Made by a program: the position numbers and the translations under genes. From Gemmatimonadaceae bacterium (lineage in GTDB: Bacteria; Gemmatimonadota; Gemmatimonadetes; Gemmatimonadales; Gemmatimonadaceae), in the NCBI GenBank assembly GCA_025928335.1, contig JAICJQ010000020.1, positions 1-36,412 on the forward strand: 36,412 nucleotides of DNA, given 5' to 3'. The notes beneath the pieces were generated by a model that did not search any database, was not told the origin of the DNA, and saw only the letters and a program-made list of their open reading frames with translations. Positions 1 to 36,412 of the stretch are shown here, one piece after another; positions within the stretch are counted from its first letter, which is position 1; the number at the start of each line of letters is the position of its first letter.

Positions 1-1410
1 GAGGCTCTGCACGCCGCTCGCGCCGTCGGCCAGAACCGAGTTGACGCGCACGCGTCCCGACGGGAGCTGCAGGTACGGATCCCCATAGTCGCGCGACACG
101 CCGACGCCGAATTGCGATTCGCTGAGCACCATCTTCAAATAGCCGCTGTGGCGCAGCTGTGCGTTGGCGCCGTAGTTCACGCGATCCCCGCTCGCCGACT
201 CGAGCTGCGCGGCGCCGCCGCCGATTGGACTCTGCCGCGACCAGTTGCCGTTCACCGTCATGCCGATCGACTGGCCGGTCGACGACGTCGGCGGCGAGAA
301 ATCGAAATGTCCCCACACTGACCCGTTGTCGCTGTATCGCTGGCCGCGAGGCGGCCCCGCGGCGACGGGGATCCCGCGCAGACGCAAGATGTCCAGAAAA
401 TGATCGGCGGAATCCTGCGCGATACCGTACGTCTGGAGACCGAGCGCACTCGCGTTGAGCAGCGTGAGGTTGTCACGCGATTGGCGTCCGAGCTGATACG
501 AGACGTTGTAGAACGACTTGTTGTAGGAGATGGGTCCGGTGAGCAGACCGCCGAGCGAGACGCCAGTGTACTCGGTGCCGACCGCCTGCGCGGCACGGTC
601 CGTCCACTCGAGCTGCGGGGTGTTGAGCACGAGGCTCATTCCGCGCGTGCGGTAATTCGAACCCGATCCCGGCCGGATGTTGAAGTTGCCACCGCTAAAG
701 CCGCCGCGCGATCCGTCGTACGGAGACGTCGAGAGCGAGCTCTGGATCTGGGCATCGCGCGGCAGATTGTTGCCGCCGATCTGCATGCCGTTCAGCGTCA
801 CGGAATTTTGATCGGCGCCCAATCCGAGGACGGAAAAGCCATCCGGTTGTCCGTCGAGTCCGGGAATCAGTGTGACGCCGGGAAGCGACGCCGCCATGGC
901 GGCGATGTCGCCTTGCAACTCGGGGGGAAGATTGGCGGTCGGGATTGCGCGTTCGGTGCCGCTGACGTCGGGCGTCTGCTGATTGCGGTTGACGCGCTGC
1001 TGGTTCGATGCAGTACTGACGACCGTATCGAGCTGCACGACGGAAAGCCGTGCATCGGCGATCAGCACATCCTCGTCGGCGACGCGCTTGATCTCGAACT
1101 GCCGGAAGTTGTAACCGATGAGCGCGTAGCCCATGATGTAGTCGCCGGTCCCATTCGGGAACGCGATCTGGAAGGCGCCCTGATTATTCGTCCGTATTTC
1201 GCGAGTGACGTTGCCGGGAATCGATGTCGCGGTGACGCGGACCCCGGGCAATGGCAGGCCTTCGGTGTTCGTCACTCGCCCGCGAATGACATCCGTGTTC
1301 TGCGCGTGCGTCATTCGCGGGAACGCGATCGCGATCAGGGCCACCAACGCGAGACCGATCCACGAGCCGCGAACGACGGAGTCCAGCGGCGACGAGCGGC
1401 AGGCGGACAT
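1..1410 (-). CDS. TonB-dependent outer-membrane receptor, 5' part (runs off the left edge)
   Basis: Outer-membrane beta-barrel receptor for TonB-energised uptake of a large ligand; the substrate cannot be told. The minus-strand frame is open from an ATG at 1408-1410 to base 1 (470 codons, no stop), so the 3' end lies outside the window. A GGAG sits 7 nt before the ATG. Residues 1-36 form a signal peptide (hydrophobic IGLALVALIAIAF, cleavage after THA). Residues ~42-125 look like a carboxypeptidase-regulatory-like beta-sandwich (VIRGRVTNTEGLPLPGVRV). A plug domain follows, with GADQNSVTLNGMQIGG and a Gly/Asn-rich stretch, then the first barrel strands. This architecture is common in Gemmatimonadota and Bacteroidota receptors. 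It stands alone here, with no SusD partner on the visible side. Family assignment is firm; substrate is unknown. Confidence 0.88.
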   Translation of the reverse strand, partial: MSACRSSPLDSVVRGSWIGLALVALIAIAFPRMTHAQNTDVIRGRVTNTEGLPLPGVRVTATSIPGNVTREIRTNNQGAFQIAFPNGTGDYIMGYALIGYNFRQFEIKRVADEDVLIADARLSVVQLDTVVSTASNQQRVNRNQQTPDVSGTERAIPTANLPPELQGDIAAMAASLPGVTLIPGLDGQPDGFSVLGLGADQNSVTLNGMQIGGNNLPRDAQIQSSLSTSPYDGSRGGFSGGNFNIRPGSGSNYRTRGMSLVLNTPQLEWTDRAAQAVGTEYTGVSLGGLLTGPISYNKSFYNVSYQLGRQSRDNLTLLNASALGLQTYGIAQDSADHFLDILRLRGIPVAAGPPRGQRYSDNGSVWGHFDFSPPTSSTGQSIGMTVNGNWSRQSPIGGGAAQLESASGDRVNYGANAQLRHSGYLKMVLSESQFGVGVSRDYGDPYLQLPSGRVRVNSVLADGASGVQSL

Positions 1411-1901
1411 CGGGCGGCTCCAACTATGCGGGTGGTAGGCGTTGAGGCTAATCCTTAGAGTCTCGGATGGTCAAGAGCGTTGTGTCGCGACCGAAGGGTG
1501 TTTAATCGATTGCTAATGAACGCGTTGGGGGATGCTTGGCGTCCAATAGGGACCGAGTGTTATCGCGGCGGAGGCCCGGGCTCATCTTTCCGTCGGTGCA
1601 AGATCTCACGACGGGTTCGATCAGTCGGCATCTCCAGCTTCTCGTGCACGCCGTCGGTCGCGCCGGTCGCCAGCCAGAATTTCGACGCGCGACTCGGCGA
1701 ACGCGTCAAGGCGACGTTCAAGGATGCCACCGCGATGGCTCGCCGTACCGACCTCGGCTGCGCTGTGCACGGATCGTCGCCCGTAGAGCCCGCCAGATGC
1801 TACGACGCGTTGAGAAGCCGCTGACAGGTTCGTGAGGCGACGGCCGTAGAATTGCGGCACGTGATCGCCCGTCGATTTGCCACCCCGACTCGCGGACGTT
1901 C
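1411..1901. other. Intergenic region without a convincing gene
   Basis: About 490 bases between the divergent receptor and deacetylase genes. Short frames on both strands are arginine-rich and carry no recognisable motif, as expected for shadow frames in GC-rich DNA. No tRNA, clear terminator or long repeat was seen. The region should hold the promoters of both flanking genes, but no convincing -35/-10 pair stands out. Confidence 0.5.
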
Positions 1902-2672
1902 GTGCCGAGCCCATCACTATCGCCTCAAAAGCCGCACGGACGCCGGTCGCGGCGCACTGTGGTCGTTCCGGCGCTGGCTTATCACAAGGTCGCCGAAATA
2001 CCACGGGGCGCCGTCTATCGAGCTAATTACGTCACGCCAGAACAGTTCATAACTCAACTTCGCTATCTTCGCCTTCGGGGATACGAAGCGATTTCGTTTC
2101 ATGATCTCCTCGCGTACCGCCGGGGTGAAGGGGAGCTACCCGCACGTCCGATCCTCATCACGTTCGACGACGGCTATCGAAGCATCCTCGAATTCGCCCT
2201 TCCGGCGCTTCGCGCGCACAGGCTGTTCGCGACGGTGTTCGTGGTGACGGGGTTACTCGGCCAGACCAATCGATGGGACGCTGACGAGTTGCAGGAGCCG
2301 CTTTTTTCCGTCGACGACGTCCGACGGGCGGCGGCCGACGGACACGACGTGCAGTCGCACACGCGAACGCATCGCGATTTGAACTATCTTCCCGAGCCCG
2401 ATGCCTTGACGGAGTTACGGGAGTCGCGGCTCGAGCTTCAGCAGATCGTCGACGGTCCGGTTCGAGTCGTCGCCTATCCGTGGGGAAACCCAGCACACCA
2501 TGTGTGTCGTCTCGCCGGCGTGGCAGGCTACGACGCCGGCGTGATCCTCAGGCGACGAGTGAACTTCGACTCCACGTCGGCTTTCGAGCTCAGGCGAATC
2601 GGCATCAACTACACCACATCCGTCAGTCGCTTCGCATGGGACCTGACACGGCTGCGTTGGCGAGGCGAGTAA
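1902..2672 (+). CDS. Polysaccharide deacetylase (NodB / carbohydrate esterase 4 family)
   Basis: Metal-dependent deacetylase that removes N- or O-acetyl groups from a glycan. It carries the NodB signature TFDDGY at residues 87-92 (catalytic base and metal Asp), the metal-binding SHTRTH at 152-157 (His153 and His157), and AYPWG at 191-195. At 256 aa it is about one catalytic domain. No signal peptide is visible, so it may act in the cytoplasm or be membrane-associated. The start is uncertain: the GTG at 1902 lacks a clear ribosome site, and a GTG near 1959 just before VVVPALAYHK is an alternative. The glycosyltransferase starts one base after its stop, so the two are almost certainly co-transcribed and work on the same surface glycan. 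Confidence 0.87.
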   Translation: MPSPSLSPQKPHGRRSRRTVVVPALAYHKVAEIPRGAVYRANYVTPEQFITQLRYLRLRGYEAISFHDLLAYRRGEGELPARPILITFDDGYRSILEFALPALRAHRLFATVFVVTGLLGQTNRWDADELQEPLFSVDDVRRAAADGHDVQSHTRTHRDLNYLPEPDALTELRESRLELQQIVDGPVRVVAYPWGNPAHHVCRLAGVAGYDAGVILRRRVNFDSTSAFELRRIGINYTTSVSRFAWDLTRLRWRGE

Positions 2673-2673
2673 C

Positions 2674-3858
2674 ATGACTCCTTCGCTCGTCGACAACACT
2701 GCGCGGTCGCACGAGGTGTCCGGGCCGGCCTTCACCACGCCGGCGGCCATCGGGCGAGGCACCCGCGTCGTGCTGTACACATCGTCTGACTGTTGGCGTG
2801 GTGCGGGAATCAGCTACATCGAGATCGCAGCGGCGCTCGACTCGTCGGGCTTCGCACCATTGGTCGTCGCGACGAACCCGGTGGTGGCCGAGGAGTTCCG
2901 CGGCGCGGGCTTGCGCCCGGTCATCGTCTCCGACGGTCGGGGAGAATCGGCGCGACTTCGCTCTTTTCTTCGCGCCAATGACGTCGCCGCTGTTCTGGTC
3001 GATCGCGCGCACGACCTTCGGGTGGCGACGCTAGCCACGCTCGGCACACGGGTCTCGGTGATCTTTCGATACAATCATTTCCGAAAGCGCGCCCCGACCG
3101 ATGCGCTGATCCGCCTCGCCTACCGCACTGGGCTCAAGGAACAAGTCTTTCTCTCTGCCGCGGCGCGCGAACGCATACTCGGCAACACGCCGTTCATGCG
3201 CCGCGTGCGGGCGACGACGATTCACGAGGGCATCGACCCATCGGAGTTTTGCCCCAACCGTCGAGCCGCAGCGGAGTTTCGTCGATCGTTCGGGCTCGAC
3301 GGCGAACCGTTTGTGCTGGCGGTCGGTGCTCTATCGCCGGAGAAGAGCTATGACGTCCTGTTCAACGCGCTGCAACTGCTTCGCCATCGTGCGCCGCCTC
3401 TTTTGCTTTTCGGAGAGGGTCCCCAGGAAGAAGACTTGCGAGCAAGAGCAGCACATCGGGGGATCGCCGTTCGCTTTTTCGGCCGCGTCCCTCGCGAGCG
3501 ACTCATTGGGGCCTATTCTGCGTGCTCGGCGTTCGTTCACGCCGGCTGCGTCGAGACGTTTGGTCTCGCCGTACTCGAAGCCATGTCGTGTGCACGGCCG
3601 GTGATCGCGAGCGCAGGTGGCGCGTTGCCGGAAGTCGTCGGCAGCGATGGATCGTGCGGAACGCTCGTCGCGCCAAACTCGGCGTGGGACCTCGCCGGCG
3701 CGATCTCGCGTGTGTTGTCCGAACCGGAGCACGCACGACGACAGGGCGCACAAGCGCGCGATCGTGCGCGTCGGCATTTTTCACTGACGTCGATGCGCCG
3801 AGGGTATGCGCATCTCGCGGCGCGACACGCGGGCTATCCACTCATCGCCGACGCATGA
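2674..3858 (+). CDS. Glycosyltransferase family 4 (GT-B fold)
   Basis: Transfers a sugar from a nucleotide-sugar donor onto a growing glycan, probably at the cytoplasmic face. The 394-aa length suits a two-domain GT-B enzyme. The C-terminal half shows the glycosyltransferase group 1 hallmarks: VGALSPEKSYDVL (217-229), GEGP (247-250), and the EX7E motif as Glu294 and Glu302 in ETFGLAVLEAM, followed by PVIAS and GGALPEVV. The N-terminal half is less conserved, as is usual for the acceptor domain. It starts 1 base after the deacetylase stop and its TGA overlaps the ATG of the methyltransferase (ATGA), so three genes are translationally coupled. Donor and acceptor are unknown. Confidence 0.88.
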   Translation: MTPSLVDNTARSHEVSGPAFTTPAAIGRGTRVVLYTSSDCWRGAGISYIEIAAALDSSGFAPLVVATNPVVAEEFRGAGLRPVIVSDGRGESARLRSFLRANDVAAVLVDRAHDLRVATLATLGTRVSVIFRYNHFRKRAPTDALIRLAYRTGLKEQVFLSAAARERILGNTPFMRRVRATTIHEGIDPSEFCPNRRAAAEFRRSFGLDGEPFVLAVGALSPEKSYDVLFNALQLLRHRAPPLLLFGEGPQEEDLRARAAHRGIAVRFFGRVPRERLIGAYSACSAFVHAGCVETFGLAVLEAMSCARPVIASAGGALPEVVGSDGSCGTLVAPNSAWDLAGAISRVLSEPEHARRQGAQARDRARRHFSLTSMRRGYAHLAARHAGYPLIADA

Positions 3859-4568
3859 TCAAACGATCGGACAACGCGAGCGTGCAGGCCGAATTCTTCG
3901 AGACTCTGCACCGCGAGGCGGAGGAACCGTTCTCGTACAGCACGCGAGCGGTGGAGCAGCTGCGTCACGGGTGGATCGTCGATAAGGTCGCCGGCGCTGC
4001 GCGCGGTCGAGTGCTCGACCTCGGTTGTAGTCGGGGACAGCTGACCGCGGCGCTGTCGGAACTTCCTATCGATCTCACGGCGGTTGACGTGGCGCCGACC
4101 GCCATCACGGCGGCACGCGAGCGGGCGAGTCGACAGGCAATTCGATTTTTGGCGGGCAACGCGCTCGCGCTCCCCATTGGCAGCGGCCAGATGGATCTTG
4201 TCGTCGCGGCGGACGGCATCTACAGCTGGAATCTCGACGCGCCCGATCGCGATCGGTGTCTCGCCGAAATACATCGCGTTCTCGTGCCGCGCGGCTCGGC
4301 ATTGTTCACGGAGCACACGCGCGCGCATCGGTTCGGCGAATTCACCCAGCAGATCGAGCGGAACGGGTTCACGATCGAATGGGTCGACTATCTCTACGAC
4401 CGGCCGTGGTATCAGGTCGAATCGTGGTTCAAGCTGCTCCAGCGCACCTCAGTGGTGGGCGCGGCGCGACGGAGTGGTTGGGTCGCTCGCATCCTTGGAC
4501 GGATTGGCCGGTTGCTCGGCCCGGCCGCATCCAGACACGTGTGTGTCATGGCCCGAAGAAGCGACTAA
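3855..4568 (+). CDS. Class I SAM-dependent methyltransferase
   Basis: 237 aa. Motif I is VLDLGCSRG (residues 53-61), followed by the acidic post-I strand LTAVDV and a motif IV region LVVAADGIYSWN; the fold is that of UbiE/type-11 small-molecule methyltransferases. The start is the ATG at 3855, which overlaps the glycosyltransferase stop by 4 bases; longer upstream frames run across the glycosyltransferase and are not believable. Because it is coupled to a deacetylase and a glycosyltransferase, a sugar or glycan-lipid methylation is the best guess (inference). A basic, hydrophobic tail (residues ~205-230) may associate with the membrane. Confidence 0.82.
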   Translation: MIKRSDNASVQAEFFETLHREAEEPFSYSTRAVEQLRHGWIVDKVAGAARGRVLDLGCSRGQLTAALSELPIDLTAVDVAPTAITAARERASRQAIRFLAGNALALPIGSGQMDLVVAADGIYSWNLDAPDRDRCLAEIHRVLVPRGSALFTEHTRAHRFGEFTQQIERNGFTIEWVDYLYDRPWYQVESWFKLLQRTSVVGAARRSGWVARILGRIGRLLGPAASRHVCVMARRSD

Positions 4569-4589
4569 GCCCATCAACCGGAATAGACC

Positions 4590-4893
4590 ATGTCCCGAAC
4601 GCGTTTTGGGTTGATTATCAGCGTTTCGCTATTAGGATTCTTCGGCTCCATGCCCCGCACCGCCGTCGGCTCGCCGGCGGGGCAGCAGCTCGACGCCTGC
4701 ACCCTGCTCACCAGGCCTCGGCGATGATGCGTTCTACCAGATTTATCCGACCGACAGCCCGTTCATCTGGGTCAAGAAGGGAGCCAACGCCATCAGCATT
4801 CGGCTCATGGGAACGAAGGCGAATCGCTTCAGTCTCCAGCAGGAAAAGGCAAAAGAGTTGACACTGGCGAAGGCGGCGATCGCAAAACTCTAA
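4590..4893 (+). pseudogene. Degraded secreted-protein gene (frameshift, probable internal deletion)
   Basis: Two pieces of what looks like one small exported protein lie in different frames. The first piece (ATG 4590, TGA 4725-4727, 45 codons) has a signal peptide (GLIISVSLLGFFG) and the motif QLDACTLLT, which typically opens secreted proteins with a D-x-C-x-L-L-T beginning. The second piece, in the +1 frame from about 4720 to the TAA at 4891-4893, reads GDDAFYQIYPTDSPFIW, then a lysine-rich helical tail ending LAKAAIAKL. The middle of such a domain (roughly 40-60 residues, estimated) seems absent, which suggests a deletion that also shifted the frame. It lies 21 bases after the methyltransferase gene. 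Assembly error is possible but would have to remove sequence, not just one base. Confidence 0.6.
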
Positions 4894-4900
4894 TCGCGGT

Positions 4901-5755
4901 TCACTTCGTGCCGACGGCGATCATCGCTTCATGCGTCACCGCGTACGGGCCGCCGCCCTGGCGCGTCATGAAATCTTCAGCCACCGCGCCGCGGAACGTC
5001 GCGCGCTGATCCGGTGTGAGCGACGCGAAGGTGGCGACCGCCGGCGGTGCGCACTTTCCCATCAAGTCGACGAACACGTTCAGGTCGTCAAACGCCCAGA
5101 CGTGGCGGACCTCGACGATGTGCACGCGCGAAAACCCACTGTCCAACAGGCGCTGACGAAAAGTGTCGGCGTCGCCGAGGGCGGCCCAGGGCGGTGGTCC
5201 GGAGGGCTTGGGCAGGCTTCCGACCGTCTTTGCCATCGCGTCGCCCATGATGCGACCCATCTCACCGCGCGGCGGCGGCGCCCACGTCGACACGACGGCG
5301 CGTCCGCCCGGCACAAGGACTCGCGACAGCTCCCGCAATCCTTTCAGTGGATCGGGAAAGAACAACACGCCAAAGATCGACGCCGCGACGTCGAACGATT
5401 CGTCTTCGATGTCGAGCTGCTGACCATTCATCACATCGCAGCGGACGCGATCGGATAGCCCTCGGCGTTCCGACTCGGCGCGCAGATAGTCGATCATGCC
5501 GAAGGCAAAGTCTGTCGCCAGCACGCTCGCGCCGCGACTGGCCGCGGCGAAAGTGAAGTTGCCGGTACCCGCCGCGACATCGAGGACGCACGTACCCTTC
5601 CCGATGCGAACCAGATCGGCTGCGTCCTCGGCGAACGGCCGCGTGACGTTTCCGGCGAACGCGTGATAATCCGCCGCTACAGCACCCCACGCATCGGGTT
5701 GCTGGTCCAACGGACGGTTCTTCGACGGCACCATCTCTTCCACCGACTTCTGCAT
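4901..5755 (-). CDS. Class I SAM-dependent methyltransferase (UbiE/COQ5-like)
   Basis: 284 aa from the chosen start. Motif I VLDVAAGTG is at residues 57-65, followed by VLATDFAFGM (post I), SFDVAASIFGVLFFPD (motif II region) and LSRVLVPGGR (motif III). This pattern is typical of type-11 methyltransferases acting on small molecules or quinones. An ATG at 5770 is possible, but the ATG at 5755 has a strong GGAGG 8 nt upstream and begins two bases after the stop of the upstream amidohydrolase gene, so I chose it. The pair forms a two-gene unit on the minus strand. Substrate unknown. Confidence 0.83.
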   Translation of the reverse strand: MQKSVEEMVPSKNRPLDQQPDAWGAVAADYHAFAGNVTRPFAEDAADLVRIGKGTCVLDVAAGTGNFTFAAASRGASVLATDFAFGMIDYLRAESERRGLSDRVRCDVMNGQQLDIEDESFDVAASIFGVLFFPDPLKGLRELSRVLVPGGRAVVSTWAPPPRGEMGRIMGDAMAKTVGSLPKPSGPPPWAALGDADTFRQRLLDSGFSRVHIVEVRHVWAFDDLNVFVDLMGKCAPPAVATFASLTPDQRATFRGAVAEDFMTRQGGGPYAVTHEAMIAVGTK

Positions 5756-5757
5756 GC

Positions 5758-7491
5758 TCAACGCCTCCATCCTGGTCCACGAAGCACGACGCCCGGTTTG
5801 GCGCCGGTGACCTTCGCATCGTCCACCACCGCGACTCCGTTCACAAAGACGTAATGCATGCCCACCGACAGTTGGTGCGGCCGCTCGTATGTCGCTCGAT
5901 CAATAATGGTCTTCGGGTCAAAGATCATGATGTCGGCGGCGAGGCCTTCTCTTATCTCGCCGCGATCCTGGATCGAGAGCCGCTGCGCGACCGCACCCGT
6001 CATTTTTCGGACCGCGTCCTCGAGCGTCAGAATGTGCTGATCCCGTACGAACCGGCCGAGGATCCGAGGGTAGGTGCCGTACGCGCGCGGATGGGTGGCG
6101 ATCTTGGCGCTGTCGGGATCGAACGCCTCGGCGTCCGTGCCGAACTTCATCCACGGCTGTCGCACCTGCATCGCGACATTCGAGTCCGAGGCAACGAAAA
6201 TCACCTGGCCGAGGCGATTGCTCTCCAGAACCGTCAGATCCATCAGCGCGTCGGGCCAGTCCTTGTGCCAGGCGGCCGCGATGTCGGTCAATCGCTTGCC
6301 TTCATACTTCTTGAGCGAATCGACCGAGAAGCCGACGACCTCGACACCCGCCGGCGTCGCTGCGAGGCAAAGGCTTTCGTAATCGGCGGCTTCGTTCGTC
6401 ATGTCCGCCTTGATGCGCGTGCGTTGCGCGGCATCGTGCAGCCGCTCGAGCAGCTTACCGTCGGCGTGCGCCCATGGCGGAATGCACGATGACAGATTGT
6501 TCTGCCCCGCGACGTACGGATACTGGTCGGTCGCCACGTCTTGTCCGGCTGCCCGGGCAGAATCGATCTTGGCGACGACGATTTTCGCCTTCGGCCAATT
6601 CTTCACGCCCGCGGCCTTGAGATGGTAGATCTCGACAGGTACCCCCGCCCGGTACCCGATAGAAATCGCTTCGTCCACCGCTTCGATGAGCTTGTCGCCC
6701 TCGGAACGCATATGGGTGATGTATAGTCCGCCGAACGAAGCCATGGCTTTCGATTCTTCGATGAGCTCTTCCGTCGACGCGTAACTCCCCGGCGGATAAA
6801 TCAGCGCGCTGCCGAGCCCAAACGCCCCGTCGCGCATCGCATCGCGCACGACGCGCCGCATCGTGTCCAACTCGGCGGCGTTCGCCGGTCCGGCGGTCAT
6901 GCCTTTCGCGTACGCGCGAACAGTGCCCGCACCGACGAACGATCCGACGTTGACCGAGCCATGATGCTGCTCCATCGCGCGCAGCCATGCGTCGAACCCA
7001 TGCGTCCCAGTGAAGCCACGCATGACTCGGCGCTGCGCGGTGTCGGCGGCGATCCGCTCGGCAGCGTCGAGCACCTTGTCGTTGACCGGCGCCGGCGTGT
7101 CGCCTTCGCCGAGGATCATCGTCGTGACGCCCTGCGTGATCATGCTGACCATGCGGCCGTCGCCGGTGAGCATTTGCACATACGACTGTGCCTGGATGTC
7201 GATCACGCCCGGCGCGACGACCAGTCCGCGCGCGTCGATGCGACGCTTGGCGGACGCGTTGGCGAGCAGGCCGCGCGGGGTGATTCGTGCAATTTTTCCG
7301 CCCGCTATGCCGACGTCGCCGTAGAACCACGCGTCGCCGGTGCCGTCGACGATCCTGCCGTTCGCGATGACGATGTCGAACGATTCGCCGGACGGTGTGG
7401 GAAGGGTGGTGGGGTGCGCGGGCCGACACGCGGCGACGATTGTCGCACAGAGCAGAGTGAATTGGCGCAAGGAACGAGTGGAGATTGTCAT
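5758..7491 (-). CDS. N-acyl-D-amino-acid deacylase-like amidohydrolase, predicted lipoprotein
   Basis: 577 aa. Amidohydrolase-superfamily protein of the D-aminoacylase type, which would hydrolyse N-acyl-D-amino acids in the periplasm. The start at 7491 gives a lipoprotein signal with lipobox Cys22 (TIVAAC); a GTG at 7551 would bury the signal. Family features: FDIVIANGRIVDGTGD (38-53), the VAPGVIDI strand (92-99), THMRSE with His260, IYHLKAAG with His290, and the C-terminal HPRAYGTYPRILGRFVRD block. Oddly, the HxH expected after the first barrel strand reads QAQ (100-102), and the position of the zinc-ligand Cys holds Glu129 (GEGDTPAP). The two His 30 residues apart match the family. Activity may therefore be altered. 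It is followed by a methyltransferase with a 2-base gap. Confidence 0.85.
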   Translation of the reverse strand: MTISTRSLRQFTLLCATIVAACRPAHPTTLPTPSGESFDIVIANGRIVDGTGDAWFYGDVGIAGGKIARITPRGLLANASAKRRIDARGLVVAPGVIDIQAQSYVQMLTGDGRMVSMITQGVTTMILGEGDTPAPVNDKVLDAAERIAADTAQRRVMRGFTGTHGFDAWLRAMEQHHGSVNVGSFVGAGTVRAYAKGMTAGPANAAELDTMRRVVRDAMRDGAFGLGSALIYPPGSYASTEELIEESKAMASFGGLYITHMRSEGDKLIEAVDEAISIGYRAGVPVEIYHLKAAGVKNWPKAKIVVAKIDSARAAGQDVATDQYPYVAGQNNLSSCIPPWAHADGKLLERLHDAAQRTRIKADMTNEAADYESLCLAATPAGVEVVGFSVDSLKKYEGKRLTDIAAAWHKDWPDALMDLTVLESNRLGQVIFVASDSNVAMQVRQPWMKFGTDAEAFDPDSAKIATHPRAYGTYPRILGRFVRDQHILTLEDAVRKMTGAVAQRLSIQDRGEIREGLAADIMIFDPKTIIDRATYERPHQLSVGMHYVFVNGVAVVDDAKVTGAKPGVVLRGPGWRR

Positions 7492-7699
7492 GGGGCCGAT
7501 AGTGTCATGCTCGAGGCTGTCGAAAAAGACCGGGCGCTTGTGGACACTCACGAGAACACATTAGCATGAAGCAGCGCCGCGTGGGCGGCCGACGGTCCGC
7601 GTACAGGGTTCAACCCACCCAGGTAGTTCTGAATCACGTCACCTTCTATTCCCCGCCCTCCACGCGGACATTGGGCGATACGGCGAGATCGAGAAGTTG

Positions 7700-7959
7700 T
7701 TACTGTCGCGCGCGAATGTTCCGCGCTCTGGCCCGTAGCGCCGCGCTGTTCGAGTTCTCGAATTCGTAGAGATAGCGCTCGACGAGGGGCTCGAGTCGCC
7801 TTCGTCGCGCGGCGAACGTCGCCAGGCTGTCGAGCGCCCAGGCGCGCACGAAGGTTTGCGGAAACGCGACTCTTGAAGGGCTGACGATGGCTCTCACGCG
7901 CTTCGAGTCGGCGATGCTTCGACGATCGCCGCCCGTGAGATGCCATCGCAGTGCGCGGT
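7700..7959 (-). pseudogene. C-terminal fragment of an unidentified, possibly HEAT-like helical protein
   Basis: Downstream of the serine hydrolase stop, one minus-strand frame reads like genuine protein down to the TAA at 7700-7702: ADSKRVRAIVSPS, then FVRAWALDSLATFAARRRR and LEPLVERYLYEFENSNS, a run of amphipathic helices. No good start codon with a ribosome site exists between the upstream gene and this stretch; only an internal GTG is available. Helix composition and the VRAWALDSLA pattern recall the last repeat of HEAT-like proteins. It may be the tail left by a deletion that brought the serine hydrolase gene next to it. Coding nature is inferred from amino-acid texture alone; a chance frame cannot be excluded. 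Confidence 0.35.
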
Positions 7960-9351
7960 TCACGGCCTCCGAGTGCCCTCGACGGCCGGGCTGCCGTGCT
8001 GCGTGAATTGCGCCTTCGTGATCTTGCCGCTCTCGTCGACAAACGTGATGAAGAGCGTCGGGTCGACTTGCGTTGTGAACCGGAGACCGCCGACGTGAAC
8101 CAGCGGAAACTTTCCTTGCCCCTGACCCTCGGCCTGGGCAACCAGCCGTCCGCCCTCGACCGTCACGTGGATCACGAGCTGACCGAAGTCGTAAACGCCC
8201 GGGATGCGGTCTCGATCGATGTCTCGCAGTGGCGCGGCGGCGATCCGTTGCGGAGGTGTGACGAGCGGAATCCCCATCACGGCGCGCGCGATGTTCGCGG
8301 CAAGCGCATCGGGACCACCTTCCGAGTTCGTGAAAACAGCGACGTTGATCTGGTCTTCCGGGATGAACACGCCCGCCGTGGTGAACCCGAAGATTCCGCC
8401 GCCGTGGCTGATCACCTTCTTGCTCCCCATTTGCGACACGCCGAGGCCGAAGCCGTAGTTCATCCGCCTGCCGTTGGGGAAGGTATCGGGGGTCGTCATC
8501 TGCTCGAACGATTTGGGCGAGACGACTTTGCCGGCAACGAGATCGCGCTGCCATTTCACGAGATCGCGAACCGTCGAGCACAATGCGCCGGCGGCGAACG
8601 GATGCGTCATGCTGAGGTAGTCGGCGACCTTCATCGAGTCGCCCTTCATCTGGTAGCCCACGGCGAAATGAGAGTCCGTGGGGCGCGACGGACAGTAGCT
8701 CGTTTGCGTCAACCCTAACGGAGTGAAGAACTCGCGCTGGACGAACGTCGCGTAGGGTTGACCGCTCGCCTTCTCGATCACCATCCCGAGCAGCACGTAT
8801 CCGGTGTTGCTGTACGAGTATCGCGTCCCCGACGGGAAATCGAGCGTGTCCTTGTCGACGAACGCGACGATCTGCCGCGGCGTGTAGTCCTGACTCCACG
8901 TTTTCATCCACTCCGGCGACGCCGTGTAGTTGTGAACGCCTGACGTGTGGTTGAGCAGCTGGCGGATCTTGACGTTTTTCTCGTGCGCCGGCAGGTCGGG
9001 GACGTACTTCGAGATCGGGTCGTCGAGCGACACCTTGCCCCGCTCGACCAACCGCATGATGCCGGATGAAGTGAACTGCTTGGTGATCGACCCGATCTCA
9101 TACACGGTCGACGCATCCGCCTTCCTGTTGGCCTCACGGCTCGCCAGACCGTAGCCACGCATCAGCACGGTGTCCTGACCATGTAAAACGGCCACCGAGA
9201 CGGCAGGCGCTTTCTTCGTCGTCATGTAGTCGTTCACCAACGAGTCGATGCGGTTGATGAGCGGCGCGCCGGCCGGTTCCTGAGCGGGCAGCGGGATACG
9301 CGAACCGGCAATCAGGCACGCGGCGAGGAGGACGGGAGCACAACTACGCAT
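7960..9351 (-). CDS. Secreted serine hydrolase (class C beta-lactamase / DD-peptidase-like)
   Basis: 463 aa with an N-terminal signal peptide (LLAACLIAG, cleavage near PAQ-EP, ~23). The penicillin-recognising fold is shown by SITK at 88-91 (nucleophile Ser88, base Lys91), Tyr-Ser-Asn at 180-182 within YSYSNTGYV, and HGGG at 316-319 in place of the KTG triad. Length and the C-terminal beta-rich extension (residues ~370-463) match esterase/D-aminopeptidase-like members rather than true beta-lactamases. Likely periplasmic; the substrate could be a D-amino-acid peptide or ester. A close paralogue lies at 10383-11768 with the same motif order, evidently from a duplication. It is probably not an antibiotic-resistance enzyme, though this cannot be settled from sequence. 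Confidence 0.88.
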   Translation of the reverse strand: MRSCAPVLLAACLIAGSRIPLPAQEPAGAPLINRIDSLVNDYMTTKKAPAVSVAVLHGQDTVLMRGYGLASREANRKADASTVYEIGSITKQFTSSGIMRLVERGKVSLDDPISKYVPDLPAHEKNVKIRQLLNHTSGVHNYTASPEWMKTWSQDYTPRQIVAFVDKDTLDFPSGTRYSYSNTGYVLLGMVIEKASGQPYATFVQREFFTPLGLTQTSYCPSRPTDSHFAVGYQMKGDSMKVADYLSMTHPFAAGALCSTVRDLVKWQRDLVAGKVVSPKSFEQMTTPDTFPNGRRMNYGFGLGVSQMGSKKVISHGGGIFGFTTAGVFIPEDQINVAVFTNSEGGPDALAANIARAVMGIPLVTPPQRIAAAPLRDIDRDRIPGVYDFGQLVIHVTVEGGRLVAQAEGQGQGKFPLVHVGGLRFTTQVDPTLFITFVDESGKITKAQFTQHGSPAVEGTRRP

Positions 9352-9398
9352 GAGTTTTACTCAGGTGGGCGGTTTGAAATGAGATCCCGGCCGGCCGT

Positions 9399-9839
9399 CT
9401 ACGGGACCAGCTCGGACATCGGCTTGCCTTTCTCTACGAGATAAACGGCGAGAATCTTCACCGGTTTCGTCCCGATGTTCTTGGCGTTGTGCACCGCCGC
9501 TTCGTTCTTGATCGCGTCCCCCGCCTTGGCCGTGTAGGACGCCTGTCCGTCGTGTTCGACGACGAGCGAGCCGTCCAGCACGTACGCGAGCTCGACCCCC
9601 GGATGGCGGTGCCGTCCGGACGAGGCCCCGGGAGCGATCTCGGCGATGGCCATCACCGCCTCATAGTTTGCGGCGCCCGGTTCGTCCACGCGCTGAAGAA
9701 TCGTACGTTTGATGCCGTTGCTCGGTTGCTGCGCGAACGCCATGCGATCGACGGCGACGCCAATTCCGACACCGATCGCCACCAGGGCAACGGCGAACGC
9801 GATTACACGACGATTGGGCGGCATCATTGAACCGAGCAT
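9399..9839 (-). CDS. Exported single-domain cupin
   Basis: 146 aa with an N-terminal hydrophobic segment (residues ~12-30) that is a signal peptide or anchor, ending near FAQQ. A single cupin barrel follows: motif 1 is RHRHPGVELAYVLDG (His77, His79, Glu83) and the motif 2 His is 117 in AAVHNAKN, giving the usual 3-His/1-Glu metal site. The start at 9839 has GGAG 6 nt upstream; the ATGs at residues 5 and 6 are weaker. Members of this family bind metal and may be dioxygenases, isomerases or sensors; no specific reaction can be assigned. It sits 47 bases upstream of one serine hydrolase and 33 bases after the DinB-like gene, all on the same strand. Confidence 0.8.
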   Translation of the reverse strand: MLGSMMPPNRRVIAFAVALVAIGVGIGVAVDRMAFAQQPSNGIKRTILQRVDEPGAANYEAVMAIAEIAPGASSGRHRHPGVELAYVLDGSLVVEHDGQASYTAKAGDAIKNEAAVHNAKNIGTKPVKILAVYLVEKGKPMSELVP

Positions 9840-9872
9840 GTAGGACTCCGAGAAGGTGGTGTGCGACGGCGG

Positions 9873-10376
9873 TCAGGCAGCGAGGTTATCGGGTCGTGCG
9901 TTTCGCGCGAGGCCGACGGCAGCGCGCCAGGCAGACAGTTGGCCGACATGATAGGCGAGATGTCCGCTCAGCATGTACGCGACGAACTCGCCGGCGGTGT
10001 AGAACGGATTCCGCGCCGGCTCGTACGGGTTCACCGCCGCGAGAAGCGAGGGATCGGCTTCAGCGGCCGCGACACACAGATCGGTGTAGACGGCGTTGAA
10101 CTTCTCGCGGAGCATTGCGATCGGCGGATACGTCGATGCGTCGGTCGATGGCTGCGTTCCCGGCGTGAAGAGCGAACGCCATTCTCGCGGACAGATGGCT
10201 TTCCGGCCGCACAGGTGTCGTCCGAAGTCAGCGGTCGTGGTGAGATGACCGATCAGCCAGCCCGCGGTTTTCAACCCCGGCTGCGGCTCGACGGCGATCT
10301 GAGCGTCGTCGATGCCCTCGATCAGAGAGTCAGCGAGCTGAATGAGATAGCGGCCCTGCTGAATGGATGCGTCCAT
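9873..10376 (-). CDS. DinB-like four-helix-bundle protein
   Basis: 167 aa, without signal peptide. The helical pattern and three spaced histidines fit the DinB/YfiT superfamily of metal-binding bundles: His44 in GWLIGHLTTTADFGRH, His139 and His143 in SGHLAYHVGQLSAW. Such proteins include thiol S-transferases (bacillithiol or mycothiol dependent) and many uncharacterised members, so function is open. It begins 6 bases after the end of the second serine hydrolase gene and precedes the cupin gene, giving an apparent operon hydrolase-DinB-cupin-hydrolase. Confidence 0.8.
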   Translation of the reverse strand: MDASIQQGRYLIQLADSLIEGIDDAQIAVEPQPGLKTAGWLIGHLTTTADFGRHLCGRKAICPREWRSLFTPGTQPSTDASTYPPIAMLREKFNAVYTDLCVAAAEADPSLLAAVNPYEPARNPFYTAGEFVAYMLSGHLAYHVGQLSAWRAAVGLARNARPDNLAA

Positions 10377-10382
10377 TGAATC

Positions 10383-11768
10383 TCAGGGCTTCCGTGTGCC
10401 TTGGACCGGCGGGCTGCCGCGCTGCGTGAACTGCGCTCTCGAGATCTTGCCGTTCTCGTTGATGAACGTGATGAACATCGACCGGTCGAGGTCCGTGCCG
10501 AAGCGGAGGCTGCCGAGGTGCACGAGCGGAAACTTCGGCTGGCCCGGTCCGTCGGGCTGACCCATCACGCGGCCGTCCTCGACGGTAATGTGCAAAACGA
10601 GCTCGCCGAAGTCGTAGACGCCGGCGAGACGATCGCGGAGTGAATCGGCCAGCGCCACGGCGACGAGAGGCTTGGGCATCGGGACCACAGGAATTCCCAG
10701 CACCGCGCGGGTCACGTTGAGCGCTAGCGGACCAGGGCCGCCATCAGAATTCGTCAACACGATCACGTTGAGGTTTTCGTCCGGCATGTACAGGCCATAC
10801 GTCGTGAACCCGTTGATGCCGCCGCTGTGGCCGATCATCCGCTTGCCACCGAGCTGCCCCGGCACGAGGCCAAAGCCGTAGTTGATCTTCGACCCGTTGT
10901 TCAACGTGTCGGCGGCGGTCATGAGAGAATACGAACGAGCACCAACCACGCGACCGTCGACCAGCGCGCGATGCCACTTCACGAGGTCGCGCACGGTCGA
11001 ACAGAGCGCGCCGGCGGAGAAGGGCTGCGTGATGTTCAGATATTCGGCCGGCTTCACCGTTCCGGAGGTCGCCGCGTACCCTTCAGCGAACTGTGGATCC
11101 TTCGACCTGTCGGCGCAGTAGCTGGTTTGCGTCAGACCAAGGGGCGCAAAGAACTGCTTTTGCAGATATGCGGCGTACGGTTGCCCCGTGACCTTCTCGA
11201 GGATCATGCCGAGCAGCACATAGCCCGTGTTGCTGTACGAATATTTCGTTCCGGGCGCGAAGTCGAGCGTATCCCTGTCGACGAACGCGACAATCTGTCG
11301 CGGTGTCATCTCTTCGCCCCATCGCTTCACCCACTCGGGCTTGTCGGTGTAGTTGTGAACGCCCGACGTGTGGCTGAGGAGATTGTAGACGGTGACCCGC
11401 CGGCCGTGCGTCGGAATGTCAGGCAAATACTTCGTGATGGGATCGTCGAGCATGATCTTGCCCTGCTCGACCTCGCGCATGATCCCCGCTGCGGTGAACT
11501 GCTTCGTGATCGACCCGATCCGATAGACCGTCGATGCCGTCGCGGCGCGATTCGCCTCGCGGCTTGCCAGGCCGTAGCCCTTCATCACGAGGGTGTCTTT
11601 GCCGCGTACCACCGCAATCGAGACCGCTGGCGCTTTCTTCAACGCCATGTAGTCCTTCGTCAGCGAATCGACTCGCGCGATGATCACGGCGTCATTCGAC
11701 TCCTGCGCACGCGTCGGGCTCGCGACGACGAACAGCGCGAGGCCGAGCGAAAGTGGGGCAAAGCGCAT
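10383..11768 (-). CDS. Secreted serine hydrolase (class C beta-lactamase-like), paralogue of 7960-9351
   Basis: 461 aa from the ATG at 11768, chosen because it puts a clean signal peptide at the N-terminus (LSLGLALFVVAS, cleavage after TRA); an upstream start at 11822 would add 18 residues without signal character. Catalytic signature SITK at 86-89, Tyr-Ser-Asn at 178-180 and HSGG at 314-317. It matches the neighbouring hydrolase along its whole length (shared strings include LAPAVS-type strands, TPRQIVAFVD and SNTGYVLLGM), so the pair is a local duplication now separated by the DinB-like and cupin genes. Probably a periplasmic peptidase or esterase. Confidence 0.87.
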   Translation of the reverse strand: MRFAPLSLGLALFVVASPTRAQESNDAVIIARVDSLTKDYMALKKAPAVSIAVVRGKDTLVMKGYGLASREANRAATASTVYRIGSITKQFTAAGIMREVEQGKIMLDDPITKYLPDIPTHGRRVTVYNLLSHTSGVHNYTDKPEWVKRWGEEMTPRQIVAFVDRDTLDFAPGTKYSYSNTGYVLLGMILEKVTGQPYAAYLQKQFFAPLGLTQTSYCADRSKDPQFAEGYAATSGTVKPAEYLNITQPFSAGALCSTVRDLVKWHRALVDGRVVGARSYSLMTAADTLNNGSKINYGFGLVPGQLGGKRMIGHSGGINGFTTYGLYMPDENLNVIVLTNSDGGPGPLALNVTRAVLGIPVVPMPKPLVAVALADSLRDRLAGVYDFGELVLHITVEDGRVMGQPDGPGQPKFPLVHLGSLRFGTDLDRSMFITFINENGKISRAQFTQRGSPPVQGTRKP

Positions 11769-11852
11769 CGATGCAAGTCTCGGGGAAGGGGCGGACCACC
11801 GACTAGGACAATACGTCGCCACACGACGGCGCGAAAGCGCGGGCTTCGAGCG

Positions 11853-12926
11853 TCAACAGATGTGAACCGCCGTCGCCTTGAACCCGGCGACCACTTCCTT
11901 GCCGATGCCGAGGGAGAGCTCGCGAACCGACCGCGCGGTCACGGCTGAGACGATCGGAGTTCCGCTCGCATCGACCGTGATCTTCGTCAACGCGCCGGCG
12001 GGGACAATCTCCGTGATCCGCCCCCGGAATTGGTTCTGCATCGACGACGTCGACGGCTCCGATGAGAGCGATACCTCTTCAGCACGAATGACGGCGTGCG
12101 CCGACCCCGACACGACGTCGCCCAACGCATAGAAGGTGAGGGCACCGGTGGTGAACGCGAGCGGCATCTCGGTCACTTGACCGCTCGAGCTCTCGAGCCA
12201 ATCAGGCGGTTCAGCCTTGATCGGTCGCGCGGTTCCCGCGAAGACATTCTCGGCGCCGAGAAAATCCGCGATGTAGGGCGACGCGGGTTTGCGGAACACG
12301 TCCTCCGGCGTTCCCTTCTGCAAGACGCGGCCTTTGTCGAGCATGATCGCAACGTCGCCAAGCAGCCCCGCCTCACTGAAATCGTGCGTCACCTGGAGAA
12401 CGGTGAAGCGACGCTCGTAGTACAACGCGCGCAGCTGCCGCCTGGCGAACGATCGCGTCCGCGGATCGAGAGCGCTGAACGGTTCGTCGAGCAGCAAGAC
12501 TTCCGGACGCCGAGCAAGGGCGCGGGCGATCGCCACCAACTGACGCTCGCCGCCACTGAGCGATGCGACGGGGCGCTCGAATAAGTCGGTCACGCCAAAA
12601 CGCTCCGCTGCGTTGTCAGCGATCGATTCGCTCAGCGCGCCGTACCCAACGTTCTCCGCAACGCTCAAGTGCGGAAACAAAAATGCGTGCTGATAGACGA
12701 TGCCGAGTCGCCGGCGCTCGGGCGCCACCCCGGTGAGGTCCTCTCCGCCGAGGACGATTCGGCCCGACGTCACCCTCACGACGCCGGCGATCGTTTCGAG
12801 GAGTGTCGTCTTCCCGGAACCAGCCGGGCCGATCACGACGCCGTAGGACCCCTGAGGGACATCGAAGGTGATGTCGGTCAGGCGAAAGGCGCCGGCCTTG
12901 GCGTTGACGAGTTGGAGAGAGATCAC
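11853..12926 (-). CDS. Molybdate/tungstate-type ABC importer, ATP-binding subunit
   Basis: 357 aa. Powers uptake of an oxyanion, by analogy with ModC/WtpC. Walker A GPAGSGKT at 33-40, Q-loop YQH at 78-80, signature LSGGE at 123-127, Walker B LLLDEP at 144-149, and the switch His in THDFSEA. Beyond ~230 the C-terminal part has two short repeated beta segments of TOBE/MOP type (HAVIRAEEVSLS; GRITEIVPAGALTKITVD), typical of oxyanion and Fe/polyamine ATPases. The GTG at 12926 is preferred: the ATG at 12989 would overlap the permease gene by more than 50 bases and add residues foreign to the domain. Third gene of the unit after the binding protein and permease. Confidence 0.85.
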   Translation of the reverse strand: MISLQLVNAKAGAFRLTDITFDVPQGSYGVVIGPAGSGKTTLLETIAGVVRVTSGRIVLGGEDLTGVAPERRRLGIVYQHAFLFPHLSVAENVGYGALSESIADNAAERFGVTDLFERPVASLSGGERQLVAIARALARRPEVLLLDEPFSALDPRTRSFARRQLRALYYERRFTVLQVTHDFSEAGLLGDVAIMLDKGRVLQKGTPEDVFRKPASPYIADFLGAENVFAGTARPIKAEPPDWLESSSGQVTEMPLAFTTGALTFYALGDVVSGSAHAVIRAEEVSLSSEPSTSSMQNQFRGRITEIVPAGALTKITVDASGTPIVSAVTARSVRELSLGIGKEVVAGFKATAVHIC

Positions 12927-12933
12927 CGCTCGG

Positions 12934-13767
12934 TCACGCGCGTCCCTCGCGTCGGAGAGCTCGCAGGGCGGCAAGAGGAACAAGGGCAAACAATACCAGC
13001 ACCGCGGCTACCGGCAGCGCTTCACTGAGCCCGAAGCTCGTGAAACGATCGTAGCTCAATACGCTGGCGACCTTCGGGTTGTACGTCAGGATGACGATCG
13101 CGCCAAACTCGCTCACGGCTCTTGCCCACATCACCACCGCGGCCGCGGTCAGGCCTCGAGCGGCGAGGGGAAGCGTAATCCGCCGAAAAGCGCGCCACAC
13201 GTCGTCGCCGAGGGTGCGTGCGACCGACTCGTAGCGCGCGTCAACGCGCGCGAACGCTTCACGCGCCGCGCTGACATACAGTGGCGCCGACACGAACAAC
13301 ATCGCACAGACGATCCCCGTCGCCGAGCCGGCGACGCGAAGCCCCGTCGCGTAGAGCGCACCACCCACGGGACTGGCTCGGCCGAGCACGAGCAGGAGCG
13401 CAATGCCGGCGACCGGGTGCGGGATCACAAGGGGCAGTTCCATCACCGCCGCAACGATCGAACGACCCGGGAAGTCGCGGCGCGCCAGGAGGTAAGCGAT
13501 CGGTGTTCCGCCCACCACGCCGAGGATCGTCGCGATGGTAGCGGTCATCGCGGTGAGGGCGAGCGAGGCGCGCAACTCGGCGTCTCGCCCAAGTGCCGAA
13601 AGCCCGCGTCCACCCCCGGTTGCGACAAGGCCGACGACCGGGGCGAGAACGAACAGCAGAAAGACTGACGCGATCAGCGCGACGAAAATGGCGATCGCGG
13701 CGCGCGAGACCGCGCTGGATTGGCGCGGCGCCGGCGTCGTCTCGAGAACGCTAGTGTCGAGCTCCAC
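12934..13767 (-). CDS. Molybdate/tungstate-type ABC importer, permease subunit
   Basis: About 277 aa. Inner-membrane channel subunit with roughly six hydrophobic segments (for example IAIFVALIASVFLLFVLAPV, VMELPLVIPHPVAGIALLLVL, ALPVAAVLVLFALVPLAAL). The EAA loop that docks the ATPase is visible as ESVARTLGDDVWRAF followed by ITLPLA. Residues MWARAVSEFGAIVIL are characteristic of ModB/WtpB and sulfate-type permeases. The start is uncertain: a TTG at 13803 overlaps the binding-protein gene by 53 bases, while the GTG at 13767 overlaps by 17; I chose the latter. It ends 7 bases before the ATPase start, so the three genes form one operon. Confidence 0.84.
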   Translation of the reverse strand: MELDTSVLETTPAPRQSSAVSRAAIAIFVALIASVFLLFVLAPVVGLVATGGGRGLSALGRDAELRASLALTAMTATIATILGVVGGTPIAYLLARRDFPGRSIVAAVMELPLVIPHPVAGIALLLVLGRASPVGGALYATGLRVAGSATGIVCAMLFVSAPLYVSAAREAFARVDARYESVARTLGDDVWRAFRRITLPLAARGLTAAAVVMWARAVSEFGAIVILTYNPKVASVLSYDRFTSFGLSEALPVAAVLVLFALVPLAALRALRREGRA

Positions 13768-14674
13768 GCGTGAGCTCTGGCGGCGCTCCGGCGCCGACGA
13801 CAATCGGGTGATCGAGCATGTCGACGTGGGCCGCGCGAAGTTGGCGCAGGACGTCCGAGGTCAGCAGGAATTCGATGAAGCGGCGCGCCGCCGCCGCGTG
13901 GGGTGCGGCGGTCGGAATGCTCATACCATATAGTATCGGCTCTCCACGGACCGTCATCGTCGTGCCAGGCGATGACCCGCGAACGTTCGCGCTGACACCT
14001 TGGTAGGCGCCGGCGCGATTGGCATCCCCGAGGTCGATCTCCGCCGGCAGTTGCACGTAGCGGAAGCCGTTGGATTCGGCGACCGACTGATAATCGTAGA
14101 TGTAGTCCATCTCGCCGGCGGCGAGCAGCGCGGCGAGCTCGGCGGCGTTGGAGCGCATATTTCGCTTCGGTGCGTTCTGCTCGAGCGACTTCGCCAGCCC
14201 GGGTTTCCGATAGTGCCGCTCGGCGAGCTCGAGCATCAACAGCGTACGGTAGCCGACTGGGGCAACGTCCGGATCGGTTCGTCCGACTTCGACGTCTTTC
14301 TGTCCCAGAATCTCGTACCAGTTGGACGAGTTGATCTCGCTGGCGTGCTTCGACTTGGGCGTGTAGGCGACCACCATGCGATTGCGTGCAAACTCGGCGA
14401 ACCAGGTCGTGTACGTGGGTTGGAGAAGTCGAGGGAAAACGTCGGCGTCGGCGAGAAGAAGCAGATCGGGAATCCGGTGAAGCTCGGTGATCTTGCGAAC
14501 GTGCTCGAGTGAGGCGCCGCTTTCGCGCTGGACGACGACTCCGGTTCGCGCCGTGAAGGCGTCGAGCGTGGGTTGCATCGGCCTCGTGAGGCTGGCGGCG
14601 ATGAATATGACCAGGGTGTCGGCAAGGGCGGCGAGCATGACGAAAAGAAAGCCCCGGAAAGCGCAGCGCGCCAC
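13751..14674 (-). CDS. Molybdate/tungstate-type substrate-binding protein (WtpA/ModA-like)
   Basis: 307 aa. Periplasmic binding protein presenting oxyanion to the permease. The N-terminus (GFLFVMLAALADT) is a signal peptide or anchor. Early FIAASLTRPMQPTLDAF matches the typical 'sounds-like-AASL' opening of ModA/WtpA. Residues GRTDPDVAPVGYRTL and YIYDYQSVAESNGF closely resemble the WtpA (tungstate/molybdate) subgroup rather than E. coli ModA. A conserved IPTAAPHAAAARRFIEFLL block closes the domain. The start is a GTG at 14674; ATG at 14638 is an alternative, neither with a clear ribosome site. First gene of the importer operon. Choice of molybdate versus tungstate cannot be made from sequence. 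Confidence 0.82.
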   Translation of the reverse strand: MARCAFRGFLFVMLAALADTLVIFIAASLTRPMQPTLDAFTARTGVVVQRESGASLEHVRKITELHRIPDLLLLADADVFPRLLQPTYTTWFAEFARNRMVVAYTPKSKHASEINSSNWYEILGQKDVEVGRTDPDVAPVGYRTLLMLELAERHYRKPGLAKSLEQNAPKRNMRSNAAELAALLAAGEMDYIYDYQSVAESNGFRYVQLPAEIDLGDANRAGAYQGVSANVRGSSPGTTMTVRGEPILYGMSIPTAAPHAAAARRFIEFLLTSDVLRQLRAAHVDMLDHPIVVGAGAPPELTRGARH

Positions 14675-14735
14675 GGCGGAAACTTTCGCTTTGGGCCTCC
14701 GTCTTGGTGAACGACGCCTTGCGCGAGCCAGGAAC

Positions 14736-14757
14736 TTGTACTAGTCTACTAGTACAA
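14736..14757. promoter_or_regulatory. 22-bp palindrome, probable operator between divergent ABC operons
   Basis: Perfect 10-bp inverted repeat TTGTACTAGT / ACTAGTACAA with a 2-bp centre (CT). It lies 61 bases before the binding-protein start on the minus strand and 52 bases before the exporter ATPase start on the plus strand. Perfect 20-of-22 symmetry is well above chance in this GC-rich DNA, and the site is AT-rich against its surroundings. It fits a dimeric helix-turn-helix repressor; GntR-type (YtrA subgroup) repressors often control ABC exporter operons through sites of this general form, but no regulator gene is adjacent. TACAAT (14753-14758) could double as a -10 element for the exporter. 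Confidence 0.65.
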
Positions 14758-14809
14758 TCGCGAGGCGATTCCTTCCCAAGGTCCGTCGCGGGCCACACCT
14801 TCCAATCTC

Positions 14810-15772
14810 ATGTCTGATCTCGCTATCGACATTCGCAATGTCGTGAAGCGGTACGACCACCACGTCGCGGTGCGCGATCTGTCGCTGCAGATTCCGCGCG
14901 GCTCGGTCTATGGTCTTCTTGGCCCGAACGGGGCCGGCAAGACGACGACCATCCGCATGATTCTCGACATCATCCTGCCGGACGCCGGATCGATCTCGAT
15001 CTTCGGGCGTCCGAACACCGAGCCCGGGATCCTCAACGCCGTGGGGTATCTCCCCGAAGAGCGGGGCCTCTACAAGAAGATGCAGGTCCGCCGCGTCCTG
15101 CTCTTCCTCGCCGAATTGAAGGGGATTCGGCCGGCGGACGCGTCGAAGCGGATCGACGAATGGCTGGAGCGGTTCAGCCTCGTCGGCGAGCGGAATTGGG
15201 GCGACGCGCGCGTCGACGAGCTGTCGCGCGGCATGCAGCAGAAGGTGCAGTTCATCTCCACGCTGCTGCACGACCCCGATCTCGTCATCCTCGACGAGCC
15301 GTTCAGCGGACTCGATCCGATCAATGCACAGGCGCTCAAAGACGCCGTTCTCGAGCTCAAACAACGTGGGAAGACCGTCATTTTCAGCACCCATGTCATG
15401 GATAACGCCGAAAAGATGTGCGACTCCGTCTGCATCATCGCGCGCGGCGAGAAGGTGCTGGACGGCGGCGTGGCCGCGGTGAAGAAGTCCGCGGGGGCGC
15501 GCAACGTCGCGCTCTCGTTGGCGGGCGGCGCGCACAACGGCGTTTCGCAGCTGCTCCGCGATCCGAGCTTCGTGCGGCGGTGCGACGACAACAACAATTA
15601 CTTCGAGCTCGAGCTCTACCCGAACGCCGACGCACAGCTCTTTCTGCGCAAACTGATCGAGGCGGGGGCGAACATCGAGCGGTTCGAGCTCGTGCAGCCC
15701 TCGCTGCACCAGATCTTCCTCCAGCGTGTCGGCGCGAGCGGCGTCGAGACGGGGATGTCGGGTCATGGATAA
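14810..15772 (+). CDS. ABC exporter ATP-binding protein (NatA / drug-exporter type)
   Basis: 320 aa. Walker A GPNGAGKT (38-45), signature LSRGM (138-142), Walker B VILDEP (159-164) and switch STHVMD. The insert GYLPEERGLYKKM is typical of the NatA subgroup, which drives sodium, drug or lipid export with a separate permease. The C-terminal ~80 residues form the DUF4162-like extension (FELVQPSLHQIFLQRV). The next gene starts inside its last codons (ATG at 15765, stop 15770-15772), so ATPase and permease are coupled. No strong ribosome site precedes the ATG. Confidence 0.9.
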   Translation: MSDLAIDIRNVVKRYDHHVAVRDLSLQIPRGSVYGLLGPNGAGKTTTIRMILDIILPDAGSISIFGRPNTEPGILNAVGYLPEERGLYKKMQVRRVLLFLAELKGIRPADASKRIDEWLERFSLVGERNWGDARVDELSRGMQQKVQFISTLLHDPDLVILDEPFSGLDPINAQALKDAVLELKQRGKTVIFSTHVMDNAEKMCDSVCIIARGEKVLDGGVAAVKKSAGARNVALSLAGGAHNGVSQLLRDPSFVRRCDDNNNYFELELYPNADAQLFLRKLIEAGANIERFELVQPSLHQIFLQRVGASGVETGMSGHG

Positions 15773-17120
15773 CAAGATTTGGATCGTCGCCAAACGCGAG
15801 TATCTCGAGCGCGTGCGGTCGCGGACGTTCCTCGCCTTCACGCTGCTCATCCCGGTTTTCATCGCCGGCGTCACGATGTTCCCGCTGTACATCGCGGCGA
15901 AGAGCGGCGCGTCGACCGCCATTCGTCACATCACGATTCTCGATGCGACGGGCACGGACCTCGGCGATCGCGTCGCGAAAGCGTTGATGACGGACAGTAC
16001 GATCGCGCGGATCCCGAATGACAGCGTGACGCCGCGCGTCGTGAAGACCACTGCCGCCGGACTTCCGGCGAGCGAGCAGGCCGCTGAGAACGAAGTCAAG
16101 CTCCCCAATCACATCACGGGCTATCTCGTGTTGACGGACAGCACGCTCGACGGCAAGTCCGCGCGCTACTCCGGACGGAACGCGTCGACGATCGGCGACA
16201 TGGACAAGCTGCGATCGCTCGTGCGTCAGGAAGTGATGGTATCGCGCCTGGAGCGAGAGGGCGTTCGCAAGGACATCGTGAACGATCTCGCGACGAGCAA
16301 TTTTCGCCTGACCTCGCAGCGATTGAGCGAAAGTGGACGAGGCGGCTCCGGCCAGGCTGGAATCTTCGCCGGAATCAGCGTCGGCCTGCTTCTTTTCATG
16401 TCAATTGTGTTCCACGGCCAGAACGTGCTGCGCGGCGTCCTCGAGGAGAAATCGACGCGCGTGGCCGAGGTGGTGATCTCGAGCATCAAGCCCGAGTCGC
16501 TCCTCGCCGGCAAAGTGCTCGGCGTCGGCGGTGTGGGGTTGACGCAGCAGGCGGCCTGGTTCGCGATTTCCGCCTACCTCATGAATTTCCTCGGCCCAAT
16601 TATTCTGAAGGCCGCGACGAAGGGCACCGTCGTGGCGACGACAGCCACGTCGGGGACGTCGGCCGCGAACGCGGCGCTGGGCGCGTCGTTCGGCGGAATG
16701 GCTCTCTCCATTGTGGCGGTATCGCTTCTCTTCTTCGTGATCGGCTTCGTGTTCTACGCGAGCCTGTACGCCGCCGCCGGGTCGATGGTGAACAGCGAGC
16801 AGGAAGCACAGCAAGCGGCGATGCCGGTCATGCTGCTGCTCATGAGCACCTGGCTGATGGTGAATCCGGTGCTGATCAACCCGAATAGCAAGCTCGCCCT
16901 CGTGCTGACGTGGCTTCCATGGTCGTCGCCGATCATGGTGCCGCTTCGTATGGGATTGACGACCGTTTCGCCGGTCGTGATCGCGGGATCGGCATTGGTC
17001 GCCGTGATCGGCTGCATTGCGTCCATCTGGTTGTCGGCGAGGATTTACCGCGTCGGGATGCTGATGTACGGGAAGAAGCCGAGCTTCGCGGAAGTCGCGA
17101 AGTGGATCAGGTACGCGTAG
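15765..17120 (+). CDS. ABC-2 type exporter permease (NatB-like)
   Basis: 451 aa from the ATG at 15765, which overlaps the ATPase stop by 8 bases; upstream in-frame starts would duplicate the ATPase tail. N-terminal cytoplasmic helix KREYLERVRSRTFLAF, then TM1 (TLLIPVFIAGVTMFPLYIAA), a ~150-residue extracytoplasmic domain, and a C-terminal block of about five membrane helices (for example IFAGISVGLLLFMSIVF, MALSIVAVSLLFFVIGFVFY, VTWLPWSSPIMVPLRMGL). This matches the ABC-2/NatB permease layout. EEKSTRVAEVVISS is the conserved cytoplasmic loop that contacts the ATPase. The pair could extrude Na+, a drug or an envelope compound. Confidence 0.88.
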   Translation: MDNKIWIVAKREYLERVRSRTFLAFTLLIPVFIAGVTMFPLYIAAKSGASTAIRHITILDATGTDLGDRVAKALMTDSTIARIPNDSVTPRVVKTTAAGLPASEQAAENEVKLPNHITGYLVLTDSTLDGKSARYSGRNASTIGDMDKLRSLVRQEVMVSRLEREGVRKDIVNDLATSNFRLTSQRLSESGRGGSGQAGIFAGISVGLLLFMSIVFHGQNVLRGVLEEKSTRVAEVVISSIKPESLLAGKVLGVGGVGLTQQAAWFAISAYLMNFLGPIILKAATKGTVVATTATSGTSAANAALGASFGGMALSIVAVSLLFFVIGFVFYASLYAAAGSMVNSEQEAQQAAMPVMLLLMSTWLMVNPVLINPNSKLALVLTWLPWSSPIMVPLRMGLTTVSPVVIAGSALVAVIGCIASIWLSARIYRVGMLMYGKKPSFAEVAKWIRYA

Positions 17121-17160
17121 GGCCTCGCAGACACGGACATTTCGCCATTCGAGGACTCTC

Positions 17161-18027
17161 ATGAAGCCAAGCCGCCTCGTGTTGATCGCGATCGTCGCCG
17201 CGGCGTGCGCGCGTCAGACGGCGTCGTCTCGTGCCGCCGCGACGCCGTCGCCGGCAGGGCACGACATGGCGGCGATGAGTCACGAGTCGGACGCCCACGA
17301 CATGCACGCCATGGGTGCCGCCGGCTCGCACAGTGCGACGGAGCTGGCGTTCTTGTTCCCCGACGGCAACGACCGCGGCTGGTCGAAGCTCGAGAATGGC
17401 ATGCAACACAGCGCGGGCCCGGACGTGCCGCTGGCCAAATTGCCGCCCGCGACGCGGATCGAGCTGCAGCGCCAACTCGCGCTCACGATGGATGTGACGA
17501 AGACGTTTCCGACGGTGAAGGATGCCGAGGCAGCCGGTTATCGGCGCGCCGGTCCGTACATACCCGGCCTCGGCACGCACTACGTCGGCGGCCGGATGAG
17601 TCGGACGGGGGCGCTCACCGACGACGACATCCTGCATCCTTCGACGATCATCTACGACGGCACGAAGCCGGATTCACCGATCGCGGGGTTCATGTACATC
17701 GCGAACGTGATGCCCGGCGGGTCCGAGCCGGAAGGCTTCGCCGGACCGAACGACCACTGGCACTACCACACCGGGATTTGCCTGGTGCGCGGCCCCAGCG
17801 GGAGCACAGAGGCACTCGGTTTCGACGGCAGCATCACGGCCGATTCCTGTCGCGCGAAGCAAGGACAATGGGTCGCGACGACGCAGTATTTGCTGCATGT
17901 CTGGACGGTGCCTGCCTTCACCGATCCGCTTGGCGTGTTCGCCCACATGAATCCGGCGTTGACATGCGGCGACGGCACGTACTACACCGACACGCACGAC
18001 ATCACCAACATGTGTCGGGTGCCGTGA
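17161..18027 (+). CDS. Histidine- and methionine-rich predicted lipoprotein, function unknown
   Basis: 288 aa, with GAGGA 6 nt before the ATG. Signal peptide with lipobox IVAAAC (Cys16). Residues 33-60 are rich in His and Met (GHDMAAMSHESDAHDMHAM), like copper-binding tails of periplasmic proteins. The folded part contains HWHYH at 199-203, Cys207 and Cys230, HVWTVPAF with Phe-Ala-His-Met (260-263), and three further Cys near 230-285. The clustered His residues suggest a metal site. I do not recognise a named family. It follows the exporter permease by 40 bases on the same strand and could belong to that operon. A role in metal handling is inference only. Confidence 0.75.
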   Translation: MKPSRLVLIAIVAAACARQTASSRAAATPSPAGHDMAAMSHESDAHDMHAMGAAGSHSATELAFLFPDGNDRGWSKLENGMQHSAGPDVPLAKLPPATRIELQRQLALTMDVTKTFPTVKDAEAAGYRRAGPYIPGLGTHYVGGRMSRTGALTDDDILHPSTIIYDGTKPDSPIAGFMYIANVMPGGSEPEGFAGPNDHWHYHTGICLVRGPSGSTEALGFDGSITADSCRAKQGQWVATTQYLLHVWTVPAFTDPLGVFAHMNPALTCGDGTYYTDTHDITNMCRVP

Positions 18028-18043
18028 ACTGTCCGCGCCGGCA

Positions 18044-18652
18044 CTATCCGCGCTGATTCACGTCGCGCGGCCACGCAGTAACGGCGGATTTTTCAATTCG
18101 GCGATCCGGCACGAGCCAAATCAGCGCGACAGCTGCAAAGAGCACATCGGCGATCCGTGGGTCGACCCACAGCGCCATCGGTATCGCAACCACATACAAG
18201 AGGATCGACACTTTTCCTTTGACGTCGCCACCGATCGCCGCGGCAAGCTGCGCGCCGTCAGCCTGGTGCGCGATGATGGTGCGTTGCAATAGCGTGTACG
18301 AGATTGCGGCGAGGACCATCACGACGCCGTAGAGGGCCGTGGGTTGGGGCGCGTTGTGGTTCTCGCCCATCCAGGCGGTAACGAATGGGACGAGCGACAA
18401 CCAAAACAACAGGTGCAGGTTTGCCCAGAGTATGCCGCCCGTAACGCGCTTCGTCAGATGCAACATGTGGTGGTGGTTGTTCCAGTAGATCCCGAGGTAC
18501 ACGAAACTCAGGACGTACGAGAGGAACGCGGGCAGCGTCTCACCGAGCGCGGCGAAGGCAGTCCCGTGCGGCGGCCTGAGCTCGAGCACCATGATCGTGA
18601 TGAGGATCGCGATCACGCCGTCGCTGAACGCCTCCAGTCGGGTCTTGCTCAT
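18044..18652 (-). CDS. TMEM175-family potassium channel-like membrane protein (DUF1211)
   Basis: 202 aa with about six hydrophobic helices. The N-terminal RLEAFSDGVIAI carries the R-x-x-x-FSDG motif of the TMEM175 family, whose bacterial members are tetrameric K+ leak channels with one repeat per subunit. The next segments, FLSYVLSFVYLGIYWNNHHHM and LLFWLSLVPFVTAWMGE, match the family's second and third helices (WxNHH and LxPFxT). Monocistronic, converging on the lipoprotein gene and divergent from the GNAT gene with a 48-base gap that must hold both promoters. Confidence 0.88.
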   Translation of the reverse strand: MSKTRLEAFSDGVIAILITIMVLELRPPHGTAFAALGETLPAFLSYVLSFVYLGIYWNNHHHMLHLTKRVTGGILWANLHLLFWLSLVPFVTAWMGENHNAPQPTALYGVVMVLAAISYTLLQRTIIAHQADGAQLAAAIGGDVKGKVSILLYVVAIPMALWVDPRIADVLFAAVALIWLVPDRRIEKSAVTAWPRDVNQRG

Positions 18653-18700
18653 GCCGAAGATTCAAACCGTCGAGGTTGCCGGGCAAGCGTTGGAGCGTAA

Positions 18701-19786
18701 ATGACCGAGGAATCGCTCCCCGTGTTGGCTCCTCTGCCCGACCAGATCACGACCTCGCGTCTCGTTCTGCGTCCCTGGAGGGTAGCCGACGCGCCTGTTC
18801 TCAAGGCGCTGATCGACGCGAACCTCGACCATCTACGCGCATGGATGGCGTGGGCGATGAACGAGCCGTCGCCTCTCGACGTCCTGGAGAAGCGCATCGA
18901 AGGTTTCCGCGCCGACGTACGCGAGGGAACGGACTATGGCGTCGGCATTCTGCTCGGCGATGAAGCAATCGGCGGCGCCGGACTCCATCGTCGTGGGGCA
19001 CCGGATACCCTGGAGATCGGATACTGGATGTCCGCGTCGCACACACGGCGCGGATACGCGTCGGAGGCGGCGATGGCGCTCACGCGACTGGCGTTCAGCA
19101 TGCCGCACGTCGAGCATGTCCAGATTCGGTGCGATCCGCGCAATGCGGCCAGCGCTTCCGTTCCGCGCAAGTTGGGTTTCGTGCATATCGTGACACTCGA
19201 AGCGGACACGCTGACGCCGACGGGCGAGCCACGCGCGACAATGGTCTGGCAGATCTCGCGCGTGAACTTTCACGGAAGCCGCGAGGAAAGCTCTATGAGT
19301 GATCTTACGAGCGACGAGTCAGCCCGTGGGTTACTGCGTCACGCGCTTGCGACGCTCGCGTACCGCGCCGCGAAAGCTTGCCGCGGCGCCCCGCACGGGT
19401 TTGCGACTTTTCGCGCGGCGCCGGATTCGCGATCCGCCGGCGAGATCCTCGCCCACCTCGGCGATCTGATCGAATGGGTCGACTCGCACGCGCGCGGCGC
19501 GCAACGGTGGACCACCTCGACCCCCGCGTCGTGGGACGAGGACGTTTCGCGCTTTCATCGCGCGCTCCAGCGTCTCGACGACTACCTCGCCACCGGCGCG
19601 CCACTGCACGCCGACCCGACTCGTCTCTTCCAGGGCGGCATCGCCGACGCGCTGACTCACGTTGGCCAGATCAACCTGCTCCGGCGTCTCGCCGGCTCAC
19701 CCGTCCGCGGCGAGAACTACGCGCAAGCCTCGATCGCCATCGGAACCGTCGGCCCAACGCAACCAAATCCCCGCACCGAGTTCTAA
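18701..19786 (+). CDS. GNAT acetyltransferase fused to a DinB-like domain
   Basis: 361 aa in a single frame. Residues ~15-190 are a RimJ/RimL-like GNAT domain (TSRLVLRPWRVADAP; acetyl-CoA loop SHTRRGYASEAA; NAASASVPRKLGF). Residues ~200-361 are a DinB-like helical bundle (AGEILAHLGDLIEWVDSH; ALTHVGQINLLRRLAGSP; GENYAQASI). The two parts are normally separate proteins. Inside the linker an ATG at 19295 is preceded by GAGGAAAG about 4-5 nt upstream, so the DinB part could also be made alone. GGAG precedes the main ATG at 18701. Substrates of both domains are unknown. Confidence 0.8.
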   Translation: MTEESLPVLAPLPDQITTSRLVLRPWRVADAPVLKALIDANLDHLRAWMAWAMNEPSPLDVLEKRIEGFRADVREGTDYGVGILLGDEAIGGAGLHRRGAPDTLEIGYWMSASHTRRGYASEAAMALTRLAFSMPHVEHVQIRCDPRNAASASVPRKLGFVHIVTLEADTLTPTGEPRATMVWQISRVNFHGSREESSMSDLTSDESARGLLRHALATLAYRAAKACRGAPHGFATFRAAPDSRSAGEILAHLGDLIEWVDSHARGAQRWTTSTPASWDEDVSRFHRALQRLDDYLATGAPLHADPTRLFQGGIADALTHVGQINLLRRLAGSPVRGENYAQASIAIGTVGPTQPNPRTEF

Positions 19787-19806
19787 AACACCGCAGACGG
19801 GGTCGC

Positions 19807-19830
19807 AAACGGGGTCAGACTCCGTTTTTT
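19807..19830 (+). terminator. Rho-independent terminator after the GNAT-DinB gene
   Basis: Stem AAACGGGGT / ACTCCGTTT (9 pairs, one G-T) with a CAG loop, running into a T stretch to 19830. It begins 21 bases after the TAA of the GNAT-DinB gene. Confidence 0.7.
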
Positions 19831-19909
19831 CAACGGGGTCAGACTCCAGCCTTTGATAGAACGCAACTCCATCGTTTACGACTTAACCGCCAATTCGGGG
19901 TCTGACCCC
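19811..19909. repeat. REP-like repeats around the motif GGGGTCAGAC
   Basis: GGGGTCAGACTCC occurs at 19811-19823 and 19835-19847, and the inverse form GGGGTCTGACCCC at 19897-19909. A truncated ACGGGGTC lies just upstream at about 19797. Two direct copies followed by one inverted copy look like a REP/BIME-style element; motifs of this sequence are widespread in bacterial genomes, sometimes near REP-associated tyrosine transposases, though no such gene is in the window. Confidence 0.65.
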
Positions 19910-19982
19910 AGGCGGATCAAATCCTCGCCGGCAACCGTTTGAATCATCCCGGTGTACTAACCAATCGGGAGGGGTGAGGGAT

Positions 19983-20717
19983 ATGAACAAGCTCAAGTTT
20001 TGGTTTGCAGCGGCCGTGCTGGCCATGCCGATCGCAGGGGCGAGAGGTGCGGTTCCGACGGGTACGACGCCACCCGATCGACCGGTGCGAGTCACGGCGC
20101 AGGAAGTCGAGAACACGAACAAGAAAGTGGCCGGCGCGTACAGCGCCCTCGTCGCCATGTGGAACAACGAGTTCAAGCGCATCGGCGAGCGTTTCACCGC
20201 GCCGCGCATCATGCGGTACGAGAGTGCCGTGATGACAGCGTGCGGAGTGCTCCGCCCGGAGAACGCTGAATACTGTCCAAACGCGAATGCAGTCTTCTAC
20301 GATGACGTCTTCGTCACCGGACTGACAAAGCTGGCCGCGGACGAGCTCGGAACGGACGGCGACATGGTTGCCGTCGGCGTTATCGCGCACGAAATGGGGC
20401 ACGCGGTCGCGATGCAGTTGGGCTATCGGTCGCGCAACTCATACGAGAACGAGTCGACCGCAGACTGCCTCGCCGGCGCATTCACCAGGCAGGCGCAGAA
20501 GGATGGCTCGATCGAACCCGGCGACATCGACGAAGCGTTTTACGGGATGTCGCTCGCCGGAGATCCGACACCGGAGGCAACGGGCAACGTGCGCTACGAC
20601 AGGATGATCCAAGCGCGTTTGGCTCGTGAGAGCCACGGCACAAAGGAGCAGCGCATGCAGAACTTCCGGAATGGCCTCGATGGCGGACCGGAAGCGTGCC
20701 TGGAAGCGTTTCGGTAG
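19983..20717 (+). CDS. Exported neutral zinc metallopeptidase (YpfJ-like)
   Basis: 244 aa. Zinc protease signature HEMGH at 136-140 (two zinc His plus catalytic Glu) with the downstream ESTADCLAG (Glu157) as third ligand, as in the putative neutral zinc metallopeptidase family. Signal peptide at residues 1-23 (KFWFAAAVLAMPIAGARG). The ATG at 19983 is preferred over the GTG at 19974 because GGAGGGG and GAGGG lie just upstream and the signal peptide starts there. Paired Cys (87, 98 and 162) suggest periplasmic disulfides. It stands alone between a terminator and a convergent operon. Confidence 0.86.
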   Translation: MNKLKFWFAAAVLAMPIAGARGAVPTGTTPPDRPVRVTAQEVENTNKKVAGAYSALVAMWNNEFKRIGERFTAPRIMRYESAVMTACGVLRPENAEYCPNANAVFYDDVFVTGLTKLAADELGTDGDMVAVGVIAHEMGHAVAMQLGYRSRNSYENESTADCLAGAFTRQAQKDGSIEPGDIDEAFYGMSLAGDPTPEATGNVRYDRMIQARLARESHGTKEQRMQNFRNGLDGGPEACLEAFR

Positions 20718-20754
20718 GCGACTCGGCGGCTCGGCGACTCGGCGACTCGGCGAC
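20718..20754. repeat. 8-bp tandem repeat GCGACTCG
   Basis: The unit GCGACTCG is repeated about 4.6 times directly after the metallopeptidase stop, with one variant (GCGGCTCG at 20726-20733). It forms the left arm of the hairpin that follows. Confidence 0.75.
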
Positions 20755-20780
20755 AAAAAACCGCACGCCGAGTGCCGAGT
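20737..20780. terminator. Hairpin between convergent genes, probable bidirectional terminator
   Basis: ACTCGGCGACTCGGCG (20737-20752) pairs with CGCCGAGTGCCGAGT (20766-20780), giving 15 pairs with one bulge. The loop contains six A residues. It lies between the ends of the metallopeptidase (+) and DUF3618 (-) genes. There is no perfect T tract on the plus strand, so efficiency there is uncertain. Confidence 0.55.
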
Positions 20781-20786
20781 TGACCA

Positions 20787-21170
20787 TCAGTCCGCGCGTG
20801 CGGGTATGGACGAGTCGCGGCGCGCGGGCGCGCCGATGGCTCCTTTGATCTCGTCAACCCAGCCGCTCACGCGTTGCTCGACTACCTGGTGGACACCGCC
20901 CACCAAGGTTGCGACCATGTCGTCGAGCACCGTGCCGATCTTACTGCTTGCGCCCTTCGTCGCCGTCACAGTCGCGGCCGCCGCTTTGACGTCCCTGCCC
21001 GATCCGCTGAGCAACACGCCGGCGCCAAAGGCCAGCGCCAATGCGGGCCAGGGGTGGTCGCGCACCACTTCGGCGACGTTGAGCTTTCGCTCGAGCTCGG
21101 CCAGCGTGCTCGACATTCGTTCTCGCGTCAGCTCGATGTCCCGCCGGACGTCAGCCGTTGTTTCAACCAT
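20787..21170 (-). CDS. DUF3618 family membrane-associated protein
   Basis: 127 aa. The N-terminal ETTADVRRDIELTRERMSS followed by TLAELERKLN is the DUF3618 signature; the middle HPWPALALAFGAGVLL is a short membrane segment, and the tail is helical (VHQVVEQRVSGWVDEIK). The ATG at 21170 has GGAGG 7 nt upstream; the longer frame upstream lies inside the holin-like gene and has wrong composition. It overlaps the 3' end of the holin-like gene by 43 bases, so the two are coupled. Function unknown; the family recurrently co-occurs with holin-like and DUF883-like genes. Confidence 0.82.
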   Translation of the reverse strand: MVETTADVRRDIELTRERMSSTLAELERKLNVAEVVRDHPWPALALAFGAGVLLSGSGRDVKAAAATVTATKGASSKIGTVLDDMVATLVGGVHQVVEQRVSGWVDEIKGAIGAPARRDSSIPARAD

Positions 21171-21556
21171 TCCGTGTCCTCCTTGAGCGTGGTGACGGTC
21201 TCGGTCGGAGCCAGCTGTGCGGGCGAAAGGAGCGACATCCCGCGCCTCGCCAGAACAACGGCGATCGCACCCGTGATCACGAGCACGACGAGCGCGCCGA
21301 GCCAATACTGATCGGCTGGAAGCCACTGATCGCCGATCAACAGCACGATCCCGGCGAGCACCGACAACGATCCGAGCAGCGCGAGGACGGCTCCGGTCGC
21401 GACGAGCGCCGTTCCCTTGCCGATCCCCGTCGCGGCCTGTGAGAGCTCGATCTTGGCTAGCCTCGCCTCACCCCGGACAAGTGCCGCGCTCCCTTCGGCG
21501 AGATCGCGCAGCAACGTGCCGAGGCTTCGACGGCCGTCGCGTCCGTCGAGCGTCAT
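21128..21556 (-). CDS. Phage-holin-family-like membrane protein (Phage_holin_3_6 / DUF1469)
   Basis: 142 aa. N-terminal amphipathic helix (SLGTLLRDLAEGSAALVRGE, ARLAKIEL), then two membrane helices (GTALVATGAVLALLGSLSVL; YWLGALVVLVITGAIAVVLA) and a charged tail ending in TLKEDTEWLKQRL, the usual layout of this family. Despite the family name these are chromosomal envelope proteins, not lysis proteins. Middle gene of a three-gene minus-strand unit, 14 bases after the upstream gene. Confidence 0.85.
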   Translation of the reverse strand: MTLDGRDGRRSLGTLLRDLAEGSAALVRGEARLAKIELSQAATGIGKGTALVATGAVLALLGSLSVLAGIVLLIGDQWLPADQYWLGALVVLVITGAIAVVLARRGMSLLSPAQLAPTETVTTLKEDTEWLKQRLTSGGTSS

Positions 21557-21570
21557 GACGACCTCCCTTC

Positions 21571-22170
21571 CTACTTGTTGTTGCGGAACGCCTTACCGAT
21601 GAGATAGCCAAGCCCGGCGGCGATGAGCAGCGTGCGGCCAGGATGGTCCTTTACCTGTCGCTCGAGGCCCGTGCGCAGGCCGTCCAGATCCGCATCGCGC
21701 AGCCAGTCGGCGGTCGACTCCATTCCGTTCGCGACCTTGTTGCTCACCTGCGTCATCCTACCGTCGTTCTCGAGCGCTACGCTGCCGCTCGTCGTCGCAC
21801 CGGCGAGGTCATTCTGCGATCCAGAACGCTGACGCAGACGATTGGCGCCCGAGTCGAGCGCATCGGCGAGCGAGTTCTTCAAGTTGCCCGCGCGATCTCG
21901 CACCGTTGATCCAACGTCGGCGAGCTTGTCCTGGGCCGAGCCGGCGATGTCGCGCGCGCGGTCGGTGAAGCCCTGCGACTGCTGACTTTCGCTATTCGAC
22001 TCTGTTCCAAATCCTTGGCCGACGTCGGCCGTGGTGCCGGCGCCATAGCCCTGCGCGCCGCCCGTGTTGCCGGTATTGCCGTAGCCCGTGGATCCGCCCG
22101 CATTCTGCGATCCACCGCTCTGGCCCGACGTCGATCCCCCCGACGGGGGCGAGAAATCGTTTCGATCCAT
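21571..22170 (-). CDS. Low-complexity protein with C-terminal membrane anchor (DUF883/YqjD-like tail)
   Basis: 199 aa. ATG at 22170 with GGAGGAG 7 nt upstream. Residues 1-60 are Gly/Ser/Gln/Asn-rich (GGSTSGQSGGSQNAGG, GNTGNTGG) and probably disordered. Residues ~68-135 are long amphipathic helices (RARDIAGSAQDKLADVGST) like CsbD/YtjB-type stress proteins. The C-terminus HPGRTLLIAAGLGYLIGKAF is a glycine-zipper membrane anchor as in YqjD/DUF883 proteins. A longer frame upstream runs into the MFS gene and is not credible. First gene of the envelope trio; a stress-induced role is likely by family analogy. Confidence 0.75.
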   Translation of the reverse strand: MDRNDFSPPSGGSTSGQSGGSQNAGGSTGYGNTGNTGGAQGYGAGTTADVGQGFGTESNSESQQSQGFTDRARDIAGSAQDKLADVGSTVRDRAGNLKNSLADALDSGANRLRQRSGSQNDLAGATTSGSVALENDGRMTQVSNKVANGMESTADWLRDADLDGLRTGLERQVKDHPGRTLLIAAGLGYLIGKAFRNNK

Positions 22171-22262
22171 ACGCGCACTCTCCTCCAAAGGTGGCGGCGA
22201 GGTTGTGTGCAGATGATGTGCCCGCGTATGGCGCACACCGTTCGTCGTCAGACCATCGGCGG

Positions 22263-23588
22263 TTATTTGCGCGACGCGAGCCAGGCGTCTCGCTGCTCGA
22301 CGGTTCGACGATAGGAACCGAGCCCGGCCGAGAAAAGTGCCAGCGTGATGGCCATTCCGATTGCCGTATTTGCGGCGAGCGAGTATCGGACGCCGTCGCG
22401 GCCGAAGACGTGGTCCGTGAACAGGGCGACCGAGGTCGGCCCGAGTATGCCGGAGAGCAAATTGAGCACGAAGAAATACAACGCTGCTCCCTGGGCGCGG
22501 AGATGCGGCGGCGCCATTTCGGCGGCAGCGGCACTCGCCGCACCCCACGGGAACGCAGCGAAAAAATTGACGATCGCCAGGCCGACGAACGCGACACCAG
22601 CGTTCGGTGCGAGGGGAAAAAGGGTGGCCGAGATCAGCATGCCAATCGCGCCGGCGATGCCGACGAGCCAGGGCCCGTCGATGCGGCCGCGTCGTCCGAT
22701 CCAGTCCGTGACCCAACCGCCCGCCACAACGCCGAACACGCCGATCGTCATCGTGAGAATGCCCATGATGCGACCGGTATCCGATTCAGGCCAGTTGTAC
22801 GTTCGCAGAAAGAGCGTCGGGATCCACGCCGCGATCGCGTAGTTCACGATCGCGAACACGCCGAAGCCGACGCTGTGCGTGATGTACGTGCGCTGGTTGC
22901 GCGCGACATAACGCATCAAGTCGCCGAATCCGGACGGCGCGCTCGTGGCGGTCTTTCGCGCCGGCTCGCGCACCGTCAGAAGGAGGAGAGCGATCACGAA
23001 TCCCGGAACGCCGACGGCAACGAACGCCGATTGCCAGGGCCGGATGTCTCCGAGCACCGGCAGATGCCACATCCCCCGAACATCGACGATACCGACTAGC
23101 CACGCGCCGATGAAGTAGCCGAGGCCCGATCCGAAGAAAACGCCCAATGAGTAAATGCTCATTGCCCGGCCGATCTGCGATCGCGGGAAATAATCGGCGA
23201 TAAGGGACACGCCAGGGGCGAGCAAGGTCGCTTCACCGACCCCGACGCCGACACGCATGGCGAGCAATCGCGCGTACGTTTTCGCCGTCGCCGACAGCGT
23301 GGTGAACAAGCTCCACAATGTCGTGCCGGCCGCGATGATGTTCCGCCGGCTGGCCCGGTCGGCGAGCCACGCAATGGGCAGCCCAAGCACCGTGAAGAAG
23401 ATCGCGAACGCCAGCCCCTGCAGATAACTCATCTGCGTGTCCGTGATGCCGAAATCCCGCTCGATCGGCCGGACGAGGAGGTTCAGAATCTGGCGGTCGA
23501 CGTTCGCGCTGATGCTGGCGAGAGCGAGAACGAAAGCGACGTACCAGGAGTACACGGAGCCGTTCGCGCGGCTCTCGGACGGTGCCAT
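22263..23588 (-). CDS. MFS transporter (Spinster-like)
   Basis: 441 aa with about 12 membrane helices. SISANVDRQILNLLVRPIER in helix 1 and the loop ADRASRRNIIAAGTTLWS (motif A position) identify the major facilitator superfamily, closest in style to the Spinster/MFS_1 group (organic anion or lipid-like substrates). Helix 4-5 GVGVGEATLLAPGVSLIADYFP is characteristic. No Shine-Dalgarno sequence precedes the ATG at 23588; an AT-rich TATCTATCTTAAT directly upstream suggests a -10 element close to the start and possibly a leaderless message. The 44-bp repeat array begins 14 bases upstream and may regulate it. Confidence 0.88.
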   Translation of the reverse strand: MAPSESRANGSVYSWYVAFVLALASISANVDRQILNLLVRPIERDFGITDTQMSYLQGLAFAIFFTVLGLPIAWLADRASRRNIIAAGTTLWSLFTTLSATAKTYARLLAMRVGVGVGEATLLAPGVSLIADYFPRSQIGRAMSIYSLGVFFGSGLGYFIGAWLVGIVDVRGMWHLPVLGDIRPWQSAFVAVGVPGFVIALLLLTVREPARKTATSAPSGFGDLMRYVARNQRTYITHSVGFGVFAIVNYAIAAWIPTLFLRTYNWPESDTGRIMGILTMTIGVFGVVAGGWVTDWIGRRGRIDGPWLVGIAGAIGMLISATLFPLAPNAGVAFVGLAIVNFFAAFPWGAASAAAAEMAPPHLRAQGAALYFFVLNLLSGILGPTSVALFTDHVFGRDGVRYSLAANTAIGMAITLALFSAGLGSYRRTVEQRDAWLASRK

Positions 23589-23601
23589 GGCGATTAAGAT
23601 A

Positions 23602-23723
23602 GATACACCCTCAAGCGCTGGGTGCCCGTAGCGAACACTAAGTTGGACACACCCTCAAGCGCTGGGTGCCCGTAGCGAACACTAAGTTGGACACACCCTC
23701 AAGCGCTGGGTGTCCGCCGCGAA
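23602..23723. repeat. Three tandem 44-bp repeats with palindromic core, candidate operator array
   Basis: Copies at 23602-23645, 23646-23689 and a diverged partial third at 23690-23723. The first two differ at a single base (T/C at the third position); the third diverges after its core. Each contains CACCC-N9-GGGTG around TCAAGCGCT, able to form a hairpin or bind a dimeric regulator. A 44-bp period is about four helical turns, placing all cores on one face. The array fills the space between the divergent MFS and Spy-like genes. Confidence 0.8.
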
Positions 23724-23781
23724 TGGAATCGAGTCCCGCGAAGCGGTGTCCATTCGGCGTAACTCAACAATCGAGGAACGC

Positions 23782-24237
23782 ATGAAACGGAACACCTTGC
23801 TGCTTTCCGCCGCGTTGGTCGTGAGCGCCCTGGGCGGCGCCTCCGCACAACGCGGCGGTCCCCCGGGCCGAGGCGGTCCGCCCGGCGGACGATGCGCGAT
23901 GACCGCGGATTCACTGACCGATGCCCAGAAGGCGCACGTGAGGTCCCTCGCCGATGCCTTCACCCAGGCGCACACCGCGCAGTTGGATAGTCTTCGCGCG
24001 ATCATGCAGGCGGCGAGCGCGGCTCGCCAAGCCGGTCAGACCCCCGAGCAGGTGCGGGCCATCATGGAGCAGGGTCGCGCGATCAATGAGTCGCTAACAC
24101 CGGCGCGAAAAGAATTCCATGACAACGTTGTGAAGCTGCTGACGCAGGCGCAGGTCGATGCCGGCTGCATCCCTCCGGCCCCGGGTGGACCGCCGGGTGG
24201 GCGAAGAGGAGGACCACCGCCGCCGTCGGAACGGTAG
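23782..24237 (+). CDS. Spy/CpxP-like periplasmic protein
   Basis: 151 aa. ATG at 23782 with GAGGAA upstream. Signal peptide (TLLLSAALVVSALGGASA, cleavage before QRGG). A Gly/Pro/Arg linker (GGPPGRGGPPGG) is followed by an all-helical core with two LT-containing segments, SLTDAQKAHVRSLADAFTQA and SLTPARKEFHDNVVKLLTQA, resembling the LTxxQ repeats of Spy/CpxP chaperones or metal-stress sensors. A second Gly/Pro/Arg tract ends the protein (GGPPGGRRGG). Likely an envelope-stress or metal-response protein; family assignment rests on texture rather than strict motif. Confidence 0.72.
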   Translation: MKRNTLLLSAALVVSALGGASAQRGGPPGRGGPPGGRCAMTADSLTDAQKAHVRSLADAFTQAHTAQLDSLRAIMQAASAARQAGQTPEQVRAIMEQGRAINESLTPARKEFHDNVVKLLTQAQVDAGCIPPAPGGPPGGRRGGPPPPSER

Positions 24238-24245
24238 GGCGAAGG

Positions 24246-24293
24246 GCGCACGTGCCGAAAGGCGCGCGCGCCGAAAAGCGCGGCTGCCGAAGA
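24246..24293. repeat. Three degenerate 16-bp tandem repeats
   Basis: GCGCACGTGCCGAAAG, GCGCGCGCGCCGAAAA and GCGCGGCTGCCGAAGA lie head to tail from 24246 to 24293, with a weaker fourth unit after. They follow the Spy-like stop by 8 bases. No coding function is seen. Confidence 0.6.
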
Positions 24294-24327
24294 GCGAAAA
24301 TGCTAAAGTCGAGAAGAGCGCAAAGAC

Positions 24328-24359
24328 AAACGGCGATGCCGAATTCAGCATCGCCGTTT
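24328..24359. terminator. Strong hairpin, probable terminator
   Basis: Perfect 12-bp stem AAACGGCGATGC / GCATCGCCGTTT with an 8-base loop. It lies between the ends of the convergent Spy-like (+) and anti-sigma (-) genes. The A-rich start and T-rich end allow termination in either direction. Confidence 0.72.
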
Positions 24360-24418
24360 CTCATTATGGAGTCGCGCCGTCCTCGCCTTTGGACGTTGCG
24401 ACCGTTTGGCACCCGCGC

Positions 24419-24466
24419 CGTTCGGGAGCCGCGCCCTCTGGCCGCCGCGTCGTTCGGGAGCCGCGC
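24419..24466. repeat. 16-bp direct repeat CGTTCGGGAGCCGCGC
   Basis: Identical copies at 24419-24434 and 24451-24466, 32 bases apart, in the intergenic region downstream of the hairpin. Purpose unknown. Confidence 0.6.
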
Positions 24467-24501
24467 GGCCGCCGCGGCGCAGTAAGCACTAGAGGGGTCG
24501 A

Positions 24502-24750
24502 CTAGGCGCGGTATCCCGCTCCCGCCAATGCTGCCATGACACGCTCGTTGAGTCCCTGCCCAACGTGGAAGTGCGGCCTCGCTTCGTGGACCGCCTCGAG
24601 AAATGCTCTCGCGAAATCGAAGTGCGAGTTACACGGCTCGCATTGTTCGAGGTGGTCGACGATGAACTCGCGCTGGGTCTCGGACACCACGCCGTCGATG
24701 AACGGCCAGAGCTGGCGTACGACGGCTTCACATTCGGCTCGGTCAGGCAT
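24502..24750 (-). CDS. Zinc-finger anti-sigma factor
   Basis: 82 aa, soluble. The ZAS zinc-binding motif H-x3-C-x2-C is present as His33, Cys37 and Cys40 (HLEQCEPC), with an amphipathic helix behind it, as in anti-sigma factors that sequester an ECF sigma factor. There is no membrane segment, so it senses a cytoplasmic signal, possibly redox state or zinc. The ATG at 24750 overlaps the end of the sigma factor gene by 8 bases; longer upstream frames are shadows of that gene. The overlap keeps the pair at a fixed ratio. Confidence 0.83.
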   Translation of the reverse strand: MPDRAECEAVVRQLWPFIDGVVSETQREFIVDHLEQCEPCNSHFDFARAFLEAVHEARPHFHVGQGLNERVMAALAGAGYRA

Positions 24751-25369
24751 TGCGACGCTCCCCCGGGTGGTTGGGAGGCAGAGTGTATGACGGCGACGCG
24801 TAGCCCGCGTCGATGGCGAAGTCGAGCAGTGCTTCCTGCAGGTGGCGGCGCGCGCGATACAACCGAGATCGTACGGTGCCGACGGGAATCTCGAGCGATG
24901 ACGCCACTTCCTCGTACGAGAAACCATCGACGTCCACGAGCAAAACGACATCCCGGTAATGTGGCTCGAGCGCGCGAATGGCCTTCGCGATCGCCGGGCC
25001 GAGGTCGAGGCGGGCGAACATGTCGTCGACTCCTTTTGCGCGCGCCGTGCTGTGCACTCGCGCCGCGGCAAGCGATTCGAGCTCCTGATCGTCCACCGCG
25101 ACAGACCGGTTCTCGCGTCGTCGGAGCTCGGCGAACGTATGACGGCAAATCGTCGCCAACCAGCTCTTGCAATCGGAGCCGGGTTGGAAGGTGTGCCAGT
25201 GCCGATAGGCGCGCAGAAATGTTTCCTGCACGAGATCTTCCGTGTCCGCGGCGTCGCCGGTCAGTGCGGTCGCGACGCGCGCGATCGTCGACAGGTGCGG
25301 AAGCGCCGTCGCCGTGAACGCCGAATCGCGATCGCTTCGCGGTGAATCGTCCGTCGACGACGAAGGCAT
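24743..25369 (-). CDS. ECF (extracytoplasmic function) RNA polymerase sigma factor
   Basis: 208 aa. Region 2 with the DTEDLVQETFLRAYRHWHTF core-binding helix and the WLATICRHTFAELRRREN -10-recognition part; region 4 with the helix-turn-helix GFSYEEVASSLEIPVGTVRS followed by RLYRARRHLQ, the standard sigma70 region-4 signature. There is no C-terminal extension. The ATG at 25369 shares its A with the TGA of the upstream panE-like gene (TGATG), so translation is coupled. The anti-sigma gene follows immediately. No copy of a target promoter was identified here. Confidence 0.9.
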   Translation of the reverse strand: MPSSSTDDSPRSDRDSAFTATALPHLSTIARVATALTGDAADTEDLVQETFLRAYRHWHTFQPGSDCKSWLATICRHTFAELRRRENRSVAVDDQELESLAAARVHSTARAKGVDDMFARLDLGPAIAKAIRALEPHYRDVVLLVDVDGFSYEEVASSLEIPVGTVRSRLYRARRHLQEALLDFAIDAGYASPSYTLPPNHPGERRNA

Positions 25370-26289
25370 CAGACGAGCGGAAGGGTCGCCGCTTCGAACG
25401 CGGCGACGGCAACGTCGTGGATCGGCGTCGGTACGCCACGCAACGCGCCGAGCCGCGACACCGTTCCGGCGAGGAGATCGAGCTCGGTCGGACCACCGCG
25501 CTCGAGGTCGAGCAGAAAGCTCGGACGGGTCTCGGGGGCGAGGGCGAACAGATCCTTGCGAAGAAATGCTTCGTGTTGGTCGGTGAGCGAGACGTCGCAC
25601 GCGCGCGCCACGAGCACGATTTCGTGGAGCGAGCCGGCGACGAGGGCGCGGCCGTGTTCCGTCGATAGCGAATAGCCCATCGATCGGCGCGACAGCCCGC
25701 AGGCGACGTTCATCGGGACGATGAACGCGAACTTGCGCCATAGGTCGTGACTGATGTCGTCGCTGACGTCGGCGGTCACCGCTGCTTCGCGCAGTGCCGC
25801 CGCCGTACGCGATACGCGATCGGTCACCGCGCCGTCGAATTCGCCGATCGTGATGCGATCGAACTCACTGAGCCGCTCGACGACGCCCGGCGCGGAGCGG
25901 ACGATGCTCGCGCGGACCAAGCCCCCGACGATGCGTTCGCGCGGCACGCCGAGCGCACGCAGGCGCTCGGCGATGTCCACACCATTGAGAAGGCCGATAA
26001 CCGCCGCCCCACTCTGCGCCGCACCAGCCACCACCGGCCCGACTTCGGCCAGCGAGTAGCTCTTCACGGCAACGAACACGACGTCGCACCCCACGACAAC
26101 GTCGGCGGTCGACGACGCATCGAGGCGGGCGATGAATCGCTCCTTCGGCGTCCGAACCTCCAGTCCGTTGGAGCAGATCGCTGCGAGATGTTCGCCGCGG
26201 GCGAACAGCTTCACGTCATGTCCGGCGCGGCTCAGCAACCCGGCGTAATAGCTCCCGATCCCGCCGCCGCCGACGAACCCGATTTTCAC
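25369..26289 (-). CDS. Ketopantoate reductase family protein (2-dehydropantoate 2-reductase)
   Basis: 306 aa. NADPH-dependent reduction of 2-dehydropantoate to pantoate in CoA synthesis, or a related 2-oxo acid reductase. The N-terminal Rossmann motif is VGGGGIGSYYAG, followed by LLNGVD in the cofactor site; the C-terminal helical domain has DLWRKFAF (catalytic Lys), PMNVACGLSRR (Asn) and GGPTELDLL (Glu near the substrate). Start is GTG at 26289 with GAGGA 5 nt upstream. It lies 12 bases after msrB and is coupled to the sigma factor gene. Related PanE-like paralogues of other specificity exist, so I do not assert panE. Confidence 0.82.
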   Translation of the reverse strand: MKIGFVGGGGIGSYYAGLLSRAGHDVKLFARGEHLAAICSNGLEVRTPKERFIARLDASSTADVVVGCDVVFVAVKSYSLAEVGPVVAGAAQSGAAVIGLLNGVDIAERLRALGVPRERIVGGLVRASIVRSAPGVVERLSEFDRITIGEFDGAVTDRVSRTAAALREAAVTADVSDDISHDLWRKFAFIVPMNVACGLSRRSMGYSLSTEHGRALVAGSLHEIVLVARACDVSLTDQHEAFLRKDLFALAPETRPSFLLDLERGGPTELDLLAGTVSRLGALRGVPTPIHDVAVAAFEAATLPLV

Positions 26290-26301
26290 GACATTCCTCG
26301 G

Positions 26302-26760
26302 CTATTTCTTGTCGGCTGATTCGAACAGCGGAAGGAACTCACCGTAGCCTTCGTCGGCGAGCTTGGCGACGGGGATGAAACGCATCGACGCCGAGTTCAT
26401 GCAATAGCGCATGCCTGTCGGCGCGGGCCCGTCGTCGAACAAATGCCCGAGGTGCGAGTCGGCGTGCGCGGAACGAACTTCCGTGCGCGCCATCAACAGC
26501 GACCGATCGGTCTTCGTTTTGACATTGTCCGTGACGAGCGGCTTGGTGAAGCTCGGCCAACCGGTCCCCGAGTCGAACTTGTCGAGCGAGCTGAATAGCG
26601 GCTCGCCGCTCACGACATCGACGTAAATTCCTGGCTCGTGATTGTCCCAATATGCATTCTGAAAAGGCCGCTCGGTCGCATCGTGCTGCGTGACCTGGTA
26701 CTGGAGTGGTGACAGTCTCGCCTTGAGATCGGGATCATCGGGCTTCTTGAAGTCGGACAT
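26302..26760 (-). CDS. msrB: Peptide-methionine (R)-S-oxide reductase, zinc-less form
   Basis: 152 aa. Reduces methionine-R-sulfoxide in proteins. The family core is clear: [20 protein letters not shown], His103 and His106 in [22 protein letters not shown] with the catalytic Cys120, and RFIP. Both zinc CxxC pairs of the classic form are lost (Asp48/Ser51 and Ser97/Ala100), and no second Cys is present, so the enzyme has a single Cys and must use another reductant. ATG at 26760 with GAGG upstream. No signal peptide, so it is cytoplasmic. First gene of the unit with panE-like, sigma and anti-sigma genes. Confidence 0.88.
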
Positions 26761-26907
26761 CTGACCACCTCTTTTTGAGGACTCACCGCCCGTCCCACCA
26801 ATAGGGTGGACAGCGGGGTTTAGTTCCAGAGGCATGATCCGGGAACTGTTGGCGCTCTCGGCTCGTTTCCGGTGCATGCCCGTTCTCTCAAAGCTAAGAC
26901 CCCAGAC

Positions 26908-27726
26908 ATGGCCTCACTTCCCGACCCCGCCAAAGCGAAGTCCCTCGTCGACGCCCGCTGCCAAGCCCATCACGCCGCTCAGCTGGCGACCGCAGCCGGC
27001 ATCTCCTTTCTCCCCAAACAGGCTGACGACAGCCACACCAATCTCGAATGGTTGCCGGACCTCGGGGGGCTGGCCTCGCGGGTCGTTCTATCCAAGGCTC
27101 CATTTCGCGTCGCGGTGCGCATCGCCACGCTCGAGCTCTGCCTCCTCGACGAGCAGAACGCGATCGCTGGGTCGCTGCCGCTGAACAAACGAACTATTGC
27201 CGACGCTGAAGCGTGGCTTCGCGAGCGCGTCTCGGAACGAGGTGCGCCGTCCGAGCAGTTCACCCTCGCGAAGCATTATCAGATTCCGCATCATGAAGTC
27301 GATGACGGGCGTGCCTTCGACGTGTCCGATGCCGGAGCGTTTCGCGAGCTCGCGGCATGGTTCGACGTCGGTGCGCGTTCGCTCAAACACGTTCGACGGT
27401 CGAATGACGGTGCCGAGGTTCGTTGCTGGCCTCATCACTTCGATATCGCGACGCTGATCACGGTAGCGCCAGGCAAGACGGTCGGCGCCGGCCTCGAACC
27501 CGGTGACGTCTACTACCATGAGCCGTACTTCTACGTCAACGCGTATCCTTCCCCACCGGCATCCGCGGCTACCGTACGACTCGGCGGCGACGGGATATGG
27601 CACACAGATGAATGGTTCGGTGCCGTGCTTCCAGCCTCGCGCGTGCGATCTGGAAAGGTGGAAGCACAGATCGGAGAGTTTCTCGCTTCGGCGGTTGCGA
27701 CCTGCCGTGGTCTACTCTCTACCTGA
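26908..27726 (+). CDS. Conserved protein of unknown function
   Basis: About 272 aa from ATG 26908; a GTG at 26872 would add 12 residues. No signal peptide. The C-terminal half is the most conserved-looking: [12 protein letters not shown] (~176-187), [39 protein letters not shown] and a final helix ending in [14 protein letters not shown]. His-rich WPHHFD and YYHEPYFY suggest a metal or small-molecule pocket, but I do not recognise a characterised family. Divergent from msrB (147-base gap) and converging on the nitrilase. The start lacks a strong ribosome site. Confidence 0.72.
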
Positions 27727-27763
27727 GCGCTGAGAGAACAATTGCGGATCGAGGGACCCGGAG

Positions 27764-28684
27764 TTACCGACGCCGATCGACCCGCAACGAGAGAACGTCG
27801 GGCCGGCTGTAATGGCCGGCGACGTCGAGCGACATCGACTCCTGTCGGACCGCCGACAGATCGAGATCGGCGAAGAGCGTACAGGGTTCGTCGAAGACGG
27901 GGCCGGCGACGTAGCTGCCGTTCGGCGCGATGATCGCGCTGCCGCCGCGCAGTGCCCATGTGCTTGATGCCTTGTCGGGATGCACCTCGAGCTCGGGCGG
28001 CAGCGCGTCCATTCGCATGAGCGAGGCCGCCGCGATCACGAAGCAGCGGCCTTCGAACGCGTAGTGACGACTTGCCACCTGCAGCATCTCGTGTGCTGTT
28101 GGCCAGACGGCGACGTGGATGTCCTCGCCCGAGTCGTGAAGCGCTTGACGGGCGAGCGGCATCCAATGCTCCCAGCAAACCAACCCACCGACGCGGCCGA
28201 TGCCGGTCTCCACGGCGACAAGACCTGCCGCGTCGCCTTGACCCCAGACCATTCGCTCCGTGTATGTCGGCACCAGTTTGCGATGGTGATTGAGCAACGT
28301 GCCGTCCGGACCGTACGTCAGTAACGCGTTGTACAGCGTTCCTCGTCCGACACCGGATCCGACACGCTCCGTGACGCCGACGATCAGCGTGACACCGGCG
28401 TCGCGCGCGACCGCACCGAGTGCACGACCAGACTCTCCCGCCACATCGATGCTGTTCTCCGCCATCCGCGCGAACACGCGCTTGACCGGCGGATGGTCCC
28501 ACAAGGCGACGTCGCGACAGACGTCGAGCCAGACCGGATACCCCGGAATCCACGTTTCGGGAAAGACGACGAGCGAGGCGCCACCATCGGCGGCTGCCTT
28601 CGTCAGGTCCTTCGTCAGCGCGAGACCGTGCTCGAGGTCCGCCGCGACTTCCGCCTGAACGACCGCGACGCGACCGCTAGACAC
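27764..28684 (-). CDS. Nitrilase (carbon-nitrogen hydrolase superfamily)
   Basis: 306 aa. The catalytic triad is complete: Glu43 in FPETWIPGYP, Lys136 in HHRKLVPTYTERMVW, and Cys170 in VCWEHWMPLAR. The CWEHWMPLAR motif is typical of true nitrilases that turn R-CN into the acid and ammonia, rather than amidases or carbamoylases. A second Glu (Glu143, after TYTER) is also present. GTG start at 28684 overlaps the stop of the upstream Rieske/flavoprotein gene by 8 bases. Last gene of the egtB-egtD-Rieske-nitrilase operon, which suggests a function tied to that pathway or to thiol/nitrogen handling, but no substrate is indicated. Confidence 0.88.
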   Translation of the reverse strand: MSSGRVAVVQAEVAADLEHGLALTKDLTKAAADGGASLVVFPETWIPGYPVWLDVCRDVALWDHPPVKRVFARMAENSIDVAGESGRALGAVARDAGVTLIVGVTERVGSGVGRGTLYNALLTYGPDGTLLNHHRKLVPTYTERMVWGQGDAAGLVAVETGIGRVGGLVCWEHWMPLARQALHDSGEDIHVAVWPTAHEMLQVASRHYAFEGRCFVIAAASLMRMDALPPELEVHPDKASSTWALRGGSAIIAPNGSYVAGPVFDEPCTLFADLDLSAVRQESMSLDVAGHYSRPDVLSLRVDRRR

Positions 28685-29774
28685 GCGCGAGGTGGTGCGC
28701 TTTTCGTCCGCCGCGCGCCGTCGTGTGCGGCGCTTCCTCGTGATCGAGCAGCAACTGCGCCATGTCCACCGCGCGCGCGACGAGACTTTGCGCGCCCTCG
28801 CGCAGCTCGCTGCTCATCATGACCTGCCGGACGTTGTTCTCCATGTCTTCCGCCGACCAGCCGCGCGAGTGAGCGATGTACGGGAACTGCGGGAAGTGAC
28901 ATCCGATCTCGGCGAAGAACCCGAGCATCTGGCCGGCCACCGCCTGAACGTTGTCCTGTCCGCCGGTGATGATGAACGACGCGACCTTGTTTCGGAGCAG
29001 CACACGATTGGCGATCGTCACCTGGTTTTGCACGCAGTTCATCCGCTCGACCATGCGGTAGTACAGCGAGCTGGCGTTGCCCCACCGAATCGGGGTCGAA
29101 ACGAGGATCACGTCGGCCCAATGCACGATCGCTTCGTAGACCTTGTCCATCTGATCGTTCAGATCCATCTGCGTGATCGAGCAGGGCCACGTGCAGGCGT
29201 GCGCGCTCTTCGAGTAATACCCCTCGCAGGGGCGAAAGCGCAGTCCAGCCAAATGAATGGTCTGCGTCTCGACGTGGAGCTCGTTCGCGGCGTAATGCAC
29301 GGCCTCGGCGAGCAAGGCGTCTGACGTGGAGTAGCGCGGATTCGCGACATCCATGTTCGTCGTCGATATGCCAACGAGGCGTACGCCACCAGGCGCCCGC
29401 TCGATTCGTCGCGTCAGCGGATGCGGCTCATGGACGCCGCGCGATCGTTTCGTGGCGGGCGTCGAGGACGCGAACAACCGACCGTTCTCGACCCGGACGT
29501 GATACGACGGAACGGCGTCCGCCTCGAAGCCGGGTTCGCCGAGTCCGCTGCGACGATGATACTTCCAGTTATGCCAGGGGCAGACGAGATAATCGCCGTC
29601 CATCCGGCCGTCGGCGAGCGGGCCGCCCGCGTGATTGCATACGCCGGACAGCACGCCGAACTCTCCGTTCACCCAGGTAACGACGACCTTGGTCTGACCA
29701 ATCGACGCAGCCGTGAGCGCTTTGCCGGCAAACTCCGATGCGGCGCCGAGGTCGACCCAGTCGTTCGCGTTCAC
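28677..29774 (-). CDS. Rieske [2Fe-2S] domain fused to an NADPH-dependent FMN reductase (flavodoxin-fold) domain
   Basis: 365 aa. Residues ~5-105 are a Rieske ferredoxin domain: Cys46-x-His48 in CNHAGGPLADG and Cys65-x2-His68 in CPWHNWKYH, the complete cluster ligand set. Residues ~130-350 form a flavodoxin-like reductase with LVGISTTNMDVANPRYSTS (FMN loop), STPIRWGNASSLYYRMVERM and IITGGQDNVQAVAGQML. Cys183, Cys194 and Cys198 could hold a second Fe-S cluster, as in iron-sulfur flavoproteins. So electrons could pass from NAD(P)H through FMN to the Rieske cluster. GTG start at 29774, 4 bases after the egtD stop; no clear ribosome site. A longer frame upstream is the shadow of egtD. Confidence 0.87.
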   Translation of the reverse strand: MNANDWVDLGAASEFAGKALTAASIGQTKVVVTWVNGEFGVLSGVCNHAGGPLADGRMDGDYLVCPWHNWKYHRRSGLGEPGFEADAVPSYHVRVENGRLFASSTPATKRSRGVHEPHPLTRRIERAPGGVRLVGISTTNMDVANPRYSTSDALLAEAVHYAANELHVETQTIHLAGLRFRPCEGYYSKSAHACTWPCSITQMDLNDQMDKVYEAIVHWADVILVSTPIRWGNASSLYYRMVERMNCVQNQVTIANRVLLRNKVASFIITGGQDNVQAVAGQMLGFFAEIGCHFPQFPYIAHSRGWSAEDMENNVRQVMMSSELREGAQSLVARAVDMAQLLLDHEEAPHTTARGGRKAHHLARV

Positions 29775-29778
29775 GAGC

Positions 29779-30738
29779 TTACGGCGCGATGAGAAGCGCG
29801 ACCCAGAATCGCTCGTCGGCGTCCGTCCAGAGACGCTCGACCTCAAAGCCGGCGGCCGCGGTGACCGTCGCCAGCTGCTCGCGATCGTACTTGTACGACG
29901 ACTCCGTCCAAATCGTCTCGCCGCGCGCGAACGAGATCGCCGCTCCGCCCACTTCGACTTCGTGGGCGACGATGGCCTCGAGATGCATCTCGACGCGACC
30001 GGCGCTTTCGTTGAAGAATGCCCGATGCCGAAAACGCGAAAGGTCGAAATTCGCGTCGAGCTCACGGTTGATGCGCCGCAGGACGTTGAGGTTGAATGCG
30101 GCGGTCACGCCCTCGCGGTCGTCGTATGCCGCGTTGAGAATCGCCGGATCCTTGCGACGATCGACACCGAGGAGCAGCATGCCTCCGGGACCAACCGCTC
30201 GTCGGATGCGTCGAAGAAACGCCGCGGCTTCAGCCGGGTGGAAGTTGCCGATCGTCGACCCCGGGAAAAAGCCAAGGCGACGATCGTGGTCCGGGAGCTG
30301 CGGAAGCGACAGCGGGTGTGTGTAGTCCGCGCACAGTGGGCGAATCGCGACCTTTGGATAGTCGCCGGCGAGCTCCGACGCGACGCGGGCGAGTTGCTCG
30401 TGCGAGATGTCGATTGGCACGTACGCCGACGGTTCGCAAAGCGCGTCGAGCAGCAGCCGGATCTTCACGCCGGCCCCGCTCCCGTACTCCACCAACGCGG
30501 CACGTGGACCGACCCGCTCGCCGATCTCATTGATCGAGTGGCGGAGGATCGAGAGCTCGGTCCGCGTTAGATAATACTCATCGAGCGTGCAGATGCGCTC
30601 GAAGAGTTGGGCGCCGGCTTCGTCGTAGAAGAGCTTCGCGGGGAGCGTCTTGCGAGATGCGGTGAGGCCGCACAGCACGTCCTCGACGATCCCGTTCGCG
30701 TCGAGCTGCTGGAGGTGCGAATGGAGAGGCGCGCTCAT
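29779..30738 (-). CDS. egtD: L-histidine N(alpha)-methyltransferase (ergothioneine biosynthesis)
   Basis: 319 aa. Makes hercynine by triple N-methylation of histidine with SAM. Characteristic blocks: LPAKLFYDEAGAQLFERI (32-49), LDEYYLTRTE (52-61), LVEYGSGAGVKIRLLL (82-97; SAM loop), PIDIS, FFPGSTIGNFHP, and LLLGVDRRKD. The pattern matches the DUF2260/EgtD family at normal length. Its ATG (30738) overlaps the egtB stop by 4 bases, confirming co-translation. Some EgtD-like proteins methylate other substrates, but the pairing with EgtB makes histidine the likely target. Confidence 0.92.
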   Translation of the reverse strand: MSAPLHSHLQQLDANGIVEDVLCGLTASRKTLPAKLFYDEAGAQLFERICTLDEYYLTRTELSILRHSINEIGERVGPRAALVEYGSGAGVKIRLLLDALCEPSAYVPIDISHEQLARVASELAGDYPKVAIRPLCADYTHPLSLPQLPDHDRRLGFFPGSTIGNFHPAEAAAFLRRIRRAVGPGGMLLLGVDRRKDPAILNAAYDDREGVTAAFNLNVLRRINRELDANFDLSRFRHRAFFNESAGRVEMHLEAIVAHEVEVGGAAISFARGETIWTESSYKYDREQLATVTAAAGFEVERLWTDADERFWVALLIAP

Positions 30739-32027
30739 GCCTTGGCCGCCCCCGCCAGTCGAATGCCCATGAACTGCCACCGCGCGTCCGATGGGAAGAA
30801 ATTCCGATACGTGAGTCGCGCATGCGACTGTGGCGTCGCGCACGACGCGCCGCGCAGCACCCACTGGTCGCACATCCATTTGCCGTTGTATTCGCCGATC
30901 GCGCCGGCGGCCGGCGTATATCCCGGGTACGCCGTGTACGCGCTTGCCGTCCATTGCCAGACGTCGCCGTACAGCTGGCGCAGGTCGCCATCGCGTGCCG
31001 GCGATGATGCCGGCGCGGGATGATAGTTCTCCGATTCGACGAACGGCCCGTCGATCGGCGCGTTCGCGGCTGCGATCTCCCACTCCGGTTCAGTCGGCAG
31101 ACGCGCGCCGGCCCAGCGCGCGAAGGCATCGGCCTCGTAAAAGCTGACGTGCGTGACCGGTGCGTCGAGCTCGAGCGCGTTCTGACCGGCGAGGGTGAAC
31201 TCCGTCCACCCATCGCTCGTGCGCTCCCAGTAGATCGGCGCTTCCCAATTCGACGCGCGGACCGTCGACCAGCCATTCGACAACCAAAGCTCCGGCCGGT
31301 GATACCCGCGGTCGTCGATGAACGCGAGGTAATCGGCGTTCGTGACGAGTCGATCGGCCATACGGAATTCGTCGACGAAGACGCGATGGGCGGGGGACTC
31401 GTTATCGAACGAAAAACCCCCGCCCGCGTGTCCGATGCGATAAATGCCCGCGGGCACGGAAACCCAATCGAATCCGTCGCCCGTCGGCCGTCCTCTGTCG
31501 CTCATTGCCCGATAGACCGGGCGCAACGGGTTCGTCCAGAACACGTGCTTGATGTCGGTGAGCAGCAATTCCTGATGCTGCTGCTCGTGGTGTAGACCGA
31601 GCTCGATCACCGGCAACGCGGGATGTTCCGTATCGTTCGCGATGCGATCGATCAATCGCTGCATCGACGCATCGACATACGCGCGGTATGCGAAAACCTC
31701 GGCGACCGTGGGGCGCGTGACGAGCCCACGCTGCGCCCGACAATGTCGCTCGCCCGCTTGCACATAGTAAGAATTGAATAAAAACGCATAGCGCGGATTC
31801 AGCGTCAGGTACGACGCGTCGAACGGCGCGAGGACGAACGTCTCGAAGAACCAGCTCGTATGCGCGAGATGCCACTTCGTCGGACTCACATCGCTCATCG
31901 TGCTGACGACGTAGTCTTCCGTCTCGAGCGGCTCACACAGCTTTTCCGTCTGCCGACGAACGGCCGCGTATCGATCGACCAACCGCGCCGGGGTGAGCCG
32001 CGGGACGTGAAGTTCCGAAATGGTCAT
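30735..32027 (-). CDS. egtB: Ergothioneine biosynthesis sulfoxide synthase
   Basis: 430 aa. Non-heme iron enzyme that joins hercynine to a thiol with O2. N-terminal DinB domain with the iron-binding His of KWHLAHTSWFFE (His56) and the pair His147/His151 in HHEQQHQE; C-terminal FGE-sulfatase domain with FDWVSVPAGIYRIGH, FVDEFRMADRLVTNADYL, RLPTEPEWEIAA, LYGDVWQWTASAY and the terminal GIRLAG. The ATG at 32027 begins at MTISELHV; an upstream GTG would add 19 foreign residues. No egtA, egtC or egtE is near, so the thiol donor (cysteine or gamma-glutamylcysteine) is open. Confidence 0.92.
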   Translation of the reverse strand: MTISELHVPRLTPARLVDRYAAVRRQTEKLCEPLETEDYVVSTMSDVSPTKWHLAHTSWFFETFVLAPFDASYLTLNPRYAFLFNSYYVQAGERHCRAQRGLVTRPTVAEVFAYRAYVDASMQRLIDRIANDTEHPALPVIELGLHHEQQHQELLLTDIKHVFWTNPLRPVYRAMSDRGRPTGDGFDWVSVPAGIYRIGHAGGGFSFDNESPAHRVFVDEFRMADRLVTNADYLAFIDDRGYHRPELWLSNGWSTVRASNWEAPIYWERTSDGWTEFTLAGQNALELDAPVTHVSFYEADAFARWAGARLPTEPEWEIAAANAPIDGPFVESENYHPAPASSPARDGDLRQLYGDVWQWTASAYTAYPGYTPAAGAIGEYNGKWMCDQWVLRGASCATPQSHARLTYRNFFPSDARWQFMGIRLAGAAKA

Positions 32028-32241
32028 GTCTACACCTACGTCCGAAAACGAGTCAGCGGATTCGTGCGGCACGGCCACAGCCACGTCAAAAGTGGCAAGG
32101 TGGCGCCAAAGTTCCCGAGCGTTTGTAGCGCCGGGGGACCTAAGCTATCCCGGTGCTCTGCTCCGAGCTAGCCTCGACCTGTAACACCGCAGGGCTCAAA
32201 GCTTTCCGGGCAACCGCCATTGGCCGGCGCCCGCGGACGAC

Positions 32242-33540
32242 TCAATTGGGCAACGCTTTTCCAGTCGTCTCTACCGCAAACGGCACGATCAACAGGCCGA
32301 TCGCGAACGCGATCGCTGTGAGCGCGACGGGCGTACCGAGCGTCCCCATTCGTAGTACCATCGCGCCGAGAAGAAAGTTCACACCAGCGCCGACGAAGCG
32401 ACCCACCGATGTCGCGAAGGCAAAGGCAGTTGCGCGGACCCGCGTGTCGTATTGCTCGGGCAGCCAGAGACTGAACGCCGCGAAGCTGCCGCCGGCGAAG
32501 CCCATGAAGAAGAGGATCGTGATGAATGCGGTGAGGCCGTTCGGCAGATAAAAGGCCCAGCCGAACGCGAGCGGGATCGTTACCATCATGCCGACGAAGT
32601 AGACGGCGACGGCGCCCTTTCGTCCGATCCGCTCGGCGATTGGCGGGAGGCAGATACAGCCGAGGATCGTTCCGATCGAGAGGACGGCAGTGCCGAGCGA
32701 GACCATCTTCGCCGGCATGCCACCGGTCATCCCCGCTCGCTTGGCGAGCGTCGTGATCGCGGTCGGCTCGTACACCGCGCCGGCCCACAAGCCGATGATC
32801 GCCACGGTGAGCAGCGCCGCGTTCACAATGGTTCGCTTACGGTACTGCGGCCCGAAGATCTCGGCCAACGGATGCGCGCGTTGTGCTTCTGCTTCATGCG
32901 CCTTCCAGCGCGGCGGCTCCTGCACTTTGCGCAGCGTGAGCGCGGCGATGATGACCGGGATGAATCCGCAAAGGAACATCGCTCGCCAACCGTAGCGCGC
33001 GCCGATCGTGTAGTTCAGCGCCGCCGCCGCGAAAAAGCCGAAGTAGTAGCCGGTCTGCAAATAGCCCGCGCCCATCTTCCGACGATCCTCCGGCCACGCC
33101 TCGGCGACGTACGTTCCGGCCATCGCCCACTCTCCACCGACTCCGACTCCGGACAGAAAGCGAAAGAGTCCAAGCTGCCAAACACTCTGTGCGAAGGCGG
33201 CGAGCCCGGTGAACACGGCGTACATGAGAATCGTCGCGGCGAGCGCGCGCGTGCGACCGAAACGATCGGCGATCGGCCCCCAGAGAAACGCGCAGCCCCA
33301 CCCGGCGAGGAATACCGCGAACAGCACTGAGCCGGCGAAGCCGATGTTCGCCGGCGTCGCGGGCGTGCCGGAGCGCGGCAACAACTCGGTGAGCGCGGGG
33401 GCGAGCACCAATGCGTAGATCACCGAGTCCATGCCGTCGAGCAGCCACCCCGACCACGCCGCCCAGAAGCCGACGATCTGCGCGCGCGTCAGCTTCGTGC
33501 GCGTCACCACCCCGTCGAGCGCGACGCTCTGTGTCGTCAT
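32242..33540 (-). CDS. MFS transporter (AAHS / aromatic acid:H+ symporter type)
   Basis: 432 aa, about 12 membrane helices. SGWLLDGMDSVIYALVLAPA in helix 1 contains the conserved acidic D-x-x-D of the AAHS branch; the motif A loop is GPIADRFGRTRALA, repeated in the second half as PPIAERIGRKGAVA. The region FRFLSGVGVGGEWAMAGTYV is the helix 4-5 signature. Members import aromatic or other organic acids with H+. The ATG overlaps the acyl-CoA synthetase stop by 4 bases, so import and CoA activation are likely linked. Substrate unknown. Confidence 0.88.
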   Translation of the reverse strand: MTTQSVALDGVVTRTKLTRAQIVGFWAAWSGWLLDGMDSVIYALVLAPALTELLPRSGTPATPANIGFAGSVLFAVFLAGWGCAFLWGPIADRFGRTRALAATILMYAVFTGLAAFAQSVWQLGLFRFLSGVGVGGEWAMAGTYVAEAWPEDRRKMGAGYLQTGYYFGFFAAAALNYTIGARYGWRAMFLCGFIPVIIAALTLRKVQEPPRWKAHEAEAQRAHPLAEIFGPQYRKRTIVNAALLTVAIIGLWAGAVYEPTAITTLAKRAGMTGGMPAKMVSLGTAVLSIGTILGCICLPPIAERIGRKGAVAVYFVGMMVTIPLAFGWAFYLPNGLTAFITILFFMGFAGGSFAAFSLWLPEQYDTRVRATAFAFATSVGRFVGAGVNFLLGAMVLRMGTLGTPVALTAIAFAIGLLIVPFAVETTGKALPN

Positions 33541-35030
33541 GAGTTGACCGGTTTTTGCCAGGGTGGAAGAAGATGCTTTTGAATCTTGCCGAGTGCCGTG
33601 CGCGGCAGCGATTCGACTCGGATGAAGGCGCGAGGCACCTTGAAGGATGCGAGCTGCGAGCGACAGCTCTGCTCGATCGCACTCGTGCTCAGCGCGTCAT
33701 CGGCGACGATATACGCCACCGGCACTTCGCCGCGGACGGGATCGCTCACTCCGACGACGACCGCCTCGCGAAGGAGCGGATTTTCGAGAAGCAGCTCCTC
33801 GATCTCGCGGGGGTAGATATTGAACCCGCCGCTGATGATGAGATCACCTCGTCTACCGCGGAGGGCGTAGTAGCCGTCGGAGGCGCGCACGCCGAGGTCG
33901 CCGGTCTTGAACCAGCCGTCGTCGAACGCGTCGGCTGTCGCGTCGGGGCGGCCCCAATATCCGGAAAAGAGATGCGGCGAGCAAATCTGCACCTCGCCGA
34001 CTTGGTCGTCGCCCAGCACCACGCCCTCATCGCCGACAATACGCGCCGACACCCCGGGAAGCGGCGGCCCGACGGACCCCGCCTGGCGCTCGCCCTCGTA
34101 GGGATTACTCATGATCATCAGCGCTTCGCTCATCCCATAACGCTCGAGGATCGTATGGCCGAAGCGCCGATGAAACGCTTCGTGCACATGCGCGGGGAGC
34201 GGGGCGGAGCCCGAGACGAAGAGCCGCGCGGCGTCGCCGATCGTGCGGGCGTCATCGTCGCTCATTACAGCCGTGTCGAGCAGCCGGACGTACACGGTCG
34301 GCACGCCGAAAATGAGCGTCGGCTTGAAGTCGAGCATCACGCGCGGTGTCGTCCGCTGGTCGAACCGGTCGAGCAGTCGCATCCGGCAACCGCTGATCAA
34401 CCAGCTGTGCAGGCCGTTGCCGAGTCCGTGCACATGGAACAGCGGGAGCATAGCGAGATAGCGATCGTTCTCCGAGATCTTCCAGACCGTCGTGAGCGTG
34501 ATGGCATTCGCCGCGAGATTGTTGTGCGACAGCACCGCTCCTTTCGCGACGCCTGTCGTACCGGAGGTGTAGACGATCATCGCCGGGGCGTCGCCGTCGA
34601 GCGGAGCGATCATCCTCGCGTGCTCGCGCGTGGCCGCTGCACGTCCCAACTCGTCGACATCCCAGACGACGGTCGATTCCGGATAGGTGGCGCCGTTCTG
34701 AACGGCCGCGACGACAGCCTTGGGCTCGGCGTCTCCGACGATGTGCCGAAGCTCGCGCTCCTTGTACAGGATGTTCATCGGCACGAAGATCACGCCGAGT
34801 CGCGCGCAGGCGAGATAGAGGTCGATGAACTCGATACGGTTCGGAAGGTGAACCGCGAGCCGGTCGCCGCGCGACAGTCCACGCGACGCCAGCTCGCCGG
34901 CCATCCGGCCGGCGCGCGCGTCGAGCGCCGCGAAGGTCAGCGTGCGCACCGAAGCGCCGTCGTCGTACTGCAGCGCCTCGCGGTTGGCGCGGCCGACGAG
35001 CGAGAGATCAAACAGGCCGGTGAGATGCAC
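33537..35030 (-). CDS. Acyl-CoA synthetase (AMP-forming, ANL superfamily)
   Basis: 497 aa from the GTG at 35030. Activates a carboxylic acid with ATP and CoA. The P-loop is MIVYTSGTTGVAKGA, followed by LPLFHVHGL, GSAPLPAHV, ERYGMSEALMIMSNPY, the DDGWFKTGDLG block, the hinge region GRRGDLIISGGFNIYP, and the C-terminal catalytic Lys in RTALGKIQKHLL. Length and motifs suit malonyl-, aryl- or medium-chain acid ligases. The GTG overlaps the stop of the upstream peptidase frame by one base (TAGTG); longer frames upstream are shadows of that gene. Co-translated with an AAHS transporter downstream. Confidence 0.9.
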   Translation of the reverse strand: MHLTGLFDLSLVGRANREALQYDDGASVRTLTFAALDARAGRMAGELASRGLSRGDRLAVHLPNRIEFIDLYLACARLGVIFVPMNILYKERELRHIVGDAEPKAVVAAVQNGATYPESTVVWDVDELGRAAATREHARMIAPLDGDAPAMIVYTSGTTGVAKGAVLSHNNLAANAITLTTVWKISENDRYLAMLPLFHVHGLGNGLHSWLISGCRMRLLDRFDQRTTPRVMLDFKPTLIFGVPTVYVRLLDTAVMSDDDARTIGDAARLFVSGSAPLPAHVHEAFHRRFGHTILERYGMSEALMIMSNPYEGERQAGSVGPPLPGVSARIVGDEGVVLGDDQVGEVQICSPHLFSGYWGRPDATADAFDDGWFKTGDLGVRASDGYYALRGRRGDLIISGGFNIYPREIEELLLENPLLREAVVVGVSDPVRGEVPVAYIVADDALSTSAIEQSCRSQLASFKVPRAFIRVESLPRTALGKIQKHLLPPWQKPVNS

Positions 35031-35935
35031 TACCGGTGTTCGTCTTTGTCCATCGAAGTGAGCTTGTTCCCCTCCTTGAGCATCTTCATCGCTTCGTCGA
35101 TCGCCACTTTGAGTTCTTTGTCGAGGCCCTTGGCTTCGTCGGCCGGCGAGTTCTTCACCCACACGTCGGGCGGAATGCCGAGATTCTCGAGATCGAGACC
35201 GTAGTTGTTCGGCCTCGTCGGATCCCACGTCACGACGAGCGAGCCCGGCGTGCGAATCGTGCCGCCGTTGATCAGGCTGTAACTCCCCGTCGCGATCACC
35301 TGCGCCGACGTCGGATTGCCGACGAGCTTTCCGAGCCCGAGCTGGCGGAATCCCGCCGGTGTGACCTCGGCGTCGGAGACCGAACGGTAGTTGATCATCA
35401 TGACCTTCGGTCCGACAATCGCCTGCCGGGGCCGACGCCCCCAGGTGCGGGAGCCGTTGCGATTATTCCAGAATTGGTATGGCTGCCGCTCGAGGATATC
35501 CAGCAGCTCCTGATCGATGTTGCCACCGCCGTTGTTCCGGATGTCGACGATGATTCCCTTCTTCTGCCAGAACCGGTCGATTTCATTCTGGAAGCGCTCG
35601 AGCGACGGCTGATCCATCGCCCGAATGTGCACGTAGGCAATCTGACCGTTCGTCGCCTTGTCCACCGAGTCGCGGTTGTTCTCGACCCACCATCGGATCG
35701 AATCGCCCCGGCTGACCCCGAATTCGATGTAGTCGATCGGGCCGCCCAGGTCCTCGCGCCCGAGCAGGTAGCGGTAGAGCTCGTGTCGGCCTTCCACCGT
35801 CTCGCAGGGGTGGGAATGGCACCATCGGCGGCACTCCGGCGCCATCGCCCAGTACTGGAGGCGCCGATGGACCGACGGCCGGATCCGGATCTGGTCCAGG
35901 ACCTCGCGCAGGGGCGTCAGGACGCTGTTCATCAT
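35030..35935 (-). CDS. Chimeric frame: C-terminal part of an S41-family peptidase behind a foreign N-terminus
   Basis: 301 codons in one frame, but two unrelated proteins. From about residue 88 on it is the C-terminal part of a tricorn/C-terminal-processing S41 peptidase: AYVHIRAMDQPSLERF, IIVDIRNNGGGNIDQELLD, PKVMMINYRSVSDAEVTPAG (Ser region), GLGKLVGNPTS and LGIPPDVWVKNSP. The PDZ and beta-propeller parts expected in front are missing. Residues 1-87 are instead a methyltransferase-like N-terminus. The frame happens to stay open across the join (near 35665-35690). The C-terminal part matches this genome's gene order (it ends in TAGTG with the acyl-CoA synthetase). Read it as a truncated S41 peptidase gene, not as a natural fusion, unless read data say otherwise. 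Confidence 0.75.
   Translation of the reverse strand: MMNSVLTPLREVLDQIRIRPSVHRRLQYWAMAPECRRWCHSHPCETVEGRHELYRYLLGREDLGGPIDYIEFGVSRGDSIRWWVENNRDSVDKATNGQIAYVHIRAMDQPSLERFQNEIDRFWQKKGIIVDIRNNGGGNIDQELLDILERQPYQFWNNRNGSRTWGRRPRQAIVGPKVMMINYRSVSDAEVTPAGFRQLGLGKLVGNPTSAQVIATGSYSLINGGTIRTPGSLVVTWDPTRPNNYGLDLENLGIPPDVWVKNSPADEAKGLDKELKVAIDEAMKMLKEGNKLTSMDKDEHR
35680..35935 (-). other. N-terminal part of a TylF-like methyltransferase, probably from another organism
   Basis: Residues 1-87 of the chimeric frame. YIEFGVSRGDSIRWWVENN is the SAM-motif I of macrocin-O-methyltransferase (TylF)-like proteins, in which an EFGV-x-x-G-x-S block is followed by a substrate-specific Asp-rich section; that continuation is absent. 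The ATG at 35935 has a strong GGAGG 8 nt upstream. The stretch upstream of the join is unlike the local genes in neighbourhood and style. End position approximate. Confidence 0.65.
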
Positions 35936-36057
35936 CTCAATTCCTCCGGATGATCGGCCATTCCCTTTTATGGATCGTCATGAAGGCGCCATGGATGCCG
36001 AAGCTCGGGATGGGTGCCGCCTTGACGCCGGCGCGATGAGGGCCCACTGTGATGCCG

Positions 36058-36077
36058 GGCGGAGCACGGGCTCCGCC
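36058..36077. other. Short intergenic hairpin
   Basis: GGCGGAG / CTCCGCC stem with a 6-base loop in the gap between the divergent genes at the right end. No T tract follows. It may be a leader structure or nothing. Confidence 0.3.
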
Positions 36078-36124
36078 AGGGACCACGACGAGGCAACTGT
36101 ATGGCCCGGGAGGATGAGTGTATC

Positions 36125-36412
36125 ATGCGCGATCCGATCACGTGGAGACTCCGGTGGCTGGCTCCCCTGCTGGCGGTCATCGTCGCGTCCGGCCCGGCCC
36201 GGGCTTCCGGGCCGGCCGGGGCCGCGGTCCGCGTCACGACGCCGATGCCGCCGCCCGGCTGGGCGCTGCTGGAGCGCGGGCTGCTGCGCGCCCACGAGCG
36301 GGCCTGCGCCGAGTTCCTCGACCGGTACTTCGACGACCGGGGCTACCTCGAGTGCGTCGAGCGGTGGGGGGGCGACGACGGCCCCGACGACGCCATCGAG
36401 AACGTCAACGAC
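36125..36412 (+). CDS. Secreted protein of planctomycete type, 5' part (runs off the right edge)
   Basis: Open frame of 96 codons from the ATG at 36125 to the window end, no stop. GGGAGGA lies about 10 bases upstream. Signal peptide (RWLAPLLAVIVASGPARA, cleavage ~25). The mature start PPPGWALLERGLLRAHERAC and FLDRYFDDRGYLECVERW, then GGDDGPDDAIENVND, is reminiscent of large exported proteins of Planctomycetota that begin just this way; I recall the pattern from family knowledge, not from a search. GC content appears higher than in the rest of the window. Function unknown. It sits beyond the probable junction near 35,680. Confidence 0.6.
   Translation, partial: MRDPITWRLRWLAPLLAVIVASGPARASGPAGAAVRVTTPMPPPGWALLERGLLRAHERACAEFLDRYFDDRGYLECVERWGGDDGPDDAIENVND

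Follow-up and report, generated by a model that had tools for sequence, protein, structure and literature searches.

An open reading frame linking a methyltransferase to a tricorn-like S41 peptidase at the end of a Gemmatimonadaceae contig: very probably a chimera of two unrelated genes

Results

A single open frame composed of parts of two genes

The window, i.e. the whole stretch of DNA that was analysed (36,412 nt), constitutes contig C138 in full and belongs to a Gemmatimonadaceae draft genome, a bin of 281 contigs and 4.5 Mb that is 79% complete. Close to its right end, a frame encoding 301 aa starts with an ATG and runs uninterrupted across a point where the homology changes from one protein family to another (Table 1). 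Residues 99–258 match Peptidase_S41 in Pfam (PF03572; E 4.3e-19, 69 bits against a cut-off of 24). A scan of a genome collection with the whole 301-aa protein retrieved 11 S41 loci, which match from residue 83 or further inside at 70–91% identity; nine are labelled Gemmatimonadetes or Gemmatimonas, one Acidobacteria and one just “bacterium”. For the other end of the protein the same scan returned a single locus, L014 from an Ignavibacteria MAG, which matches residues 2–93 at 38% identity (53% over 62 columns when the methyltransferase part was compared by local tblastn). The full L014 protein scores above the cut-offs of both PF13578 (Methyltransf_24) and PF05711 (TylF), the matching region being L014 residues 139–275, and is a weak relative of a protein of solved structure, the sugar O-methyltransferase CalS11. 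The methyltransferase fragment itself matched no methyltransferase model among the Pfam and NCBIfam profiles.

As the S41 loci match the C-terminal part and the L014 methyltransferase residues 2–93, the frame is, judged by homology, two half-genes. The preliminary description had likewise read it as the N-terminus of a TylF-like methyltransferase (residues 1–87) passing without a stop into an S41 peptidase, and both the open frame and the identity of its two parts are borne out, with the methyltransferase part found to end between residues 82 and 89. It had also proposed a search with each half separately, and the best matches do differ in taxa: same-genus Gemmatimonadota for the peptidase and the Ignavibacteria MAG for the methyltransferase.

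Table 1. Features near the right end of the window.
Feature	Position	Strand	Evidence
egtB and egtD (ergothioneine genes)	29779..32084	-	TIGR03440, 574 bits; TIGR03438, 395 bits; both above NCBIfam cut-offs
Ligase gene adjoining the S41 piece	33537..~35042		68–72% orthologues in four genus mates
Fused open frame, 301 aa	35030..35935	-	ATG start, no interruption
S41 piece: tricorn-like peptidase, C-terminal ~212 residues	35030..35668	-	Pfam S41; 89–91% identity to same-genus full-length proteins
Join zone GTGGGTCGAGAACAACCGCGAC (G + WVENNRD), fits both parent genes	35669..35690	-	Codon-level comparison, 17 S41 loci and L014
TylF/Methyltransf_24-type methyltransferase, N-terminal ~82 residues	35691..35935	-	L014 homology
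Right-hand gene, uncharacterised: first 104 aa, divergent, cut by contig end	36101..36412	+	Asticcacaulis plasmid homologue

The left side and its relatives in the genus

In two members of the same genus (G001 and G004) the peptidase is encoded in one open frame of 1148 and 1239 aa, respectively, and is 89% identical over the shared part. The domains of a full-length relative (L003) are a PD40 propeller, Tricorn C1, PDZ and Peptidase_S41; Pfam detects neither propeller nor Tricorn C1 nor PDZ in the 301-aa frame. The ligase gene has orthologues in four genus mates and is followed in all four by an MFS gene (78–82%), the same order as in the window. Because the full-length peptidase and the ligase–MFS pair are kept in genus mates, gene content and order place the left side firmly in this genus, which confirms at genus level the earlier assignment of this side to the Gemmatimonadota.

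At 35030–35042 (minus strand), the TAG stop of the S41 frame and the probable start codon of the ligase gene, a GTG, seem to overlap. The adjacency of the two genes was seen only in the window; in G001 and G004 they lie on different contigs. Further to the left, egtB and egtD are adjacent, here in a Gemmatimonadota genome.

The right side and its composition

The sequence to the right of the join has few relatives in the phylum. The methyltransferase fragment was matched in just one of 199 other Gemmatimonadota genomes, a sample of the phylum, and there weakly (33%, E 3.7e-4). Relatives of the right-hand protein occur in seven of 248 other Gemmatimonadota genomes at no more than 44% identity, none of them in its own family, and no Pfam family was assigned to it. 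In the collections searched, its best relative is a hypothetical protein of an Asticcacaulis plasmid (62.7% over 59 aa). Plasmid matches for the right side come from Asticcacaulis, Sphingobium and Flammeovirga; at the DNA level the right end matched no plasmid, and the viral contigs held no relative of either the methyltransferase piece or the right-hand protein. The relative on the Asticcacaulis plasmid pASTEX01, itself above the cut-off of no Pfam family, adjoins an MFS transporter gene and lies near kdgD, a setting that suggests a role of this family in the use of sugar acids.

In a comparison that covers this one 36-kb contig, positions 35691–36412 have a GC content of 69.8% (against 64.1 ± 1.8%) and a tetranucleotide distance of 0.476 (against 0.334 ± 0.030), both values exceeding those of every window of equal length, while the S41 part (0.366) is no outlier. 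By a third-order Markov likelihood the right end is not distinguishable from the contig, and the compositional evidence is therefore not unanimous: the tetranucleotide change that had been proposed as a check is found, together with a change in GC, and is missing from the Markov score. Taken together, relatives and composition support the view that the right side is foreign to this genus, and the right-hand gene probably shares its foreign origin with the methyltransferase piece. This support does not reach as far as the planctomycete origin that the preliminary description had proposed for the right side.

The join zone

Close S41 orthologues (at least 70% identity) begin to match at residues 76–83, and the L014 match ends at residues 89–93. 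Residues 83–89 (WVENNRD) are the sole part that fits both families; they correspond to 22 nt, GTGGGTCGAGAACAACCGCGAC on the minus strand, which contain all except the last two bases of AACCGCGACTC, the stretch where the preliminary description had located bases that both families could share. In 17 peptidase loci, several of which are the same genome reached via two collections, the five residues ahead of WVENNRD read [ITV][KR]Y[EQD]E and not DSIRW as in the window. On the other side, the identity of the L014 methyltransferase, DSIRWWVENNRD, ends at the next residue, and the methyltransferase piece is cut just after its EFGVSRGDSIRW stretch. The leading G of the zone serves both genes, being the last base of a Glu codon (GAG) in the peptidase and of the Trp codon (TGG) in the methyltransferase.

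Judged on relatives of the two parents, the true parents not being among them, the zone reads GTGGGTCGAGAACAATCGTGAC in a peptidase locus (L004) and GTGGGTGGAGAACAACCGCGAT in L014, each differing from the window at 2 of 22 nt. Codon 85 is GAG (Glu) in the window as opposed to GCC (Ala) in the two genus mates with the S41 gene; GAG/Glu is present at this residue in other orthologues (L004, L006, L009 and L033). A search of the own genome for a 20-mer of the join, with up to two mismatches allowed, gave a single site, and a second copy inside the bin thus does not explain the join. A 21-mer was not found in viral contigs.

Discussion

Of several possible explanations for this frame, we favour with high confidence an assembly or sequencing-library chimera of two unrelated genes from different organisms; in all likelihood, the 301-aa fusion is an artefact. 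This reading is preferred because it accounts at once for the position of the join, the peptide shared by both families, the change in relatives as well as in composition, and the absence of the other half of each gene, and because the contig ends (at base 36412) only 722 bp past the join. The missing halves were sought in the 79%-complete bin itself: the ~923 absent N-terminal residues of the peptidase are not there as a close orthologue, the other tricorn-like S41 proteins of the bin being paralogues of ~30–34%, and the remainder of the methyltransferase is not there either. The preliminary description had also considered an assembly chimera the simplest explanation, and the evidence favours it. 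A genome carrying the same fusion, which it had named as an argument to the contrary, was found neither among 147 related genomes nor in the genome-collection scan.

The genuine Gemmatimonadota contig would extend from position 1 to about 35690 and break inside the tricorn-like S41 gene. There, at no more than 22 nt coding for WVENNRD in both genes, the assembly would have stepped into the methyltransferase gene of another organism with a higher GC content, whose DNA would make up the remaining ~720 bp of the contig. In that case the fused frame would be a by-product: the joining bases, read in one frame, would specify identical residues in both genes. With this agreement between the two genes, the frame would stay open of itself and carry no information on selection. 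Two steps of this scenario are inferences, namely that all 22 nt are present unchanged in the true S41 parent, and that the assembly graph, and not a chimeric read, was the source of the error. Full identity is unproven for the peptidase parent because of the GCC at codon 85 in the genus mates. If this species also has GCC there, the two genes would agree exactly over only ~12 nt, which is not enough for a graph join at k=21. An overlap of that length would call for a chimeric read or a real recombination, and within the chimera reading a chimeric read or library molecule would then be likelier than a graph join.

A real recombination, in which a foreign island or mobile element was joined to the chromosome within the S41 gene via microhomology and the two gene remnants came to be read as one frame, we regard as improbable. 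Gene gain is possible in the Gemmatimonadota, homologues of the right-hand protein occur sporadically in the phylum, as does one weak match to the methyltransferase, and a GCC at residue 85 in the S41 gene of this species would leave a short overlap of the kind found in illegitimate recombination. However, the contig ends just beyond the join, and the bin, although only 79% complete, contains neither of the displaced halves. The usual signs of an integration site are also lacking: the window contains no tRNA gene, and direct repeats of at least 16 nt do not occur in 33000–36412. An integrase could not be expected in so short a foreign part. Moreover, both homologies lie on the same strand and in the same frame exactly at the shared peptide; this would follow from a k-mer join but not from a random insertion. 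The more specific proposal that a recent, genuine cross-phylum recombination disrupted, in one lineage of the Gemmatimonadota, the gene for the tricorn-like peptidase and gave rise to an expressed fusion frame would be less probable still, and we give it little credence. That the frame encodes a functional fusion protein, selected as such, is hardly credible in spite of its open frame and ATG start, as the methyltransferase is cut where the Methyltransf_24/TylF-matching region starts in L014, the peptidase has no propeller, Tricorn C1 or PDZ regions, and the genomes searched hold no second case.

On the chimera reading, the locus would show clearly how a false in-frame “gene fusion” can enter a draft genome through a short coding sequence that two unrelated families have in common. 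Catalogues of fusion proteins should not include the 301-aa frame, and the final ~720 bp are unfit as evidence for gene transfer into the Gemmatimonadota.

This type of error is familiar from metagenome assembly with de Bruijn graphs, where sequence common to two species gives rise to chimeric nodes and these, if not split, to chimeric contigs (PMC8171044). The window resembles such chimeric contigs, for example those addressed by MetaVelvet-DL (PMC8171044), in having unrelated flanks around what is probably a short common sequence and in its compositional shift; the join here also lies near a contig end. It differs in that those chimeras involve similar species, whereas the organisms joined here would be distant and the common stretch would be very short, no longer than 22 nt. 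With respect to the parent families, the N-terminal ~82–89 residues align with L014 as in TylF/Methyltransf_24 methyltransferases, but the remainder is replaced by peptidase. The catalytic C-terminal part, in turn, is a close orthologue of the full-length tricorn-like S41 peptidase of the same genus, from which the window departs in that the first ~923 residues are missing from the contig.
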